This document shows, piece after piece, positions 1 to 64,000 of a DNA stretch of 64,000 nucleotides. The notes beneath the pieces were generated by a model, which saw only the letters and a program-made list of their open reading frames with translations, searched no databases and had not been told where the DNA came from. Positions within the stretch are counted from its first letter, which is position 1. Each line of letters begins with the position of its first letter. The translations under genes were made by a program, and so were the position numbers. This DNA comes from Streptomyces niveus (lineage in GTDB: Bacteria > Actinomycetota > Actinomycetes > Streptomycetales > Streptomycetaceae). Location: NCBI RefSeq assembly GCF_001723055.1, contig NZ_MDCR01000040.1, forward strand, positions 1-64,000, in the 5' to 3' direction.

Positions 1-239
1 GTGGAGCGGTGGGGCTGAGGGCTGAAGGACGGTGGCGGCGCGGCCGGGCCGGGCGCTTCGTCGGCCTCGGCGGGTTCGGCGGCCGGTGTGGTGCCCGCGG
101 TCGCGGTTTGTACCCGGGGCGGGCGGGCCGCGTCCTGGGCGATGCGGACGGCGAGTCTGCGCATGAAGTCCGCTGTGTCGTGGGTGCCGAGCATGTCGTG
201 CAGGACCTGCGCTTCTGCGCGCAGGGTCTCTTCGAGCAT
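1..239 (-). CDS. Sigma-factor partner protein, N-terminal part (runs off left edge)
   Basis: An ATG at 239-237 overlaps the stop codon of the sigma-like gene (TGATG) and opens a frame with no stop to the window edge, at least 79 codons. The visible part is a short helical start (residues 1-45, with MRRLAVRIAQDAARPP near residue 30) followed by a proline/alanine-rich stretch. The start of the partner gene at 34,452 has the same character (LRRLAADAARTQPP), and both lie directly downstream of a sigma-like gene with overlapping codons. It may modulate the sigma factor; that is inference from gene order. The functional part lies outside the window. Confidence 0.6.
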   Translation of the reverse strand, partial: MLEETLRAEAQVLHDMLGTHDTADFMRRLAVRIAQDAARPPRVQTATAGTTPAAEPAEADEAPGPAAPPPSFSPQPHRS

Positions 240-814
240 CAGGAATCCCCTTTCCCCGGGTCGGGGAGATCCATGAGAGCGTGCATTTTCTTCAGTCCGA
301 GGTGAACGTTGGTTTTGGCGGCTCCCTTCGTGATGTTGAGGCAGGCTGCGATCTCTTCGAACTCCTTGTCGCCGAGGTAGCGCAGCCTGACGCATTCGGC
401 CTGCATGGGTGCTCGTTCCGCGAGGGTGGCGAGGGCTCTGTCGAGTCCGTCGTAGCCGCGCAGCGCGAGGATGTCGTCGACGGTGGGTGTGTCCGCGTAC
501 GCGGAGTAGGAGGGGCCGGGCACTGGGACCTCGCGGTCGGTGTGACGTGCGCGGCGGCGGTAGAAGTCCGTGACGGCGGCTCCGAGGATCGTGTGGGCGA
601 GTGCGATGGAGTTGGCGTGTGCCTTGATCCGGGGCCACTTGCGGTGCATCTGCACGGCGGCGTCCATGAGGGCTTCGTCGGCGTCGTGCAGATTCCGGAG
701 CCGGCCTGCGGCGATACGCAGGAAGTTGTCCTTGTGTTCGGCGAAGAAGTCGGCGAACTCGCGGTCCAGCTCGGCCGACGCCAGTTCGCGTTCTTGTTCG
801 GGGGAGTCGCTCAA
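239..814 (-). CDS. Sigma-70-like (ECF-type) RNA polymerase sigma factor
   Basis: A 191-residue protein with an N-terminal region-2-like helical segment (FADFFAEHKDNFLRIAAGRL) and a C-terminal region-4 helix-turn-helix (CVRLRYLGDKEFEEIAACL, then NITKGAAKTNVHLGLKKM). Such proteins bind core RNA polymerase and redirect it to alternative promoters. I place the start at TTG 814-812 rather than at the upstream in-frame codon at 892. TTG overlaps the TGA of the preceding small gene (TTGA) and has GGGGTGG at the right distance. The gene is coupled on both sides: small gene upstream, partner gene downstream by TGATG. It is one of three such modules in the window. Subfamily and targets cannot be told from the sequence. 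Confidence 0.8.
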   Translation of the reverse strand: MSDSPEQERELASAELDREFADFFAEHKDNFLRIAAGRLRNLHDADEALMDAAVQMHRKWPRIKAHANSIALAHTILGAAVTDFYRRRARHTDREVPVPGPSYSAYADTPTVDDILALRGYDGLDRALATLAERAPMQAECVRLRYLGDKEFEEIAACLNITKGAAKTNVHLGLKKMHALMDLPDPGKGDS

Positions 815-1041
815 CGGGCCACCCCGATCGGAGGCCGGGTGAGCGGTGTCGCCCGGCACGGCCCTGTCCCGGGGGTGTTCTGCGTGAGGCACGCGATCAC
901 CGTGTGCGGCGTGGTGGGGCGCGTCGCGCGGATCGGCGAGGCGCTGGGGACGGTTCGGTGAGCGGTGGGACCGAAGCCCGCTTCGGTCATCCGGTAGACG
1001 CCGGCTTGTGCCAGCGTGTACCAGGCCTTTTGAAGCCCCAC
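811..1041 (-). CDS. Small hypothetical protein coupled to sigma factor
   Basis: A GTG at 1041-1039 follows a near-perfect ribosome binding site (AAGGAGGG, 4 bases upstream) and gives a 76-residue basic, threonine/proline-rich protein beginning MGLQKAWYTLAQAG. Its stop overlaps the TTG start of the sigma gene, which suggests translational coupling. No family is recognised. The strong ribosome site and the overlap are the main reasons for calling it real. The second sigma module (20,688-20,849) also has a short coupled gene in this position, although the two small proteins are not alike in sequence. It could be a leader that sets sigma translation. Confidence 0.55.
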   Translation of the reverse strand: MGLQKAWYTLAQAGVYRMTEAGFGPTAHRTVPSASPIRATRPTTPHTVIACLTQNTPGTGPCRATPLTRPPIGVAR

Positions 1042-1224
1042 GGACCCTCCTTCGTTCCAGATCGGCCCCGGGCCGCGTCGTTGCGGACCGAGGTGGTTCT
1101 CACCCCTACACCGATCAGGGCACCCGTCTGGGTTAACTGTGAGACACGTTTTCTTTGCTTTAAGTGATCAACGCGGCGGTCACTGTGCGTTGACCTGCGC
1201 CCTCCAGAAGTGACGTGACGCTAA

Positions 1225-2052
1225 TCACATGTTTGAAACGGCATGTACATGCACGACGACGTACCCGTTACTTCCGGTCACCTTCACGCGGTCCGGCGCA
1301 CCACCCCTCTGACGACTGCCCGAAATGACCCCCACCTGACCATCTCCGGACTGCACGTTCCGGCGCACACCGCCTCCCGGAGCGTGTGGAAGGGGAGCCC
1401 CCATACACTCCCGACCAAGTGCGATTTGCACCGCCATCTCGATCGGCGCAGTCCTGGGTGCGTGGCCCTCAATCAGGCGCAGCGAGGTCTGGGCGGACTT
1501 CTGTACGGATTCTTCGGCTGCTGCGGGCTCCGGGTCGTACCAGCGGTACTGGCCGCCGCGGGCGGCGGTGAAGCCTCCGTCCACGGGAGCCTGCGTGTCG
1601 TCGGCCTCGGTGTCGACGGACGGGGCGCGCTGCGACGTGCCGGGAATCCCGAAGACCGCAGTGGCCCCGATGCGCGAGGGGTAGCGGCCCGAGTCGCGGA
1701 CGGCTTCGAGTTCGGCCTGCGACTGAGAGGGTCGCGTGCCGTTGCCTCGGGGGCCGCCGTTGACGATGTCGCCGGCGGGGCTGACGAGGTGCCAGGCCGC
1801 CTCCGCTACGGCGAGCGGCGTCACGAAGGCGGCGATGTCCAGCTCGCCCGCCGGGTTCCGGTAGACGCCGACCATGCGCCGGCGGGTGGCTTCGACGCCG
1901 TCACCGAAGAGCAGTTCGACCATGCCCAGTGCCCAGCCTTCGAGGCGGGTGACCAGCCCCGGGCCGCCGTCGTAGATGAAGACCAGGTCCCCGGGGGCGG
2001 GGAGCTTGACGTCCCCGCCGTTGGTGGAGCCGGGTGCGGTGCGTGCGTGCAT
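1225..2052 (-). CDS. Hypothetical protein, divergent from zeta-toxin pair
   Basis: Starting at ATG 2052-2050, which has GGGAGG four bases upstream, the frame encodes about 275 residues. The first 110 residues look properly folded (APGDLVFIYDGGPGLVTRLE, then GMVELLFGDGVE and MVGVYRNPAGELDIAAFV). The rest is low-complexity and arginine/glycine-rich. I recognise no family. An in-frame start at 2115 exists but lies inside the inverted-repeat control region and lacks a ribosome site. The gene shares its promoter region with the antitoxin/zeta-toxin genes on the other strand, so it may be co-regulated with them. The true C terminus is uncertain. Confidence 0.5.
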   Translation of the reverse strand: MHARTAPGSTNGGDVKLPAPGDLVFIYDGGPGLVTRLEGWALGMVELLFGDGVEATRRRMVGVYRNPAGELDIAAFVTPLAVAEAAWHLVSPAGDIVNGGPRGNGTRPSQSQAELEAVRDSGRYPSRIGATAVFGIPGTSQRAPSVDTEADDTQAPVDGGFTAARGGQYRWYDPEPAAAEESVQKSAQTSLRLIEGHAPRTAPIEMAVQIALGRECMGAPLPHAPGGGVRRNVQSGDGQVGVISGSRQRGGAPDRVKVTGSNGYVVVHVHAVSNM

Positions 2053-2059
2053 CAGACCT

Positions 2060-2122
2060 CCCATAAGTGGCTTGCCACTTACAAGATGGGTCTGGCGTTG
2101 AAAATGGCAAGCCACTTATGGG
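2060..2122. promoter_or_regulatory. 18-bp perfect inverted repeat, probable operator of divergent promoters
   Basis: CCCATAAGTGGCTTGCCA at 2060-2077 is matched exactly, inverted, by 2105-2122. The left arm contains a second palindrome, AAGTGGCTTGCCACTT (2065-2080). The element fills the space between the divergent starts at 2052 (minus) and 2134 (plus). This is what one expects of paired operator sites for a small regulator, most simply the 86-residue protein at 2134. Autoregulation is inferred. Confidence 0.7.
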
Positions 2123-2133
2123 AAGGTGATCGT

Positions 2134-2394
2134 ATGGCCAGTCAGCACCGGAACCCCGCACTCACCGTCCGCCCTCCCGCCGACCTGAAAAAGCAGGCGA
2201 CGAAAGCCCTCGGCGACCACGACTGTGAGATGCAGGCGTTCGTGGTCGCCTGCCTGAGCGCGCTGGTCGACGACCCGGACAGCTTCCTCGGACGCCTCGA
2301 CGGCCACTGGCCCCCGGAAACGCCTCGCGGCCGGCCGCGGAAAACCGCCACACCCCCAGGGGCCAGCTCGGACCGCGGCGCGGGGAGCGCGTGA
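2134..2394 (+). CDS. Small antitoxin-like protein upstream of zeta toxin
   Basis: An 86-residue protein beginning at ATG 2134 with GGGAAGG upstream. It opens with NPALTVRPPADLKKQA followed by a predicted helix and CLSALVDDPDSFL, then a basic proline-rich tail. The layout (short strand, then two helices with a conserved Lys/Ala-rich turn) resembles ribbon-helix-helix DNA-binding antitoxins. Its stop overlaps the GTG start of the zeta-toxin gene (GTGA), so the two are co-translated. Likely role: neutralising the kinase downstream and binding the inverted repeat upstream. The fold assignment is tentative. Confidence 0.6.
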   Translation: MASQHRNPALTVRPPADLKKQATKALGDHDCEMQAFVVACLSALVDDPDSFLGRLDGHWPPETPRGRPRKTATPPGASSDRGAGSA

Positions 2395-4173
2395 GCATCG
2401 TGGAGCAGGTGATCCTGCCGACCGCCACGAAGGGGGCTGTGCGCCAGGACCAGCCGGTCACCGCGATCGTCGGTGGCCAGCCCGGTGCCGGGAAGACCGC
2501 AGTCGCGGACCTGGTCCAGGCAGCGCTGGATCGCCGTGGCGGCGCTGTACGGGTGTGCAGTGACCGGTACAAGGCCGCGCACCGCGAGTACGGGAAGCTC
2601 CTGGCCGTCGACGTCCGCACGGCCGGGGCGGGTGTCCGGACGGACACCCGCCGCTGGCAGGCCGCAGTCGAAGACCACGTCCGCACCCACCGGTTCGACG
2701 CGGTGGTCGAGTCCGCGCTCGCCGATCCGGATGACTTCCGTGCCTCGATGGCCGCGTACCGGCAGGCCGGACACCGGATCGAAGTGGTCGCGCTCGCGAC
2801 CCCCGAAGCACTGAGCCAGCTCGGGACCCTGGACCGGATTCCTGTCCGAGGCGATCGACGGCGGCGGCAGGTACGTGTCGTGGAAGAACCACGACACCTG
2901 CGCCAAGGCGATGCTCGGGACGCTGGCGGTCATCGAGGCCGAGCAGCTGGCCGACCGCATCACCGTCGTACGCCGGGACGGCAGGGTGCTCTACGACAAC
3001 AAACTCGTCGACGGCTCCTGGCGCCGTCGGCCAGCGGCGGAGCGGGCAGTGATGTACGAGCGCTCGCGGCCCTGGACAGCGCGGGAGACAGCCGCCTTCC
3101 GCCGTGATCTGGCACGGACCGACCAGCGCCTGCACCGCGACCTCAACTGCGAGGACCGCCGCTTGGCGGTCCAACGGGACGTCGAGCGCGCTGCCGCACT
3201 GGCCGAGCCGGTCCGCCGCATCGCGCAGCCGCGCAGGCAGGCACCGGGCGTGGACTACCACCGGCTGTCGGCCGACGAACACCAGTGGGTCTTCGACGAA
3301 CTGATCGCACCGTCCTACCTGAACCGGATCGTCACCCGCCCCGATCCGCAGGCGGTGTACGTGCTGGGGCAGCCGGGTGCGGGCAAGCTGATGTCCTCCC
3401 GCATGGTCAAGCGAGCGATGCGACCGGGCACCACCCGCCTGGAAGGCGACGACTTCAAGGCCTCGCACCCGGACTACTTCCAACTGCTCAACGATGATCC
3501 GCGCAACGCCGGGGCGTCGATCCGGACGGACTACCGGGCCTGGTTCGCACGCGCCGAGGCGTACGTACGGGACCGGCGCGGTGACGTCCTCATCGAGGCC
3601 GCACCCGGCAGCGCCCAGGAGTTCATGGGCAGCGCGCTGCCATTCGCGGGAGCCGGCTACCCGGTCGAGCTCGTGGTCCTGGCCGTGCGCGCGGCCGACA
3701 GCCGGCTCGCCACCGCCCTGCGGTACGCCCGCGCCCAACAGATCGGAGTCAACGGCCGGTTCACCTCCGAGGCCGGACACGACCAGTGCTTCCGCGCCCT
3801 GGCCGACGTCGTCGCCCTCGCGCAGCGGCACCCGGCCATCACCGCGATCACCGTGATCCGCCGGGACGGCCAGGCCCTTGCCCGCCACAAAGTCGGCGCG
3901 GCGGGAGCGGCCTCCTGGGCACTGGAGGCGGAACGCGCCCGCCCGTACACCGAACAGGAGGCCACCGCCTTCCTCTCCCTGCACCAGGCGCTAGGGCGGG
4001 CGCTGCCCCGTCACCGCCGGGAGCTGGACGCCATCGCGGCCCTCGCACGCCCACTGATGCCCGCCATGATGCAGCCGCCCCGCCTCGGCCGGCCGACCCC
4101 GGGGGCGTGGCCGCTGCCGCTCCCCCGCCGCTCCTACGCTTCCGGGCCGGCTTCTTTCAGCAGGGCCGCGTAG
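2391..4173 (+). pseudogene. Tandem-domain zeta-toxin family kinase, frameshifted
   Basis: Zeta toxins phosphorylate UDP-N-acetylglucosamine and block cell-wall synthesis. The first domain (2391 to about 2840) has Walker A GGQPGAGKTAV near residue 28, then CSDRYKAAHREY and a VVESALADP segment, all typical of the family. After LGTLDR the frame changes: an extra A at 2838 breaks it, and the expected continuation FLSEAIDGGGRYVSWKNHDT lies in the next frame, which runs on to 4173. A second zeta-like domain starts near 3350 (VLGQPGAGKLMSSRMV, RLEGDDFKASHPDYF, VLIEAAPGS). Its Walker A has Leu where Ser/Thr is normal, so it may not bind ATP well. Without the frame break the protein would be about 590 residues. 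Translation is coupled to the antitoxin-like gene. Confidence 0.8.
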
Positions 4174-4424
4174 GCGGCCGCGATCCGCGCCGTCTCTTCC
4201 GGGCCCGCGCTCTCCAGCCGAGCCAGGTCGCCGGTCGCGATCTCCCGGGCCGCCTTCAGCTCCGCGATCTGGCTCTCCTCGGGCACCGGAGCCCGGTACG
4301 CGGCGGCGATCCGCTTGTTGTACCAGGCCAGGACCTTCTGGACGGCATCCATCGCCTGGTGTTCGTTACCGCCGTCCAGGCCGGAGAAGTCGGGAGATCC
4401 CGCTGCGGAGTGAGAGTCGGACAC
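4134..4424 (-). CDS. Small helical hypothetical protein
   Basis: A 96-residue protein from GTG 4424-4422, with AAGGTGG about nine bases upstream. The upstream in-frame TTG (4454) is less likely. The middle is a helical hairpin (MDAVQKVLAWYNKRIAAAY, then IAELKAAREIATGDLARLE). No family recognised. Its 3' end overlaps the end of the zeta-toxin gene by about 40 bases, tail to tail. A separate 33-codon frame (ATG 4467, GGGAGGG upstream) covers its 5' region and could be a leader. Confidence 0.5.
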   Translation of the reverse strand: MSDSHSAAGSPDFSGLDGGNEHQAMDAVQKVLAWYNKRIAAAYRAPVPEESQIAELKAAREIATGDLARLESAGPEETARIAAAYAALLKEAGPEA

Positions 4425-4613
4425 GGTAAACGACCACCTTGATGCCGGTTCCAATGGAACTGGTCATCTTTCCCTCCCCGCCCCTCATGGCAGACCCGGG
4501 CCGCGCTTACCGTCCAGGGAGCGCGGACAGCCTTGCCGTCGGGCGGGGGCTTTGCGCCGTCACCGCCGCGTGATCCTCGAGGTCGACGGCAGGATCACGC
4601 AGCCGCCCAGAGG

Positions 4614-4985
4614 TTACGGACCCTGCGGATCCGCAGGGGTGTTCCGCGGATCTGGCGCAGGAACTTGCGCCCCGGGTTCTGCTACGCCGCTTTGGAATGC
4701 GTCGGCCTTACGGTATTCGATGAGTGCTTCGGCTTTCTTTTCCGGAGGCAGTTCCTTTACCGCTGTTATCAATTCTTCCTGGAGCTGTCCGGCTCTTCTG
4801 TCTCCGGCCGCCCGGAGTTTCCCGTCTGCTCTGTCCTTGGCCCAGAGCCGGGCCTGGGTCGCGAGGGGAGGTGCAACGATGATCACTGCCGCACTGAGCA
4901 GAACCGCCCACCACGGGGCCCCCGCGAGCAAGGCTCCGGCTCCGGTGGCAAGGGAAGAGGGGATGGCGGCCACATTCATGCTCAC
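4614..4985 (-). CDS. Small membrane protein of unknown function
   Basis: A 123-residue protein starting at GTG 4985 or ATG 4979. One strong hydrophobic segment (APWWAVLLSAAVIIVAPPLA, residues about 23-43) is followed by a charged helical region (AVKELPPEKKAEALIEYRKA) and a proline-rich tail. It is probably a single-pass membrane protein with a cytoplasmic helical domain. No family recognised. It lies on the same strand as the 96-residue gene at 4134, separated by about 190 bases. Confidence 0.5.
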   Translation of the reverse strand: MSMNVAAIPSSLATGAGALLAGAPWWAVLLSAAVIIVAPPLATQARLWAKDRADGKLRAAGDRRAGQLQEELITAVKELPPEKKAEALIEYRKADAFQSGVAEPGAQVPAPDPRNTPADPQGP

Positions 4986-5570
4986 AGCCGTGCCTTTCCG
5001 GCAGGGAGCAGCACAGGCGCCCCCCGTCCTGACAAGCCGGCCGTGGCCGGGGGGCGAGGGGTGGGGTGCGTCTGCCGGATGAAGCAGGTGCTGCGGCAGG
5101 TCGGGATCCGACGGTGCGCAGCGGTGTGGGTCAGGCCAGCACGAAGCGGCTCCGGCTGAGATCGTTCCTCAGGGAGCGGGTGTTCTTTCGGTGACTGACG
5201 GCTTCGATAGAAGCCGGAAATGCTATTCAGAGAGGGGTGGTTCGGAGGCTTTTTTGGCAGCCCTAAGTAATCACTGCAAAATAAAACGCAGGTGGCTCAG
5301 CCTTTTCCGTAGGCGAGTCAAGCGAATTCCCCTATTGCTCTGAATTCTTTGTGGTGACTGTTTCCGGGCACGCCGGAGACGGCCAGAAGTCTGCCGTACG
5401 GCGCGGCCGTCCGGCAAGACGCCGCACCTGCGCCGGGACGAGGCGTGTCGCAACCGGCCTCCGGGTCCTGCCATTTGAGCCGCTGAGTCCTGCTGCTTCC
5501 CGCTGCTGTTCCCCAACAGGACGATGGCGGGCGTAGGTTGACAACAGGTGATCATCATTCGGGGGTTGGC
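4986..5570. other. Intergenic region before the STAND ATPase
   Basis: About 585 bases with no convincing gene; open frames here are antisense shadows. Base composition drops around 5210-5350 (AT-rich), which may mark promoters for the plus-strand ATPase gene. Short GC palindromes occur (GCCGGCCGTGGCCGG near 5040, GCCGTACGGC near 5394). No full promoter consensus is clear. Confidence 0.4.
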
Positions 5571-8245
5571 GTGGCAGATCGGGATCTGAGGGCGCTGTTC
5601 AGTACGAACGACCGGGGCCTGGAGGCGACAGAGGCGTTCACGAACCGGCAGTCCCAGTGGGAGCTGGTCGCGGGCGCGCTGACCGGGCATCTGCGGCTGA
5701 TCATCGAGCCCGGGTTCGACATAGAGGACCTGGAGCGCCCGCGTCACAACGTGATGGTGTTCCACGGCGTCGGGGGAATCGGCAAGACGACCCTGTCCCG
5801 CAAGCTGGAGGCCGCGCTCACCGGGGCCGATCAGCGGCCTGTCCAGTGGGGCGAACCAGCCTGGCCGAAGGGGCGGATCCTGCCCGTACGCATCGACATG
5901 GCCCGTTCCGCTGGCACGTCGTTCGAGGACCTGGTGCTCACGATCCGTGCCGCGCTCGCCGAACTGGGCCGCCCGCTCCCGGCGTTCGACATCGCCCTGC
6001 GCCGCTACTGGGAGACCCAGCACCCCGGCGAGAGCCTCGAGGAGTACCTGCGGCGCGGCGGCCTCGCGGGCCGGTTCGGCCGGGCGATGCCGCAGCAGAT
6101 GCAGTCCGCCCTCTCGGACGTCGCCCAGGCGCTCCTTCTGCCGGGCACCGTCGGCACGGTGGTCGGACAGGTGGCCGGCTCCCTCACCAGGGCGCTGCGG
6201 GAGCGGCGGCAGACCGTACGGGCGCTCGCCGGATGCGCGCATCTGGCGGACCTGCTGGAGGCCGAACCGGACGTGGAGGCGCTCTCCTTCTACCCGCACC
6301 TGCTGGCCTGGGAGCTCGGCCAGCTGCCCGCGGACAAGGCCGTGACGCCGGTGATCCTGCTGGACACCTTCGAGGACGTCGGCGACCGTACGCACCGCGA
6401 TCTGGAGCGGCTCATCCAGCGGGTGGTGTGGCTGATGCCGAACTGCTTCTTCGTCATCACCGGCCGCTCACGCCTCCAGTGGGCCGACGCCGCCATCCAA
6501 GGGCAGCTCGACTACACCGGCCCGGCCGCCTGGCCGGGCCTGACCCCACGGCGGCTCTCCCGGAACCTCGCACCGCCCGTACGCCGCACGGCCACGGGCG
6601 GCAGGCCCTCGTCGGCGACTTCTCCCCCGAGGACTGCGACGACCACCTCGCCCGCCGGCTCACCCGCGACGGCGCACCGCTCATCGGCGAGGACATCCGA
6701 CGGGTCGTCACCGGCCGCTCCCACGGCCTGCCGCTGTACCTCGATCTGTCGGTGATGCGGTTCCTGGAGATCCGCCGCACCCGCACGCCGCGGCCGGCCG
6801 ACTTCGACCACGACTTCCCGGCGCTGATCGCCCGCACCCTGTCCGACCTCACCCCGGACGAGCGGCACGTCCTGCGTTCCGTTGCCCTGCTGGACGCCTT
6901 CGACCTGAGCCTGGCCACCGCGGCCGCCGGACTCCAGCACCAGGCGCCGGCCCTGCGGCTGATCGAGCGGCCCTTCGTGCGCGAGAACGCCTTCGGACTG
7001 TGGCCCTACCACCTGCACGGGCTGATCCGCTCCACCGTCCGCGACGCCGACGACCAGACGGACGACCGCTGGTCCGTACGCGACTGGGAGCAGGCCGCCC
7101 GCCGGACGCTGGCCGCCCTCGGTGAGCAGTTCGGCGCGCGCGACGGCCGGGACCGGGTGCTGCTGGCCGGCTGTCTGCGCCAAGGCCTCGCCCTCGCCCG
7201 CGATTTCCGCCTCGACCTGGGCTGGCTGACCGACGCCGCCTGGGCGTACGTCAGCGACTCGGTGTGGGAACCCATCACCCCGCCCGCCCGCAACAACCCC
7301 GCCACTGGGATGGAGACGGCCGCCAACGCCCTGGTGGAACTGCTCAGCGCGCTCGCCCGCCGCCAGCACGAGCACCGCGAGCGCACCGCCGAACGCCTCA
7401 CCGCCGTCGTCGCCACCGGTGCCCTGCCCGCCGACCTGCACGAGATGGCCCTCTACTACCTCGCCAAGGCGCAGCGCGACCTCGGCCGCAGCGACGACTC
7501 CCGCCGGGGCATGCAGCGGGTTGCCGACGGCGGTGGCAGGCTCGCTCCGGCGGCACGGCGCGGCCTCGCGCACCTGGCCCGCCTCGCCGGAGACTTCCCC
7601 GCCGCCCTGGCCGCCGCCGAAACGCTCGGCTGGCCGGGCCGCCAGAACCGTGTCCTGGGTGATCTGTGGTGGGTCCAGGGCGACATGACCCGCGCGGCCG
7701 CCGCGTACGAAGCCGCCCGTACCGAAGCCGAACAGCACGCAATCGCGGGCGAGCGCGCCACCGCCCAGGCGCAGCGCGCGTTCGTCCTCGCCTTCACCGA
7801 CCCCGGCCGGGCCGACGACGAACTCGACCTCGCCCAGCAGCTGCTGACCGGACTCGACCTGCGCGCCACCACCCTCACCACCCGCATCGCCACCCTCGTA
7901 CGCGACGCCGGAACCGACCGCGACGTCGAAGACCGCGCACGGCTCCTGCGCACCGACATCGACGTCGCCGGACTCACCTCCGCCGACACGGTCCTCGACC
8001 TCGCCCTGTGCTTCCACCACGCCGTACGGGACAACCGGCCCGCCCTCGCCGCCATCATCGCCCGACTGCGCGAACGCGCCCACACCGGCGACTACGCCTA
8101 CTACCCCGACATCACCCACTACATGGCCGGACTCCCTCTGCCCGCGCCCTCCCCCGCCCAATGGCTCGACGGCGAACAGGAAACCCGCGCACGCTGGCGC
8201 ACCCTGGTCACCACCAGGCGCGACCAGCTCAGCTCCGGACACTGA
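5571..8245 (+). pseudogene. STAND-type P-loop ATPase with helical repeats, one frameshift
   Basis: Starts at GTG 5571 (GGGGG upstream). The first reading frame carries Walker A VFHGVGGIGKTTLSRKL (near residue 70), Walker B VTPVILLDTFEDVG (near residue 265) and a sensor-like FFVITGRSRLQW, the order seen in STAND/NACHT NTPases. Between about 6530 and 6610 the frame shifts by one missing base, and the protein continues as ALVGDFSPEDCDDHLARRL, GRSHGLPLYLDLS and a long alpha-helical repeat region to 8245. Restored, it would be about 890 residues. Such proteins are ligand-triggered switches used in signalling, regulation or anti-phage defence. No effector domain is recognised at either end, so its output is unknown. 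Confidence 0.75.
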
Positions 8246-8261
8246 GCTTGCGGCCCAAGGA

Positions 8262-8581
8262 TCAGGAGCCGACCACACCTGAACGTTCAAGGGTGGTCTC
8301 CGGGAAGCCCGGGAGGTCCTTTTTCTGCGCTTGAGGTCCTTCCGTACGGCTGAACTCGTCGCCTGCCGGACGGTCGTAGCGGCGAAGGATCAGCGGCCGG
8401 CCGGAGTTGGCCATCTGGATCTGCCGGTAGTGATCGGCAACGGCCGCGTAGTCGCCGCCGCGGGCGGTGCCGATTCCCACCAGCCGGCCGTTGTCGCGTC
8501 GTGGACGCGGTAGTGGATCGGCTCCTGCTCGCGGACAGGACTCGCGTCGGTCAGGAGACGGCCGTTCCAGGTATCAGGCAT
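8262..8581 (-). pseudogene. Small hypothetical protein, single-base frameshift
   Basis: ATG 8581-8579 has GAGGAG upstream and opens MPDTWNGRLLTDASPV..IHYRVHDA. At about 8496 the frame breaks; restoring one G (GCG-GAC) joins it to DNGRLVGIGTARGGDYAAV and on to the stop at 8262, about 106 residues in all. Both halves read as one coherent protein, so the break is a single-base deletion or an assembly error. No family recognised. It converges on the STAND ATPase gene. Confidence 0.5.
8271..8324. terminator. Bidirectional terminator downstream of STAND ATPase
   Basis: A 28-base inverted repeat centred on TGAACGTTCA (8271-8298, two mismatches), then a second GC stem (CTCCGGG-AAG-CCCGGGAG) running into TTTTT. 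It sits between two convergent genes. Confidence 0.6.
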
Positions 8582-8804
8582 CAGAACTCCTCGCGGGTAC
8601 CGTCCGCTGATCGGCAAGCGGACTCGCGCAGGCCGAACAGGCGGTTGGCCGGGCGGGCAGGGAAGCGGCGATGCCGCACGGGCGCTGCAGAAGGGGCCTG
8701 GTTGTGAGGTCCAGGACGAGTACGGCTCGCCCGCCCACCGGGTCGGCGCGGCGGTGGCCACGATATTAAAGCAAGTGAAAAGAAATATCTTCACAGTCAT
8801 GTCT

Positions 8805-8838
8805 CGGTGGGTGAGAAGATGTAGCTTCTCACCCACCG
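8805..8838. terminator. Hairpin terminator after small membrane protein gene
   Basis: CGGTGGGTGAGAAG (8805-8818) and its exact complement (8825-8838) flank a six-base loop. It lies about 125 bases past the minus-strand gene ending at 8965. No clear T-run follows. The rest of 8582-8964 shows no gene. Confidence 0.6.
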
Positions 8839-8964
8839 CAACTAATTTGGACTTACGGTTTCACCGGGTCCCGGTGTGGCCCTTAACCGATGGAGACGGG
8901 GCCAGGGTGTCACTTATCTCTGTTCATTCGGGCGGCTCTTTGAACTCACTGCGCAGGACTGGCC

Positions 8965-9174
8965 CTACGGCTTGCCCTTTTTCTGGTTTCCTACGAACAG
9001 GAAAGTGGCAAGTGAAATACAAACGACCATGCCCAAGATCACCCAGCCGCCAGAGTTCCCCGAAATGATAAGAAATGCGGCGAGTATAACTCCGGCAATG
9101 GCAAACAGTGAAGCGAACAGCATCCAGCGCTTGACCGCTGCGCGCTGTCCGGTTGACCACCCGAGATTGGACAT
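8965..9174 (-). CDS. Two-helix membrane protein beside RHS gene, possible immunity protein
   Basis: A 69-residue protein from ATG 9174-9172 with an excellent ribosome site (GGAGGAAGA). After a basic N terminus (GQRAAVKRW) come two hydrophobic helices (residues about 17-38 and 43-62) and a lysine-rich tail, so it is an inner-membrane hairpin. It lies directly downstream of the RHS gene whose C-terminal tip is itself hydrophobic. In polymorphic toxin loci this position usually holds the immunity gene, and two-helix membrane proteins commonly protect against pore-forming tips. A strong hairpin separates the genes, so it may have separate or attenuated expression. The immunity role is inferred. 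Confidence 0.6.
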   Translation of the reverse strand: MSNLGWSTGQRAAVKRWMLFASLFAIAGVILAAFLIISGNSGGWVILGMVVCISLATFLFVGNQKKGKP

Positions 9175-9196
9175 TCTTCCTCCTAAGCATCTGTCT

Positions 9197-9230
9197 GCGG
9201 GTTGGAGAGACTTATGTCTCTCCAACCCGC
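9197..9230. terminator. Strong 15-bp hairpin between RHS and small membrane gene
   Basis: GCGGGTTGGAGAGAC (9197-9211), loop TTAT, and its exact complement (9216-9230). It ends only 21 bases after the RHS stop and lies 22 bases before the next start codon. It could terminate RHS transcription or attenuate read-through into the small gene. Confidence 0.75.
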
Positions 9231-9251
9231 AAACTCCTCATTCTGACCGAG

Positions 9252-12200
9252 CTAACCGGAAACCGCGTTGGATGCTATTTGGCCTGAACTCCATGAAATT
9301 GCGTAGCACCCCGCCGTCGCGCCCAGCGAACCACCGAGAGTTACCGGCGCTGATGCCGCAACCGCCGCTCCGCAGGCTGCGGCAGCAAGCCCCCCGACCA
9401 CGACCCCTGCTACATCTCCCCAAAGGGCCTGAGTATCTCCTTCCGCGAGGTTCTGTATTCCCGTTACCACATCGCCGACGGGACCGAGCGCGTCAAGGAA
9501 AGCCAAACCGCTCGGGTCAGTGTTGTTGACGGGGTCGCCGCCCGCGTAGAGGTAGGCGTTGGTGTCCTGGCCGGAGGGGTCGGGCTGGGTGAAGCGGCCG
9601 AGGTTGCGGTCGTAGTAGCGGGCGCCCATCTTGTAGAGGCCCGTGGGGTCGGCGTAGGCGCCGGCGAAGCGGTAGGGCTGGACGACCGTCTCGGCCAGTC
9701 CCGGGCGGGGGACTCCGGTGGGGCTGTAGTCGTAGGTGTGGGTGCGGGTGCCGGTGTCGTTGACGAGGCCGAGGATGTTGCCGGTCGCGTCGGTGAGGTA
9801 GTAGTAGCTCGCGCCCCCGGTCCTCACGGAGTTCAGGGTGCCCGCCGGTTCCCGGATGAATCCCGTGTCGGTACTTCCCGTTGTCGTACCGGACAGGCCC
9901 AGCGCCGTGGAGTGGAACCACGTACCGGCAAGCTTGGTGCGCTCGTCGTTCGTGGTGCCCGCGTGGACCAGGTCGCGTGCGGTGGCCGCAGTGGTGATGT
10001 TCGTCAACTGGCCGTGGTCGGAGAAGGTTTCACCGGTGCGGGCGGTGCCCGAGGCGGGGTCGGCGGCGGTCTCGTTGCCCGCCAGGTCGTAGGACCAGCC
10101 GGTCGTGGAGCCGTCCCGGGCGGTGAGCTGGGAGGCGTCGTTGTAGGTGTAGGTCGGGGTGGTGGGGCAGGTGGTGGCGGTCCCGCTGGTGGTGCTGGTC
10201 ATGTTGCCGGCCTTGTCGAAGCAGTACAGCCACGACGCGGTGCGGGTCCCGGCGGTGTCCGTCTCCTTGGCGTAGGTGAGGCGTTCCTGCGCGTCGTAGG
10301 TGTACGCGGTGGTCCGAACGGCGGCCTTGTCGGTGCGCGTGCGGATCTTCGTGCCGTCCGTCGCGCCGCCGGCGCCGTACCCGTACGTGTACGCCAGGTC
10401 GATGAGCGTGGCGGAGCCGGAGGCCGCCTTGATCGCGGTGGGGCGGCCGGAGTTGTCCAGGGTCACGCTCTGCGTGGTGCCGCCGGGATAGGTGGTCTTG
10501 GTGCGTTTGTCGTTGTCGTTGTACTCGTAGAGGGTGGTCTTGTTGGCGGGGTCCTTCAGCTCGGTGAGGCGCCCGGCGATGTCCCAGGTGTAGTCCGTCT
10601 TCCCGTTGGGGTCGGTGTAGTAGTCGACCTCGCCGCCCGGCGTGTACGCGAGGGCGGTCTGGGCGCCGTTCTGGAGGGTGCGCACGCTTTCACGGTTCAG
10701 CGCGTCGAAGTCCCAGCGCGTGGTGCCCGAGGCGTCCGTGCGGGAGGTCTGGTTTCCGTCACCGTCCCACGTGTAGATGACGGTGGAACTCGGCGAGGAG
10801 ATCTTCGTGACGCGGTCGCGGGAGTCGTAGACGTACACCGACTTGACACCCCGGCCGTCAGTGACGGTCTCGGGACGGCCCAACGCGTCGTACGTGTAGG
10901 TGACTTCGCCCAGCGGCGACGGCGGCTTCGCCTTCCACAGGTTGCCCTTGGTGTCGTAGGTGAACGACGTCGTCTTGCCGTTGAGGTCTTTCGCTGTGCA
11001 GCGCTGGCCCTCGAACCCGCCGCACGTCGGGGTCGCCTTGTTGTACGTGTAGTCGCGGCTGCCGCCCGCCGCCCCCGAGGTGGTCACGGAGAGCGTGTTG
11101 CCGGACGTGTCGTAGCTGAAGGTGTCCTTCTTGCCGTCCGCCGCGCTGAAATCCTTCGGCAGATCGGTGCCCGCGATCGTCTGGTACGCGGAGACGGCGG
11201 CGGTGGCGCCGGTGGGGAGCTTGGCCGAGGAGGGGTTGTTGCGGGTGTCGTAGCCGTAGGTGGTGACGTTCCCGCCCGTACCGCCGGTCCCGGTCCCCAG
11301 GGCGTCGGTCGCCGTCTGGAGGTTCCGGTTCTGATAGGTGCGTGAGCGGCTCTTCCCCCGCGGGTCGGTGACCTTGGTGATCTCACCGTCCGCGTTGTGG
11401 GTGTGGACGGTCTTGTCCCCGTCCGGGTCGGTGACCGTCGTCGTCCCGGCCGCCGACGGGGTGCCGGCGGAGTGGGCGTACGCCCAGGTCGGGCCGCCCC
11501 CGCGCCTTACGGAGGTGACGCGGTTCTGTGCGTCGTACGTGAACTCGGTGACCTTGTTCTCAGGGGTGGTGACCTTCGTCAGGCGCCGCGAGGAGTCGTA
11601 CGCGAAGTGCGTGGCCTTGCCCGCCGTGTCCGTGGTCTTGACGAGATCGCCGGCCGGGTTGAGGTCGAAGACCGCGGTGCGGCCGGTGTGATCCTTGGCC
11701 TGCCACTGCGAGGCGTTGGTCTTGAGCAGGTCGACCCAGCGTCCGGAGCGGGTCTCAGTGAGCCTGAAACCCTTGTGCTCACCGCCCTCGTCGTGCTGGG
11801 TGACGGTGATCGTGCCGTTGTTGCGGTCGGTGACCTTCGTCAGCGTGCCGTGCTCGCTGTACGTGTCCTTCGAACCGGACTTACGGCTCGTCAGGGTGTA
11901 CGTGCCGTCCGTGTTCTTCTTCAGATCCTTCGAGTACCCGGCCGGCGTGGTGAACGTCCCGTCCGCCTTCTTCACGAACCGCACCGCGTCGCCCGTCGCG
12001 TCATACACCACCACCTCGGTGGCGGTGATCTGCGCGTACCGCTCCCACCCCTGCCACCACCGCTGGGACACCTTGCCCCAGGGGGCGTCCAGCGAGTTGT
12101 ACGTACGCGCCAGCTGAAGATTCTGCCCCACGCCGGCGACATCGAAGTCCGTGGCTGCGAGCATCAGGTTCCCGTTCGACAGATTCACCCGCGCCACCAG

Positions 12201-12614
12201 CGAATCCGACAACCGTGTATCGGCGAACTGATGCCACGGCACCTGCCCCTGCCCCTGCGGCACTTCAGACTCCACGGCGGACCGGACGCCCCGCGCGGCC
12301 GGAGCGCCCGAAGCGCCACGGTCGGGCAGAGCACGTGCTTTGTCCTGCGCCGCGTACCAGGCGGAACGTTCCTGCGACGGTTCCGCCGCCGGCCGGGAAT
12401 CGGGGGCCTTCGTCGAACCCGCCTGAACCGTAGGAGCGGTCACCTTGTTGGGCGTCGTCCACGGCGAGGCGGGATCAAGCAACCGCGGCTCAGGCGCGGC
12501 GAACGCCGGCAACGACGCGGCGGCCAGGGACACGGCGGCGACAGCCGCCGTCACGGCATATCGGGTGGATCTGCGGGCACGCCGAAACGGCGTGCCGAAG
12601 GCACGTGAATGCAT
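9252..12614 (-). CDS. Secreted RHS/YD-repeat protein with hydrophobic C-terminal tip
   Basis: From ATG 12614 (GGGGGGAAG upstream) it encodes 1120 residues. A signal peptide (RRARRSTRYAVTAAVAAVSL..PAFA, cleavage near residue 39) is followed by an N-terminal DUF6531-like region (NLSNGNLMLAATDFDVAG), then many YD repeats (YDSSRRLTKV, YDAQNRVTSV, YDALGRPETV). The conserved RHS end is ARYYDRNLGRFTQPDP and NTDPSGL. RHS repeats form a cocoon around a variable C-terminal toxin. Here the last 84 residues are glycine/alanine-rich and hydrophobic (DVAGVVVGGLAAAACGAAVA) with no catalytic motif I can see, which suggests a membrane-acting tip or an unknown toxin. The next gene on the strand is a two-helix membrane protein. 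Confidence 0.85.
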   Translation of the reverse strand: MHSRAFGTPFRRARRSTRYAVTAAVAAVSLAAASLPAFAAPEPRLLDPASPWTTPNKVTAPTVQAGSTKAPDSRPAAEPSQERSAWYAAQDKARALPDRGASGAPAARGVRSAVESEVPQGQGQVPWHQFADTRLSDSLVARVNLSNGNLMLAATDFDVAGVGQNLQLARTYNSLDAPWGKVSQRWWQGWERYAQITATEVVVYDATGDAVRFVKKADGTFTTPAGYSKDLKKNTDGTYTLTSRKSGSKDTYSEHGTLTKVTDRNNGTITVTQHDEGGEHKGFRLTETRSGRWVDLLKTNASQWQAKDHTGRTAVFDLNPAGDLVKTTDTAGKATHFAYDSSRRLTKVTTPENKVTEFTYDAQNRVTSVRRGGGPTWAYAHSAGTPSAAGTTTVTDPDGDKTVHTHNADGEITKVTDPRGKSRSRTYQNRNLQTATDALGTGTGGTGGNVTTYGYDTRNNPSSAKLPTGATAAVSAYQTIAGTDLPKDFSAADGKKDTFSYDTSGNTLSVTTSGAAGGSRDYTYNKATPTCGGFEGQRCTAKDLNGKTTSFTYDTKGNLWKAKPPSPLGEVTYTYDALGRPETVTDGRGVKSVYVYDSRDRVTKISSPSSTVIYTWDGDGNQTSRTDASGTTRWDFDALNRESVRTLQNGAQTALAYTPGGEVDYYTDPNGKTDYTWDIAGRLTELKDPANKTTLYEYNDNDKRTKTTYPGGTTQSVTLDNSGRPTAIKAASGSATLIDLAYTYGYGAGGATDGTKIRTRTDKAAVRTTAYTYDAQERLTYAKETDTAGTRTASWLYCFDKAGNMTSTTSGTATTCPTTPTYTYNDASQLTARDGSTTGWSYDLAGNETAADPASGTARTGETFSDHGQLTNITTAATARDLVHAGTTNDERTKLAGTWFHSTALGLSGTTTGSTDTGFIREPAGTLNSVRTGGASYYYLTDATGNILGLVNDTGTRTHTYDYSPTGVPRPGLAETVVQPYRFAGAYADPTGLYKMGARYYDRNLGRFTQPDPSGQDTNAYLYAGGDPVNNTDPSGLAFLDALGPVGDVVTGIQNLAEGDTQALWGDVAGVVVGGLAAAACGAAVAASAPVTLGGSLGATAGCYAISWSSGQIASNAVSG

Positions 12615-12772
12615 CAACTTCCCCCCACGGAAAGCCAGAACCGGCAACCCCAACGGTCACCGGGCCACCACAAGCTGTCACAGTCCCATCACGCGACACG
12701 ACCCCTTTCGGCACCGAAAACACAAAGACCCCCGCAAACAAGCCGAACTTATGCGGCTTTTGCCCAGGAGTA

Positions 12773-12794
12773 ATATTTGCCGCGCGGCAAATAT
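12773..12794. promoter_or_regulatory. 22-bp perfect palindrome
   Basis: ATATTTGCCGC is followed immediately by its exact complement. It lies in the 427-base gap between the RHS gene (start 12614, minus) and the small gene at 13042 (plus), in a locally AT-rich patch. It looks like a dimeric regulator binding site for one or both genes. A weaker inverted pair, CATTGGG and CCCAATG, lies near 12810-12831. No other gene is seen in the gap. Confidence 0.6.
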
Positions 12795-13041
12795 CCCCCG
12801 ATGGGCGGCCATTGGGGCCTGGCGCCCAATGTGGCTGAAAGAGAACGCGGCAAACGCTCGTTCACTCGCCTTATCGCCGCCCAACGGTCAAGGTCGATCA
12901 AAGACCTGCCCAAGTCGACAACGGGCCGACCTCCGGAGACCGTTCCGAGGGCACGGTCATCCCCCGCTCCACACCCAGCCATCTACACCCGCACCACGGT
13001 CGACGCCGACCACTGCGGCGCGCTGCCCAGGGGAAACAGTC

Positions 13042-13341
13042 ATGACTCGCCACGTCCCGTCACCCCAGTCCAGCGCCGCCTCGCGGGCAGGCCGACTTCT
13101 TTGCTGGACGCACACCTTCGCCATGCTGGTCACCGCGACGGAGGCTCTCATCCGTCCCACCATCACCTGGTGGCCGGACCTCTGGCCCCTTGTCTGGCCC
13201 CTCCCTGCCGCTGGCCTCGCCGCGTGGCTCGCCTGCCGCGTAGCCGAAAGGCGCAGACACTTCCCAGCCACCGACGAAGACGACGCCGACCCCGGTCACG
13301 AGGCCGGTACTTCCCACACCTCCTACGACCGGGCCGCCTGA
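13042..13341 (+). CDS. Small membrane protein
   Basis: A 99-residue protein from ATG 13042 with AGGGGAAA upstream. Two hydrophobic segments (LLCWTHTFAMLVTATEALI and WPLVWPLPAAGLAAWLACRV) are followed by a basic patch (AERRRHF) and an acidic tail. It is likely a two-pass membrane protein. No family recognised. It ends about 85 bases from the convergent PIN-domain gene. Confidence 0.5.
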   Translation: MTRHVPSPQSSAASRAGRLLCWTHTFAMLVTATEALIRPTITWWPDLWPLVWPLPAAGLAAWLACRVAERRRHFPATDEDDADPGHEAGTSHTSYDRAA

Positions 13342-13425
13342 CCGCGATGCCCCCGACAGCAGCTGCCCGGCCTCCGCGGGACGCCGCAACCGGTCGGGAT
13401 GGACCAGATGACGATCACCTCGTAC

Positions 13426-13806
13426 TCAGGGGGTGAGGTCCAGCACGCGTACGGCCTCGCCGGCCCACCGCTGCGGGGCGGCGGTCGCGATGACCGCCCC
13501 GTCGGGGCGGTCCGGCGTGGGCTGGGCCGCGTACTGGCTGTGCGCCGCCGCCCAGGTCTCGCGCCGTGCGAGCGCGAGCGCCGCGGACAGATCCAGATCG
13601 ACCACGGTGATCCCCGGCAGTGCCGCGAGGTGCTCCGCCGTGCCGGGCCGGGCACGGTCGGCCTCCACCAGCGCACATGCCGGGGCGTACAGGAACCACC
13701 CCGGTTCCACATGGGCCCGGTGGATCAGGCGGGAGGCGAGGACGTTGCCCTGCCCGGCCGCGGACATCGCGGTGTCGTCGAGAACGATGTGAACGGCGTC
13801 GCTCAC
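13426..13806 (-). CDS. PIN-domain toxin (VapC-like)
   Basis: A 126-residue protein with the PIN pattern of spaced acidic residues: IVLDDTAMSAAGQG at the N terminus (first Asp pair), CALVEADRARP in the middle, ITVVDLDLSAA, and a C-terminal RPDGAVIATAAP in the place of the usual late Asp. PIN toxins are Mg-dependent RNases, many of which cleave tRNA or rRNA. Its ATG overlaps the stop of the preceding antitoxin gene (ATGA, 13803-13806), the classic toxin-antitoxin arrangement. Length and layout fit a VapC relative; some acidic residues are placed unusually, so the subfamily is uncertain. Confidence 0.75.
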   Translation of the reverse strand: MSDAVHIVLDDTAMSAAGQGNVLASRLIHRAHVEPGWFLYAPACALVEADRARPGTAEHLAALPGITVVDLDLSAALALARRETWAAAHSQYAAQPTPDRPDGAVIATAAPQRWAGEAVRVLDLTP

Positions 13807-14060
13807 CGGCCGGCCGCCTGCGCCAGGCGCCGGTCCAGCTCACCGTCGAGATCCCGTTCCTGCTCCGCCGTGGGCGCGTAGCCGGTCCACTCCTTGAGCG
13901 CGGCCCGGGCCCGCTCGGCCCGCTCTGCGCGCTCTCCCGGGGTCAGCAGCGTCTCCGCGAGACGGGCCAGATAGGCGCGCAGCGACAGACCTTCCGCCGC
14001 CGCGATCGCGGCCAGCCGGTCCTTGGCTTCCTCGGGGATACGGACGTTGGCATCAGACAT
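13803..14060 (-). CDS. Antitoxin for the PIN toxin
   Basis: An 85-residue protein from ATG 14060 with AAGGAG upstream. The N-terminal SDANVRIPEEAKDRLAAIA and GLSLRAYLARLAETLL fit a ribbon-helix-helix DNA-binding domain. The charged C-terminal half (ALKEWTGYAPTAEQERDLD) would be the toxin-neutralising tail. It is co-translated with the toxin by a four-base overlap. A palindrome just upstream (14089-14106) is the probable autoregulatory site. Confidence 0.75.
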   Translation of the reverse strand: MSDANVRIPEEAKDRLAAIAAAEGLSLRAYLARLAETLLTPGERAERAERARAALKEWTGYAPTAEQERDLDGELDRRLAQAAGR

Positions 14061-14088
14061 GGTTCGTACTCCTTCCCACCCCGAAGAA

Positions 14089-14106
14089 TACGGGTACGCA
14101 CCCGTA
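14089..14106. promoter_or_regulatory. Probable operator of the PIN toxin-antitoxin operon
   Basis: TACGGGT, four bases, ACCCGTA: a perfect inverted repeat 29 bases upstream of the antitoxin start, where the promoter should be. Size and place suit a ribbon-helix-helix dimer pair. Confidence 0.6.
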
Positions 14107-14506
14107 CCCATAGCCATACCTGTCTTTCGGTCAGGACCCCGGTGAGCTCGGAGGCGGCCCCCTCCTCTCGCTGAAGATCGGCTGTCACGGCGCGAGGCGT
14201 ACGCCAGTGTCCTGCTTTGGGCGAGCCAGGCCCCCAGAAGCCGGAAGGACACGGTCTCCCGCCTCGTCTGGACTGCTCGGACGCTCGCCCCCAGCTGTTC
14301 CGTCCGAGGACGAGCGCTCTCGGTGAGTAGCTTGATACTCACCAGTTTGAATACGCCTGCTGGACGTTGGCCCACCGTCCGAAGATCTGCCTCCTCGCCG
14401 TCTACCAGGACGCGGCCGGCGCTGCGCTGTTCACCGGGTGGTCAGGCGCGGGCCGTTATGCGCGATGTCAGCACGCCAAGCAGACCGTGCCGCATACGCT
14501 GCTCGC
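14107..14506. other. Intergenic region between divergent genes
   Basis: About 400 bases with no supported gene. It should hold the promoters of the antitoxin gene (minus) and of the gene at 14507 (plus). I see no strong repeats. Confidence 0.4.
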
Positions 14507-15019
14507 ATGAGCACGCACTACAGGTCTCCCGAGGGCGACGGAACGCCGCAGGCGTACTTTCTCTTTGTCCGTGGCATGACGCTGGACCGTCTGACCGGGT
14601 TGATCGGCCGGGAGCGGCTGCGCGGTACCGGCGAGGGGAACGGCTGGGTGTATGCCGAGGCCCAGTTGGTTGGTGAGCATATGAAGTACGCCGGCCCCGG
14701 CGAGATCGCGGCGATAGCGCTCGATGGGGCCAGTGAGTTGATCTGCGTCGACCGGCGCGAGATTCCTCCTGTCACCAATTTCGACTACTACCGCAACGGT
14801 TCCCTGGTGATCGGCTGGCTGCTCGGTGAGCAGGAGGACGAAGTGGATCGTGCCATGCTGCCCGAGCTGTGGGACAAGCTGTTGGCTGCTGATGTCGTCG
14901 GGCCTGGCGCGGAGTCGCGCTTCGAGGAGGACGAGGAGTTCAACCTGGGCGGTCGGGCCGCCATCCCTGTCATCGTGGAGCACTTCGGTCTGCCGTGGCC
15001 CGGGCGAAGTCCTGAGTGA
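14507..15019 (+). CDS. Hypothetical protein, possibly DUF6461-like
   Basis: A 170-residue acidic protein from ATG 14507. Its opening (AYFLFVRGMTLDRLTGLIG) and the later GEIAAIALDGASELICVDRR resemble the DUF6461 family of actinomycete proteins of unknown role; this match is from memory. There is no ribosome site, but CATACGCT lies 12-19 bases before the ATG, so the transcript may be leaderless. It ends at a strong terminator shared with the convergent gene. Confidence 0.6.
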   Translation: MSTHYRSPEGDGTPQAYFLFVRGMTLDRLTGLIGRERLRGTGEGNGWVYAEAQLVGEHMKYAGPGEIAAIALDGASELICVDRREIPPVTNFDYYRNGSLVIGWLLGEQEDEVDRAMLPELWDKLLAADVVGPGAESRFEEDEEFNLGGRAAIPVIVEHFGLPWPGRSPE

Positions 15020-15031
15020 TCCCGCGCGCAC

Positions 15032-15076
15032 ACGACAACGCCCCCGGATGCGGATGATTTCCGGGGGCGTTGTCGT
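15032..15076. terminator. Bidirectional terminator
   Basis: ACGACAACGCCCCCGGA (15032-15048) and its exact complement (15060-15076), a 17-bp stem with an 11-base loop, between two convergent genes. Confidence 0.85.
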
Positions 15077-15105
15077 CACTCAGCGGGTCCGCGACGAGTC
15101 CACGC

Positions 15106-18100
15106 TTACAGAGTCGGGGCGCACTTGATCACGTCGGCAGTACCGTCGCAGGCGTCGTAGAAGCCTTCGCCCAGGTTGATCCAGAACGGGTCCTTGTCCA
15201 CGAGCCGGTAGGTCTTGGCGAACCCGAGCCCGAACGGACTCATGGAGCCCTGGTTCATCCAGCCCGACATCGAGGAGCGCCCGCAGGTCTCGCGCCAGGT
15301 AGGGGCGGCGTACCGGCGGTCGTCCTGGAGTTTCCAGGTGGCGCCGTCCTTCAGAACGACGGTGTTGACGCACTCGCCTCCCTTGCCCGCGCCGGCGGGG
15401 TAGACGCCGTCCATGGAGGCGGGCATCCCTGCGGATTCGTAGGTGGAGGCGAAAGCGAACTCGTCACAGTTGATCCAGGACTTGGCCGTGTTGTCGCTGG
15501 GGGCCGGTGCGGTGTCCTTGTGCGCAACGAATCCGGTGATCTTCCGCTTGCCGCATACCACTGTCCGGTTGGAGTCGGGGTTGCGTCCGTGCACGTTGCG
15601 CGCCGTCTCAGGCAGATGCTTGAGCGGGTTGAGATAGGAGTCGCCGTCCAGATTGGGCAGTTTTTGCATGATCAGCCATGCGTGGGCTGCCGCACCGGGG
15701 TACTTCTTCACGTTCATCGAGTAGCCGGCGGCATACTCGGGGAACACGCAGCCGTCCGGGGAGCGCACCTTGTCGCAGCGCGCGTGCAGGTCGGTTTCCA
15801 TCATGTAGTCCCCGAGGTCTGTATCGGGGACCGCGGAGGACTTGGCGTTGACGTACCAGTTCAGGTTCAGCGGCTCGGTGTTGTCCTTGTCCTTGCCCGA
15901 CGCCGGAGAGGCGATGCCGTCCCAGGGGAGGGTGACGGTGCCGGTCTGCTCGTGCACATCGGCAGGCCCGGTCCAGGCGAGCGGCCCGTCCCAGTCGATG
16001 TCACCGTTGGTGCAACCCACCGCACAGTTCGCGGTGATCTTCAAGGTGACGGTGCCGACCGCCGGGGACTGGAAGCCCTTGGTGACCGAGAGGCGCTGCT
16101 GGATCTCTCCCTTGTCGGGCATCGCCTTCACCTGCCGGATGATGCGGAACTCGGTGTACCCGATGTAGGCGTTGTTCTTCCATACGCGTTGGATGAGGTC
16201 GGTGCCGAGGCACGCTTCGAAGCGGTTGTACAGGCCCAGTCCCTGATCCTGCCCGTTCTCGTTCTTGCACCAGGACACCAACTGCCCGTCGGCGAATGTC
16301 GTGGCTGGGGTCTTCCCGGCGATCCCGCGCGTGGTGCCCTTGGTGTCCTTCTCCCTCACGCTCGTGGTAGCGATGCAGGTGGTGGTCTCACCACTGGTCT
16401 TGCAGTCCTTGAAGTCCGAAGGCTTCTTCTTCTCGTCGGTGTTCACACCGAATCCCGCGGGTTCTGGGTCGCCGAGGTCAACGGTGCCCAGGTAGTTGGG
16501 GATCGCGATGGGCTCGCTCACGTGCGCGGGGTCGGGCGCTGCCTCGTTCGGGGCAGGCAGGGTGATGTCGACCTTGTTCGCCCGCCCCGTATCGGCACCA
16601 CCAGCGATGAATCCGTACTCGGTGATCGCGGAGACGTTGTCCGAGGTGTCGACGGTGCGCACCTGCACATCTTGCGCTCCGCCCTCTGCCGGGGTGGCGT
16701 TGAACGCTGCGGTGGCAGCGCCGATGGCGGTGGCAACGTTGTTCCACGTTCCGGAGTCACCGGTGCCGTCGTCGTTGGTGTCCTCTGGGTTCAGACGCCA
16801 CTGCACCGTGTTGTGGTCGCCACCGGACGGCAGGTCGACGTTGAACGTGCCGGCGGTGTTGGCTCCGCCGCCGACCCAGCCCTCGGGATAGGTGGAGGAG
16901 GAGACCTTCGTAGCTGTCGCCGGTGCGGTGGTGTCGACGACGAACTGCGTCCACGGTGACCAGTTGAGGTTGTAGTGGGTGCCGTCGTAGGCGTTGGTGC
17001 GGAACTTGTACGTCTTGCCGTCCTTGAGCTGTCCGGCCGGGACGGTGACGGAGGCGGGCTTGCCCGCGGCGACGAAGCCCGACACGAGCAGGCCCTCACC
17101 GGCCGGGGTGGTGATGGGGGTGTCGGTGGCGGCGTCGTAGACCTGGAATGTGCCGTTGACGGTGTCCCCGTCGGCGTCGGCGAAGGTGTCCCGCAGGGTC
17201 GGGGCCGTCGTGTTGACCGCCCACACGCCCGCGTACGACTTGAACGGCGCGCCGGCCTGCCGGTCCGTGCCGTCGGACGGGCGGTAGTTGTAGGTGACGG
17301 ACAGCTTGGGCTGGTTGGCCGTGTTGTTGGCGGAGTTGACGCGCTTCCACGCCCTGGTGTCGTCGGTGACCGCGCGCAGGCCCATGAAGCCGCGCGTCGC
17401 CTTGGCGGACGCCCAGGACTGGACGAGGGCGTCGACGTCGGCGTTGATCCACCCGTCGGGCTGGGCGGCGCAGTCCGGGCTGCCCTTGGTCTGCGTGGAG
17501 GAGTGGTACTGCTGGTTCCAGGTGGGCTGGTTCGTCCACCTGGACGAGGTGGATGCCGCGGTGGTGTCCCAGACGGTCCACTCCTGTGCGGTGCAGTCGG
17601 TGTTGCCGGAGTGGAAGTTCCACAGCGCCAGGTTGGTGTCGACGATCAGCGCGTCCTGGATCGGGGTGGTGTTCCAGTGGATGAACGAGCGTGCGCTGCG
17701 CGGGGTGCCGTCGGGGTTCTTGGTGCCGGGGTTGCCGAGGTCGAGTTCGACGTCGTTCGACCAGTCGACGGTCTCGCCCTGCTGGACGTAGGTGTCGAAG
17801 GTGCTCGCCAGGGCGGAGGTGGAGGGGTCGACCGTGACCGGGAACTTCGTGTCCGGGTCGGCGAGGAAGCCGGCGTCGGGGGTGACGACCAGGTTGACCT
17901 GGCCGGCGCCCTTGTCGATGACCTTCATGTCGACGCGGGCGCGGTTGGTGTGCTCGCCGGAGCGCTTGTCGACTGCGGAGTCCCACATGACGGGCGCCGG
18001 CATGGTGGCGCGGGCGGCGCCGGTCCTGGCATCGGTGAAGGTGACCGAACCGTCCTTGTTCGCCTTCGCCTTCAGCCCCTTGGCCTTGACGGGGAGGGTG

Positions 18101-18810
18101 TAGGCGTAGGCGCCGGTGGGCCGCTCGCCGATCTCCACGAACTGCTCGAAGCCGGTACGGGTGGCCTCGACGATCACATCGGCGCCGGGCACGGCGTTCT
18201 TGTAGCGGGCGTGGGTGCCGTCCAGTTCGGGCTTCGGCAGACCGCCCTTCCACTGGAGCGTCACCGCGCTGTCGCCGCTGCCCAGGGTGACCAGATCACG
18301 GGCGGTGTCCGCCTGCCCGGCGCGCAGCGACTTCGGCAGGGTGCCGCTCTTGCCGCCCAGACGAAGGCCGTTGGGGTGTGCCCGCGAGGCGATGCTTCCG
18401 TCGGCGGCCTCGGTGAGGGTGGCGTCGGCCTTCTTCCACGCGCCGTTCTTCCAGACCCGCTCGGGGCCGGCGGTGAGTTCGGTGGTCAGGGTGCCGTCCG
18501 GGTTGGCGACGGTGTACGTGGTGGGAGTCGTCTCGTCGGTGGCGACGGTCTTCTTCCCGGTCTTCTTCGCCCGGGTGAGGGCCCAGGCGATCGAGCCCTT
18601 CGTGTGCTTGGCCGCCCAGGCCAGGTCCGACTCCCAGATCTCCTGCTCGGAGGGACCGACCGGCTCGGCCTGCTCGGTTCGCGGTTCGGCAACCGGTGCT
18701 GCCGACGCGCTGCCGCCCGCGACGAGCGCGGCCTCGGCCACCAGGAGCAGCGCCGCCCCAGCCGCGAAGCGCGCCCTGCGACGTGACGCCTGTTGTCTGT
18801 GTGAAGACAC
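15106..18810 (-). CDS. Secreted DNRLRE-domain protein with C-terminal NucA/NucB nuclease
   Basis: I start it at GTG 18810 (GGGAAGGA ten bases upstream), giving about 1234 residues; an in-frame GTG at 18846 is less well placed. A signal peptide (RRRARFAAGAALLLVAEAAL..GGSASA) leads to a region with WKKADATLTEAADGS, then a DNRLRE-like beta domain (TFDTYVQQG, SARSFIHWNTTPI, KLSVTYNY) and fibronectin-like linkers. The last 150 residues hold SWINCDEFAFASTYESAG, the signature of NucA/NucB DNases (Cys-Asp-Glu followed by Phe-Ala-Ser-Thr). It is a large exported protein that presents a DNase at its C terminus, as in polymorphic toxins. No immunity gene is evident: downstream is a terminator, upstream a gene-free gap. 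Confidence 0.8.
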   Translation of the reverse strand: MSSHRQQASRRRARFAAGAALLLVAEAALVAGGSASAAPVAEPRTEQAEPVGPSEQEIWESDLAWAAKHTKGSIAWALTRAKKTGKKTVATDETTPTTYTVANPDGTLTTELTAGPERVWKNGAWKKADATLTEAADGSIASRAHPNGLRLGGKSGTLPKSLRAGQADTARDLVTLGSGDSAVTLQWKGGLPKPELDGTHARYKNAVPGADVIVEATRTGFEQFVEIGERPTGAYAYTLPVKAKGLKAKANKDGSVTFTDARTGAARATMPAPVMWDSAVDKRSGEHTNRARVDMKVIDKGAGQVNLVVTPDAGFLADPDTKFPVTVDPSTSALASTFDTYVQQGETVDWSNDVELDLGNPGTKNPDGTPRSARSFIHWNTTPIQDALIVDTNLALWNFHSGNTDCTAQEWTVWDTTAASTSSRWTNQPTWNQQYHSSTQTKGSPDCAAQPDGWINADVDALVQSWASAKATRGFMGLRAVTDDTRAWKRVNSANNTANQPKLSVTYNYRPSDGTDRQAGAPFKSYAGVWAVNTTAPTLRDTFADADGDTVNGTFQVYDAATDTPITTPAGEGLLVSGFVAAGKPASVTVPAGQLKDGKTYKFRTNAYDGTHYNLNWSPWTQFVVDTTAPATATKVSSSTYPEGWVGGGANTAGTFNVDLPSGGDHNTVQWRLNPEDTNDDGTGDSGTWNNVATAIGAATAAFNATPAEGGAQDVQVRTVDTSDNVSAITEYGFIAGGADTGRANKVDITLPAPNEAAPDPAHVSEPIAIPNYLGTVDLGDPEPAGFGVNTDEKKKPSDFKDCKTSGETTTCIATTSVREKDTKGTTRGIAGKTPATTFADGQLVSWCKNENGQDQGLGLYNRFEACLGTDLIQRVWKNNAYIGYTEFRIIRQVKAMPDKGEIQQRLSVTKGFQSPAVGTVTLKITANCAVGCTNGDIDWDGPLAWTGPADVHEQTGTVTLPWDGIASPASGKDKDNTEPLNLNWYVNAKSSAVPDTDLGDYMMETDLHARCDKVRSPDGCVFPEYAAGYSMNVKKYPGAAAHAWLIMQKLPNLDGDSYLNPLKHLPETARNVHGRNPDSNRTVVCGKRKITGFVAHKDTAPAPSDNTAKSWINCDEFAFASTYESAGMPASMDGVYPAGAGKGGECVNTVVLKDGATWKLQDDRRYAAPTWRETCGRSSMSGWMNQGSMSPFGLGFAKTYRLVDKDPFWINLGEGFYDACDGTADVIKCAPTL

Positions 18811-19256
18811 GAAGCGTGTGTCCTTCCCTGTAGAGAAATGCGACACGTGTACGAATGCGTGTCACGAGGGCAGGACATTACGCAGAAGCAGCATTCAGGC
18901 ACAGGCGGTTATCGGCCGTGGCTCACAACCGTTCCAGCAGGCCCGCGAGTTGAAGCCGAACCCTGCCGTCAAACGCGGCAATGATCACATCGGCCGACCC
19001 ACACGCTCAGCCGGAACGCCGTGCCGCAAAGCCCACGGAGTCCGCTGAAGACAGGCACCCGCGCGGCTGCGGCAGGGACGGCCTCCACTCCGCGAGGATG
19101 AAGCCGCCGGCGGCCAGGGCGGTCGGCCCGCGTTCGGTCTTGACCATGCCGATCGCGTCGCCGAGCCAGAGCCTGCCCGCGGCCGCGACCCGCGCCAGGT
19201 GCGCTGCGAGACGCGCGCGTGATCAGGGCACGCCGACACAGGACCAGGCTCACGTG
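18811..19256. other. Intergenic region
   Basis: About 446 bases between two minus-strand genes. It must hold the promoter of the secreted nuclease gene. Open frames here are shadows or C-terminal overlaps. No repeat or RNA gene is seen. Confidence 0.4.
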
Positions 19257-20120
19257 TCAGGTGCAGGTCTTCTCCTGTCGCCGGCACGGGGAGTGCTCCA
19301 CCGATGGCGGCGGCCGTTCGGGCAGCGTGCTCTTGCCGTGACGTCTGGGCCTGGGAGGCTTCGGCCGGCGGGCGGTCAGGGCGCGGATCCGGTCGGTGAA
19401 TCCCGGGTCGGGCAGGGGCAGGTCGAGGTCTTCGTCGACGTACCCGACGGCGGCGGGCACGTAGTCGAGAAGAGCGCGCAGGGCCGTCGGCCACTCGGCG
19501 CTGACGCCGCGTCGTTTCCTCAGCGCGTCGATGAGCCGCAGCGTCGTGGGCAGGATGCTGAAGTCGGTGAGCGCCGCCTGGTCGAGCACGGTGGTGATGA
19601 CGAAGGGCACGTCGGGCTTGGCCGGTGTGGGGTCGGCGGGCGCCGGTTCCTTCAGTGCGGGTGTCGGTGTGACGGTGCGCTCGGTCTGGGCGTGCCACCA
19701 GCGTGCTTCGGTGAGTTCGCCGCGGGCGAGGTGGTGGAGATGGAGGCAGTAGGCGGCGGCGGCGTCGCCGGCGCCGGCGGCGTATTGCCACCAGTCGCGG
19801 GCGGCTTCGTTGGAGCGGGTGAGCTGCAGGATGCAGCCCAGCACGCGGGCCCCTTCCGGGTCGGGCAGGGGCTGGGCGAGGACGAACGCGTCGCCCAGGA
19901 CGTCCAGGGCGGTGGAGGCGACGATCGTCTCGCACAGCGTGCGCAGGTCGCGCGCGGCGGCGCGCTCGTCCCGCGCGGCAGGCTCGAAGGGCGCGGGGGC
20001 CGGGGGCGGGTCGGCGATACGCGCGGCCAGACGCCGTTCGGCGGCGTCGATGTCGGCCTGGGTGTAGGGCTCGTGAACGAGACGGGCACGAGAGAGCAGG
20101 TCCTCAACGTGCGAGGTCAT
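19257..20120 (-). CDS. Sigma-factor partner protein
   Basis: A 287-residue soluble protein whose ATG lies 17 bases inside the end of the sigma gene. The central block RDWWQYAAGAGDAAAAYC continues as LHLHHLARGE and closely matches the partner at 34,452 (FWWQLAAGAGNRLAAYCLHL, HHLSLGE). The block looks like a short helical-repeat element. The N-terminal third is charged and alanine-rich, the C terminus very basic (RRPKPPRPRRHGK). No known anti-sigma motif is seen. Conserved gene order in two copies, with a third cut by the window edge, suggests it works with the sigma factor. Confidence 0.65.
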   Translation of the reverse strand: MTSHVEDLLSRARLVHEPYTQADIDAAERRLAARIADPPPAPAPFEPAARDERAAARDLRTLCETIVASTALDVLGDAFVLAQPLPDPEGARVLGCILQLTRSNEAARDWWQYAAGAGDAAAAYCLHLHHLARGELTEARWWHAQTERTVTPTPALKEPAPADPTPAKPDVPFVITTVLDQAALTDFSILPTTLRLIDALRKRRGVSAEWPTALRALLDYVPAAVGYVDEDLDLPLPDPGFTDRIRALTARRPKPPRPRRHGKSTLPERPPPSVEHSPCRRQEKTCT

Positions 20121-20691
20121 CGGTGTGTCCCTTCGAGGTATGGCCCGGGTCGAGGATCGCCGCCAGGCGCAGCCGGGCGTAGCGGGCGGTCGAACGGACG
20201 GTGGCGGCGGCGATGCCGAGTTCGTCGGCGATCTCGGCGGGGGTCAGGTCGTGGAGGTGGAGCAGGACCATGACGTCCTGCTGGCGGTCGGTCAGCTCCC
20301 TGAAGGCCCTCAGCAGGGTCAGGGACTCCGTCAGCTGGCCGATGGGGTCGGTCGTCTCGCGCAGGGCGGCGGTGTCGAAGGCCGCCGCGTCAAGCAGGGG
20401 CCGTCGCCGACGGGCCCTTTCGTGGTCGTGGACCTGGTTGCGGAGGATCTGCCACGCGTACGCCTCGTGGTTCTCACTGGCCAGGACCCGGGACCATTGG
20501 CGGTAGATCCGCTCGAAGGCCGCGTCGGTCGCCTCTTCCGCGTCGGCCCAGTTGTGCAGGAACGACTTGGCGTAGCGGACGTAACCGGTCCGGTGCATCT
20601 GGTGGAACGCGGCGAAGTCCAGCGGCAGAGCGTGGGGGTGACGGTCCATCGGCTTGGCGCCGGGGAGCCGCGGAGTGGTCTCTTCTGTCAC
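20104..20691 (-). CDS. Sigma-70 family (ECF) RNA polymerase sigma factor
   Basis: A 195-residue protein with a region-2 core (YVRYAKSFLHNWADAEEATD, then AAFERIYRQW) and region-4 helix-turn-helix (LTPAEIADELGIAAATVRST, then ARYARLRL). These are canonical ECF features, so it should recruit RNA polymerase to a small regulon. GTG 20691 overlaps the stop of a short upstream gene (GTGA), and its own 3' end overlaps the partner gene by 17 bases. All three genes are therefore one translationally coupled unit. Confidence 0.85.
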   Translation of the reverse strand: MTEETTPRLPGAKPMDRHPHALPLDFAAFHQMHRTGYVRYAKSFLHNWADAEEATDAAFERIYRQWSRVLASENHEAYAWQILRNQVHDHERARRRRPLLDAAAFDTAALRETTDPIGQLTESLTLLRAFRELTDRQQDVMVLLHLHDLTPAEIADELGIAAATVRSTARYARLRLAAILDPGHTSKGHTDDLAR

Positions 20692-20849
20692 CGGCCGCCG
20701 CCCTCCTCGTGGTGATGGCGGTTCAGCTCCATGACGCCGGCGCGTACGCCCGCGGCGGCCATCCTGCGCAGCAGGACGACGGCGTCACGCCCGAAGACCC
20801 GGACCGCGACAGCCAGCATGGTCACGTCCCCGGCGAGTTCGATGGTCAT
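20688..20849 (-). CDS. Short hypothetical protein coupled to sigma factor
   Basis: A 53-residue protein from ATG 20849: IELAGDVTMLAVAVRVFGRD, AVVLLRRMAAAGVRAG, then a histidine-rich tail. It is helical and amphipathic. Its stop overlaps the GTG of the sigma gene. GAGGGGAA lies 11 bases upstream, a slightly long spacing. No family recognised. Confidence 0.5.
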   Translation of the reverse strand: MTIELAGDVTMLAVAVRVFGRDAVVLLRRMAAAGVRAGVMELNRHHHEEGGGR

Positions 20850-21469
20850 CGGCTGGTGGATTCCCCTCCTGAAGTGAGACAGGCCCGGTGCACATTCCCC
20901 CCGGGATGAAGGCCCGGGAGAGCGCCGTTGTGCGCCCTCCACCCAGATGACTGCCAGGCGGCACGATGTGTGCACAGGCAACTCAAGAAAGGACTACCCC
21001 GTGCAATTTCATGGTGAAGGACACCTGTTCGCGCCCGCTATCCAGCATCAACACCCCTCGCGGGTCACTCGTTCAGTCCCTCGGTGACCTGCATACACCC
21101 CGAATTGGTCCAGTCCTCTTCGCAAAATTTGCGGGAAGAACGCAAACGATCACATTCAACGCGATGTGGTTCACGTCACACGCCGCCCCAAGCGGTGGCG
21201 CATCATGGCCTGTCGGGCAGACTGCCCCGAGCTGAGCAAGCCCGGGGCAGCGGGTCCCGAGCTACTCCGGTTCAGCCAGCGGCTGCCGCCTCAGCGGGCT
21301 CGGTGCACCAGGATGATCTGGAGCAGGTGCAGAGCGAGCATGGAAAAGCGCGCCGGGCGGTGACGTACGGCGCGGTACCCACACGAGCCGGTATGACTGT
21401 TGTGCCCCAGGGAGTGAATCTCGGGCGCCGGCCTTCAGTTGTGCCGCTGCCGGTCGGTATCAACAGCTC
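20850..21469. other. Intergenic region, 620 bases
   Basis: It lies between divergent genes and should hold the sigma-operon promoter. A 28-codon frame at 21001-21087 (GTG with AAAGGA eight bases upstream; MQFHGEGHLFAPAIQHQH..) could be a small peptide but has no other support. The stretch around 21090-21190 is unusually AT-rich for this genome. Confidence 0.35.
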
Positions 21470-22162
21470 ATGCGTACAACAAGATTCAGCAGATTCACCG
21501 CCCGCGTGGCCGCCGTGGCGGCGGCGGCCTTCATGCTCCTGCCGCAGAGCGCCACGGCGGCCGACAGCACCACCGCCGCGTCACGTGCGGTGGCTCCGAT
21601 GTCCCTGGCGCAGAGCATCGATCTCCTCCCTGTCGGTGTGGAGGACCGGACCGGGTACGAGCGGACCAAGTTCCGGCACTGGGTCGACGCCGACAAGGAC
21701 GGGTGCTCGACCCGCGCCGAAGTTCTGATCGCCGAGTCCCGTGTCGCACCGACCGTCGAGGCCGGCTGCAAGGTCACGGCCGGCCAGTGGTACAGCTACT
21801 ACGACGGCGTCATCGTCACCGTCCCAGGCCAACTGGACGTCGACCACATGGTGCCGCTCGCCGAAGCGTGGGACGAAGGCGCCAAGAACTGGGCTGCCAA
21901 GCGGCGCGAGGCGTACGCCAACGACATCAGCGTCGAACGCTCGCTGGTGGCCGTCACCGCGAAGACCAACCGGTCCAAGAGCGACCAAGACCCCGCCGAC
22001 TGGCTGCCCCCGCTCGCCGACGCCCACTGCCAGTACGCCGCCGACTGGGTCGCCACCAAACTCCGCTGGGACCTCACCGCAGACGCCCGCGAGATCAACG
22101 CCCTGCGCAGCATCGCCTCAGGGTGCGGACACCAGACCGTGGAATACGAACCCGCCGCGTAA
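21470..22162 (+). CDS. Secreted HNH endonuclease family protein (DUF1524)
   Basis: A 230-residue protein with a signal peptide (RFTARVAAVAAAAFMLLPQS..ATA). The mature part has the DUF1524/HNH pattern: LDVDHMVPLAEAWDEGAKNW (catalytic His after DxD), REAYANDI, and TNRSKSDQDPADWLPP, which supplies the Asn/Lys/Asp metal-site residues. Cysteines at DGCSTR, EAGCKV, AHCQYA and ASGCGH suit disulfides in an exported enzyme. Likely an extracellular DNase for nutrient recovery or competition. Two paralogs lie at 44,948 and 46,071. The ATG has no good ribosome site; a TATCAA motif 6-11 bases upstream hints at a leaderless transcript. Confidence 0.8.
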   Translation: MRTTRFSRFTARVAAVAAAAFMLLPQSATAADSTTAASRAVAPMSLAQSIDLLPVGVEDRTGYERTKFRHWVDADKDGCSTRAEVLIAESRVAPTVEAGCKVTAGQWYSYYDGVIVTVPGQLDVDHMVPLAEAWDEGAKNWAAKRREAYANDISVERSLVAVTAKTNRSKSDQDPADWLPPLADAHCQYAADWVATKLRWDLTADAREINALRSIASGCGHQTVEYEPAA

Positions 22163-22257
22163 CCACGCCGCACCGAACCACCGCCCACCGACACGACGAT
22201 CGCCGGCCGTCCCCGGCCGTACCGGATCGAGCGGCACCCCGAAGACACCAGGACACC

Positions 22258-22521
22258 ATGAGTTCATCCCCCTCACCCGAGGCCCAGTTGTCCGAGCGCG
22301 TCACGACCGCACTACGGTAAGACGACCGGCGCGCGGCGTTTCTCCTCGGCGTCGCTACAGGGGAGCCAGTGTGCCCCGGCCGCAAGCTGTACCTTCTGGC
22401 CGACCTGCTGGACATCTCACCGGCCCAGCTCGTCAAGGAGTACGAGACGGCAGGCGCCCCGGACGACGACTCCACGCAAGACGCTCTCTACGACCAAGCC
22501 CTGGCAGTCGCACACGCCTGA
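22258..22521 (+). pseudogene. Small gene with in-frame TAA stop
   Basis: ATG 22258 begins MSSSPSPEAQLSERVTTALR and then TAA (22318-22320). The same frame continues as DDRRAAFLLGVATGEP, GRKLYLLADLLDISPAQLVK, EYETAGAPDDDSTQDALYDQ and a TGA at 22519, 87 residues in all. The second part looks fully coding, with a helix-turn-helix-like LADLLDISPAQLV. A CAA or GAA codon has probably mutated to TAA. No family identified. Confidence 0.5.
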
Positions 22522-22575
22522 CGTTCTGTGGACGAACCCGCCTCGAGACATGTGGTCCGGTCGATAGGCGAACGA

Positions 22576-22619
22576 CGCTCGTATCGGCGGTGCAAGCGCC
22601 AGCACCGCCGATACGAGCG
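22576..22619. terminator. 18-bp perfect stem-loop
   Basis: CGCTCGTATCGGCGGTGC (22576-22593) pairs exactly with 22602-22619 across an eight-base loop. It lies 55 bases after the broken small gene, consistent with a rho-independent hairpin without a clear T-run. Confidence 0.7.
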
Positions 22620-23686
22620 CAAGGCCGACCACTTCCTTGCCTCCGCCTGACTCGCCGCTCGCCCTCATCTGCTGCTACTGGTGTCGACGGCCGTGAACAA
22701 CGGTGGCAAGCGAGTCAGCCTGCACTTGGGCGACCAGAACCGTCAGGCCCTGATGGTGGTGCTGTCACACAAGTGGGCCTCGCGGTGACGGATGAGCGGG
22801 TCCTGCCCGCGGTCGCCGCGCTCGGCGCAACGAGCTGCGGTGCCGACACTGCGGAAGACGGCCGCCGGCTCTTTGCGGTACTCGGCGCGCAACACCCGTC
22901 TGCTGATCGACCGCCCCCGCGAACCGCACGAGACAACGGTTGGTGGGCGATGCGGGCGCTACGCGCCGAAGGGCGACGGCCCGGGTGGCAGTTGCAGCAC
23001 AGCGCCGCTCCGAAGGGACGGTGCCGATCGGGGCCAGCCGATCCTACGAGCCGGCCTCAGGAACGTCTTCGACTGAGATCGAGCACATCGGCGCGACGAG
23101 GGAGATCAGTGGCCGAACCATCCCCGCGCGGGCGGGGGTGAAACGTGGTGCCGAACCGCGCGGGCCTTGAGGGGAACGTGGTCCCGCGCGGCCGGGGGGG
23201 GAGTCGTCCACCTACCCAAGGTGGCTGCCATCCGCGCCAGCTGAGAGCGCCGCCCATTGCCGCAGAGGAACAAGCTCGTCTTCAGCGCAGAGCCCCGACC
23301 CCGCCGCGCTGCCTTACGAGTAGAACCGAAAGGGCGTCCGTCAGCCGCGGGAACTCTCTGGGACTTTTCTGGGACTTCGGGCTTCATCAACCGGCACGAG
23401 CATGAAACAACGGAACGACCGTTTAGGCAGGTCAGCGGGCAAAGGTCCCTCATCGCTGCAGGCCACCGCGCTGGCTGGTCTCTTCCGCGACAACTGACCA
23501 CCGGGGGCCGACAGCTCCACGCAGAGCGTCGCCTGCCCTCGACGCCCCATCAGAACGAGCATCAAATGAGCGTCACGAGCACCATTTCAGCGCAAAAACA
23601 TGACCCGTAACGCCCAAACCGAGGTAGCAGCACTGCCACTACGCCGCTACCTGGCCTGTCCCCGAGCGGCTTCCTCGTGGTTACTG
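22620..23686. other. Non-coding or degenerate DNA, about 1.07 kb
   Basis: No full gene is supported. Translations are short, with no start/ribosome-site logic, and codon bias is lost. A pair of GC-rich segments 60 bases apart at 23,121 and 23,181 resembles decayed CRISPR repeats (see rejected items). The region separates the HNH nuclease cluster from the four-gene conflict operon, whose last gene ends at 23,687. Confidence 0.5.
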
Positions 23687-26600
23687 TCACTCGCCGGGCG
23701 TCGGCATATTCGGCGGCGATTCGAGCAAGAAGCCGCTTTCAATATGCTTCCGGATCAATTCCCGCAGCGCGCGGCCACCGATTAGCTGAATACGGTCGAA
23801 ATCTTGGGCAAATTGGATGCTGGATCTTGAGAATTCCCCGTTCGTGATGACTATTCCCTTGCCGACATCCCCTTCGCGCATGGACTGGGCAAGCCGGCGG
23901 ATGACCTCGCCATCAACGACCCTTCGGACATGCTTAACCTGAACCATACTGGTTACACCAGCACCTTGGTGCGTAAGCACCGCGTCGATTCCTGCATCAT
24001 GTCTCGCATCAATAGACGCCGACCCTTCACCCATCGCCTCAAGAAGGCGGAGAACCAATCTCTCGAATCGGATTGGGTCCATCGCGTCAAGATCAGGAAT
24101 TAGGTAGGATTCGGAAATTTCCGAATCCGCAAAGGGATCCCATACGCGAACAGTGCTGTCGTACCCGATGGTAGCGAGAAGGCTATGATTCCCATTCCTA
24201 TCGATGGCAGCCATGGCCAGAATCTTTCGCGGATGGATGGTGATTAGTTTGCGGCCATCAGTGGATTTGGCTCGAAGATTCCAAAGCCGCACAGCGCCAC
24301 TATAGTCAGCCGTTGCTAGGCAGCGCCGACCGGTAGAATCCACGAGGGCAGTCACGGCCCGTCCGGGGTAAGTGCCGGTCCGTTGAGGCTCTCCGACTGG
24401 AGTCCCCTTCATAGCGTCCCGGATGTGAAATTCTCCGCTATACCCCGTAACCACAAGACGCGGGGGCTCGTTCACTTCCAAATATTCCGTCATAGACAGC
24501 ACTTCTTTTCGACGGATGGAGTATCGAACTCCGGTAAATCTTCCGTCGGTTGATTCCCAAAGGCGCACTTCCCCGCCATAGTTAATCGTCGCGAGTAGTG
24601 GAGTTTTCGCATGCCTTGGGACTGCGGCGATTGCCACGATCCCAGGTGTCTGCACCGTAAATGGCTCGCTGACCGTGGAGCCCGTCGCCGGGTCCCACGT
24701 TCGCACTTCTCCATCCGGTCGGCTGTAAGTGACAAGGTGCATCCGCCCATTACTGGTAGGAACCGAAGCCATTGCCACGACACCGCTGGGGACCGGAAAT
24801 GAGAAGCGTTCCTTTTCCTGCTGCTCCCCTGCGCCCGGAAACGCCCGCGAATTGGTATTGGTCGCTTGCCGTTCAAGGTCGCTCCCAGCGAAGCTGTCCC
24901 GTACATGCACGACCGTCGCAAGGCTCTTGATGTTGGCCGGCAAACCACGCTCCCAGAAAGCCGACCGCGCGGTGGCCACCATGAAGACTGGCCCCCGCCG
25001 TCGGGCGTACTGAGCGGCAGGGCCGACGTCCCCAAACTGCTCCAGGTCGTCCAACCACACCACGGTACGTGGGCCGATTAGTGCTATGCCTTCTCGAAGG
25101 TCCTCAGCCGTAGTAGGTGCCCACACAACCCACCCGTCCGGCATCGTGCGCACGGCCTCCCATGCCGAGCGTGTCTTTCCTGCCCGCTCGTCCCCCACGA
25201 GAACGACTAACGTGACTTCTCCTGCATCGGATCGACTGACGATGTCCCGCAACTGAGCGTCGTACTCACGCTCTATGTAGGCTGGGACTTGATCCGACAG
25301 GTCGCCCACCGGCATTACCGCGTGTACGCCTAGCTGTAGCGGCCGCTCCGCAATCGACGCCGCCCGCGGCAAGGCGGACTCTGCGAAGGGCATCGCTCGT
25401 GGTCCAATGCTTCGCTCTCCCGTTCCCCCGGCTGTCGTACGCGTCGCTGGGAATTCACCACCTAATCCTCCTGCGAGGCGTTCGACGTAGTGCGCTACCT
25501 CCCGCCGGACCAGTTCCTGAACGGCGGTGATGTCATGGCGTAGTTGGGCACCCAACAGCGCCTCGCGCACACCGGGCAGGAAGTGAAACTCGAAGCGCGC
25601 CATGTCAAGCGTGCCCTGTCCTTCCTGCCACTCTTCAAAGAGGCCGCCCAGCGCGACCTCCGCTATATGGCCGTGGTCCGAGTACGGCAGCATGGCCCGG
25701 CGTACGAGTGTCATCACGGGAAGGGTCAGTGGTACTGCGGACAGATAGCCCGCCAACTCCTGAGCTGCGGGTGACGCGTTCTCCTGGAAACGACGCAGGG
25801 CCATCCCACCGGGCTCTGGGGTAGCAACAAACGCCAGAGTCGGGGCTGACACACTATCCCTGCCCGTCCGGCCAATCGTCAGGCACGAGAGTCTGTTCCA
25901 CCGGCCCTCGCCCGCTACCAGCGACGCCAGCGCACCCAGCCCCAGCGCCGACGCCTCCACTATGGGAATCGCAATGCTGTCCACGAGCTCCTTCTGGACA
26001 CGGCTCCTAGAGCTCGGCCTGGAACGCCCACCGCGTGGAGATGCCTCGGCCAGGCGCCACGACACGTTAGGCGCCGCCGGCCGCGCGGCCCGTACAGTCG
26101 CACCCGCTGGGGTCACCGCGCCTCGGGCCCACAGTCGGCGCGGAAGCACGTTAAGGAGAGCCAGCGGGCTGTGTGTTGCCCACTGGCGCAAGACTCCCTC
26201 AAGGCTGCCAGCGTTCCAGCCCTCCGCTACCGTGTCCGTGACTACCAGTACCAGCCGGTGTCCGGACGGATCGGCAACTTCTTGAGGGCGGCGCGAGTCG
26301 CCGCCGTTCACCCGTGCGACAGTCGGTACGCTGCCTGCCTCAGTACCGCTCAGGAACCACACTCGTACGTCGCGGAAGATGCCAGTCTGTGCGATGGTGC
26401 GTGACAGCTCGCTGACCAGGTCGTGCCAGAGAAGCATCGAGTGATGCGTGTCGATGACCAGAGCAAGGTCGAGCCAACGACCGCGCTGTGGCTTCAGTAT
26501 CGGCACCACCATGCCCTGCTCGGCAGTGCTGTTGACGCTGAGCTCCTCGTCCAACTCAGTCGTGGTGACGCCAGGTGCGGTCCGGCGGCCAAGTGGACGC

Positions 26601-26932
26601 AGCGCTCTCATAACGCCGAGGGGGTTCTCGAGGGCCAGAGCGCGCCGAACCTGGACGGCTTCGCCTCGCCGAGCATCCGAATTGTCGCCACTCGTGTCTT
26701 CTGCGGGCGTGGCGCTGTAGTACCGTTCGTTGGCCTGAGGATCACCGTCGTCTCGGTCTGGCATGCTCGGCGACACGGTCCCGTGTTCGGCATCCGGCTC
26801 TCGTCCGTCGCTAGTGCGGGCCGGATGCCCCTCGGCACTGATGTGCGTTGCTAACCACAGGATGTCGGCCAGTTCCTCATGTCCGGCGTCGGCACCCGCT
26901 TCGACCAGCGCTGCGAGCAATTCCTCGATCAC
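23687..26932 (-). CDS. SAV_2336/vWA-like, P-loop, WD40 and Mrr-nuclease fusion protein
   Basis: 1081 residues with a rare architecture. Residues 1-35 form a helical SAV_2336-type start (ELLAALVEAGADAGHEELAD). Residues 150-345 are a vWA-like domain (WLDLALVIDTHHSMLLW; FRDVRVWFLSG; RLVLVVTDTVAEGWN). A P-loop domain follows, with Walker A VLVGDERAGKTRSAW (578-592) and Walker B TVVWLDDLEQF (623-633). Residues 710-935 are WD40-type repeats (GGEVRLWES, SGAVRLWNL, DSTVRVWDP). Residues 950-1065 are a restriction-endonuclease domain of Mrr type (FERLVLRLL; HDAGIDAVL; MVQVKHV; KGIVITNGEFS), with the Asp and Gln-x-Lys catalytic pattern. It begins 10 bases after the MoxR gene. Base composition is lower in GC than neighbours at the 3' end, suggesting transfer. 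Likely a sensor plus DNA-cutting effector of the operon. Confidence 0.8.
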   Translation of the reverse strand: MIEELLAALVEAGADAGHEELADILWLATHISAEGHPARTSDGREPDAEHGTVSPSMPDRDDGDPQANERYYSATPAEDTSGDNSDARRGEAVQVRRALALENPLGVMRALRPLGRRTAPGVTTTELDEELSVNSTAEQGMVVPILKPQRGRWLDLALVIDTHHSMLLWHDLVSELSRTIAQTGIFRDVRVWFLSGTEAGSVPTVARVNGGDSRRPQEVADPSGHRLVLVVTDTVAEGWNAGSLEGVLRQWATHSPLALLNVLPRRLWARGAVTPAGATVRAARPAAPNVSWRLAEASPRGGRSRPSSRSRVQKELVDSIAIPIVEASALGLGALASLVAGEGRWNRLSCLTIGRTGRDSVSAPTLAFVATPEPGGMALRRFQENASPAAQELAGYLSAVPLTLPVMTLVRRAMLPYSDHGHIAEVALGGLFEEWQEGQGTLDMARFEFHFLPGVREALLGAQLRHDITAVQELVRREVAHYVERLAGGLGGEFPATRTTAGGTGERSIGPRAMPFAESALPRAASIAERPLQLGVHAVMPVGDLSDQVPAYIEREYDAQLRDIVSRSDAGEVTLVVLVGDERAGKTRSAWEAVRTMPDGWVVWAPTTAEDLREGIALIGPRTVVWLDDLEQFGDVGPAAQYARRRGPVFMVATARSAFWERGLPANIKSLATVVHVRDSFAGSDLERQATNTNSRAFPGAGEQQEKERFSFPVPSGVVAMASVPTSNGRMHLVTYSRPDGEVRTWDPATGSTVSEPFTVQTPGIVAIAAVPRHAKTPLLATINYGGEVRLWESTDGRFTGVRYSIRRKEVLSMTEYLEVNEPPRLVVTGYSGEFHIRDAMKGTPVGEPQRTGTYPGRAVTALVDSTGRRCLATADYSGAVRLWNLRAKSTDGRKLITIHPRKILAMAAIDRNGNHSLLATIGYDSTVRVWDPFADSEISESYLIPDLDAMDPIRFERLVLRLLEAMGEGSASIDARHDAGIDAVLTHQGAGVTSMVQVKHVRRVVDGEVIRRLAQSMREGDVGKGIVITNGEFSRSSIQFAQDFDRIQLIGGRALRELIRKHIESGFLLESPPNMPTPGE

Positions 26933-26942
26933 GGAAGAATCC

Positions 26943-27977
26943 TCACACGGACGAGGGGCCGCTGAGCCGGTGCAGCACCGTCTCCAGGAACTGTGTGCGC
27001 TCGTTTGGGTCGACCCATGCCCCCTTCAGGCGCAGTTGAACGGCATTTAGTAGTTGATCAGTGGCGAGGTCACCATCCATCCGTCGGTGGATGAACGCTT
27101 CGAGGAGTTCCCTGTAACGCTCGTCCGATGTGCAGTCCAGTCCCAGCCGCTGCCGCACGATCTGCGTCAACTTCTCCTTTCCTGGCGGCTCCATGTGCAG
27201 TCTGATACAGCGTCGCAAGAAGGGCGGAGGAAAGTCACGCTCACCGTTGCTGGTGAGGACGACGATGGGGAAGGATCGGCACTGCACCCACCCGCGTTCC
27301 ACCCGTACCCGCGCCTGCGGATCGTCCTGCGTACCGATCCTCACCTCCGGCTGTTGCGCCGCCACCCGGACCAGCTCAGGGATTTCGAAGGCCCCCTCCT
27401 CGAAGACTGTGAGCAGATCTCCGGGCAGATCGATGTCACTCTTGTCGATCTCGTCGACGAGCAGCACACGGGGCCGGTCTTGCGCCAGCAGCGCAGTCCC
27501 AAGCGGCCCGAGGCGTAGATACGGTGCGATGGACGGGTCCAAGGATGTGGTTGGTGCCTGTTGGAGGTTGCGCAGATTGGCATCGTGGAGCCTGCCGATT
27601 GCGTCGTATTGGTACAGGCCATCACGCAAGGCGGTGCGACTGGTGATCGGCCAATGCAGTACGGGACCGAGTTCCAGGTCGGTTGCGATGCTATACGCGA
27701 GCGTGGACTTGCCGAGGCCCGGCTTTCCTGTGACAAGCAGCGGTCGGCGCAAGTACAGGGCTGTGTTGACTGCGTCCTTCTCCGCCATATCCGGCACGTA
27801 TCCAGTGCCCCGGCGGTGCGTCTCCCGCCAGGCCGAACCATCGGCTCCCGGGGGCGTGTACTCCGGATCTTGCACGCCCGTGAAGTCACGCCACGGCGGC
27901 CGCTGTTCAGCCAGCCGCATATGCCGCTGCTGGATAGTTCCCGGGCCCTGGTAAATCCACCATTCCTTTGCCGTCAT
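26943..27977 (-). CDS. MoxR-family AAA+ ATPase
   Basis: 344 residues. Walker A LVTGKPGLGKSTLAYSI (81-97), Walker B RVLLVDEIDKSDIDLPGDLL (170-189) and sensor-1 VLTSNGERDFPPPFLRRC with a following arginine define a MoxR-type AAA+ ATPase. MoxR proteins remodel partners that carry vWA domains, which fits the vWA-like protein encoded next. Its ATG overlaps the stop of the caspase-like gene (ATGA). In predicted bacterial conflict systems the MoxR ATPase is thought to act as the NTP-dependent switch between sensor and effector proteins. Confidence 0.85.
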   Translation of the reverse strand: MTAKEWWIYQGPGTIQQRHMRLAEQRPPWRDFTGVQDPEYTPPGADGSAWRETHRRGTGYVPDMAEKDAVNTALYLRRPLLVTGKPGLGKSTLAYSIATDLELGPVLHWPITSRTALRDGLYQYDAIGRLHDANLRNLQQAPTTSLDPSIAPYLRLGPLGTALLAQDRPRVLLVDEIDKSDIDLPGDLLTVFEEGAFEIPELVRVAAQQPEVRIGTQDDPQARVRVERGWVQCRSFPIVVLTSNGERDFPPPFLRRCIRLHMEPPGKEKLTQIVRQRLGLDCTSDERYRELLEAFIHRRMDGDLATDQLLNAVQLRLKGAWVDPNERTQFLETVLHRLSGPSSV

Positions 27978-29935
27978 GACAGCGGCCGCCTTTCAGGTAC
28001 GCGTTCGGGGTCGTCCCACATCAATGCCAAGGGGAACGAGGACCGCTGCACCCCGTCGGCGGGAGCTCCGGGCAAGGGAATCCGCAGTGTCCTCAGCAAC
28101 GCAGGGAGCCGACCAACATCCATTCCGTTTGCTCCCGCAAGCGTGGCCACCAGCCCGCCACGGTCCAGCACCGCATGACCGCGGCGTGGCCAGACGGCAA
28201 TTGGTACGCCGGCGTCCAGCACGGCGTCCAGCGTGTCCAACAGGCGCTGCTGGGATACCTCGGCCAGCACGCACACGGGTGGCTCAGTGGCCTGTAGAAA
28301 GACGCCGAGAGCGTCACCGACGTCGCCGTCGCGCAGCTCGCGCACGGCCTTCGGGTCAGTCCCTCCGTGAGCCTTGAACCACTGCCACTTGCGCCGCCAG
28401 TGCTCCCCTGCCACGCCATCGCGTTCGCCGGGACAGCGCACGAGGACCTCGTAGTGGCAGCCAAGCTCGATCTCCTTTCCTCGCCTTCCAATGGACAGCC
28501 GCCAGCACTCGAACTCCTCCTCTAACAGACCGTAAGGCACATGGAACTCGATGCGCGTCGCTCCGCCCGACTGATCCGCGAGCAACTGTCTAGCCAACCG
28601 GTCTTGCACCTCCGACATGGCCAGCGGACGGTCCGACTCACAGACCGCTTCAAAAACGCCTTCTCGGTAGAGCCAAATCCTTACCCAGTGGGCGCCGTCG
28701 CTTTCAGTGTCTTCCGTGAGCCGTACATGTAGACCTGCGGGTTCGGGATCTGGCTGGGGTGGGGCAGGGATGGGAGATGAACCCAAGCGTTCACGGGTAT
28801 CGTCGACCCAAGCGTCAGCCGCTTCAGCCCATGGCAGCTCGGGAGAACATGCGGCGAGATAGCGAATGAAGGGCAGCGTCAGAGGCATGTTCCGCTGCCT
28901 ACCCTGTCGGGCATCAAGGTCGTGAATGATAGCCATCAGCCCGCCGGGCGGCAGGCCCCGGTGCGCGGGGAGCACACAGCCGGTGATGTCGAAGGCCCAG
29001 CGATAGCCATCGTAGGTATGAGCAGGCGTATCTCGCCCGTGCAATAGCGCTCCGAGTTCCTTCCAGCCAATTTGGTCTAGACGCGGAGCTCCAGGTCCCG
29101 CGAATTCGGGATCGGTCCAGCGATCGCCGAAGATGGTAGAGCCGCTCCAATCGCGGTCAATGACGAACTGCGGGAACTGCCAGGCAAGCCCCTTGGTCCG
29201 CAGCAGCTGAAAGTCAGCCTGCAAGGAACGGGCAATGCCGACGAGTCCGTGCACACTCTGGTCCAGGGTGTTCTCGTTAAGCCGACGCATCAGAGTGTCC
29301 GTGAACTGGCCAGCGCCCCGGTCAGCGAGGTTTTGTGCGACCTCGCCAGCGTGTGAGGCGTAAAGCGTGAATTGGCGGCGCCCTGGGTCTGCCGGGCGTG
29401 CTCCATAGTCCATCTCGCCGAAGGCTAACTTACTTGCTCCACGGGCATCGACCCGGCAGGCGTCACCGATAGCTATCTGTCTGCGGAAGCGGCCGTCAGC
29501 CGATCCAGCGCCTTTCCACCACCGCATCGCTGCCTCCAGGTTGAGATGCGCAGTCCAGTCACGGGTAGCGTCCGCATAAGGGAGGAGCATCTGGTGGGTC
29601 TGGTCGAGGTAGCCGTGTCCGGCCCAGTAAATCCACAGCAGATCGCCGTCACACGCAGGAAGCTCCTTGAAGAGGATCCGCTCGACGTTGTCCTGGGTGG
29701 GCGGGAGGTAGATGTGTCGCGATACTTCCCGCCGAGTCCGGTCAAGAGGCGAGAGCAGCAGGTTCACCTGGTGGTCCGGGACGCCGGCGGGGCCAGTAAG
29801 CCAGTCGGCGAACCTCACGGCGTCGCGGGCCGCGCCGGGTAGGTCCCACCGGTGGCTGATGCCGTACGACTCGATGCCTACCACGAGCGCGAACACACGG
29901 TGCGGGTCGATCTGTTCATGCCCGTCGGTGGTCAC
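27974..29935 (-). CDS. Caspase-like (C14) protease with VMAP-C-like tail
   Basis: I start it at GTG 29935, which overlaps the stop of the hydrolase gene (GTGA), giving 653 residues. The N-terminal 280 residues are a caspase fold: FALVVGIESY, WDLPGAARDAVRFADWL, WIYWAGHGY with catalytic His at about 107, and QIAIGDACR with catalytic Cys at about 160. A linker follows, then a C-terminal region (about 430-640) with IEFHVPYGLLEEEFECWRL, YEVLVRCPGER, WRRKWQWF and AGVPIAVWPRRGH. These match the VMAP-C region of vWA-MoxR-associated proteins as I know it. Such proteases are suspected cell-death effectors. Targets are unknown. Confidence 0.8.
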   Translation of the reverse strand: MTTDGHEQIDPHRVFALVVGIESYGISHRWDLPGAARDAVRFADWLTGPAGVPDHQVNLLLSPLDRTRREVSRHIYLPPTQDNVERILFKELPACDGDLLWIYWAGHGYLDQTHQMLLPYADATRDWTAHLNLEAAMRWWKGAGSADGRFRRQIAIGDACRVDARGASKLAFGEMDYGARPADPGRRQFTLYASHAGEVAQNLADRGAGQFTDTLMRRLNENTLDQSVHGLVGIARSLQADFQLLRTKGLAWQFPQFVIDRDWSGSTIFGDRWTDPEFAGPGAPRLDQIGWKELGALLHGRDTPAHTYDGYRWAFDITGCVLPAHRGLPPGGLMAIIHDLDARQGRQRNMPLTLPFIRYLAACSPELPWAEAADAWVDDTRERLGSSPIPAPPQPDPEPAGLHVRLTEDTESDGAHWVRIWLYREGVFEAVCESDRPLAMSEVQDRLARQLLADQSGGATRIEFHVPYGLLEEEFECWRLSIGRRGKEIELGCHYEVLVRCPGERDGVAGEHWRRKWQWFKAHGGTDPKAVRELRDGDVGDALGVFLQATEPPVCVLAEVSQQRLLDTLDAVLDAGVPIAVWPRRGHAVLDRGGLVATLAGANGMDVGRLPALLRTLRIPLPGAPADGVQRSSFPLALMWDDPERVPERRPLS

Positions 29936-31149
29936 CGTAGCGCCTCGACCTCCTCTGCGATCCGGTCGTACACCGCATCGAGCTTCCAGTACGCGCTGTG
30001 ACAAAGGGGAAATGGCTGCCTGCTGCTCACCTCGTGGTCGATGACGCGGGGGTCGCCGGGGAAAACTGGCTCGGCTCGATATGCGAGGAGGTCCTTGCGG
30101 TCGAAGACATTGAGCCAGCGAGGGAAGCCGGGCGGCAGACTGGCGGTCGGCGGCAGTCCGGTGAGGGCACCCAGCTCGTGCAGAAATGGCGCCTGCGAGC
30201 CGACGGTCACCAGCAATCGCGCCTCTGGCAGCGGTCTCTGGTCGACGGCTGCGAGGGCGAAGAGATCCACGAGTGCGATGCCACCCAAGCTGTGACCGAT
30301 CACGACAGTTGGCTCGGGACTCGCTGCGATTAGGCCCTCTAAGTAGTCGCGGAGGGGGCGGCCACGGGCCTGGTACCGCAAAATGTCGCCGAGCGCTGGT
30401 ACGGATCCTGTAGTCAGCGGCGCGCGCCAGTGATCGAGTGCGGGCTGGGTGGCCAACCGAAGGGCAAGCGTGCCGAGTGCGGCGGCAGCCCGGCCGCCCG
30501 GGAAACGCCCAGCGCCACCCAGCATGGCGCCGACCAGGTCCACTAGCCGGTCGCGCTCGTCACCGGTACACAGAGCCTCGTCCCCGGCTGCGTTCAGAGC
30601 CTGGGCAACAACCGAGCGGGCCACGGCAACTGCCAGTTCCCGGACGGCGGGGGCCTCGTGCACCGTTTCGCACGCGCCAGCAAACTCGCCGGTGCCAGCA
30701 ACGGTAACCAGCGCTTCCGAGTAACTGGCCTCGATGCCCATGGACTCGAGCAACGACGTCAGTTCACTGGACGTCACGTCGCCTTGCAGCTTGGCGAGCC
30801 GATCGGCGATCTCCTCACCTGCGGCTCGGACACCCGGCATGCGCAGGCCGTCGTCCTCCGCAGCGAACTCAGCCAGCACCCGCAACTCACAAAGTGGGTC
30901 TATCAGCAGCAGGAGCCACTCCGCAGTCTCCTGGTCGAGCGGGCTCGCAGCCAACGTGCCACGAGTACCGTCAAACCCTGGGATCGAGGCTCCACCCGCG
31001 CTGAATTTCGCACCGAAGGCGTCGCCCCAGTAACAAGGCACCAGTTCTGCATCAGGGAACCGTGCGGTCAGACCCGAGGTGACAAAGCTGGCCAACTGGT
31101 CGTAGCGCTTACGGCGCACGCCAGTCCCGTGAACGAAGATGAACCGCAT
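29932..31149 (-). CDS. Alpha/beta hydrolase (lipase/esterase-like), first gene of conflict operon
   Basis: 405 residues from ATG 31149. IFVHGTGVR near the N terminus gives the oxyanion-hole His-Gly. VVIGHSLGG (residues 282-290) is the nucleophile elbow with Ser287. FDRKDLLAY supplies Asp353 and CHSAYW supplies His384, so the triad is complete. No signal peptide, so it should be cytoplasmic. The in-frame extension upstream of 31149 is not coding-like. It is translationally coupled to the caspase-like gene, and I infer it is a third effector (for example a phospholipase) or a processing enzyme. The substrate is unknown. Confidence 0.8.
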   Translation of the reverse strand: MRFIFVHGTGVRRKRYDQLASFVTSGLTARFPDAELVPCYWGDAFGAKFSAGGASIPGFDGTRGTLAASPLDQETAEWLLLLIDPLCELRVLAEFAAEDDGLRMPGVRAAGEEIADRLAKLQGDVTSSELTSLLESMGIEASYSEALVTVAGTGEFAGACETVHEAPAVRELAVAVARSVVAQALNAAGDEALCTGDERDRLVDLVGAMLGGAGRFPGGRAAAALGTLALRLATQPALDHWRAPLTTGSVPALGDILRYQARGRPLRDYLEGLIAASPEPTVVIGHSLGGIALVDLFALAAVDQRPLPEARLLVTVGSQAPFLHELGALTGLPPTASLPPGFPRWLNVFDRKDLLAYRAEPVFPGDPRVIDHEVSSRQPFPLCHSAYWKLDAVYDRIAEEVEALR

Positions 31150-31236
31150 GCGGACCAGCCCTCCCCCATCGCGCAGTCTGCAGGAAGGACAATATCTGCT
31201 GAGCCGCACGAGCAGGTGGAAATCAGCGCTGCGCAT

Positions 31237-31614
31237 GTGCCGCAGGGCCTGACCCTCGCCAACACCTCCGATCTCGCCCGGCGGCGACGGACCGTCCTCG
31301 TCCGCGCCGCACTCACCCGCCTGCCCGCCGGGGACCATCAGCGGCTCACCGCCTACAGGACCGGCACTCACACCCCTCTCCCCACCGTCATCAACCTCAT
31401 CGACGCCTCCGGCGCCGCCGCACACTGCACCACGCTGATCACCCGCCTCCACGCACAGAGCCGCGAGAACATCAGCTCCGACCCCGAACTGCCGCCCGCC
31501 GTACGGGCCTCCCTTACCACCACCTGGGACTACATGCGGAGCCTCTACGACACCGCCTCGCCCATCAGCCGGCTCTACCTCGCCGCCCGCCCGGACCTGA
31601 ACGCCGCCGCCTGA
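31237..31614 (+). CDS. Hypothetical protein divergent from conflict operon
   Basis: A frame with good codon bias from about GTG 31237 to 31614, 125 residues: ANTSDLARRRRTVLVRAALT, YRTGTHTPLPTVINLI, TTTWDYMRSLYDTASPISRL. It is helical and soluble. The start is uncertain, with no good ribosome site. It lies head to head with the hydrolase gene and could be an unrelated gene or a regulator. No family recognised. Confidence 0.45.
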   Translation: MPQGLTLANTSDLARRRRTVLVRAALTRLPAGDHQRLTAYRTGTHTPLPTVINLIDASGAAAHCTTLITRLHAQSRENISSDPELPPAVRASLTTTWDYMRSLYDTASPISRLYLAARPDLNAAA

Positions 31615-31763
31615 CATTCGCCCTCCGCAACGCTGGCGGCCACGGCCCTGCCCGCACGAGGTCGACAGCTCCCCCGACCCCGGCGACCCGACGGTCGCCG
31701 GGGTCCACCCTGTCCACCGCGCGCAGCCATGATGAGCAGACCGCGCCCGCCACGCCCGCCTGC

Positions 31764-32130
31764 TTGGCCTCGACCTCTCCCCCGTCGCGGTCTTCTCTAC
31801 GACCGAGCCGGATTCCGCACCGATGCACTGGAGTCCACCGGCCTGAACTGCCGCATCGCCCACGGCCGTGCCTTGACCCCGGCGGTCGGCTGATCCTCAC
31901 CCGGGCCCTTCGGCACGGCGCCGAACCCGTCTGGGAGACCGAGGCCCACGCCGCCGGTCTCGTCCTGGAGCACGGAGACGAACGCCTCCACGAACCGCTG
32001 GTGGGAACGGCTGTACCGGCTGTGGATCGGCCACGAGCAGGAACTCCGGGCCGAACTCGGCGACGTCCAGGCGGAGAAGACGCTGCGTGAGGCTGCCCAC
32101 CCTTCCCGGCCGCCGCGCCGTCCTGCTGAC
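31764..32130 (+). pseudogene. Decayed hypothetical gene
   Basis: Two adjoining frames read as parts of one protein: RHGAEPVWETEAHAAGLVLE, HGDERLHE, then one frame over RWWERLYRLWIGHEQELR and AELGDVQAEKTLREAA to about 32100. No complete frame remains. The rest of 31615-32239 shows no supported gene apart from the gpsA promoter. Confidence 0.35.
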
Positions 32131-32239
32131 TCTGCGCCGCCCGCTCGCCGCACCGGCCGCCACTGGCCCGCACCGATACGATGTCCGGGCCTGGCTCCCG
32201 CCCCGGCCAGAGCGTTCCAGCCGATGAGAGGACCCCGCG

Positions 32240-33256
32240 GTGAGCCAGCAGCACCCCCCGGCTCGCGCGGCGGTCTTCTCAGCCGGATCCTGGGGTACGG
32301 CCATGGCCAAGGTCCTGGCCGACGCCGGCACCAGCGTCCTCGTCCACGCCCGCCGCGACGAGATCGCCGACGGCATCAACACCCGTCACCGCAACCCGGA
32401 CTACTTCGGCGACGTCGAACTGCCCGCCTCACTGCGGGCCACGACCGATCCGCCCGCCGCTCTCCACGGCGCGGACTTCCTCGTGCTGTCCGTCCCCGCG
32501 CAGGCTCTGCGCGCCAGCCTCACCGGGTGGGCGCCGCACATCGCCGACTGCACCGTCGTGGTGTCGCTGATGAAGGGCATCGAGACCGGCACCGGCCTGC
32601 GGGCCAGCGAGGTCATCGCCGAGGTGACCGGGATGCCCGCTGACCGGATCGCGGTGCTGTCCGGGCCGAACCTGGCCCGCGAGGTCGTCGACGCCCACCC
32701 CGCCGCCGCCACCGTCGCCTGCCCCGACGAGCACACCGCGCGCCGCGTCCAAGACGCCTGTCTCACCCCGTACTTCCGCCCCTACACCAGTACCGATGTC
32801 ATCGGCTGCGAACTCGGTGGCGCGGTGAAGAACGTCGTCGCGCTGGCCGTCGGTATCGCCGCCGGCATGGGCCTGGGCAAGAACACCGCGGCGATGCTCA
32901 TCACCCGCGGCCTGGCCGAGACGACCCGGCTCGCCGAGGCCCTGGGCGGCGACCCGGCCACCCTCGCCGGCCTGGCCGGGATGGGCGACCTCACCGCCAC
33001 CTGCTCGTCGCCGCTTTCTCGTAATCGCACCTTCGGTCAGCACCTCGGGCGCGGTCTCAGCGTCGCCGAAGCCGTCGCCGAAACCCGGCAGACGACCGAA
33101 GGCGTGAAGTCGGCCGAGGCGATCCTGCGCCTCGCCGACGATCACGGCATCGACATGCCGATCACCGCTGTCATGTCCGCGCTGCTCACCGAGAAGACCG
33201 GCCTCGACGACGCGGTCGACGCGCTGATGCAGCGCCCCGCGAAGCCCGAGCGCTGA
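32240..33256 (+). CDS. gpsA: NAD(P)-dependent glycerol-3-phosphate dehydrogenase
   Basis: 338 residues from GTG 32240 (GAGAGGA upstream). It makes sn-glycerol-3-phosphate from dihydroxyacetone phosphate for phospholipids. Rossmann motif SAGSWGTAMAKVL at the N terminus; MKGIETGTGLR and SGPNLAREV in the expected places; VKNVVALAVGIAAGMGLGKN contains the catalytic Lys; GLAGMGDLTATCSSPLSRNR closes the active site. The first Gly of the usual GAGSWGT is Ser. Because it sits alone in an accessory region it may be a second copy beside a housekeeping gene elsewhere; that is inference. Confidence 0.9.
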   Translation: MSQQHPPARAAVFSAGSWGTAMAKVLADAGTSVLVHARRDEIADGINTRHRNPDYFGDVELPASLRATTDPPAALHGADFLVLSVPAQALRASLTGWAPHIADCTVVVSLMKGIETGTGLRASEVIAEVTGMPADRIAVLSGPNLAREVVDAHPAAATVACPDEHTARRVQDACLTPYFRPYTSTDVIGCELGGAVKNVVALAVGIAAGMGLGKNTAAMLITRGLAETTRLAEALGGDPATLAGLAGMGDLTATCSSPLSRNRTFGQHLGRGLSVAEAVAETRQTTEGVKSAEAILRLADDHGIDMPITAVMSALLTEKTGLDDAVDALMQRPAKPER

Positions 33257-33263
33257 CCCCTGC

Positions 33264-33280
33264 CGCCCCGCACCGGGGCG
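33264..33280. terminator. Short GC hairpin after gpsA
   Basis: CGCCCCG, loop CAC, CGGGGCG, eight bases after the gpsA stop. No T-run. Confidence 0.45.
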
Positions 33281-33318
33281 CGCGCCCGCACCGTCACCTC
33301 CCGTACGGAGGCTCCGCC

Positions 33319-33567
33319 ATGCCCCAATCCGTGCTGTCCGCTGCCCAACTCGCCGCCACCGCCGCCATCGATCCTCGGCTTCACCGCCAGGCGGCCCGGC
33401 CTGGGCTTCCGGTGGCGGATGTTCTGCCGTGGCCCTGCGGTCCGACCTGGGGGCCGGGGCGGTGTCGCCCGTTCGGGAAGGGCGTGGCAGGAACGTTCCC
33501 TCGTCGATCAGGAGGGGTGGCGATGCGGGCGTTTTCTCTCAACTCCGCTGTGATGCGTGTCACTTGA
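33319..33567 (+). CDS. Small hypothetical frame with good ribosome site
   Basis: ATG 33319 has ACGGAGG seven bases upstream and opens MPQSVLSAAQLAATAAIDPR. The first 35 residues look coding, then the frame becomes proline/arginine-rich and non-descript to the stop at 33567. It may be a gene with a decayed 3' half. No other gene is supported between gpsA and the sigma gene at 33832. Confidence 0.3.
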   Translation: MPQSVLSAAQLAATAAIDPRLHRQAARPGLPVADVLPWPCGPTWGPGRCRPFGKGVAGTFPRRSGGVAMRAFSLNSAVMRVT

Positions 33568-33831
33568 TGAATGGATGAGCGTCGGAACGCACCCGTGGGC
33601 TTCGCGTTTGGCCTGATCGAGGGAGGTTTATGGATGTTCGTTCGATCGAGGAAACTACGTAGCGTCGCCATTCGAGATCATCGGGTAATTTTTTTCTTCG
33701 TGCCGGATGAGTGATCCGCCCCGGATCTCGACATCGTGAGACCTGAGAGCCAACTGGCTCCCGGCGCTGCCGTGTTGCGCGCCGCCCTCGATGAGGAGGA
33801 TCCACGATGACCCTGCATGCCGGAGGCCCAT

Positions 33832-34455
33832 GTGAGTGACGACGCCGTTCACGACGGCCTCGCATCCCGGGGCACCAGCCACGGCCGGCCGGTCGAGGCG
33901 CCGCTGGCCCTGCCGCTGGACTACGAAGCCTTCTACCTCGGGCACCAGGAGTTCTTCCACGCCTTCGCGGAGATCCACCTCGGCAGCCGCCGTACGGCCG
34001 AGTCCGTGGTGCACGAGGTGTTCCTGGAGATCCTCGCCGGATGGGAACCCCTGCTCCAGGAGGGCGACCTGGAGCAGCGGACGCTCGCGGTCCTCAGCCG
34101 CCACGTGACCCGGCGGCTGGCGCAGGAGGGGCGGGAGCCGGCGTTCGTCATCAACGGGCCGATCGCGCGGACCCTGCGCGCGGTCCGCAGCGAGATGGAG
34201 ATCGCACAGGACTCCAGCGGCCTGTACGAGGCGATCACCGAGCTGCCGACCCGGCAGTTCAACGTGATCGTGCTGCGCCACCTGATGGGTTACGAGACGA
34301 AGCGGATCGCGCGGTTCATGGGCCTGGACCCCCGCACCGTCGACTACCACGGTCGCAAAGGCCGCGAGCGGCTCCGCGGCCAGCTGACGGGCACCGGGCG
34401 GGGACGGACCGCCGGGGACGGCACCACCAAGAACCGAAAGGGGACAGAGCAGTGA
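33832..34455 (+). CDS. Sigma-70-like (ECF-type) RNA polymerase sigma factor
   Basis: 207 residues from GTG 33832 (GGAGG five bases upstream). Region 2: LDYEAFYLGHQEFFHAFAEI and ESVVHEVFLEILAGW. Region 4: LPTRQFNVIVLRHLMGYETK and RIARFMGLDPRTVDYHGRKG, a helix-turn-helix. Two short frames with strong ribosome sites end on top of the start: ATG 33807 (10 codons) and ATG 33791 (14 codons, stop TGA inside the GTGA). They look like leader peptides that set sigma translation, as in the other two modules. Its stop overlaps the GTG of the partner gene. Confidence 0.8.
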   Translation: MSDDAVHDGLASRGTSHGRPVEAPLALPLDYEAFYLGHQEFFHAFAEIHLGSRRTAESVVHEVFLEILAGWEPLLQEGDLEQRTLAVLSRHVTRRLAQEGREPAFVINGPIARTLRAVRSEMEIAQDSSGLYEAITELPTRQFNVIVLRHLMGYETKRIARFMGLDPRTVDYHGRKGRERLRGQLTGTGRGRTAGDGTTKNRKGTEQ

Positions 34456-35126
34456 GCAGCTCCACCATCGACGAACTTCTGGCCGACGCCTCCGTGCCGG
34501 TCTCCGCCGCACGGGAATTCGACGTCGGCGCCGCCCTGCGCCGCCTGGCCGCCGACGCCGCGCGCACCCAGCCGCCGACGCCGGACATGGAACGCCTCGC
34601 CGCCGCCGGGGAGCGCCTGTCGGTGGTCTCCCGCTGGATCCTCAACGGGCCCGGTGCCGCCCTGCACATGGCCAAGCTCACCGACGAAAGCCCGGTCGAC
34701 GCGACCGTGGACGACATCGACGGCCCGTTGGTCTTCGGCTGCCTGCTCCACCTGACCGGGCACCCCGAGTCCGCGCAGTTCTGGTGGCAGCTTGCGGCGG
34801 GCGCCGGGAACCGTCTCGCCGCGTACTGCCTGCACCTGCACCACCTGTCGCTCGGGGAGACGAAGGAGGCCAGGCACTGGGGATACGAGGTCACCGAATC
34901 GAGCCCGGCCACCGGCGCCGCTCCCCCGGGCGAGGACTTCTTCCTGGGCCTGGAGGTCTTCGCCCGCTACATCCGCAACCACGGCGGCGTGTCCAGAAGC
35001 GGTGCGCCCACCGGGCGGCTGGAGATGGAGATCGACCGCCTCGCCGACGGCGCCGCCTGCATCATCGTCCGCCACCCCGACCGGCGCCTGGTCGACCAGC
35101 TCCGCGACGACGTCACCGGCCGCTGA
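34452..35126 (+). CDS. Sigma-factor partner protein
   Basis: 224 residues from GTG 34452, overlapping the sigma stop (GTGA). N-terminal acidic/alanine-rich helix (FDVGAALRRLAADAARTQ), central block FWWQLAAGAGNRLAAYCLHL and HHLSLGETKEA, then a C-terminal basic region. The central block is shared with the partner at 19,257, although the ends differ. It is soluble and without a zinc or membrane anti-sigma signature. I infer a role in controlling or assisting the cognate sigma factor. Confidence 0.7.
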   Translation: MSSSTIDELLADASVPVSAAREFDVGAALRRLAADAARTQPPTPDMERLAAAGERLSVVSRWILNGPGAALHMAKLTDESPVDATVDDIDGPLVFGCLLHLTGHPESAQFWWQLAAGAGNRLAAYCLHLHHLSLGETKEARHWGYEVTESSPATGAAPPGEDFFLGLEVFARYIRNHGGVSRSGAPTGRLEMEIDRLADGAACIIVRHPDRRLVDQLRDDVTGR

Positions 35127-35231
35127 CCAGACCCGCACATGCGAAAGGAGCCCCGGCTCCGACCCCGGTTTCCAGGCCACCGGTCGGAGGGACTCCTCTC
35201 ACCATGCCCCCCGCGAAGGAGAACATCTGTC

Positions 35232-35417
35232 ATGCACGATAGCCCCAACACGCCTGGCGTATACGCCAAACCGGGCCCCGGGCCCGTACGGCGCCTCATC
35301 CACTGGATGAAGCAGCGCCGCCGGGCCGCCCTCGCGCTCGCGCTACAAGGCGCCTGCTACAGCGCGGGAACCACCGCCGTCGGCATCCTCGGCGTCTGGG
35401 TACAGCACCGCCTTTGA
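35232..35417 (+). CDS. Small single-pass membrane peptide
   Basis: 61 residues from ATG 35232 with GAAGGAGAA upstream. A glycine/proline-rich start (YAKPGPGPVRRLIHWMKQRR) leads to one hydrophobic helix (ALALALQGACYSAGTTAVGI). Arginines before the helix predict N-in orientation. It follows the sigma/partner pair by about 100 bases on the same strand and may belong to that unit. Part of its coding sequence (35267-35289) recurs exactly at 54799-54821. Confidence 0.55.
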   Translation: MHDSPNTPGVYAKPGPGPVRRLIHWMKQRRRAALALALQGACYSAGTTAVGILGVWVQHRL

Positions 35418-35559
35418 CGTACGACGCGAGGCACGGACCGGCGCCACCCGGCGGCGCCGGTCCGTACGGCCGGACCATCCCCGCGGGCGGCAGGCCTACA
35501 TCGCAAAAGCGCTTGCCCTGCCCGCTGCCCTGGTCGACTCCGCCCTCCGGCCGAACTGG

Positions 35560-36639
35560 TTGCCCGCCGACGTCGGAGGCGTCGTCCCGCTGGGGCCGTT
35601 CAGCACCGTCATCGACCTGCGAGAGGAACTCAACACCGCCATGGAGCCCCTGCAACGCCGCACTGTCCTCGCCATCTCTGGCGCCGCCCTCACCACGCTG
35701 GCCGCGACCTGGGCCGCCGGAGGAGGGACCATGCTCGCCGCACGGCAGGAAGGAGAGAAACTCGTCGGCCAGGACACGGTCACGCTGCTGGAGAAGACCA
35801 GCCGTGAGCTGAACACCCTGCCCACCGAACAGCGCCAGCACGTGCCCGCCCTGCTGGACGCGCACCTGGAGACCGTCACCAACCTCATCGCCCACGGCCG
35901 GTACGACCGCCCCACCCGCAAGCGCCTTCACGTACTGGCCGCATCCCTCGCCCAGACCGCCGCGTGGCACCGCTTCGACCAGGGCCACCACACCGCCGCC
36001 GGCAAGCTCTGGGCCGCCGGCCTCCACAGCGCCCGCGCCACCGACGATCCCGACCTCGGTGCCGCCATGCTCGGCGATCTCGCCTACCAAGCTGCCTGGC
36101 GCAAGGACCACACCACCGCCGCTGGCATCCTCCAGCAGGCCCTCACCCGCACCCAGCACCCCGCGGCCCGTTCCCTCCTCAACCTCCGCCTTGCCCGAAC
36201 CCTCGCCGCCCAGGGCGACAAACGGCCTGCCCTGCGGGCCCTGGCCGCCGCCGAACACCACCTCGGCGCCTCTTCTACTCAGCCGCTTCCGACCTGGTGC
36301 GCGTGGATGTCAGAGGCCGACCTCGCCGTCGACTCCGGCCAGGCCCTCCTCGACCTCAAAGACGCCCGCCGAGCCCATCAGCTCATCGGCGAAGGGCAGA
36401 CTCTCCTGCCCTCGGCCCGCGCGAAAACCAGGGGTGTGTTTCTCACGTACGAAGCGGCTAGCTACCTCAGGCTGGGAGAGCCCGAACGCGCGGCCGAAGC
36501 CGCCCGGGAGGCGCTCCAACTCTCGCGCCGGATCGGTGCACCGCGCTGTGAACAGCTCGCTCGGGACCTGCTGCCCGCGTTCGAGCCCCACCTGACCGCA
36601 GCGGGTGTCCCCGAACTTATCGCCCTTGCGGCAGTCTGA
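35560..36639 (+). CDS. TPR-type regulator, apparently missing its N-terminal HTH
   Basis: The frame reads MEPLQRRTVLAISGAALTTL and then tetratricopeptide-like helical repeats (LLDAHLETVTNLIAHGRYDR, AAMLGDLAYQAAWRKDHTTA, LGEPERAAEAAREALQLS) to 36639. Upstream, the same frame is open from about 35311 with no start codon and encodes GRQAYIAKALALPAALVDSA and LRPNWLPADVGGVVPLGPFS. Full-length actinomycete relatives carry this after an Xre helix-turn-helix. The gene therefore seems truncated at its 5' end. Translation could start at TTG 35560 or ATG 35641. Confidence 0.6.
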   Translation: MPADVGGVVPLGPFSTVIDLREELNTAMEPLQRRTVLAISGAALTTLAATWAAGGGTMLAARQEGEKLVGQDTVTLLEKTSRELNTLPTEQRQHVPALLDAHLETVTNLIAHGRYDRPTRKRLHVLAASLAQTAAWHRFDQGHHTAAGKLWAAGLHSARATDDPDLGAAMLGDLAYQAAWRKDHTTAAGILQQALTRTQHPAARSLLNLRLARTLAAQGDKRPALRALAAAEHHLGASSTQPLPTWCAWMSEADLAVDSGQALLDLKDARRAHQLIGEGQTLLPSARAKTRGVFLTYEAASYLRLGEPERAAEAAREALQLSRRIGAPRCEQLARDLLPAFEPHLTAAGVPELIALAAV

Positions 36640-36698
36640 CCCCAACCAGAACCTCACGGGGCGCGCCGCAGCAGATCACCGACGGAGCGAGCCCGGCC

Positions 36699-36953
36699 GT
36701 GGCCATCGACGACCTCACCGCGTACTGGCACAGCAACGGCGCTGGCCCCGACCAGGTCCGGGCCGACCTCACCGCACTGGCGACCGACCTCCAGCGCGCC
36801 GGCCTTCTCCACCGGTCCCCGCCGACGGCCCCGGCACCCCCGAGGTCCGGTTTCCCCCCGGCACCCTCGGCGGACGGCTGGGCCTTGGGCTCCGCATCGC
36901 GGTTCGTCCCGGCACAGCAGGGGCCGACAGTCCACCCTACGATCTGCTCATGA
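36699..36953 (+). pseudogene. PqqD-like fragment
   Basis: From GTG 36699 the frame reads MAIDDLTAYWHSNGAGPDQV then RADLTALATDLQRAGLL, and upstream DGASPAV continues the match. This is the C-terminal half of PqqD-like proteins that bind precursor peptides in RiPP pathways. The N-terminal half and any peptide maturase are missing, and the frame degenerates after RAGLL. I read it as a remnant of a lost peptide cluster. Confidence 0.4.
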
Positions 36954-37612
36954 TTCGTGCGGCGGTATTTGACGTTGGCGAGTGCCTGGTCGACGAGACA
37001 CGTGAGTACGGCACATGGGCGGACTGGCTCGGGGTACCGCGCCATACCTTCGCGGCCATGTTCGGTGCAGTTGTCTCCCAAGGACGCGACTACCGTGAGG
37101 TGTTCGCGGAGTTCGCACCAGGTTTTGACCTGACGGAGCAACGGACGGCGAGGGCGGCGGCCGGCCGGCCCGAGCACTTCGACGAGGATGAACTCTACGG
37201 TGACGTCCGCCCTGCCCTGGCCCAGTTGCGCCAGGACGGTCTGTGGCTCGGTATCGCGGGTAACCAGACGGTTCGCGCAGGGGGGATCCTGCGCGCGCTG
37301 TTCAGCGACGACGTGGACCTGATCGGTACGAGCGACGACTGGGGAGCGTCCAAGCCGGACCACCTCTTCTTCGACCGTATCGCCGACGCGGTCCCCCACG
37401 AGGTTCACGAGATCCTCTATGTGGGAGACCGCGTCGACAACGACATCGAACCGGCGGCGGCTGCGGGGATGCTGACCGCGCTGGTCCGTCGTGGGCCGTG
37501 GGCAACGATCCAGTGGAACAGCGAGAAGGCCGGGAAGCTGCCCACTTTCCGCATCGAGAGCCTGTCCGAACTCTCCTTGTGCATCAGGGAGTTCAACGGG
37601 CGAGAGCGCTGA
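36950..37612 (+). CDS. HAD-superfamily hydrolase
   Basis: 220 residues from ATG 36950. Motif I AAVFDVGECLVDETREYG (the nucleophile Asp is at residue 8; the usual second Asp is Glu), motif II GIAGNQTV, motif III Lys in WGASKPDHLFF, and motif IV YVGDRVDNDIEPAAAAGM. Typically a phosphatase acting on small phosphorylated metabolites. TACGAT lies 7-12 bases before the ATG and there is no ribosome site, so a leaderless transcript is likely. It stands alone. Confidence 0.8.
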   Translation: MIRAAVFDVGECLVDETREYGTWADWLGVPRHTFAAMFGAVVSQGRDYREVFAEFAPGFDLTEQRTARAAAGRPEHFDEDELYGDVRPALAQLRQDGLWLGIAGNQTVRAGGILRALFSDDVDLIGTSDDWGASKPDHLFFDRIADAVPHEVHEILYVGDRVDNDIEPAAAAGMLTALVRRGPWATIQWNSEKAGKLPTFRIESLSELSLCIREFNGRER

Positions 37613-37850
37613 CATCCGTCCGCCCGCACGTAGAGCTGATCCTCCGGCTGGAGCACCCACGGTTGGTCCTGCTACGGCGTAAGCCCCCTTGCCGGGCGTA
37701 GGCGGCGGTGAGAAAGCGCGGCACGAACGGCGGTCGTACAGCTCGATGTACGCCGTGAGGGCCGAGGAGCCCTGCGGTGTCCTCAGCTCGTCGACGCTTG
37801 ACCTTGGAGGCTGGTGACGGCGCAGGGGGCGGCCTGGGCAGGATGTCCCC

Positions 37851-38882
37851 ATGCGGATTCTTGTGATGGGTGGCACTTGGTTTCTCGGCCGTGGTGTCGT
37901 TGGTGGGGCTCTTGACCGTGGCTGGGAGGTGACGACGTTCAACCGGGGACGTTCCGGGGTCGACGTACCGGGTGTGCACGTGGTCCGGGGAGATCGTCAG
38001 TCCGGTGACGATCTCAAGCGGCTGGCTGCGGAGGGGCCGTGGGATGCCGTGATCGACACGTCGTCGTCCGCGCTGCCGCCCCGAGATGTCCTGGCCGGTG
38101 CACGCGTCCTTGAACCGGCGGCCGGACGCTATGTGTACGTGAGCACGGTCAACGCCTACCGGGGCTGGCCGAATGAGCCGCTTTCGGAGTCCTCGGAGGT
38201 CCTGGACGGGCCGGCGGATGCCGATGGTGAGTATGGGCGGCTGCCGGACGGCTGGGACGGGCCTGACTGGTACTACGGGCGGCAGAAGGCGGGGGCGGAA
38301 AGAGCCGCGGTCGCGGCGTTCGGGGGCGAGCGGGTATCGCTCCTGAGGCCGGGGGTGATTCTGGGGCCCGGAGAGTATGTCGGGCGTTTGCCGTGGTGGT
38401 TGGACCGTGCGGCACGCGGTGGCAACGTGCTGGCGCCAGGGGACCCGGCGGCGAGCATTCAGCCGGTGGACGTCCGGGACGTGGCGGCGTTCGCGCTCGG
38501 CCAGGCGTCGGCGTCGGCCGGCGGCGCGTACAACATCGTCGCGCCGATCGGCCGGGAGACGATGGGCGGTTTCCTGAACGCCTGCCTCGACGTGACCGGC
38601 CGCAGGGGAACGCTGCGGTGGGCACCGGATGAGGTACTGGTCGAGCACCAGGTCGAGCAGTGGACCGAGTTGCCGCTGTGGCGCACGAACGCGGGTACGT
38701 GGAGGATCGAGTCGCAGCGGGCAAGTGCTGCCGGATTCGTCTGCCGCCCCCTTGCCGAGACCGTCGCCGCGACCTGGGAGTGGCTCCAGACCGGCGCACG
38801 GCCGGTCGCCCATCCGCGTCGCGCCGAACACGGAATCGCCCCTACGAAAGAAGCTCGCATACTGTCGGCTCTGGAGGTATGA
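37851..38882 (+). CDS. NAD-dependent epimerase/dehydratase (extended SDR) protein
   Basis: 343 residues. N-terminal Rossmann motif ILVMGGTWFLGRGVVGGAL, then FNRGRSG and VIDTSSSALPP. The usual SDR catalytic Tyr-x3-Lys appears as YYGRQKAG near residue 141, with VYVSTVNAY for the Ser. C-terminal substrate part includes SIQPVDVRDVAAFAL and YNIVAPIGRETM. Probably oxidises or epimerises a nucleotide-sugar-like substrate; the substrate is unknown. It ends one base from the convergent regulator gene. Confidence 0.8.
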   Translation: MRILVMGGTWFLGRGVVGGALDRGWEVTTFNRGRSGVDVPGVHVVRGDRQSGDDLKRLAAEGPWDAVIDTSSSALPPRDVLAGARVLEPAAGRYVYVSTVNAYRGWPNEPLSESSEVLDGPADADGEYGRLPDGWDGPDWYYGRQKAGAERAAVAAFGGERVSLLRPGVILGPGEYVGRLPWWLDRAARGGNVLAPGDPAASIQPVDVRDVAAFALGQASASAGGAYNIVAPIGRETMGGFLNACLDVTGRRGTLRWAPDEVLVEHQVEQWTELPLWRTNAGTWRIESQRASAAGFVCRPLAETVAATWEWLQTGARPVAHPRRAEHGIAPTKEARILSALEV

Positions 38883-38883
38883 A

Positions 38884-40179
38884 TCAGGACTCGATCGCGA
38901 CGAGCCCACCGGATGCTCTGGCTGCCGGCAGGCTGACGGAATCGGCGATGCGCTCCGCCAGCTCGACCGCCTGACGGGCATGGGCCAGGCCCGGGTGCGA
39001 AAGCTCGCGTCTGGCCGCGGCCAGACGCTCCAGCAGCCCCGCCGCCATGCGCTCCTTGGGCAGGTCCAGTGCCGGAGTGAGGGCTTCCGCCGCACCGTCC
39101 AGTTCTCCCCGGAGAATCAGCGCACGCGCGAGATCGACCTGCGCCTGTGCCGAGGTGAGGGAAGACCGCTCGGCGAGCGGCATACCGGCGAGAAGGCGGA
39201 GCGCCTGCTGAGCCGCCTGTTCACCGCCGGCCGCATTTCCGGCGAGGAGGTAGCTCGTGGCGTTGCTCATCGCGACTCGGTCCTGAGGAAACGCGAACTC
39301 GCCGCCGATGTCGTCGTGGACGTCGTCTCGTTCCGGGGAGTCCACGTCGAGCGACCTCTGGATCACCGTCTCGACGCTCTTGTGATCGCCGCGATGCGCG
39401 TGGGCCCGTCCTTCGATGACGGCCAGCCTGGTAGTGGCCGTGGCACCGAGCCCCGTGAGCCCTTTCGCCTTCTCGATGTGGCGAATGGCCTCGCCTGGTG
39501 CGCCTTCCCAGTTCGCGAGATAGGCGAGCACTCCGTACGCGTATGCCTGGAGAGCCCCGTGCTCAATGTTCTCTCCGTAGATGACGGCGGTACGGGCGAA
39601 CGTAGCGGAGTTGGCTGTCGAGCCGAGGTCGAAAGCGACGGCTGAGAGCAGAGCGGCGGTGCAACCTGCGGCGTGGTAGAGGCGCGCCTGCTGCCGCAGC
39701 CTCTGAGTGCGCTCCAACTTGTCCTGCGCCAGTTCCAGCAGCCGACGCCCCTCCCGGAAAACATCGGAGGGAGGCGTGCCCTGATATTGGCCCGCCAGTC
39801 GACGGACATCGGACTCCAGCTGATCGAGGCTCATATCCGGCAGCACCCGGGAGGCATTCTCCTCGGCGTGCTCCGCAGCATCGCGCGCTGTCATGTCTAG
39901 CTCACCCTCGCCTATCGGTTGTTGGCGCGCCCTCAGATTCGGCGGCTTCAACAGTTCCTCGACCGTGTATCCCGGAAACAGGTACTCCAGCACTGGCCGA
40001 GCCGGATAACCCGGATTGGAGAGCACCCCGTGCGTCTTCCACCGCCGGAACTGCCGCTCGCCGACGCTCGCCGGCCCGAGACCCAACTGATCGGCCGCGT
40101 TCGAGTACATCTGGTCGAACGACGCGTAAGGGGTCCCTTGCTCGGAGGTGATTTCTCCGAACAGTGTCCGTTCTGCCAC
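38884..40179 (-). CDS. Xre-like TPR regulator
   Basis: 431 residues. The N-terminal 80 residues (AADQLGLGPASVGERQFRRW; VLEYLFPGYTVEELL) are the divergent helix-turn-helix type common in Streptomyces regulators. A long tetratricopeptide-like helical region follows (RLYHAAGCTAALLSAVAFDL; AYGVLAYLANWEGAPGEAIR; QVDLARALILRGELDGAAEA). Such proteins often respond to small ligands or peptides. It converges on the epimerase gene. Head to head with it is the methyltransferase gene at 40557. Confidence 0.75.
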   Translation of the reverse strand: MAERTLFGEITSEQGTPYASFDQMYSNAADQLGLGPASVGERQFRRWKTHGVLSNPGYPARPVLEYLFPGYTVEELLKPPNLRARQQPIGEGELDMTARDAAEHAEENASRVLPDMSLDQLESDVRRLAGQYQGTPPSDVFREGRRLLELAQDKLERTQRLRQQARLYHAAGCTAALLSAVAFDLGSTANSATFARTAVIYGENIEHGALQAYAYGVLAYLANWEGAPGEAIRHIEKAKGLTGLGATATTRLAVIEGRAHAHRGDHKSVETVIQRSLDVDSPERDDVHDDIGGEFAFPQDRVAMSNATSYLLAGNAAGGEQAAQQALRLLAGMPLAERSSLTSAQAQVDLARALILRGELDGAAEALTPALDLPKERMAAGLLERLAAARRELSHPGLAHARQAVELAERIADSVSLPAARASGGLVAIES

Positions 40180-40556
40180 GCCGTACCCCCAGGCCTTCCG
40201 TACGCGCCTAACACCAAGTCATACCTCTTCATGGAAACACGAGTTGAGGACGCTCATACAGAGGCGGCACGGTGATGACCGGTGATGACACGCCCGAAGC
40301 AGGCGATCACCTGCTCGCTTGACCGGATGTCCCCGAAGCACCCTTGCCATTCCGTGACCGCTCGGCCATATCGCGCATTCCGGCAGGCATTTGAATTCCT
40401 GCCTGATGGCACGGCCGTGACATGGCGATGTCCGGTACCGAGACGGCAGCCTTCCCCCATGACGCAGCGCCCCTGTTGTCGCTTTCGCCGCACGGGCATC
40501 GCACATCACGTCTTCCGCTTCTTGATCACCTGAGGCCCGCGCCCGAGGAGTCACCC
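40180..40556. other. Divergent promoter region
   Basis: 377 bases between the regulator (minus) and the methyltransferase (plus). It contains imperfect palindromes: GCAGGCGATCACCTGC near 40298, and CAGGCA..TGCCTG around TTTGAATTC near 40386-40407, candidate regulator sites. No gene is supported. Confidence 0.4.
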
Positions 40557-41350
40557 ATGTCATCCGGCACGCCCAACCGGCAGGTGGATACAAGCAAGCC
40601 GCACCCGGCGCGGGTCTACGACTGGCTCCTGGGTGGCAAGGACCACTACGAGGTCGACCGGGCCCTCGGTGAGCAACTGCCCGAGCTGGCCAAGCGCAGC
40701 GCCCGGCAGAACCGTGCCTTCATGCGCCGCGCGTCCGCGTGGCTGGCGCAGCAGGGCGTCGAGCAGTTCCTCGACATCGGCACGGGCATCCCGACCGAGC
40801 CGAACCTCCACCAGATCGTCCAAGGGATCAACCCGCGAGCCGGGATCGTCTACGTCGACAACGACCCGATCGTGCTGCGGCACGCCGAGGCGCTGATGCT
40901 CAGTACGCCCGAGGGCGCGACCCACTACATCGACGCGGACGTGCACGAGCCCAAGACGATCCTCCGGCGTGCGGGCCGGCACCTGGACTTCGACCGGCCC
41001 GTGGCCCTCTCCCTCATCGCGCTGATGCACTTCATCCCGAACGGCGACGGCCCCCGGGATCCGTACGCCATCGTCGGTACGTTCCTCGACGCGCTCGCGC
41101 CCGGCAGCTTCCTGACGCTCTCGCACGGCACCTTCGACTTCCACCCGGAGCTGGAGGCGCAGATCACCGGGCGTACGCGAACGGTGACATCACGACCCGG
41201 CCGCGCCCTCGCGACGAGGTGGCGCGGTTCCTCGACGGGCTCGACCTCGTCGAACCGGGCCTCGTAACAGCCCCCGAGTGGTTCAAGGACACGGACCCAC
41301 CGGAGCACGAGGACAGCGCCATCTACGCCGCGGTCGCCCGCGTCCGGTGA
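40557..41350 (+). pseudogene. SAM-dependent methyltransferase (DUF574 type), frameshifted
   Basis: ATG 40557 with GAGGAG upstream. The family opening TSKPHPARVYDWLLGGKDHY, the SAM motif QFLDIGTGIPTEPNLH, and IVYVDNDPIVLRHAEAL are all present. At 41167-41168 one C is missing from the expected ACCCGG run, and the protein continues in another frame as RAYANGDITTRPRDEVARF-like sequence, then GLDLVEPGLVTAPEWF to 41350. Restored length is about 264 residues, normal for the family. These genes are numerous in Streptomyces, often beside Xre regulators, and their substrates are unknown. Confidence 0.75.
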
Positions 41351-41394
41351 CTGCTCGTGCCCGCCCGCCCGTTCACCGACCTCAGGGAGTTCCC

Positions 41395-42216
41395 ATGCCC
41401 TTACACGACGCGCCCACCACGACGGCCATCGCCGTTGACGCCGGCGCCACGGTGACCGCCGCGACGCCCGAGCACGCCGTACGGGTGATGGTCGACCTGG
41501 CCCGTCAGCAGGTTGAGACGCTCCTCGGCGACGGTGCAAAGAACCTGACTTCGCAGGACCTCTCCGATCACGCGCTGCGGCTGCGCGGCTGTCTCCGGCC
41601 GCTGAGCCGCGAGGTGGAGAACGGTGTGGACGAGGGTGAGCGGGTGGTGGCCGCCGTCCTCAAGGACCTGGACGCCGACGGGCCGCCGGGCCTGATGGCG
41701 CCGAAGGTCCGCGCGGTCCGCCTGGCGCACGGGGTCCAGGTGCTGCTCGATGTTCTGGATGGCGCGGACCCCGCTCATGTGCTCTACGAGCCGGACGAGT
41801 TGAGCGCCGGGGACGTACGGGTGGCGATCCGTCTCGCCCGGTCCTGGCAGGAGTCGGGGATAGCTCCTCACCCCGACTCCGTCGGTGACGTGGTCCGCCG
41901 GCTTCGGGGCGCGATCGGCATGCTGGTGCTGATAGTGGAGTACCACCGGGCCGGCCTGCCGCTGACCAGTCCCGTACGCCGTGCGGCAAAGGACCTGATG
42001 GCGGATGCCGAAGAGCTCGCGGCAAAAGACGTCCCCACGGTCCCGGTGGAGGCGGTCGCGTACGCGGCCGGTCTGGGCGAGTACGCGAACCGGCTCCTGC
42101 GCCTCGCCGAAAGCGATCAGCTGGCGCTGTTCGAGCTGACGGCGCCGGTCGCGCCACCGGTACCGATGACGAAACAACCTGCCCGTCGCGAGGGTACGGC
42201 GGAGGTGCGTTCATGA
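41395..42216 (+). CDS. Hypothetical helical protein
   Basis: 273 residues from ATG 41395 with AGGGAG upstream. Mostly alpha-helical and acidic (RVMVDLARQQVETLLGDGAK, LRLRGCLRPLSREVENGVDE, VVRRLRGAIGMLVLIVEYHR). It recalls actinomycete DUF6415-type proteins near natural-product genes, but I am not sure of the family. Its stop overlaps the ATG of the next gene (ATGA), so the two are coupled. Confidence 0.5.
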   Translation: MPLHDAPTTTAIAVDAGATVTAATPEHAVRVMVDLARQQVETLLGDGAKNLTSQDLSDHALRLRGCLRPLSREVENGVDEGERVVAAVLKDLDADGPPGLMAPKVRAVRLAHGVQVLLDVLDGADPAHVLYEPDELSAGDVRVAIRLARSWQESGIAPHPDSVGDVVRRLRGAIGMLVLIVEYHRAGLPLTSPVRRAAKDLMADAEELAAKDVPTVPVEAVAYAAGLGEYANRLLRLAESDQLALFELTAPVAPPVPMTKQPARREGTAEVRS

Positions 42217-43431
42217 CGGCCTTGGCCGAGACCGCTACCGGTGGCCGGACGCCCAAGCAGTTCTTCTGGAACGGCAAACGGGTGCCGTACATCGTGCCCT
42301 GGTCCGGGGAGCAACCGCTGCCGGGGAAGCTCGTACACCGCCGGGGGCCCGGTGGGCTTGCTCTCGGGTACGCGGACGAGATCCCCGGCGACCGGTTCAG
42401 GGACGTGCTGTGGATCCGGATGTCCGGCGGGCTGGGGAAGGGGCGGCCGAACATGCCCGGCGTGGACCCCCTGAGGCAACGGCGCTGCGTCAATCACTTC
42501 CTGTGCCAGGTCTGTGGCTGTCCCACCGAGCGGCGTGACGGACGGCATCTGTTCCTGATGCACGCGGCCGGCGGGCGAGCGATCTCCGAGGGCGAGCGGA
42601 CGCAGACGCCGCCGGTGCACGGCGAGTGCGCGCGCGAGGCGGTACGGGACTGCCCCCCATCTGCGGGAATACACCGCGGCACTGGTGGAGGTTGTGGACG
42701 AGCGGCGCCGGGCGGCCGGGGGATCACCGTCCGACCAAGCACGGTGGACCACGTACCGGACAGCGGTGGAACAGGCGCTGGCCGCCGGACGTGATCACGC
42801 CTCGCTGCTCCTGCTGATCGGCACCGTCCGCGACATGCTCAAGGACCTGCGCGCCACCCATCCCCCGTGCCCCACGGTGACGGACATCGCCGAGCGGATC
42901 AAAACCATGATCAAGGCAGATCCCGCCGCCTACCCACCAGGAGCAACCCTGTCGAAGGTCGCGCTGGAGAGGGAGGTGGGAATCCCGCGATCGAGCCTCG
43001 ACGCGGCTCTGGCCGATCTCCGCGCCGAGCAGGTGCTCGACCCGACCGGATCCGGCCCGGCACGGGTACGGGCCGCCAGCCCGGACGACGCGCGCCGCCT
43101 GGACGTGGGCGGGTGGCTGCGGACCCTGATCCGCACCGGCGTCTACCCGCCGCAGATTATGGCGAGCACGTCGAGTAGGCGGTCTGTATTCCCTGTTGAC
43201 TTTCCAGGACCCGATAGCGTCGGCCGCTCAGCCCGGGTGGGGCGAGCGCGTGAGTTCGGCGAGATGGGCGTCCAGGCGCTGAACATGCCCTGGGAGTGCT
43301 TCGAGGAGATCCCACCAGTGGACGGCTGCGGTCTCCTCGTTGGCCTGAAAGTCGCGCGCTTCGGCACAGTGACCCGCGAACACAGCCAGGTATTCGATTC
43401 GCTGGTCGGGTGCCAGTACAAATTTGCGTAG
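42213..43431 (+). pseudogene. Frameshifted Cys-rich/wHTH-like hypothetical gene
   Basis: ATG 42213 begins a protein with FFWNGKRVPYIVPWSGEQPL and a zinc-knuckle-like CVNHFLCQVCGCPTERRDG, ending VHGECAREAVRDCP. A run of six C (42653-42658), one more than the frame needs, breaks it. The next frame continues HLREYTAALVEVVDERRR and then LIGTVRDMLKDL and a winged-helix-like LSKVALEREVGIPRSSLDAA. The frame then runs antisense across the Nudix gene to 43431, so the true 3' end, near 43155, seems lost. Confidence 0.45.
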
Positions 43432-43804
43432 CCGACGAACCGCAACGGTCCGTCAGGCTCCTGCCCGCTCTCCTCAAACAGTTCATGCAGAGCTACCTGA
43501 CGAGGCGATTCACCCAGCTCGATACACCCGCCAGGAAGTTCCCAGGACTGACGGTACCGATCGAAGACCATGAGGACCCGGCCCGCACACCAAAGGGCGA
43601 CGAGCGCCGCCGGCAGTGGCGCATCTCCCGGCGGCGTTGCCTCGTCTTCCCACGTGAACGCGAGCAAGGTGTTGCCACGGTCATCGGTTGCGAGCGGTCT
43701 GTCCTCGGAACGGGCCACGTTCAGACGCTTCCCGGCCCACCGCCTCCGAAAGCCCGCCGCTTGACCACACTCCAAGACTCCCGCGTACTGCTGCCCAGTC
43801 ACCC
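43228..43804 (-). pseudogene. Nudix hydrolase, frameshifted
   Basis: Nudix box GGCIELGESPRQVALHELFE, then ESGQ, fits Gx5Ex7REUxEExGU except that the Arg is His. Before it, ALVALWCAGRVLMVFDRYRQ, the strand that precedes the box. Near 43421 a T is missing from a run; restoring it gives YANFVLAPDQRIEYLAVFAG, NEETAAVHWWDLLEALPG and the stop at 43228, exactly as in intact relatives. Likely cleaves nucleoside diphosphate compounds. GTG 43804 is the probable start. Confidence 0.65.
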
Positions 43805-44155
43805 TCACTATCGGTCGGCCCAACGAGGTCGGCGAGGGCCGGATCTGCGTGGACGATGACATCAGGGCCACCGTCGAACTGCACACCGTTCCCAACCCGG
43901 TCATCGCCGAAGCAGTCGATGCCCTCTCCGGGATCGCCCGGTTCGACGGTGCCGACGGCCCGCTGGAGGACGCCTCGCCTGGTACCTACAACTACGACGA
44001 CGCGATGACCGGCGGAGAGTACGAGGGCAAACTCAGCGAGGACGGCGGCGGCCCGCGTCTACATCTCCTGCATACCCATCGGCCTCACCGTGGAGTTCCT
44101 GGACGCGCTGAGCAGCACCCAGGAGAACCAACGGATGAGGGCCACTCCCGCCTGA
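43798..44155 (+). pseudogene. Broken hypothetical gene
   Basis: The frame reads VTLTIGRPNEVGEGRICVDD, ELHTVPNPVIAEAVDALSGI and NYDDAMTGGEYEGKLSEDGG. An extra G near 44050 breaks it, and the next frame gives ARVYISCIPIGLTVEFLDAL then SSTQENQRMRATPA to 44155. There is no ATG/GTG in a sensible place at the 5' end, which overlaps the Nudix start on the other strand. No family recognised. Confidence 0.4.
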
Positions 44156-44293
44156 CCGGAGAGAGGAATCAGCACCTGACAGTGCCGGGCTGGCACATTA
44201 GCGGTCCGGCACCACCTCGTTCGCGGGCGGCCACTCAGCAGCCAGCACGGACGCCCCTCATCGGAAGGTCGCTCCCGGTTACGGGACGGCCCT

Positions 44294-44761
44294 TTAGATG
44301 GCAATCGATACCGTCAGGATGTCGCCAGCAGCGTCCAGGCCGAACGGTCCCACCAGCTGGACCCGATACAGATCGGGTAGTCCAGAATGCTTCTTCAGCA
44401 GATCTTCTGCGTCTGCCGGCCAGGGATGATCTCCGGCGGGCAGGTGAGTGACAGACAGACTGTCGACGAATGCCCCATCCAAATCGGTCGGCTTCTGAAG
44501 CGAGAACAAGTGCACACTCTCCAAGTGCAAAGTGACCGGAGGGAGGTTCCCTTCCGCTAGAAGCCGAACCTCAAGCACATCCCGCTCCCCAGAGGCAAAG
44601 AATGACACGCCGTCAATGAAGTTCCCCTCACGCCGAGACAAATAGTCATTGAGCCGGGCACATTCGGCCGCCATTGCTTCATTCAGCACGTGACACTCTC
44701 TCCGTGAGTCTTGTTCCCATTCTGATCCCAGCGCTGAACGCCGTTCTTTTGTTAGGGCCAT
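44294..44761 (-). CDS. Hypothetical protein, atypical codon usage
   Basis: 155 residues from ATG 44761. Opening ALTKERRSALGSEWEQDSRR, then GVSFFASGERDVLEVRLLAE and LESVHLFSLQKPTDLDGAF. Codons such as CTA, ACA, AAA and GAA are frequent compared with neighbours, so it looks recently acquired. Soluble, no recognised family. Isolated, followed by about 140 bases of unassigned sequence. Confidence 0.5.
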   Translation of the reverse strand: MALTKERRSALGSEWEQDSRRECHVLNEAMAAECARLNDYLSRREGNFIDGVSFFASGERDVLEVRLLAEGNLPPVTLHLESVHLFSLQKPTDLDGAFVDSLSVTHLPAGDHPWPADAEDLLKKHSGLPDLYRVQLVGPFGLDAAGDILTVSIAI

Positions 44762-44890
44762 TGTCAATGACGCTGGTGGCTGCGGGGCAATCAGCTCCCG
44801 GGACAGCCCATGGGCGAACGGCCAGAGTCCGCACTCTCCTCCAGGCCGGGCTGTGTGCCTCGCTCGCCCTGCAACCGCTTCCGAAACTGG

Positions 44891-44928
44891 CCCCGCCCGC
44901 CTGCAACTTCCGTCACAGGCGGGCGGGG
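44891..44928. terminator. GC-rich terminator
   Basis: CCCCGCCCGCCTG and its exact complement flank a 12-base loop, 20 bases past the stop of the HNH gene at 44948. Confidence 0.8.
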
Positions 44929-44947
44929 TAGCAACGGACGGGCCCGG

Positions 44948-45589
44948 TCAGCAGCCGTTGAGGACGGAGGACAGGGCGCTCTTCTCCGTGGAGTCGACGG
45001 TGAGGCCGTAGTAGTGCTTCACCTGGACCCAGGCGCGGGCGTAGGTGCACTTGTAGGCCGTGCGCGAGGGCCACCAGGTGCCGGGGTCCTGGTCGCTCTT
45101 GGACTGGTTCACGTTGTCGGTGACCGCCAACAGTTGGGGGCGGGTCCGGTCGTTGGCGAACTGTTCGCGCTTCGACGCGGACCAGTTGTAGGCGCCGGAG
45201 TCCCAGGCTTCGGCGAGCGGGACGAGGTGGTCGATGTCGACGTCGGAGGCGGCGGACCAGGTCGCGCCGTCGTACGGCGAGTACCAGCTGCCGCTCGTGG
45301 CCGAACAGGACGAGTTCGTGACCACGTTCGTGCCGTCGCGCTTGAGGATCGTCTCTCTGGTGTCGCACGTGCCGCTGATCGTGATCCAGTGGCGGAACAG
45401 ATCACGGTTGTAGCCGGTGCGCGAGTGCTCCGGCGTCACCGTCAGGGACGACAGGTACGAGCGGGCCGTGGACGCGGCGATCGGGGTCGGCAGGGCTGCC
45501 TGGGCGGGGGTGGTGCTCAGGAGCGTCGCGACCGTGGTGAGGGCGGCGATACCGGTGGCGAGTACGCCACGGCGGGCGGTGATGCGCAT
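44948..45589 (-). CDS. Secreted HNH endonuclease family protein (DUF1524)
   Basis: 213 residues from ATG 45589, with GGAGAA eight bases upstream; longer starts lack a ribosome site. Signal peptide RRGVLATGIAALTTVATLLS..AQA. Core motifs DVDIDHLVPLAEAWDSGAYN, KREQFANDRTRPQLLAV and NQSKSDQDPGTWWPS are the DUF1524/HNH signature with catalytic His. C-terminal YKCTYARAWVQVKHYYGLTV is typical. Probably an exported DNase. It is a divergent paralog of 21470 and 46071, and the tail NGC plus other cysteines suggests disulfides. It ends at a strong terminator. Confidence 0.85.
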   Translation of the reverse strand: MRITARRGVLATGIAALTTVATLLSTTPAQAALPTPIAASTARSYLSSLTVTPEHSRTGYNRDLFRHWITISGTCDTRETILKRDGTNVVTNSSCSATSGSWYSPYDGATWSAASDVDIDHLVPLAEAWDSGAYNWSASKREQFANDRTRPQLLAVTDNVNQSKSDQDPGTWWPSRTAYKCTYARAWVQVKHYYGLTVDSTEKSALSSVLNGC

Positions 45590-45843
45590 GAGGGTTCTCC
45601 GGGGCTTGGGGACGGACATCGCGAGGAGCGCCCCTATCGTGACGGCCTCCGTTCTATGCGGGTAGACCGCGTGCGTGAAATCCGGGTGACGACACATCAA
45701 CACCCGCGGTGCGCGACTCGCCCGCGACCGCGAGCAGCGCCGGAGCGGCAAAGTCGGCGGCGTGTGGGAGCCGGCGCCGCCCGTACGGGTGGTCCAGGCG
45801 CTAGGGGCGAACCGGCTTGGACGCGGGGTGCGTTGGGGAGGGC

Positions 45844-46089
45844 ATGGACCCTGTCGATGCGATGCAGATTCCCGAGCCCGGCCTGGTCGTGTTGGACGTC
45901 ACTGCCCCTGACGAGGCGACCGCGCGCGCCGTGATGGCCGTACTGGAGCGGTTGTGGGCCACGTCCGGCATCACCCCCGTGCGAAGGGAGCCCGGGGTGC
46001 CGGGGGTCCGTGCCCGCGTGCATGCGGACATCCGGCGCCCCGGAACCCCGCCCGGTCCCCTCGACTCGTCTTACGGTGCGGGGGTGTAG
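45844..46089 (+). CDS. DUF6207 family protein
   Basis: 81 residues from ATG 45844 with GGGGAGG upstream. IPEPGLVVLDVTAPDEATAR then AVMAVLERLWATSGIT matches the short actinomycete DUF6207 family, whose role is unknown. The arginine/proline tail is poorly conserved. Its 3' end overlaps the tail of the convergent HNH gene by 19 bases. Confidence 0.75.
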   Translation: MDPVDAMQIPEPGLVVLDVTAPDEATARAVMAVLERLWATSGITPVRREPGVPGVRARVHADIRRPGTPPGPLDSSYGAGV

Positions 46090-46736
46090 ACGACGGCGGT
46101 GGTTTCGCACGGCCCGTCGGCGAAGATCTTCAGGGCGTCGAGTTCGCGCTTGTCGACGCTCAAATTCCAGCGGAGCTTGGTGGCGACCCATTCGCTTACG
46201 TAGCGGCACTGCTGCCCGGTGGCCGGCGGCAGCCAGTCGGTCACGTCCTTGTCCGCCTTCTGCCGGTTGGTACGCGCCGTCACCGCAACCAGCGAGCCCT
46301 CCGCGCCCTGATCGTTCGCGTACGCCTCACGCCGCTGCGCGGTCCACGCGGACGCACCGGAATCCCACGCCTCGGCCAGCGGGACCATGTGGTCGATGTC
46401 CAACTTGGCCGCGTCGGTGACCGTCTGCTCGTCGTAATAGCTGAACCAGCGCCCCCCTGACAGGGTGCAACTCCCGGAGACCTGGGGGGAGTCCAGCGCC
46501 TCGGCGAGGAGGACCTCGTTGCGGGTGTTGCACCCGTCGGCCGGATCCAAGCCGACGTTCCAGTGCCGGAAGGACGTGCGCTGGTAGCCGTCACGGCTCT
46601 CCACCGCTTCGGGCAGCTGCCCGACAGCGTCCGAGAGCATGACCACCTCGGCGTGGGCCGGGGTCGCGGAGAGAAGAGGAACGAGGACGACAGCGGAGGC
46701 GGAGAGCGCGAGGCCGCGCAGCAAGTTCTTGATCAC
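46071..46736 (-). CDS. Secreted HNH endonuclease family protein (DUF1524)
   Basis: About 221 residues from GTG 46736 (an upstream GTG at 46790 is possible; neither has a clear ribosome site). Signal peptide LLRGLALSASAVVLVPLLSA..AHA. Motifs LDIDHMVPLAEAWDSGASAW, QRREAYANDQGAEGS and TNRQKADKDVTDWLPP match the paralogs at 21470 and 44948, with the same Cys pairs (DGCNTR, SGSCTL). An exported DNase is likely. It is closer in sequence to the 21470 protein than to its neighbour at 44948. Confidence 0.85.
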   Translation of the reverse strand: MIKNLLRGLALSASAVVLVPLLSATPAHAEVVMLSDAVGQLPEAVESRDGYQRTSFRHWNVGLDPADGCNTRNEVLLAEALDSPQVSGSCTLSGGRWFSYYDEQTVTDAAKLDIDHMVPLAEAWDSGASAWTAQRREAYANDQGAEGSLVAVTARTNRQKADKDVTDWLPPATGQQCRYVSEWVATKLRWNLSVDKRELDALKIFADGPCETTAVVYTPAP

Positions 46737-47039
46737 AACCCGCAGTGATACCGGCTCCCCGCCGCCCGCCGAGCCGATCTCCGTACCCACTCCCCCGTAC
46801 GGACGCAGACTTTCACCGCAGAAACGATCAACTCAGGCGCCGGTACGGGGCCGTCATCGAGCGCTAGTTCCGCATCCAAGGGTCACATCTCCAACGTCGG
46901 TGACGCCCAAGAGATGGTGAGGGCCGCGACTCCGTAACGGGGTCGCCGGCCCTCTTGCGGCGCTCGCAAAGCCGCCAACGGCCGTCCCACAGCGTGTGCG
47001 AGACTGGGTCCGGATCCGACCAGACGCACGACTTGGCTA

Positions 47040-47126
47040 CTCCCCGCGCCTGCGGGGTTGGCCCCGCGCAGCACAACCCGACCGGTGCGAACTGGGGCGC
47101 TTCCCGCGCCTGCGGGGTTGGTCCCG
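47040..47126. CRISPR. Two-repeat CRISPR remnant (type I-E-like), no cas genes
   Basis: A 27-base segment at 47040-47066 (core CCCGCGCCTGCGGGGTTGG) recurs at 47100-47126 with two mismatches, exactly 60 bases later, leaving one 33-base spacer. Repeat length, palindromic GCG/CGC core and period fit actinomycete type I-E arrays. No third repeat is convincing and no cas gene is in the window. About 300 bases upstream (46737-47039) hold no gene. Confidence 0.65.
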
Positions 47127-47361
47127 GCAGGTCAGGAGCCCTTCGCGGCCGGTTCAAGAATCGCCACGCACTCAACATGGTGCGTCATCGGAAAGATGTC
47201 GGCCTTAGCGAGTCACGGAAAAGACCAGGTCAGAACCACTTTCTTTGCTCCCTACACAGCGCGAGTGCGCCCAGAGCGTCAAACGAGCGTCACGGTCGAT
47301 AGCCCATCCCGGCCACGCGGGCCAGACGGGGCTGGCACGACCGCCCTCGCCGCAGACGACG

Positions 47362-47601
47362 CTAAGTGTTGGGCCGACAAGGCGTACCAGGGCGCCGGTC
47401 GTGCGATCCATGTCCCGATGCGCGGCAAGCACCTGCGCGGCTGGCGCCGACGCCACAATCCGATCACGCCAAGATCTTCAGCCTCGGTGAACACGCCATG
47501 GCCATCCTCAAGCCTTGCGGCTCCTGCGGAAACTCCGCTGCAGCGCCACCCGGATCACAGCCGCTGTCCGTGCCGTCGTTGGCCTCGAACTCGCCACCTG
47601 A
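47362..47601 (+). mobile_element. IS5-family transposase remnant (C-terminal end)
   Basis: Three frames together rebuild the end of an IS5/IS112-like DDE transposase: WADKAYQGAGRAIHVPMRGK and WRRRHNP, then HAKIFSLGEHAMAILK, then LRLLRKLRCSATRITAAVRA and VVGLELAT with TGA at 47599. Two frameshifts and loss of the N-terminal part make it dead. No inverted ends are seen. It lies between the CRISPR remnant and the next gene. Confidence 0.6.
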
Positions 47602-47684
47602 TCAGGATGGGAAGGGCTCCCTGCACCGATCGCTGGTCGGCACGGTGACGGTCCGCTCGCAGGATGCTCGTAGGCTTGCATGCC

Positions 47685-48386
47685 ATGACGACGCGGATAG
47701 CGGGGGATCAGGTGCTCAATCCGTGGACCCGCACGACCAGGAACGCACCGTACGCGGTCCCCGAAGACCTGCCGCACTTGCAAGCCCTCGCCGGCACCCA
47801 AGTCCACCCCTCGCACGCGCCGTACCAGCTCAACCTGACACTCCCGCCGGAACCGTTCATTGGCCTCCACGACGCGCCCCTGGTCATGCTGCTGGCCAAC
47901 CCAGGTGTGAGCGACGCAGACCCGGCCGCCTACGCCCGGCCCGGCGTGACCGAGCGAACCCTGCAACACATCGCGACCGCCGGCGGGACCCCCAACCACT
48001 TCCTGACGCACCCCGACAAGGACCATCCAGGACTCCGGTGGTGGTCCCGGACCCTGAACGGCCTGACGAAGGAAGGGCACAGTCACGACGAACTCGCCCG
48101 GCAGATCCTTGCTGTGCAGTTCCACGGCTACCATTCGCAATCGTGGCGGCCGATCCCGTACACACTGCCCTCCCAGTCCTTCGCCTTCTACCTGGTGCGC
48201 CGCGCCATGTCCCGTGACGCGGTGATCGTCCTCGGGCGCATCGCGACCACCTGGAAGATCGCCGTGCCGGAGCTGGCGTCGTATCCGAATGTGGTGACGC
48301 CGAAACAAAACCGAAGCGTGCAGATCAGCCGGGGCAACTTCAGCCCTGAGAACTTCGAGCGGATCGAGCACGCCCTCAAGAGCTGA
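47685..48386 (+). CDS. Hypothetical protein (uracil-DNA-glycosylase-like motif)
   Basis: 233 residues from ATG 47685. The segment DAPLVMLLANPGVSDADPAA resembles the substrate-binding strand of uracil-DNA-glycosylase-fold proteins; later parts are ILAVQFHGYHSQSWRPIPYT and AVIVLGRIATTWKIAVPELA. The likeness is weak and I do not claim the activity. TAGGCT lies 9-14 bases before the ATG and no ribosome site is present, so the transcript may be leaderless. Confidence 0.55.
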   Translation: MTTRIAGDQVLNPWTRTTRNAPYAVPEDLPHLQALAGTQVHPSHAPYQLNLTLPPEPFIGLHDAPLVMLLANPGVSDADPAAYARPGVTERTLQHIATAGGTPNHFLTHPDKDHPGLRWWSRTLNGLTKEGHSHDELARQILAVQFHGYHSQSWRPIPYTLPSQSFAFYLVRRAMSRDAVIVLGRIATTWKIAVPELASYPNVVTPKQNRSVQISRGNFSPENFERIEHALKS

Positions 48387-49136
48387 GCACGCAAGGCGAT
48401 GCGGTGCGCGCCCAGCGGGAGGGACGGTCAGAGGTTGGCACGCGCTTCGGCCAGCTTCACGTCCGCCGCCCGTATCTCCCCGCATGCCTGCGGGTGTCTC
48501 TGATCCATCTCCTCGAGCCGTACGGGCGACTTGGAGAGCCGTGGTCGCCTTCAGGTCCAGTTCGGCGTCGAACTCGTACGGCTTTTCGAGGTGTACCAAA
48601 CTCTTCCCGCCTCTCGGTTCGACTATGACTGGGAGTTCCTCGCTCATCCAAGCGGGTTGATCGAGGTCAGCGACAGGGCGCAACCCTTCTTGGAAGCAGA
48701 TTCTCCGAAGACGACCTCTGGGATGAGTGGTTCAAGCCTTACACCGACGTCGAGCCTCGGAGCACGACCCACGGATTCCGCTGCTGGCATTCGCCCCGAC
48801 CCCATGACCGGAACGGGCGTCCAGTCCACTCGACTGAACGCCCGTCCACGGCGTCCGGCTCGACTACTCGCTGGTGCCCTTGCATGCCGGGAACGGGCAG
48901 GTCGGTCGCGACTCCACCTGCATAACGAATCGAACAGGTGACCCGATGCACGGGACCACGGTTATTTTCCCCGGCCACAGGACGGTTCCGCCTGGCCTCG
49001 ATGGTGCCGCCGCAGGATCTTCGCTAGCTGGTGGGAGGAGAAGACCGGAGACATGGTCCGCGATCTCGGCCGCGTATCATCGACTAGCGATCAGCGTGCA
49101 GTACCCGCACCCACAACGACCCGGCCCGCTGGATGG
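48387..49136. other. Region with a decayed gene, about 750 bases
   Basis: Around 48560-48800 one frame reads PASRFDYDWEFLAHPSGLIE and VSDRAQPFLEA, and the next frame continues RFSEDDLWDEWFKPYTDVEP. These look like parts of one protein split by a frame break, with no intact start or end. The rest has no supported gene. Confidence 0.35.
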
Positions 49137-49652
49137 CTACGTGGCCTTCGACTTATGCCGCCAAACGGCATGCTCCAGCCCGCCTTTGTCGTGCCCGAGA
49201 AGCGCGGCGGCTTCCTCATACACGACGCGCAACTGGTCGTATGGGAGGTCCGGAACACCAGCATCCACGGCGAAGGCGCGCACATGTACGTCAACGGCGA
49301 TGTGCGAACGGCCGACGAGATTGCCTATGTAGTCGATGCTCTTCGGCCCCACTCCCTTCACCGTGCGCAGAGCGGCGCGATTGGCCTGATGATCGAGCCA
49401 GGTGTGAAGGTCCTCGCGGGTATCGACCCCGTCGGCAGCGAGTAGGTCGGTGATGGCGTGAGCCGTCGCGACCTTCTGTGCGTGGTTGAACTTCATGGCC
49501 ACGGCAAGGTCTTCCGTGACGAGCCGGCGCTGGAAGCCGCGGACTGTTCTTGCATCAGCCCAGCTCAGTTGCAGATGGAGGAGCCGCGGTCGGAGAGTCC
49601 TCTCGTAGTTGCACCGAGGCTGGAAGCTGACGTCGCAGATGACAGCCCCCAT
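49137..49652 (-). CDS. HhH-GPD base-excision DNA repair family protein
   Basis: About 171 residues if it starts at ATG 49652; the frame extends to 49745. The helix-hairpin-helix LRTVKGVGPKSIDYIGNLVG carries the Lys used by bifunctional glycosylases, and IAVDVHVRAFAVD carries the conserved Asp. No Cys cluster for a 4Fe-4S centre is present, unlike endonuclease III. Likely removes damaged bases, or is a relative with a changed substrate. It points away from the DUF4839 gene's neighbours and stands alone. Confidence 0.7.
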   Translation of the reverse strand: MGAVICDVSFQPRCNYERTLRPRLLHLQLSWADARTVRGFQRRLVTEDLAVAMKFNHAQKVATAHAITDLLAADGVDTREDLHTWLDHQANRAALRTVKGVGPKSIDYIGNLVGRSHIAVDVHVRAFAVDAGVPDLPYDQLRVVYEEAAALLGHDKGGLEHAVWRHKSKAT

Positions 49653-49866
49653 GTGGATCCATCCGCCGGGCTGGAGAAACGGTCCGCTGCCAAGGGAATG
49701 TCGAACGTGGTCGGCGAGCCGCTGGGTAGGGCTGGATGCGAGCATGAGTCAAGGATGACGCTGCCGTCTGGCAAGCTGGTGGGAAAGTTCAAAACTCTCG
49801 AATGGATGGAGCAGGGGGCCGTTCCATCGGGAAGCTCATCCACGATGGGAAGGCTGGGCATCTCGG

Positions 49867-50583
49867 CTACCGGGTCTCCGTCGAGACCGGGGCGAGGCGG
49901 AATAGGCACTGGACCGTGTTGAACTCGATCACCTCGGCGATGAAGCGGAACTTGTCGCCAACTGCAATGGTGGCAGGGACCTCCCTGCCGGTCAGGTGGA
50001 GGTTGCCGGTGTTGACGTCCTCGTACTTGAAGTTCGGGCCATCCGTCGTCTGCGGCCCCTTGTCGCCCGGGCCGAGAAGGAAGTCGTAGCGGGTCTGGTC
50101 ATCCGCGTGGGCCGCCATGTGCCTGACTGACCCGTCGAAGGCGACCATCTGCCCCGCGTGCTTGGTGGCGAAGTTCACGTTCGCTTCGCCACACGGATCC
50201 GCCTTCAACAACGTGGCGAACTCGGGACTGTTCTGCGCCGTGATCACCTCAGCGGTGGTCGGCTCGTCTACGGGCGGCGTAGCGGAAGACTTCTCACTGG
50301 CGGCGGGCGAACTGACTGACGCGCCCTTCTCCTCGTCGCCGTCGCCGAGCGCAACGCCCGTGCCGATGATGGCGGCCAAGACCACGAGGACGGCAGCCCC
50401 CGCCCCGATCAGACGCCAAGGAAGTGGCCTCTTCGCCCGACGGAAGTTGAGGGTGGTGCGAAGTCTGCCTGGGAGCTGTTCCACGAGCTCCCATCCCTCC
50501 TTCTGCATCTTCGAGATCACCAAACCGTCGGTGCCCCGAACCGTCTGCACGACCTTGTACTCGTACTTGATCTCATCGACCAT
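49867..50583 (-). CDS. DUF4839 domain protein, membrane anchored
   Basis: 238 residues. An N-terminal cytoplasmic part of DUF4177 character (YEYKVVQTVRGTDGLVISKM; GWELVEQLPG) is followed by a transmembrane helix (LIGAGAAVLVVLAAIIGTGV), a Ser/Pro linker, and the extracellular DUF4839 domain (TAQNSPEFATLLKADPCGEA; RYDFLLGPGDKG; PNFKYEDVN; LFRLAPVSTE). Function of DUF4839 is unknown. Found widely in actinobacteria and on mobile elements. Confidence 0.75.
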   Translation of the reverse strand: MVDEIKYEYKVVQTVRGTDGLVISKMQKEGWELVEQLPGRLRTTLNFRRAKRPLPWRLIGAGAAVLVVLAAIIGTGVALGDGDEEKGASVSSPAASEKSSATPPVDEPTTAEVITAQNSPEFATLLKADPCGEANVNFATKHAGQMVAFDGSVRHMAAHADDQTRYDFLLGPGDKGPQTTDGPNFKYEDVNTGNLHLTGREVPATIAVGDKFRFIAEVIEFNTVQCLFRLAPVSTETR

Positions 50584-50933
50584 GCGGCTCTCCCCCCTGA
50601 AGCGAACCGGTCATACCAACTGGGCGCGAGCATAGATGACTCCGCTAGAGACGAGCGTCGCCTTCGGCCCCTGCTCTCCTGCTCGACCGGTCGTTCGCTG
50701 CCGCGCCTGAGCAGCGCGTCTCGGTTGCGGATGCAGGGCACCAAGACGATGTCAAACAGCAAATTCCGGGCAGATCTGTCCTGTGGAGGATCGGCAGGGC
50801 TTTACACCAGGTGCCGTCGGCCGTGGTCGAGTTCAGCCTTGGCACCACCCGTATGAGGGGCCAACACACCTCCGTCGCCTCCCTTCCCTCTACCTTGACA
50901 ATCCCATCTGCACCCTCGAGTGGAGCCGGAGTG
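50584..50933. promoter_or_regulatory. Divergent promoter region
   Basis: 350 bases between the DUF4839 gene (minus) and the large gene at 50934 (plus). A perfect -35 hexamer TTGACA sits at 50895-50900 on the plus strand, about 34 bases before the start; no good -10 follows at 17-18 bases. Nothing else is seen. Confidence 0.4.
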
Positions 50934-52382
50934 GTGAAGTACGCAGTGTCTGCGCCGCAGGCCGACTTGCTGCGCGAGCTCGCGGCAGTCTCCGATGCGG
51001 TGCACGTTCCACCCGGCCGTACACAGGTCGCCTGGGCGCTGGAGCAGCGAGGGCTGATTAAGAGGACCTGGCGCGGCAGTGGTCACGTCGCCGTGGTGAC
51101 TGCGGACGGCCGCTACTACCTCAAGCACGGCAAGCATCCCCGGCAGGTCCAGGCGGAGAAGGAGCGGCTGGCGGGTGACAGTGCTCAAGCTGCGCTCGCC
51201 CCGGCCGGCGGGGCTGAACTGGTCTCCCGTCTGCAGTCGGCATCAGGGACGATCACGGTTGCTGATCCGGCGCCTCGGACCCGGGGACGGTGGCGGGCCG
51301 CCTTTTACGACGCACTCCACCACGGGCACGTTCCGGGAGGTCACAAGGTGCGGTGGAACGGTCGCCAACGTGGCGACTGTGTCTTCACCTTGGTCAACGA
51401 AGAGGCCGAGAAGGCTAGGCAGTCTCCTCCGGTGCCGAGCATCGACGTGCCGGAAGTTCTGGATCGGCCTCACCCTCTCGTCCGTGTGACGCGTAAAGCC
51501 ATGGGCCGCTCCCAGGGCACGGTCGACACCCGCGGCAGAGCGGAGGCCATCCCATTGCATGTGTCGCGTCCGCTTGCCGACCGCGCCCTACGGATCATGC
51601 ACGCGCTACTGACCGAAGCCGAGAACCGCGGCTACACAGCTGAGCCTCAGACCGACCTCCAACGCGGCGAGGCCCTACACACACTGGCGATCGTGATCCG
51701 GGGCCGAGCCTTTCCCCTCGTCCTCACGGAACGGACGACCAAAGTCCCTCACGAGCCGACTCCGAAGGAGGTACGCCAAAAGGAGCGCAATCCCTGGATC
51801 CGGCTCCCCAAGTACGACGAGGAGTTCAACGGACGCCTCGCCCTCGGTGCACCCGCCAGGAGCTGGTACCAGCACTCGTATGCGCACAGCGACGGGGCCC
51901 GCTGGACGCTGGAGTCGCGCCTGGGACACCTCCTACAGGACCTCGAACATCTCGCTGCTGAAGGCGAACGCCGGGACCGGGAGCAGAAACTCCTCGAAGC
52001 CGAGCGGCGGCGCCGATGGTACGCGGCTATCGCACAGGCACGTGAGCAGCAGATCGATCAGCAGCGCGCGAAGGTACTCGCCGAACAGATGAGTGCGTGG
52101 AATCAGGCTGCCGAGATCCGCGCCTTCTGCCAGGCAGCCCGCGCTCGAACCGGCAACGCTCCGCTTCCGGCCGGCGAGGCGGAATGGCTGCAGTGGGCGG
52201 AGGCGTATGCCGCACGGCTCGACCCGCTGCCCCACGCGCTTGTTACTCCGCCAAATCCCCCGGCCAGGCGGGAGGTTCTTCGCGAGCTTGCAAAGGTCGA
52301 TGCCTACGCCTACCCGTGGCCGTTCGACGCTGACGGCCGCTGGGTGCTCCCCCAGGAACAGCCGACCGACCCGAACTCGTGA
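50934..52382 (+). CDS. Large hypothetical protein
   Basis: 482 residues from GTG 50934 (GGAG eight bases upstream). The N-terminal region reads like a winged helix (LLRELAAVSDAVHVPPGRTQ; LEQRGLIKRTWRGSGHVAVV). The middle is alpha/beta (LADRALRIMHALLTEAENRG) with EALHTLAIVIRGRAFPLVL. The C-terminal part is a long charged coiled coil (LEAERRRRWYAAIAQAREQQ). The order suggests a DNA-binding or nuclease-associated protein. I do not recognise the family. GC and codon use fit the host. Confidence 0.6.
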   Translation: MKYAVSAPQADLLRELAAVSDAVHVPPGRTQVAWALEQRGLIKRTWRGSGHVAVVTADGRYYLKHGKHPRQVQAEKERLAGDSAQAALAPAGGAELVSRLQSASGTITVADPAPRTRGRWRAAFYDALHHGHVPGGHKVRWNGRQRGDCVFTLVNEEAEKARQSPPVPSIDVPEVLDRPHPLVRVTRKAMGRSQGTVDTRGRAEAIPLHVSRPLADRALRIMHALLTEAENRGYTAEPQTDLQRGEALHTLAIVIRGRAFPLVLTERTTKVPHEPTPKEVRQKERNPWIRLPKYDEEFNGRLALGAPARSWYQHSYAHSDGARWTLESRLGHLLQDLEHLAAEGERRDREQKLLEAERRRRWYAAIAQAREQQIDQQRAKVLAEQMSAWNQAAEIRAFCQAARARTGNAPLPAGEAEWLQWAEAYAARLDPLPHALVTPPNPPARREVLRELAKVDAYAYPWPFDADGRWVLPQEQPTDPNS

Positions 52383-52590
52383 TCACAACCGCATTCGGCA
52401 CGCAACCGGCTCCGCCCCTGCCAACAGGACAGGGGCGAAAGAACGTTTATGCGGCGATCGTGAGCGGGGTTTCCATACGCTCCCAGGCCCCGAGGACGGC
52501 CTTGTGCACGTCCGGCTGCAGGTGTAATGGTGGGCTCGGGTATTGGAACCCTCCGAATGCCTGCCTGTGGGCAGCCGTGTTTTGCACCGT

Positions 52591-53385
52591 TTACATTGAT
52601 CTGCCCTGTCCTTCGTAGGACAGCCTCAGCAGGTCTTGCCGCCGCTGGCCGAGGTACCAATTACCGGACTGGTCAAGATCGATGGTGGATCTGATGACGG
52701 CGGTGTCGCCGGAGGTCACCTCGGCCAGGACCTCTCCTCGCGGCGAGATGATCATGCTGGGGCAGTGCTGGTGAGGGTCCGCAACGTTCGCCGCAAGGAC
52801 GAACCGCTGGTTCTCCGCTGCGCGGCTGATGAGGTGGCTTCTCCATACCCCAGCTGGCTCGGCTGTATTTGCGGCGTGGGTGAGATAAATGAACGCTTGT
52901 GCTCCGCTGCTGGCAAGGTGCTGCCATTGCTCGGGGAAGCGGATCTCCCGGCAGATCTGGACACCGAGGCTGACATGCCCGCCGGCCATCGGGATGGCAA
53001 GGGTGGAGAGGTCGGTCCCCGCTTCCAGTCGGCCGCGTTCGTTCATCGCCAGGTTGATCTTCCGGTAGATCAACCTCGCGCCGTTGGGTGAAAAGCAGAC
53101 GGCGGCGTTGCTCCAGACTCCCTGATCAAAGAGCAACGTGCCGCAGAAAAGATGGACCGCTTTCCGCTGCGCCAGGTCGGCGACACGGTCTGTGGCGTGC
53201 GCCAGGGCCAGAGTGTCGAGGTCGCCAAGGACGGAGAGGTCAGACCCGTAGCCTGACAGTGCGCCCTCGGGCAGGACGACGATGTCGTCGGGCCGGGCTT
53301 CGGCCAAGATCTCGGAGATCCACTCCACATTCCGCTTGATGTCCCAGGTGATGGGGAACTGTGCGACCGTGAGCGATGCCTTCAT
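52591..53385 (-). CDS. Nitrilase-superfamily carbon-nitrogen hydrolase
   Basis: 264 residues from ATG 53385 with AGAAGGA upstream. The Glu-Lys-Cys triad is complete: VVLPEGALSGYG (Glu), YRKINLAMNERGRLEAG (Lys), and LGVQICREIRFPEQW (Cys). It hydrolyses an amide or nitrile; the substrate is unknown. Its ATG overlaps the stop of a recombinase-type gene fragment (ATGA), so it once followed a different upstream gene, now replaced by insertion-sequence debris. Confidence 0.85.
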   Translation of the reverse strand: MKASLTVAQFPITWDIKRNVEWISEILAEARPDDIVVLPEGALSGYGSDLSVLGDLDTLALAHATDRVADLAQRKAVHLFCGTLLFDQGVWSNAAVCFSPNGARLIYRKINLAMNERGRLEAGTDLSTLAIPMAGGHVSLGVQICREIRFPEQWQHLASSGAQAFIYLTHAANTAEPAGVWRSHLISRAAENQRFVLAANVADPHQHCPSMIISPRGEVLAEVTSGDTAVIRSTIDLDQSGNWYLGQRRQDLLRLSYEGQGRSM

Positions 53386-53531
53386 GAATCCTTCTTCCGG
53401 CGGCTGATCTCGGCTGCGTATGCCGCCCAGTCTCCGGCAGCGGCTCGCTGCCACTTCACGGCGACGGTGATGTCGATGCCGAGAGTGCGGGCGAGGACAG
53501 CGGCGGGCAGTTCGGTGGCGAGCTGACGCAT
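53382..53531 (-). pseudogene. C-terminal fragment, recombinase-associated type
   Basis: The last 49 codons of a lost gene: ATELPAAVLARTLGIDITVA, VKWQRAAAGDWAAYAAEISR and stop. This ending is common on actinomycete integrase-like or hypothetical proteins of mobile elements. Everything upstream is replaced by the IS1380 fragment; the join lies near 53530. Confidence 0.45.
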
Positions 53532-54290
53532 GCATGGCCGCGGTGACGGACCGCCAGGAACTGGGCAGACCCACCACCGGGATATGAGGTGTCGGTGAGG
53601 AACACCTGATGTCGCAGGCCCTCGTCCTGGCCGAACAGGGACAGCTGGGCTCCGGGGTGCGGCCTCTCCCGGCGCACGATGATGCGGGTGCCGCTCGGGT
53701 AGCCGTCCAGGTCGACCATCCCGGTCAGCTCGGCGACGTCGGCGCCGTCTCGCAGTGTCCCGTCCTGGTCCAGGGCGGGATGCCACAGGCGGTCGAGCAT
53801 GGCCCGGATGGCGCGGCGGACCGGCTCGGTGACGGCGTATCCGACCGAGAAGAAGGTACGGATTCCTCGTTTGCGCAGGTCTCGAATGTGGCCGAGGAAG
53901 GTTTTTGCTGATCCGGCGCTGTCGGCGCGGACGAGGATGCTGGTGCCGTGCCGGTGGGTATCGGGGATCTGGGCGAGTGCCTGGTCAAGCACCGTGACGT
54001 GGTCGCTCGCGGTGTTGGCGCCGGCGTTCCCGGGCCGCAGCCGGCCCGACAGTGCCTCGCCGGTATTGGCCAGGAAGCACAGCAGCGGATGGAAGCCGAA
54101 GCCGCCCTTGTAGGTGGGTGCGGCCTGCTGTTTCTCGGAGTGGCAGGTGATCAGCATGGCGTCGAGGTCCAGGACCAGGCCGGGCAGCATGTGCCCCGCG
54201 GTGCGGACTGCGGGGACGCCCTCACCGTGCTCGGCGGCCTGCTGTCGGCGTACGAGTTGAAGTGCATAGCTGCGTACGCTTGAACGTGCA
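53532..54290 (-). mobile_element. IS1380-family transposase, truncated at both ends
   Basis: One frame reads LVLDLDAMLITCHSEKQQAA (first catalytic Asp region), FGFHPLLCFLANTGEALSG, then SILVRADSAGSAKTFLGHIR (second Asp region), and SGTRIIVRRERPHPG to LTDTSYPGGGSAQFLAVRHR. These are middle and C-terminal parts of an IS1380-type DDE transposase. The N-terminal part is cut by the IS21 fragment near 54290 and the C-terminal end is fused to the recombinase-type tail near 53530. It cannot be active. Confidence 0.75.
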
Positions 54291-54296
54291 GAGGTG

Positions 54297-54725
54297 TCAG
54301 GCGACTTCGGTCTCCCGCTCGATGGCCTTGAGACGGTTCTTCAGCCGGTAGCTGGGGCCGTTGATGGGGACGACATCGCAGTGGTGGAGAAGGCGGTCGA
54401 GGATTGCGGTGGCGAGGACTTCCTCGCCGAAGACTTGGCCCCACTCGCTGAAGGTCTTGTTCGAGGTGAGGATGATCGAGCCCTTTTCGTAGCGCTTGGA
54501 GATCACCTGGAAGACCAGGTTCGCCTCCGCTCGCTCCAGGGGTTGGTAGCCGACTTCGTCGACCACGAGGACGCTCGGCCGTCGGTAGGTGCCGAGCTTG
54601 TTGCTCAGCCGTCCGGCTGCCTCGGCGGTTTTGAGGTTGCGGACCATGTCGTCGAGGCTGGTGAAGTAGATCGAGTAGCCGGCCCGGCAGGCCGCGACGG
54701 CCAGGGCGATGGCCGGGCTCACCCT
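54297..54725 (-). mobile_element. IS21-family helper ATPase (IstB) fragment
   Basis: The frame has AVAACRAGYSIYFTSLDDMV, the Walker B VLVVDEVGYQPLERAEANLV, SIILTSNKTFSEWGQVFGEE and AILDRLLHHCDVVPINGPSY, all typical IstB. The N-terminal part with Walker A is missing; recognisable sequence begins near 54725. No istA is present. It is a dead fragment nested beside the IS1380 piece. Confidence 0.8.
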
Positions 54726-54798
54726 CGCCGGAACCTTCGACCCCGACCCGGCGGCCGGCCGGGTCACCAACGCCGCCCGTCGCTACTAACAGGGTCGG

Positions 54799-54821
54799 CA
54801 AACCGGGCCCCGGGCCCGTAC
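54799..54821. repeat. 23-bp sequence shared with 35267-35289
   Basis: AAACCGGGCCCCGGGCCCGT plus flanking bases (23 identical in total) occurs here and inside the small membrane gene at 35232, same strand. It contains GGGCCC twice around one C and is almost palindromic. Flanks differ at both sites. Origin unknown. Confidence 0.6.
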
Positions 54822-54886
54822 TCGCCGACAGCCCGTCGATCTTCCCAGCGCGCAATGACATCGGCGCCCTCCTTCCAAACACAACG

Positions 54887-54921
54887 TTGGCCTTCACGAC
54901 CCCAACGGTCACGAAGGCCAA
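54887..54921. repeat. Interrupted hairpin
   Basis: TTGGCCTTC-AC-GACC, loop CCAAC, GGTC-AC-GAAGGCCAA. A 9-bp outer and 4-bp inner stem with a 2x2 internal mismatch, in a gene-free stretch between IS fragments. It may be a terminator of a lost gene or an element end. Confidence 0.5.
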
Positions 54922-55018
54922 CGGCATGCTTGCCCCCCCATATTCGCCAACAGTGTCCGTTAGCGCGGGGCCCTTGCCCCCATGGGAGACGAATGGGAGA
55001 AAGACCTTGCCCATGAGG

Positions 55019-55048
55019 GCTAACTAAAGCCAACTAACGCTAACTAGA
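55019..55048. repeat. Three 10-bp tandem repeats (GCYAACTARM)
   Basis: GCTAACTAAA, GCCAACTAAC and GCTAACTAGA follow one another without gaps, then a partial GCTAG. Ten-base phasing puts each copy on the same face of the helix, as in iterons or regulator boxes. The surrounding 54771-55126 has no supported gene; a minus-strand frame from ATG 55014 is probably not a complete gene. Confidence 0.55.
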
Positions 55049-55069
55049 GCTAGATTCTCACGGCGGAGT

Positions 55070-55129
55070 TCAGCAGATAAGCCGCTGACCAGCGACTTTC
55101 TGGGTCACACCGTTAATCCAGACGATCAC
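55070..55129 (-). pseudogene. Cut-off start of a P-loop kinase/ATPase gene
   Basis: GTG 55129 follows GAGGGGG and reads VIVWINGV, then unrelated TQKVAGQRLIC and stop. MIVWING is the standard opening of actinomycete P-loop kinases, where FGVGKT should follow. The break after VIVWINGV marks a recombination or insertion point near 55106. Confidence 0.45.
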
Positions 55130-55373
55130 GGTTTCCCCCTCTTCCGTAGCCCCATGTGGATTGCCCGCAACACCCGGCAGTGGAAACACGTGGCCGATTC
55201 CGGCTGCCCCGTCGACACCCCGCTGTTGCCGGTCCGTGGCCTGTTCGCCACCTCTTACGGAGGCGGTGGCGCGTCCTGTCCCATGGGGCGTTTTCAGCCG
55301 GAGCCGTAACACTTCCGGACAGAGGGTCGTTGGAGCGGGATATCGGGAGCGGGACGGGACGAGGGGGTACGCG

Positions 55374-55550
55374 ATGCACCGGGACGTACTGGAGAGATTT
55401 CCCGCCGGGGACCCGCGCGGAAGCTGGCGCGCCGAGGAGTTCGCACGGGCGCGGCGCAGGGAGGGCACCCCCGCCGAGGTGGTGATGGATCTGGAGTCGG
55501 ACGTCTTCCTGGTGGTGGTGCCGCGGCAGTCCAGAGAACAGGCCTCCTGA
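55374..55550 (+). CDS. Small hypothetical protein
   Basis: 58 residues from ATG 55374 with GAGGGGG six bases upstream. MHRDVLERFPAGDPRGSWRA and VVMDLESDVFLVVVPRQS; soluble and charged. No family recognised. It converges on the permease gene at 55564. Confidence 0.5.
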   Translation: MHRDVLERFPAGDPRGSWRAEEFARARRREGTPAEVVMDLESDVFLVVVPRQSREQAS

Positions 55551-55563
55551 CGAAGCACGGCGC

Positions 55564-56472
55564 TCAGCCCTTGCTGGATCCCAGGGTGAGGCCGGCGATG
55601 AAGTGCCGCTGGAGCAGCAGGAACACGATGATCGTCGGCAGGGCCACGATGACGGAGCCCGCGGCCAGCAGGTTGTAGTCGGTGAAGAACTGCCCCCGCA
55701 GATTGTTGAGGGCCGAGGTCACGGGCAGTTTGTCGCCGTCGGAGATGAAGACCAGCGCCCACAGGAAGTCGTTGTACATCCAGGTGAACTGGAGTGTGCC
55801 GAGGGCCGCGAGAGCCGGCCGGCACAGCGGCAGGGTGATCCGCCAGTACTGCGCCCAGACGCTCGCGCCGTCGACGATCGCCGCCTCCAGGATCTCGATG
55901 GGCAGCGTGCGCATGAAATTGGCCAGGACGAAGACGCAGAAGCCCATCTGGAAGCCGACCTGGACGGCGACGACGGCCCAGTACGAGTCGTACAGCGTCA
56001 TCGAGTCGGACATCCAGTACGGCAGCGGGATGCGGTTGAACAGTACGTACAGCGGCGTGATGATGACCTGTTGCGGCAGCAGGTTGCCCGCCGTGAACAG
56101 CATCAGCAGCACGATCGATCCGCGCATCCTCAGCCGCGCCACGGCGAAGGCGACGAACGAGGCGAGGAAGAGCGCGAGCAGCACACCGGGTACGGCGATG
56201 AGCAGGGTGTTGACGAAGTACTTCGTCATCCCGGAATCGGTGAACGCCTGCCGGTAGTAGTCGAAGGAGAGCGTGTCGGGCAGCGAGAAGTAGCCACGCT
56301 CGGCGGTCTCGTCGTACGGCCTGAGGGAGGCGTACACGGCCAGCAGCAGCGGCGCGAGGAACGCGAGCGAGACCCCCATCAGGAAGGCGTGCACGCCGAG
56401 ACGGCCGGGGGTGACGCGGCGTCGGCGGGCGGGCGCGGACGGGGGCGCGACGGTGTCGGCGTGGCTGCTCAT
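55564..56472 (-). CDS. Carbohydrate ABC transporter permease, MalG type
   Basis: 302 residues from ATG 56472, overlapping the upstream permease stop (ATGA). Six hydrophobic segments and the EAA loop (PIEILEAAIVDGASVWAQYW, then RITLPLCRPAL) that contacts the ATPase, as in MalG/UgpE proteins. Long cytoplasmic N terminus (PPSAPARRRRVTPGRLG). Third gene of the importer operon. No ATPase gene is nearby; actinomycetes usually use a shared MsiK-type ATPase encoded elsewhere. Confidence 0.9.
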   Translation of the reverse strand: MSSHADTVAPPSAPARRRRVTPGRLGVHAFLMGVSLAFLAPLLLAVYASLRPYDETAERGYFSLPDTLSFDYYRQAFTDSGMTKYFVNTLLIAVPGVLLALFLASFVAFAVARLRMRGSIVLLMLFTAGNLLPQQVIITPLYVLFNRIPLPYWMSDSMTLYDSYWAVVAVQVGFQMGFCVFVLANFMRTLPIEILEAAIVDGASVWAQYWRITLPLCRPALAALGTLQFTWMYNDFLWALVFISDGDKLPVTSALNNLRGQFFTDYNLLAAGSVIVALPTIIVFLLLQRHFIAGLTLGSSKG

Positions 56473-57383
56473 CGGTTCTTCTCCCCTCGGATCTCCTGGA
56501 CCAGATAGGTCACGACGAAGCCCATCGAGACGACGAGCAGGACGACGGCGATCGCCGATCCGAAGCCGATACGGCTCGCCTCTCCGATGATGTTGTCCGT
56601 GACGAGCACCGAGAGCAGTTCGAGGCCGTTCCTGCCCTTGTTGACGGCGTAGACGATGTCGAAGGCGCGCAGGCCCTCGATCACCGTGATGACGCCGACG
56701 ATGACGTTCACCGGGCGCAGGGTGGGAAGGACGACGCGGAAGAATGTCTGAGTCTCGCTTGCCCCGTCGATGGCCGCCGCCTCCTTGAGAGAGGCGTCGA
56801 CGGCCTTGAGGCCCGCCAGATAGAGGATCATCACATAGCCGGTGTGCCGCCAGGCCGCGGCCAGCAGCACCATCCAGATGTTGAGGTCCGGATCGCCGAG
56901 CCAGTCGGTGGGGCTCTCCGTGTCGCCGAGGATCGCGTTGAGCGCGCCCTGGTCGCGGGAGAAGACGAGTTGGGCGATGAAGCCGACGACGGCGAGCGAG
57001 AGCACGACGGGCAGGTAGATCGTCGACTGGTAGAAGCGGCCGAAGCGCACCCCGCGGTCGATGAGTACGGCGAGCAGCAGCCCGAACGGGGTGGCGACGA
57101 GACCGAGGAAGCCCAGCCACAGCAGGTTGTGCCGGACGGCGGGCCAGAACTGCGGGTAGTTGGTGAACAGGTTCGCGTAATTCTCCGTGCCCACCCACTC
57201 GATGTCGCTGATGCCGTCCCAGCCGGTGAAGGACAGCGCGACCGAGGCGAGGGTGGGGCCCCACACGATGACGAGATCGAGCAGCAGGGGGATGCCCAGC
57301 AGCACCCCGAGGACGGCGCGGTCCCGTGCGGAGAAACGCCGCGGGCCGCGCCGCCGGGTGCGGCGTGTCGTGAGGAGGGACAC
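56469..57383 (-). CDS. Carbohydrate ABC transporter permease, MalF type
   Basis: 304 residues from GTG 57383, three bases after the binding-protein stop. Basic N terminus (TRRTRRRGPRRFSARDRAVL), six membrane helices, and the EAA loop (KEAAAIDGASETQTFFRVVL, then PTLRPV). Forms the transmembrane pore with the MalG-type partner. The sequence resembles UgpA/MalF-type sugar permeases. Confidence 0.9.
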   Translation of the reverse strand: MSLLTTRRTRRRGPRRFSARDRAVLGVLLGIPLLLDLVIVWGPTLASVALSFTGWDGISDIEWVGTENYANLFTNYPQFWPAVRHNLLWLGFLGLVATPFGLLLAVLIDRGVRFGRFYQSTIYLPVVLSLAVVGFIAQLVFSRDQGALNAILGDTESPTDWLGDPDLNIWMVLLAAAWRHTGYVMILYLAGLKAVDASLKEAAAIDGASETQTFFRVVLPTLRPVNVIVGVITVIEGLRAFDIVYAVNKGRNGLELLSVLVTDNIIGEASRIGFGSAIAVVLLVVSMGFVVTYLVQEIRGEKNR

Positions 57384-57386
57384 GGA

Positions 57387-58745
57387 TCAGCTGCCGGCGT
57401 CGGAGGCGAAGAGTGTCTTCTTCTGCCGTTCGATCCCGTTGACCAGTCCGTCGATGTCGTCCGGTTCGTTGATGAAGCTCTGGATGGCCTGGATCATCAC
57501 CGTCGAGGCGAAGTCGGGCCGCGTGTCGCGGTCCATGAACTGCGATATCTGCTTCGAGCCCGCGATCAGGTCCACCGCCTTCTTCTGAAGAGGCGTGTAC
57601 GCGGCGGTGTCGGCGTCCTCGCTGACCGCGACGTTGTTGGGGTCGCCCGCCAGATAGACGTCCTCGGCCTTGCCGGTGGCCAGCCAGGACAGCAGGTCCC
57701 TGGCGCTCTCCATCGTGCTGTCGTTCTTCAGGCTCTTGGAGTTCTTCGCCAGCAGGAATCCGTCGATGGGCGCCTCGACCGCGTCCTGGCCGTGCGCCGG
57801 GTCGATCTCGGGGAAGGCGAAGAAGTCGATGTCGTCCTGCTCGTCCTCGGCGAACTGCTGGCCGGGGTGCGGGAGTCCGAAGACGGCCATCCCGCTCTCG
57901 CCCTTCTGGAGGGAGGACGCCGCCTCCTGCCAGGTACGGCCGTTGGCGCCCTGCTGGCAGTACGGGAGCATGCCGCGCCAGGTGTCGAAGACGTCCTTGA
58001 CGCGCCGGTCGGTCCAGGCTTCCTCACCGGCCATCAGCGACTTGTGGAACTCGTAGCCGTTGGTGCGCATGTTGAGGTAGTCGAAGGTGCCCATCGCGGG
58101 CCAGCCGTCCTTGTCGCCGAACGCGATCGGGGTCAGCTTGTCCTTCTTCATCCGCCTGGCGAGCGCCAGATACTCGTCCAGGGTGCGCGGCGCCTCGTAC
58201 CCGTACTTCGCGAAGACGCTCTTCCGGTGGAAGACCGCCCACGGATAGTAGTAGTACGGCGTGAGGTACTGCTTGCCGTCGGAGCCGGTCGACTGGGCCT
58301 TGAGCGCGGCGGAGAAGCCGGTGTAGTCGCCCCAGAGGTCGCTGATGTCGTGCAGCAGCCCCTTCTCGGCGAAGAACTGCATCCGGAAGCCGGCGAACCA
58401 CATGAAGACGTCGTCCGGCTTGCTCTGGAGATACCGGCTGATGTTCTCCTGGAAGCTGTTGTGGTCGACGGTGTTGACGTCGACGGTCCGCTTCTCCTCG
58501 GACTGTTTCTCGTACGCCGCGAAGGCCTGGGCGAACGCCTTCTTGGGAACCGGGTCCGAGGCGTTCGAGCCCATCGTGACGGTCTTTCCGTCACCGCCGG
58601 GGCCGCCGCCGCACGCGGCGAGCAGCGACGGCAGTGCGATCGCACCCGCCCCGGCCGCCGCACCACGCAGAAGATTTCGCCGGGAGATCCGGTGGCCGGA
58701 CAGACTCGCCGGTACCGCCGAACCGTTGAACGGAGACTGAGACAT
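57387..58745 (-). CDS. Extracellular sugar-binding lipoprotein of ABC importer
   Basis: 452 residues from ATG 58745, behind GAGGAGGGGGAC. The signal has a twin-arginine pattern and lipobox: ISRRNLLRGAAAGAGAIALP then SLLAAC, so it is exported, probably by Tat, and lipid-anchored at the Cys. Mature domain of the family-1 solute-binding type (YLTPYYYYPWAVFHRKSVFA; GYEAPRTLDEYLALARRM; NGRTWQEAASSLQKGESGMA). First gene of a three-gene operon with the permeases. The sugar is unknown. Confidence 0.9.
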   Translation of the reverse strand: MSQSPFNGSAVPASLSGHRISRRNLLRGAAAGAGAIALPSLLAACGGGPGGDGKTVTMGSNASDPVPKKAFAQAFAAYEKQSEEKRTVDVNTVDHNSFQENISRYLQSKPDDVFMWFAGFRMQFFAEKGLLHDISDLWGDYTGFSAALKAQSTGSDGKQYLTPYYYYPWAVFHRKSVFAKYGYEAPRTLDEYLALARRMKKDKLTPIAFGDKDGWPAMGTFDYLNMRTNGYEFHKSLMAGEEAWTDRRVKDVFDTWRGMLPYCQQGANGRTWQEAASSLQKGESGMAVFGLPHPGQQFAEDEQDDIDFFAFPEIDPAHGQDAVEAPIDGFLLAKNSKSLKNDSTMESARDLLSWLATGKAEDVYLAGDPNNVAVSEDADTAAYTPLQKKAVDLIAGSKQISQFMDRDTRPDFASTVMIQAIQSFINEPDDIDGLVNGIERQKKTLFASDAGS

Positions 58746-58755
58746 GTCCCCCTCC

Positions 58756-58812
58756 TCAGGGGTGCGACCCAACACAACCGAACGCGAGGGTTGGGATCTC
58801 ACTCCCCTGAGA
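58756..58812. promoter_or_regulatory. Nested hairpin in the 5' leader of the importer operon
   Basis: On the minus-strand transcript CTCAGGGG (58812-58805) pairs with CCCCTGAG (58763-58756), which lies right before the ribosome site GGAGGGGG. An inner CCCAAC/GTTGGG pair (58796-58791 with 58774-58769) stacks inside. It could gate ribosome access or be a repressor site. Confidence 0.5.
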
Positions 58813-58929
58813 GGGAGCCGTCAAGGGTTCTGACGGGAAACCGAACAACCGTTACCGGCTCTCACCCAACAGAGCCGAACAGCCTTCACCGCAAACGCGC
58901 GCAAAGACACACGGGTGAAGTCGGATACG

Positions 58930-58966
58930 CCGAAGGGGATATGACGGCGCGTCATATCCCCTTCGG
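58930..58966. terminator. Terminator downstream of ROK kinase
   Basis: CCGAAGGGGATATGACG and its exact complement flank GCG; a 17-bp stem 30 bases after the ROK gene stop. It separates the kinase transcript from the importer operon. Confidence 0.85.
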
Positions 58967-58996
58967 GCAGAGCGAGTCACGGCCGGTGGTGGGCCG

Positions 58997-59980
58997 TCAC
59001 AGGCTGGTCGGAGCGGTCAGCGCCGGGTTGTCGTGGGCCGCGGCGGCCGGCCCGCGCCCCAGCGTGGCCGCCGCCGCCGCGCCCACCAGACCCGCGTTCG
59101 TCCCCGTCGACGCCGGTGCCACGGTGAGGTTCCGGACGAACGACAGCGTCGCGTACTCGCGCAGCGCGCGGCGCAGCGGCACGAAGAGGACGTCGCCCGC
59201 GTTCGCCACTCCCCCGCCGACGACCGCGATCCCGATCTCCACGAGCGTGGCCGTCGCGGCGATCCCCGCGGCCAGCGCCTGCGCGGCGCGCTCGAACGAG
59301 GCGATGGCGACCACGTCGCCGGCGCGGGCTGCGGCGGCGACGGCCGCGGCCGAGGTGTCACCGTCCGGGCCGGGGCGCCAGCCGCCCTCCAGCGCCCGGC
59401 GGGCGATGTTGGGGCCGCTGGCGATGCGCTCGACGCAGCCGCGTCCGCCGCACGGGCAGAGATCGCCGTCGAGATCCACGCTGATGTGCCCGATGTGGCC
59501 GGCGTTCCCCGACGGTCCGGGGTGCAGCTTGCCGCCGAGAACCAGTCCGCCGCCGACGCCGGTGGAGACCACCATGCACAGCGCGTTGTCGTAGCCGCGC
59601 GCCGCGCCCTGCCAGTGTTCGGCAGCCGTTATGGCGACGCCGTCGCCCACGAGCGTCACCGGCAGTCCGCCGGTGGCCAGCCTGACCCGCTCCACCAGCG
59701 GGAACCCGCGCCAGCCGGGAACGTTCACCGGGCTGACGGTGCCGGCCGCCGCGTCCACGGGGCCCGCGCTGCCGATACCGACGGCCGTCGCGCCCGCCCA
59801 CAGCGGCGACGCGCCCAGCTCCTCGAAGACCTCCGTGACCGCGCGCATCACCGACTCGCCGTCCTCGGTCGCCGGGGTCGGCCGACGGGCCCGTACGAGT
59901 ATCCTCCCGCCGCCGTCCACCAACGCGCCGGCGATCTTGGTGCCGCCGATGTCGAGAGCGGCTACGAGGTCGGTATGCAT
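58997..59980 (-). CDS. ROK-family sugar kinase
   Basis: 327 residues from ATG 59980. ATP-binding DIGGTKIAGALVDGGG, GIGSAGPVDAAAGTVSPVN, STGVGGGLVLGGKLHPG, the catalytic GNAGHIGHISVD, and the ROK zinc motif CPCGGRGCVERIASG. It phosphorylates a hexose or amino-sugar with ATP. Relatives act as glucokinase, N-acetylmannosamine kinase or fructokinase. It stands divergent from the LacI gene and just upstream of the importer, so it probably activates the imported sugar. Confidence 0.9.
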   Translation of the reverse strand: MHTDLVAALDIGGTKIAGALVDGGGRILVRARRPTPATEDGESVMRAVTEVFEELGASPLWAGATAVGIGSAGPVDAAAGTVSPVNVPGWRGFPLVERVRLATGGLPVTLVGDGVAITAAEHWQGAARGYDNALCMVVSTGVGGGLVLGGKLHPGPSGNAGHIGHISVDLDGDLCPCGGRGCVERIASGPNIARRALEGGWRPGPDGDTSAAAVAAAARAGDVVAIASFERAAQALAAGIAATATLVEIGIAVVGGGVANAGDVLFVPLRRALREYATLSFVRNLTVAPASTGTNAGLVGAAAAATLGRGPAAAAHDNPALTAPTSL

Positions 59981-60078
59981 CAGTGTCGGATCTCCAGTGG
60001 ACGAGAGGACCCCGCGGGCGGGGGTTGGCGCGGACGCGCGTAGGACCTGCGGGTTCGTGGAACAGTCTCCATTCACCT

Positions 60079-60090
60079 GACAACGTTGTC
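60079..60090. promoter_or_regulatory. Palindromic LacI-type operator candidate
   Basis: GACAACGTTGTC, a perfect 12-bp palindrome with the central CG step typical of LacI-family sites, between the ROK gene (start 59980) and the LacI gene (start 60164). Confidence 0.65.
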
Positions 60091-60163
60091 CAGGGCCTAT
60101 GCTCAACGCCACAGCCTCGCATGACAACCGAACAACCACCGAACGACGACAGGACAGCGCACT

Positions 60164-61207
60164 GTGGCCGACACCACCCGTCACCATGAGCCCCGCTACG
60201 GTAATCGGCCCACCATGAAAGACGTGGCAGCGCGTGCCGGTGTCGGGCTCAAGACGGTGTCCCGAGTCGTCAACGCGGAGCCTGGCGTCACGCCGGACAC
60301 CGAGCGGCGCGTGCAGGAGGCCATCGACGCGCTGGGCTTCCGCCGCAACGACTCGGCGCGGGTCCTGCGCAAGGGCCGTACCGCCAGCATCGGTCTGGTG
60401 CTCGAAGACCTCGCCGACCCGTTCTACGGTCCGCTGAACCGCGCGATCGAAGAGGTCGCGCGTGCCCACGGCGCGCTGCTGATCAACGGGTCGAGCGCCG
60501 AGGACCCGGACCGTGAACAGGAGTTGGTGCTCGCGCTGTGCGCGCGCCGGGTGGACGGCCTGATCATCATTCCCGCCGGTCACGACCACCGCTATCTGGA
60601 ACCGGAGATCAAGGCCGGGGTCGCGACGGTCTTCGTCGACCGCCCGGCCGGGCAGATCGACGCGGACGCCGTCCTGTCCGACAGCTTCGGCGGCGCGCGG
60701 GGCGGCACCGCGCATCTCGTCGCGCACGGCCACCGGCGGATCGGGTTCATCGGTGACCAGCCCCGGATCCATACGGCGGTGGAGCGCCTCGGCGGCTATC
60801 GCGCGGCGATGGCCGAGGCCGGTCTGCCGGTGGACGACTCCTGGGTTTCGCTGGGTACGACCGAGCCCGAGCGGGTCCACGAGGCCGTCGTCACGATGCT
60901 CGGTGCCCCGGAGCCGGTCACGGCGATCCTCACCGGCAACAACCGGGTGACCGTGACGGTCGTACGGGCACTGGCCGCGCACGACCGGCCCGTCGCCCTC
61001 GTCGGCTTCGATGACATCGAGTTGGCGGACCTGCTGGATCCCGGCGTCACGGTCATCGCGCAGGACGCGGCCACCCTGGGGCGTACGGCGGCGGAGCGGC
61101 TGTTCCGCCGGCTGGACGGGGCGGCCGACGCGCCCAGCCAGGTGGTGCTGCCGACCCGGCTGATCGCGCGCGGCTCGGGCGAACTGCCGCCGCCGGCGGA
61201 CCGGTAG
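60164..61207 (+). CDS. LacI-family transcriptional regulator
   Basis: 347 residues from GTG 60164. N-terminal helix-turn-helix TMKDVAARAGVGLKTVSRVV, then hinge RRNDSARVLRKGRTASIGLV, and a periplasmic-binding-protein-like sensor (VDGLIIIPAGHDHRYLEPEI; RRIGFIGDQPRIHTAVERLG; RPVALVGFDDIELADLLDPG). It should repress the divergent ROK gene and perhaps the importer until its sugar ligand binds. The 12-bp palindrome is the probable operator. Confidence 0.9.
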   Translation: MADTTRHHEPRYGNRPTMKDVAARAGVGLKTVSRVVNAEPGVTPDTERRVQEAIDALGFRRNDSARVLRKGRTASIGLVLEDLADPFYGPLNRAIEEVARAHGALLINGSSAEDPDREQELVLALCARRVDGLIIIPAGHDHRYLEPEIKAGVATVFVDRPAGQIDADAVLSDSFGGARGGTAHLVAHGHRRIGFIGDQPRIHTAVERLGGYRAAMAEAGLPVDDSWVSLGTTEPERVHEAVVTMLGAPEPVTAILTGNNRVTVTVVRALAAHDRPVALVGFDDIELADLLDPGVTVIAQDAATLGRTAAERLFRRLDGAADAPSQVVLPTRLIARGSGELPPPADR

Positions 61208-61247
61208 GCCCGGCGGCGGCCGGTCGTCGCCGCCGGTCGTCGCCGGG

Positions 61248-62552
61248 CTACGGCGCCGCGACCGTGAGCGCCGCGCGGCGCGGGGCCGCGAAGCCCTCCA
61301 GGTCGGCGCGGGTGAGTCCGGTGAGCCTGGTGACCTCGTCGGCGTCCAGCGCCCCGCAGTCGAGTCCGCGCAGCAGATGGCCGCTGAGCGCCTTGGCGGT
61401 GGCGGGCTCGTCCATCACGTCGCCGCCGGACTTCGCCACGTACGCCGCGAGTCGCGCGGCGGCGGGCTCAAGTCCCTCGCGGTAGAAGGTGTAGACGGCC
61501 GCGTAGCGCGTGGGCAGATGGCCGGGATGCATGTCCCAGCCCTGGTAGTAGGCGCGGGCCAGGGCGCGGCGGGTGAGCCCGTAGTGCAGCCGCCACGCCT
61601 CGTGGACCTGGCTGGTGGGGCCGACGGGCAGGACGTTGGTCGAGCCGTCCGAGACGCGTACGCCGGTGCCGGCGGCGGCGACCTGCATGACGGCCTTGGC
61701 GTGGTCCGCGGCCGGGTGGTCGCTGGACTGGTAGGCGGCGCTGACGCCGACACAGGCGCTGTAGTCGAAGGTGCCGTAGTGCAGTCCGGTGGCGCGGCCG
61801 TCGGCCGCGCCGATCATCCGGGCCACGGTGGCGGTGCCGTCGGCGGCGAGGATGGACTGGCTGGTCTCGATCTGGATCTCGAAGCCGATCCTGCCGTGCG
61901 CCAGGCCGCGCGCCTTCTCGAACTCCTCGGCCAGGCGCACCATCGCGGTGACCTGTTCGGGATAGGTGACCTTCGGCAGGGTGAGGACGAGCCCTTCGGG
62001 GAGGCCGCCCGCCTCCATGAGTCCGCTGAGGAAGATGTCGAGGGTCCGGATGGCCCGGTCCCGTACGGGGGCCTCCAGGCACTTCATCCGGATGCCCGTG
62101 TACGGGGCGGCGGTGCCGTCGGCGTACGCCTCGTGGACCAGACGCGCGGCCCGCGCGGCGGCGATGTCCTCCTCCTCGTCGGAGTGCGCGCCGTAGCCGT
62201 CCTCGAAGTCGACGCGCAGATCTTCGACGGGCTCGCGCTCCAGCTTGGCCCGCACCCGCTCGTACACCGGGCCGGCCAGCGCCTCGGAGAGGCCGAGGGC
62301 ACGCGCCAGGGAGGCGGCGTCGGGGGCGTGTTCGTCGAGGGCGGCGAGTGCCTGGTCGCCCCAGGAGCGGACGGTGCCCGCGTCGAAGGCATCGGCGGGG
62401 ACGTAGACGGTGTGGACGGGCTGGCGGGTGCCGGGGTCTCCCGGGTACCGGCGGGCGAGTTCCGCGTCGATCGGCGCGAGCGAGCCACTGATGTCCGCCC
62501 CGACCTCGTCAGCGAGGCTCGTCGCCACCTTCTCCTGCTGCCCCTGCCCCAT
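61248..62552 (-). CDS. DUF6986 (HpcH/HpaI aldolase-like) protein
   Basis: 434 residues from ATG 62552 (GGAGG seven bases upstream; the start at 62573 would overlap the palindrome). It has the TIM-barrel signature of the HpcH/HpaI aldolase/citrate-lyase superfamily: VEDLRVDFEDGYGAHSDEEE with metal ligands, LVLTLPKVTYPEQVTAMVRL, IGFEIQIETSQSILAADGT and LHYGTFDYSACVGVSAAYQS. Relatives in Streptomyces carry the DUF6986 label and are often near glyoxylate or purine-breakdown genes. Probably acts on a 2-oxo or CoA-linked acid; the substrate is unknown. Confidence 0.8.
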   Translation of the reverse strand: MGQGQQEKVATSLADEVGADISGSLAPIDAELARRYPGDPGTRQPVHTVYVPADAFDAGTVRSWGDQALAALDEHAPDAASLARALGLSEALAGPVYERVRAKLEREPVEDLRVDFEDGYGAHSDEEEDIAAARAARLVHEAYADGTAAPYTGIRMKCLEAPVRDRAIRTLDIFLSGLMEAGGLPEGLVLTLPKVTYPEQVTAMVRLAEEFEKARGLAHGRIGFEIQIETSQSILAADGTATVARMIGAADGRATGLHYGTFDYSACVGVSAAYQSSDHPAADHAKAVMQVAAAGTGVRVSDGSTNVLPVGPTSQVHEAWRLHYGLTRRALARAYYQGWDMHPGHLPTRYAAVYTFYREGLEPAAARLAAYVAKSGGDVMDEPATAKALSGHLLRGLDCGALDADEVTRLTGLTRADLEGFAAPRRAALTVAAP

Positions 62553-62567
62553 TTCCACGCCTCCACT

Positions 62568-62582
62568 TTCCACTATATGGAA
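62568..62582. promoter_or_regulatory. Palindromic operator candidate
   Basis: TTCCA, five bases, TGGAA, sixteen bases before the start of the DUF6986 gene. Size and arms resemble IclR-type operators; a regulator bound here would block transcription. Confidence 0.5.
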
Positions 62583-62668
62583 TACGCCATCCGCATGGTG
62601 AAGTTAATCGTGTGATCACGGCTCCGTCAATGGTCGCCCGAAGCGCACCGGGAAGCGAGCGCGCAAGC

Positions 62669-62709
62669 ACGCAGGGGCCGCGCGGCGTGTACTGCCGCGC
62701 GGCCCCTGC
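62669..62709. terminator. Terminator of the etf operon
   Basis: CGCAGGGGCCGCGCGGC and its exact complement (17 bp) flank a seven-base loop, 15 bases past the etfA stop. Confidence 0.85.
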
Positions 62710-62723
62710 GAGTTGTCGCCGGC

Positions 62724-63686
62724 TCAGCCCTTGCGCGCCTTGATGGCCTCGGTGAGCTGCGGGACGACCTGGAAGAGGTCGCCGACGATGCCGTAGTCCA
62801 CGAGGTCGAAGATGGGCGCCTCGGCGTCCTTGTTGACCGCGACGATCGTCTTCGAGGTCTGCATGCCCGCCCGGTGCTGGATCGCGCCGGAGATGCCGGA
62901 GGCGATGTACAGCTGCGGGGAGACCGACTTGCCGGTCTGGCCGACCTGGTTGGAGTGCGGGTACCAGCCGGCGTCGACGGCGGCGCGCGAGGCGCCCACG
63001 GCCGCGCCGAGGGAGTCGGCGAGCGCCTCGATGATCGCGAAGTTCTCGGCGCCGTTGACGCCGCGTCCGCCCGAGACGACGATCGCGGCCTCGGTCAGCT
63101 CCGGGCGCCCGGTCGACTCGCGCGGGGTGCGGGCGACGACCTTGGTGCCGGTGGCCGCGGACCCGAAGGTGACCGCCAGTTCCTCGACGGAGCCCGCGAC
63201 CGCGGCCGGCTCGACGGGTGCCGAGTTGGGCTTGACGGTGATGACCGGAGTGCCCTGGGTGATACGGGAGTTGGTGGTGTACGCGGCGGCGAACACCGAC
63301 TGCGTCGCCACCGGGCCCTTGGCGTCGGCCGTCAGGTCGATCGCGTCGGTGATCAGACCGGAGCCGATGCGCACCGCGAGGCGGGCGGCGATCTCCTTGC
63401 CCTCGGCGGACGACGGGACCAGTACGGCGACCGGCGAGACGGCGTCGTACGCGGCCTGGAGGGCGTCGACCTTCGGGACGACGAGGTAGTCGGCGAACTC
63501 GGGGGCGTCGGCGGTCAGCACCTTCACCGCGCCGTGCTCCGCCAGCGTGGCGGCGGTGTCCGCGGCGCCCGCGCCCAGCGCGACGGCGACCGGGTCGCCG
63601 AGGCGGCGGGCCAGCGTCAGCAGCTCCAGGGTGGGCTTGCGGACGGCACCGTCCAGATGATCGACGTAGACGAGGACTTCAGCCAT
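62724..63686 (-). CDS. etfA: Electron transfer flavoprotein alpha subunit
   Basis: 320 residues. N-terminal ETF domain (EVLVYVDHLDGAVRKPTLEL; VLVPSSAEGKEIAARLAVRI) and the C-terminal FAD-binding domain VSGGRGVNGAENFAIIEALA, SRAAVDAGWYPHSNQVGQTG, LYIASGISGAIQHRAGMQTS, and IVAVNKDAEAPIFDLVDYGI, the ETF-alpha signature. With EtfB it passes electrons from acyl-CoA dehydrogenases to the respiratory chain. It follows etfB by 73 bases on the same strand and ends at a strong terminator. Confidence 0.95.
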   Translation of the reverse strand: MAEVLVYVDHLDGAVRKPTLELLTLARRLGDPVAVALGAGAADTAATLAEHGAVKVLTADAPEFADYLVVPKVDALQAAYDAVSPVAVLVPSSAEGKEIAARLAVRIGSGLITDAIDLTADAKGPVATQSVFAAAYTTNSRITQGTPVITVKPNSAPVEPAAVAGSVEELAVTFGSAATGTKVVARTPRESTGRPELTEAAIVVSGGRGVNGAENFAIIEALADSLGAAVGASRAAVDAGWYPHSNQVGQTGKSVSPQLYIASGISGAIQHRAGMQTSKTIVAVNKDAEAPIFDLVDYGIVGDLFQVVPQLTEAIKARKG

Positions 63687-63759
63687 GGGATGTGTTCTCC
63701 TGCGAATGCGAGTGCGTGAAGGAACCGGGACCGGCTTCGGGGGCGGTGGGCCGCACCCG

Positions 63760-64000
63760 TCAGATGAACTTCTGGCTGACGAGATACTCGGCCAGCTGGT
63801 CGCCGCCCTTGCCCTCGTCGTTGACGATCGTGCCCGCCGTACGGGCCGGGCGCTCCGTGGCCGACTCGACGAGCGTCCACGCGCCTTCGAGACCGACGTC
63901 GCCGGCCTCGATGTCCAGGTCCCCCAGGTCCAGGGACTCCACCGGCTTCTTCTTCGCCGCCATGATCCCCTTGAACGAGGGGTAGCGGGCCTCGCCCGAC
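63760..64000 (-). CDS. etfB: Electron transfer flavoprotein beta subunit, C-terminal part
   Basis: The frame is open to the right edge; the C-terminal 79 codons are visible. ARYPSFKGIMAAKKKPVESL followed by DLGDLDIEAGD is the EtfB adenosine-pocket and recognition-loop region, ending GGDQLAEYLVSQKFI. It forms the heterodimer with EtfA. The internal ATG at 63963 is not the start, since the upstream residues continue the family match. Confidence 0.9.
   Translation of the reverse strand, partial: SGEARYPSFKGIMAAKKKPVESLDLGDLDIEAGDVGLEGAWTLVESATERPARTAGTIVNDEGKGGDQLAEYLVSQKFI

What the first reader, a model, noticed from the sequence alone, without database searches (positions are those of the whole stretch)
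8965..12614. RHS protein with hydrophobic tip and adjacent two-helix membrane protein: possible pore-toxin/immunity pair
The 84 residues after the RHS PxxxxDPSGL end are Gly/Ala-rich and hydrophobic, with no enzyme motif. The next gene is a 69-residue membrane hairpin with its own excellent ribosome site. A perfect 15-bp hairpin lies between them and another 14-bp hairpin follows, so the small gene is a separate cassette. This fits an undescribed membrane-acting tip with cognate immunity, exported by the Sec-type signal peptide rather than a T6SS.
Basis: partly seen in the sequence, partly recalled or inferred. Interest (0 to 1): 0.65.

Follow-up and report, generated by a model that had tools for sequence, protein, structure and literature searches.

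The report
Caged membrane toxin with matched immunity
A secreted Streptomyces cage protein ends in a short greasy peptide with two conserved cysteines, and the tiny membrane protein gene beside it is its evolving partner, which points to a membrane-attacking toxin and its antidote used against rival bacteria, though toxicity itself was not tested.

Summary
A 1,120-residue RHS protein with a signal-like N-terminus (12614..9252, minus) ends in an 83-residue Gly/Ala-rich tip, followed by a 69-residue two-helix membrane protein (9174..8965) with its own AGGAGG site. Comparison with related Streptomyces loci supports toxin/immunity. Of 74 intact-length tips of close RHS relatives, 70 are followed at once by a small membrane-protein ORF, against 2 of 134 control genes. 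Tip and partner identities co-vary (r=0.55, 0 of 5000 permutations); tip and core do not (r=0.055). Partner genes also occur in islands; in one, four successive genes match partners of four different tip clusters. The hairpins are near ordinary. Closest known: the T6SS-delivered RHS pore toxin Tse5 with two-helix Tsi5; SDP/SdpI of Bacillus is a functional parallel. Export, toxicity, pore and disulfide are inferred. New variant of a known kind.

The parts
9252..12614 (-). RHS protein gene, 1,120 aa, starting at ATG
   Evidence: Pfam RHS_repeat 6.5e-49; NCBIfam Rhs_assc_core 2.8e-20
12495..12614 (-). Sec-type signal peptide (about residues 1-40: Arg-rich, then hydrophobic, then AFA-AP)
   Evidence: sequence; comparable N-termini in the 8 full-length homologues examined. 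No signal-peptide predictor was run
11976..12188 (-). DUF6531 domain, residues 143-213
   Evidence: E 1.3e-9
9735..12227 (-). YD-repeat shell, about residues 130-960, predicted beta
   Evidence: AlphaFold2 and Foldseek against solved RHS cages
9507..9581 (-). DPSG-X17-DPSG (residues 1012-1036), the aspartyl self-cleavage motif of RHS proteins
   Evidence: DPxG-X17-DPxG in 72 of 74 ends, the window's included; role from Tse5 (PMC10684867 passages)
9255..9503 (-). C-terminal tip, 83 residues (1038-1120), Gly/Ala-rich, three predicted helices
9372..9374 (-). Cys44 of the tip (residue 1081), invariant in the 12-sequence tip alignment A4
9306..9308 (-). Cys66 of the tip (residue 1103), invariant in A4; proposed disulfide partner of Cys44
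   Evidence: even-cysteine rule
9196..9231 (-). 16-bp perfect hairpin between tip and small gene
   Evidence: role unknown, a stem of 9 bp or more in 22 of 74 relatives
9179..9184 (-). AGGAGG ribosome-binding site of the small gene
   Evidence: read
8965..9174 (-). P0002, 69-aa membrane protein with two hydrophobic helices: proposed immunity protein
   Evidence: homologues; pairing
8805..8838 (-). 14-bp perfect hairpin downstream of the small gene, possible terminator

Best explanation
A polymorphic RHS toxin with its immunity gene. The RHS protein is exported by the general secretory route (inferred from its N-terminus). Its beta cage keeps the hydrophobic tip away from the producer's membrane (inferred from solved RHS cages), and the aspartyl motif cuts the tip free after DPSGL (motif shown, cutting inferred). 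Outside the cell the two cysteines close a disulfide that staples two helices into a hairpin (inferred from the even-cysteine rule). On meeting a related competitor the tip enters the cytoplasmic membrane and, helped by small-residue helix packing, depolarises it (inferred). The 69-residue membrane protein sits in the producer's membrane and blocks the incoming matching tip (pairing and co-divergence shown, protection inferred). Other strains keep copies of such small genes in islands as protection against rivals' tips (islands shown, purpose inferred).
For: (1) Pairing: 70 of 74 tips have an adjacent small membrane-protein ORF versus 2 of 134 control genes; in the 55 brought in by core similarity, 50 of 55; of seven further intact ends missed by the pattern, five. 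(2) Co-divergence: tip/partner identity r=0.552, 0 of 5000 permutations, n=69; within the window tip's cluster r=0.619, 0 of 5000, n=14; tip versus the last 130 core residues r=0.055. (3) Tip swapping: 196 locus pairs have core ends over 80% identical but tips under 30%. (4) Specific pairing: P0002 finds 13 of 14 partners in its tip cluster (itself included) at E<=1e-5 and 1 of 55 others; at E<=1e-3, 13 of 14 and 3 of 55. The one at 1e-5 sits behind a broken relative of the same tip (L048_62). (5) Islands: in G314 four successive membrane-protein genes match the partners of four different tip clusters at 55-89% identity, after a broken RHS end; P0002-like genes lie as an extra gene behind RHS genes with their own partner in G029, G599, G602, G688 and G533, and without RHS signatures in the 8.5-12 kb fetched around them in G605, G072, G178:C154, G066 and G325. 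(6) Short or interrupted tips with an intact partner: L012, L051, L086_58, L121, L153, L048_62, L152. (7) Even cysteines: 0, 2 or 4 in 74 of 74 tips and 7 of 7 further ones; the last 90 core residues have none in 68 of 69; 28 of 28 clusters even, simulation maximum 26 in 200,000 runs. (8) DPxG-X17-DPxG in 72 of 74. (9) Precedent: Tse5-CT depolarises cells and Tsi5, with two predicted transmembrane regions, protects (PMC9637101 passages).
Against: No toxicity or binding was measured. Intact-looking tips without a membrane ORF: L122 and L144 (none within 600 nt), L132 (only a doubtful one), L128 and L135 (none within 250 nt). One of the 14 partners in the window tip's cluster (L124, start probably mis-chosen) is not found by P0002. 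Only 36 of 74 tips contain a 19-residue segment above Kyte-Doolittle 1.6 (60 of 74 above 1.3), and two singletons (L113, L147) are hydrophilic overall, so membrane action is less certain for part of the family. Six of the 74 tips have no cysteine. The clusters are not all independent: the window tip alone finds tips of seven other clusters at E<=1e-3; merging these leaves 21 groups, all even. Broken or read-through ends do show odd counts. Glycine-zipper motifs occur in 65 of 74 tips, but composition-shuffled tips give 56.9 with sd 3.4. AlphaFold2 confidence is low: 57.6 for the tip, 58.1 for the whole protein. Tip and partner profiles match no solved chain at E<=1.
Confidence: 0.8

Rival explanations
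1. The tip is a membrane anchor for the RHS cage, and the small protein is a matching docking or export helper, not immunity. Tip and partner would co-vary because they bind each other.
For: Hydrophobic Gly/Ala-rich tip and membrane partner co-vary; no toxicity shown.
Against: Partner genes persist in islands with no RHS signature in the fetched stretch and next to broken tips; one genome carries partners of four different tip clusters in a row; tips are swapped wholesale on near-identical cores. A helper would have no use without its RHS protein.
Confidence: 0.08
2. The tip is a kin-recognition or signalling peptide and the small protein is its receptor, with no killing.
For: Matched, polymorphic, disulfide-type extracellular peptides with membrane partners would also look like this.
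Against: The 69-residue partner has no room for a signalling domain; islands of several different partners without intact tips fit immunity better than reception.
Confidence: 0.06
3. The tip acts on the envelope by binding a specific membrane protein or wall-synthesis component rather than by forming a pore; the small protein still gives immunity.
For: Many tips are only moderately hydrophobic and two singletons are hydrophilic; CDI ionophores need membrane receptor proteins (PMC11630599 abstract).
Against: The window tip is predicted, at low confidence, to have three helices, two of them the hydrophobic pair, with two glycine-zipper matches; its partner is nearly all membrane helix.
Confidence: 0.25
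4. Chance neighbour: the small gene is unrelated to the RHS gene.
For: A 77-bp gap with a strong hairpin and a separate ribosome site.
Against: 70 of 74 versus 2 of 134 controls; co-divergence 0 of 5000; specific match of P0002 to its own tip cluster.
Confidence: 0.01

Closest known systems
Tse5/Tsi5 of Pseudomonas aeruginosa (RHS pore-forming toxin and two-helix immunity protein; PMC9637101 and PMC10684867, passages seen)
   Same: RHS cage with a DPxG...DPxG motif, short membrane-active C-terminus without enzyme motif, two-helix membrane immunity protein
   Different: Here a signal-like N-terminus and no T6SS domain; tip 83 residues with an invariant cysteine pair (Tse5-CT is residues 1169-1317); spacer X17 rather than X19; no tip or partner match in the PDB sequence searches; many alternative tips in one family
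SDP/SdpI and YIT/YitQ of Bacillus subtilis (PMC6818787, passages seen)
   Same: Secreted precursor whose C-terminal hydrophobic part is released as toxin; SDP collapses the proton motive force; specific membrane immunity protein
   Different: No RHS cage; processing needs SdpA and SdpB; P0002 matches the SdpI profile only at noise level (13.3 bits against a cut-off of 28.2)
EsxX with ExiCD of Staphylococcus aureus T7SS (PMC12744356, passages seen)
   Same: Glycine-zipper C-terminus that depolarises; membrane immunity proteins against the extracellular form; orphan immunity genes in islands
   Different: T7SS LXG export; a separate soluble pair, ExiAB, protects the producer's cytoplasm, a job the RHS cage would do here
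CDI ionophore toxins and CdiI (PMC11630599, abstract and section 8 read)
   Same: Polymorphic depolarising toxins diverging together with their immunity proteins
   Different: CdiA scaffold, here described for E. coli; five-helix bundles with receptor-binding entry domains
Tox-WTIP and Imm17 (Zhang et al. 2012, PMC3482391; section 36 read, other passages seen)
   Same: Two-helix predicted pore-forming tip on RHS-type toxins; two-helix immunity protein family
   Different: Tox-WTIP has RxxR and W-TIP and was restricted to proteobacteria; the window tip has no Arg and no TIP; P0002 lacks WxW

Membership tests
RHS polymorphic toxin proteins | YD/RHS repeats forming a cage | tested here: met
   RHS_repeat 6.5e-49; predicted beta shell with Foldseek hits to RhsA, Tse5, RhsP and Tse15 (TM-scores normalised to the query 0.20-0.42 for these RHS cages, low model confidence)
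RHS polymorphic toxin proteins | Conserved core end with aspartyl self-cleavage motif DPxG...DPxG | tested here: met
   Rhs_assc_core 2.8e-20; motif in the window and in 72 of 74 ends overall. Cleavage itself not testable
RHS polymorphic toxin proteins | Variable C-terminal tip on a conserved core | tested here: met
   196 locus pairs with core end >80% and tip <30% identity
RHS polymorphic toxin proteins | Immunity gene directly downstream, matched to the tip | tested here: met
   70 of 74 adjacent, co-divergence 0 of 5000; that it gives immunity was not tested
RHS polymorphic toxin proteins | Tip is toxic and neutralised by the neighbour | not testable with these tools
   bench work needed
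Tse5/Tsi5 (T6SS RHS pore toxin) | T6SS-type N-terminus | tested here: not met
   Arg-rich signal-like N-terminus; no T6SS domain for P0001 in Pfam or NCBIfam at E<=1
Tse5/Tsi5 (T6SS RHS pore toxin) | Tip sequence related to Tse5-CT | tested here: inconclusive
   tip profile finds no PDB chain at E<=1; the best-scoring stretch against Tse5 chain 8cp6_B is shell residues 323-692, but its CT may be absent from the deposited chains
Tse5/Tsi5 (T6SS RHS pore toxin) | Two-helix membrane immunity protein | tested here: met
   segments of KD 2.82 and 2.41 in P0002; an architectural match only, Tsi5 sequence not compared
SdpI immunity family (PF13630) | Profile score above the curated cut-off | tested here: not met
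   13.3 bits versus 28.2; 3 of 11 members hit at E<=1, like several unrelated membrane families
Tox-WTIP | RxxR in helix 1 and W-TIP in helix 2 | tested here: not met
   no Arg and no TIP in the tip; motif from PMC3482391 section 36
Imm17 | Two TM helices with WxW | tested here: not met
   two helices but no WxW in P0002 and no Imm17 among its Pfam hits at E<=1; the definition was seen only in part

The most novel reading that the evidence does not exclude
Streptomyces has a dedicated lineage of RHS weapons whose variable tips, in about 20 or more sequence groups, are mostly disulfide-stapled membrane peptides, each paired with its own miniature membrane immunity protein and countered by mixed immunity islands. 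In effect it is a large family of cage-delivered bacteriocins exported by Sec without a dedicated secretion machine, with extracellular oxidation finishing the peptide after export.
Probability: 0.5. Interest if true: 0.75.

Novelty: new variant of a known kind. Interest (0 to 1): 0.62.

Why it matters
RHS proteins are best known as cages for enzymes or, in T6SS, for a pore former such as Tse5. Here one Streptomyces RHS lineage appears specialised for membrane-acting tips, with an even-cysteine rule that holds across many tip groups. If true, it adds a protein-based, self-recognising weapon to a genus known for small-molecule antibiotics, supplies many matched membrane peptide/immunity pairs for studying how a two-helix protein can block a membrane peptide, and makes delivery of a membrane toxin through Sec in a single-membrane bacterium directly testable.

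Tried and rejected
SdpI membership of P0002: the weak Pfam hit (E 0.096) looked attractive because SDP is a hydrophobic C-terminal toxin, but 11 relatives gave equally weak hits to many unrelated membrane families. Kept as a comparison only.

Hairpin as a cassette marker: rejected, because stems of 9 bp or more occur in 22 of 74 RHS genes and 17 of 134 control genes.

Glycine zipper as proof of a pore: weak evidence only, since shuffled tips give nearly as many matches.

First clustering of tips by permissive BLAST lumped 72 of 74 into one cluster; replaced by global identity with average linkage at 35%, above the 99th percentile (0.333) of shuffled pairs. At 30% there are 18 clusters and at 40% 38; every member count is even at each level.

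First reading of genome-search loci assumed they were oriented to the match. They were not, so the minus-strand rows were wrong and were redone.

Rows dropped: six of 80 RHS ends were set aside for tip length under 45 or over 130 residues (L117_18, L121_22, L153_51, L086_58, L051_64, L012_70); three of these have odd cysteine counts (1, 1 and 5). The 74 kept still include one clearly broken tip (L048_62) and one doubtful one (L127_28), both even. Five tips without a partner under the first rule (69 of 74) were left out of the co-divergence test, so n=69; one search gives 70 of 74 because starts were chosen inside the narrower range. Partner starts were picked by rule and a few (L124, L078, L077) are probably mis-chosen.

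Also missed were broken or irregular ends (L072, L109, L126/L149, L145, L146, L148, L150, L151, one in L137), some with odd counts. These are not in the 74. Loci brought in by tip or partner similarity were not re-scanned. Of the rows, nearly all weak ones (about 1e-12 to 1e-18, mostly longer RHS proteins) were not looked at; the one read, G000:C598, has a different kind of tip. So the rules stated hold for close relatives of this RHS protein only.

Plasmid search: tip none, P0002 one record. PADLOC: no hit. The Python box holds no model files, so the Cys-Cys distance could not be measured. In one search two phmmer stretches (9pt5_A, 8fjp_A) run into the tip, to residues 1097 and 1101; they were not followed up.

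Literature: no listed title in the searches was recognised as describing this RHS family (open-access PMC library only; listings cut at the number shown; full texts not read apart from the passages and sections cited).
Full report
What is in the window. On the minus strand, 12614..9252 encodes a 1,120-residue RHS protein with an Arg-rich, then hydrophobic, signal-like N-terminus, a DUF6531 region, RHS repeats and a standard RHS core end. After PVNNTDPSGL come 83 residues that are Gly/Ala-rich and carry two cysteines. Seventy-seven bases on, after a 16-bp hairpin, starts a 69-residue protein (9174..8965) with AGGAGG four bases upstream and two hydrophobic helices. Neither tip nor small protein reaches a Pfam or NCBIfam cut-off, and their profiles match no solved chain at E<=1.

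Sampling (own genome counted throughout). The tip was sought in 343 genomes of the genus (21 with a match), the small protein in 343 (12 with a match), the small-protein profile in 394 of the family (18), the tip profile in 296 of the class (4), and the tip pattern in genome contigs (13 loci). To sample tips without choosing by tip, the RHS core was used in 120 relatives (15 with a match at 1e-20) and in 323 genomes of the genus (65 at 1e-12). Loci or stretches were taken for part of those rows: mainly the strong ones, hardly any of the weak rows, which are mostly longer RHS proteins. From all loci, 80 distinct RHS ends were extracted by a pattern; 74 had tips of 45-130 residues.

Pairing. A small ORF with at least one hydrophobic segment starts within -40..+150 nt of the tip's stop in 70 of 74 cases; the same rule gives 2 of 134 long genes in 400 kb of two related genomes; asking for two segments and at most 130 residues gives 43 of 74 and 0 of 134. 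For the 55 tips brought in by core similarity it is 50 of 55, and for the seven missed ends 5 of 7. In the window tip's own cluster all 14 tips have such a partner, and a search with P0002 finds 13 of these 14, itself included, at E<=1e-5 but 1 of 55 partners of other tips, that one behind a broken relative of the same tip. Exceptions: L122 and L144 have no membrane ORF within 600 nt, L132 only a doubtful one, L128 and L135 none within 250 nt.

Co-divergence and swapping. Over 69 loci, tip identity and partner identity correlate at 0.552 (0 of 5000 permutations), and within the window's cluster at 0.619 (0 of 5000, n=14). Tip identity and identity of the last 130 core residues do not correlate (0.055). 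196 locus pairs have core ends more than 80% identical and tips less than 30% identical. This is the signature of exchange of a tip/partner unit.

Islands and decay. P0002-like genes lie as an extra gene behind RHS genes that have their own partner in G029, G599, G602, G688 (whose tip is a relative of the window's) and G533, and without RHS signatures in the 8.5-12 kb fetched around them in G605, G072, G178:C154, G066 and G325. In G314, after a broken RHS end, four membrane-protein genes in succession match the partners of four different tip clusters at 55-89% identity. Short or interrupted tips beside an intact partner are seen in L012, L051, L086_58, L121, L153, L048_62 and L152. Retention of the partner without a working tip is what immunity predicts and what a docking helper would not. 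Three array or island genes (G066_3, G113_a, G113_c) matched no partner in the set, and G178b_2 and G113_b only at E 0.003 and 0.002.

The cysteine rule. Tip cysteine counts are 0 (6 tips), 2 (58) and 4 (10): even in 74 of 74. The last 90 residues of the core have none in 68 of 69. Partners show mixed parity: 0 in 34, 1 in 23, 2 in 8, 3 in 4. The seven missed intact ends have 2 or 4. Grouping tips at 35% identity gives 28 clusters, all even; a binomial simulation with the same cysteine frequency expected 14.3 even clusters and never exceeded 26 of 28 in 200,000 runs. The clusters are not fully independent: the window tip alone finds tips of seven other clusters at E<=1e-3. Merging those eight leaves 21 groups, still all even. 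The core-sampled subset is 55 of 55 even in 26 clusters. Broken or read-through ends do include odd counts. The simplest reading is that most tips form disulfides, which fits a peptide that works outside the cytoplasm. This is an inference from counts; no disulfide was observed.

Structure. AlphaFold2 predicts three helices in the tip (2-21, 24-51, 56-82), with Cys44 and Cys66 on the second and third helix, on either side of their turn, at low confidence (57.6). In the full-length model (58.1) a beta shell spans about residues 130-960 and the tip again has three helices. Foldseek finds RHS cages (RhsA, Tse5, RhsP, Tse15) and teneurins, with low global TM-scores. The DPxG-X17-DPxG motif precedes the tip in 72 of 74; in Tse5 the corresponding motif is DPXGX19DPXG and its aspartates are needed to cut the toxin free (PMC10684867 passages).

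Most likely mechanism. Export by Sec, cage protection, self-cleavage, extracellular oxidation, insertion of a stapled helical hairpin into a competitor's membrane, depolarisation, and neutralisation at the membrane by the 69-residue partner. Shown here: anatomy, pairing, co-divergence, swapping, islands, cysteine parity and motif conservation. Inferred: export, cleavage, disulfide, toxicity, pore and protection. Limits: only 36 of 74 tips have a segment above 1.6 (60 of 74 above 1.3), two singletons are hydrophilic, and a four-cysteine cluster of nine tips is hardly hydrophobic (mean 0.05), so 'pore' may not hold for the whole family.

Known relatives. An RHS pore toxin with a two-helix membrane immunity protein is established for Tse5/Tsi5 (PMC9637101 passages). 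Depolarising C-termini with membrane immunity and orphan immunity genes are established for EsxX/ExiCD (PMC12744356 passages). Secreted precursors with a C-terminal hydrophobic toxin and membrane immunity are established for SDP/SdpI and, by genetics, YIT/YitQ (PMC6818787 passages). Tox-WTIP is a predicted two-helix pore-forming tip of proteobacteria (PMC3482391 section 36). The present system joins features of these but does not meet the tests for T6SS delivery, Tox-WTIP, Imm17 or SdpI. In the searches made no listed title was recognised as describing it; the library is open-access only. Verdict: a new variant of a known kind, with a regularity worth a bench test.

Noticed in passing
window 15106-18846 (-): A 1,246-aa exported-looking protein with a DNRLRE domain (NCBIfam NF033679, 3.1e-14) is encoded upstream of the RHS gene on the same strand; no Pfam match at 1e-3.
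   Followed up: partly
G000:C598, locus L158 (another RHS gene of the same genome): A longer RHS protein (open frame 2,626 aa) whose end looks Hint-like and nuclease-like (recalled resemblance, no call) and whose nearest downstream ORF encodes a 117-aa protein without a hydrophobic segment: a contrast to the membrane-tip family.
   Followed up: partly
L153:5256-6911 (G314): Island of four successive two-helix membrane-protein genes, each matching the partner of a different tip cluster.
   Followed up: yes
L137 (G113:C299) and L139 (G135:C66): Five and four RHS core matches on one contig stretch, with many small membrane-protein ORFs between them, like orphan tip/immunity cassettes.
   Followed up: partly
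L065, L120, L122, L126, L130, L131, L134, L139, L038: A cluster of nine four-cysteine tips (95-105 aa) that are hardly hydrophobic; several are followed by one-helix partners of 42-51 aa, some with a PDGPxW motif. L075, L128 and one in L137 look alike. Possibly a different, beta-type tip.
   Followed up: no
L051, L015/L152 and L137: Natural frames in which an altered tip runs on into partner sequence.
   Followed up: partly
L113 and L147: Tips that are hydrophilic overall (KD -0.68 and -0.35) yet have two cysteines and a membrane partner, so the class may not be purely pore-forming.
   Followed up: no
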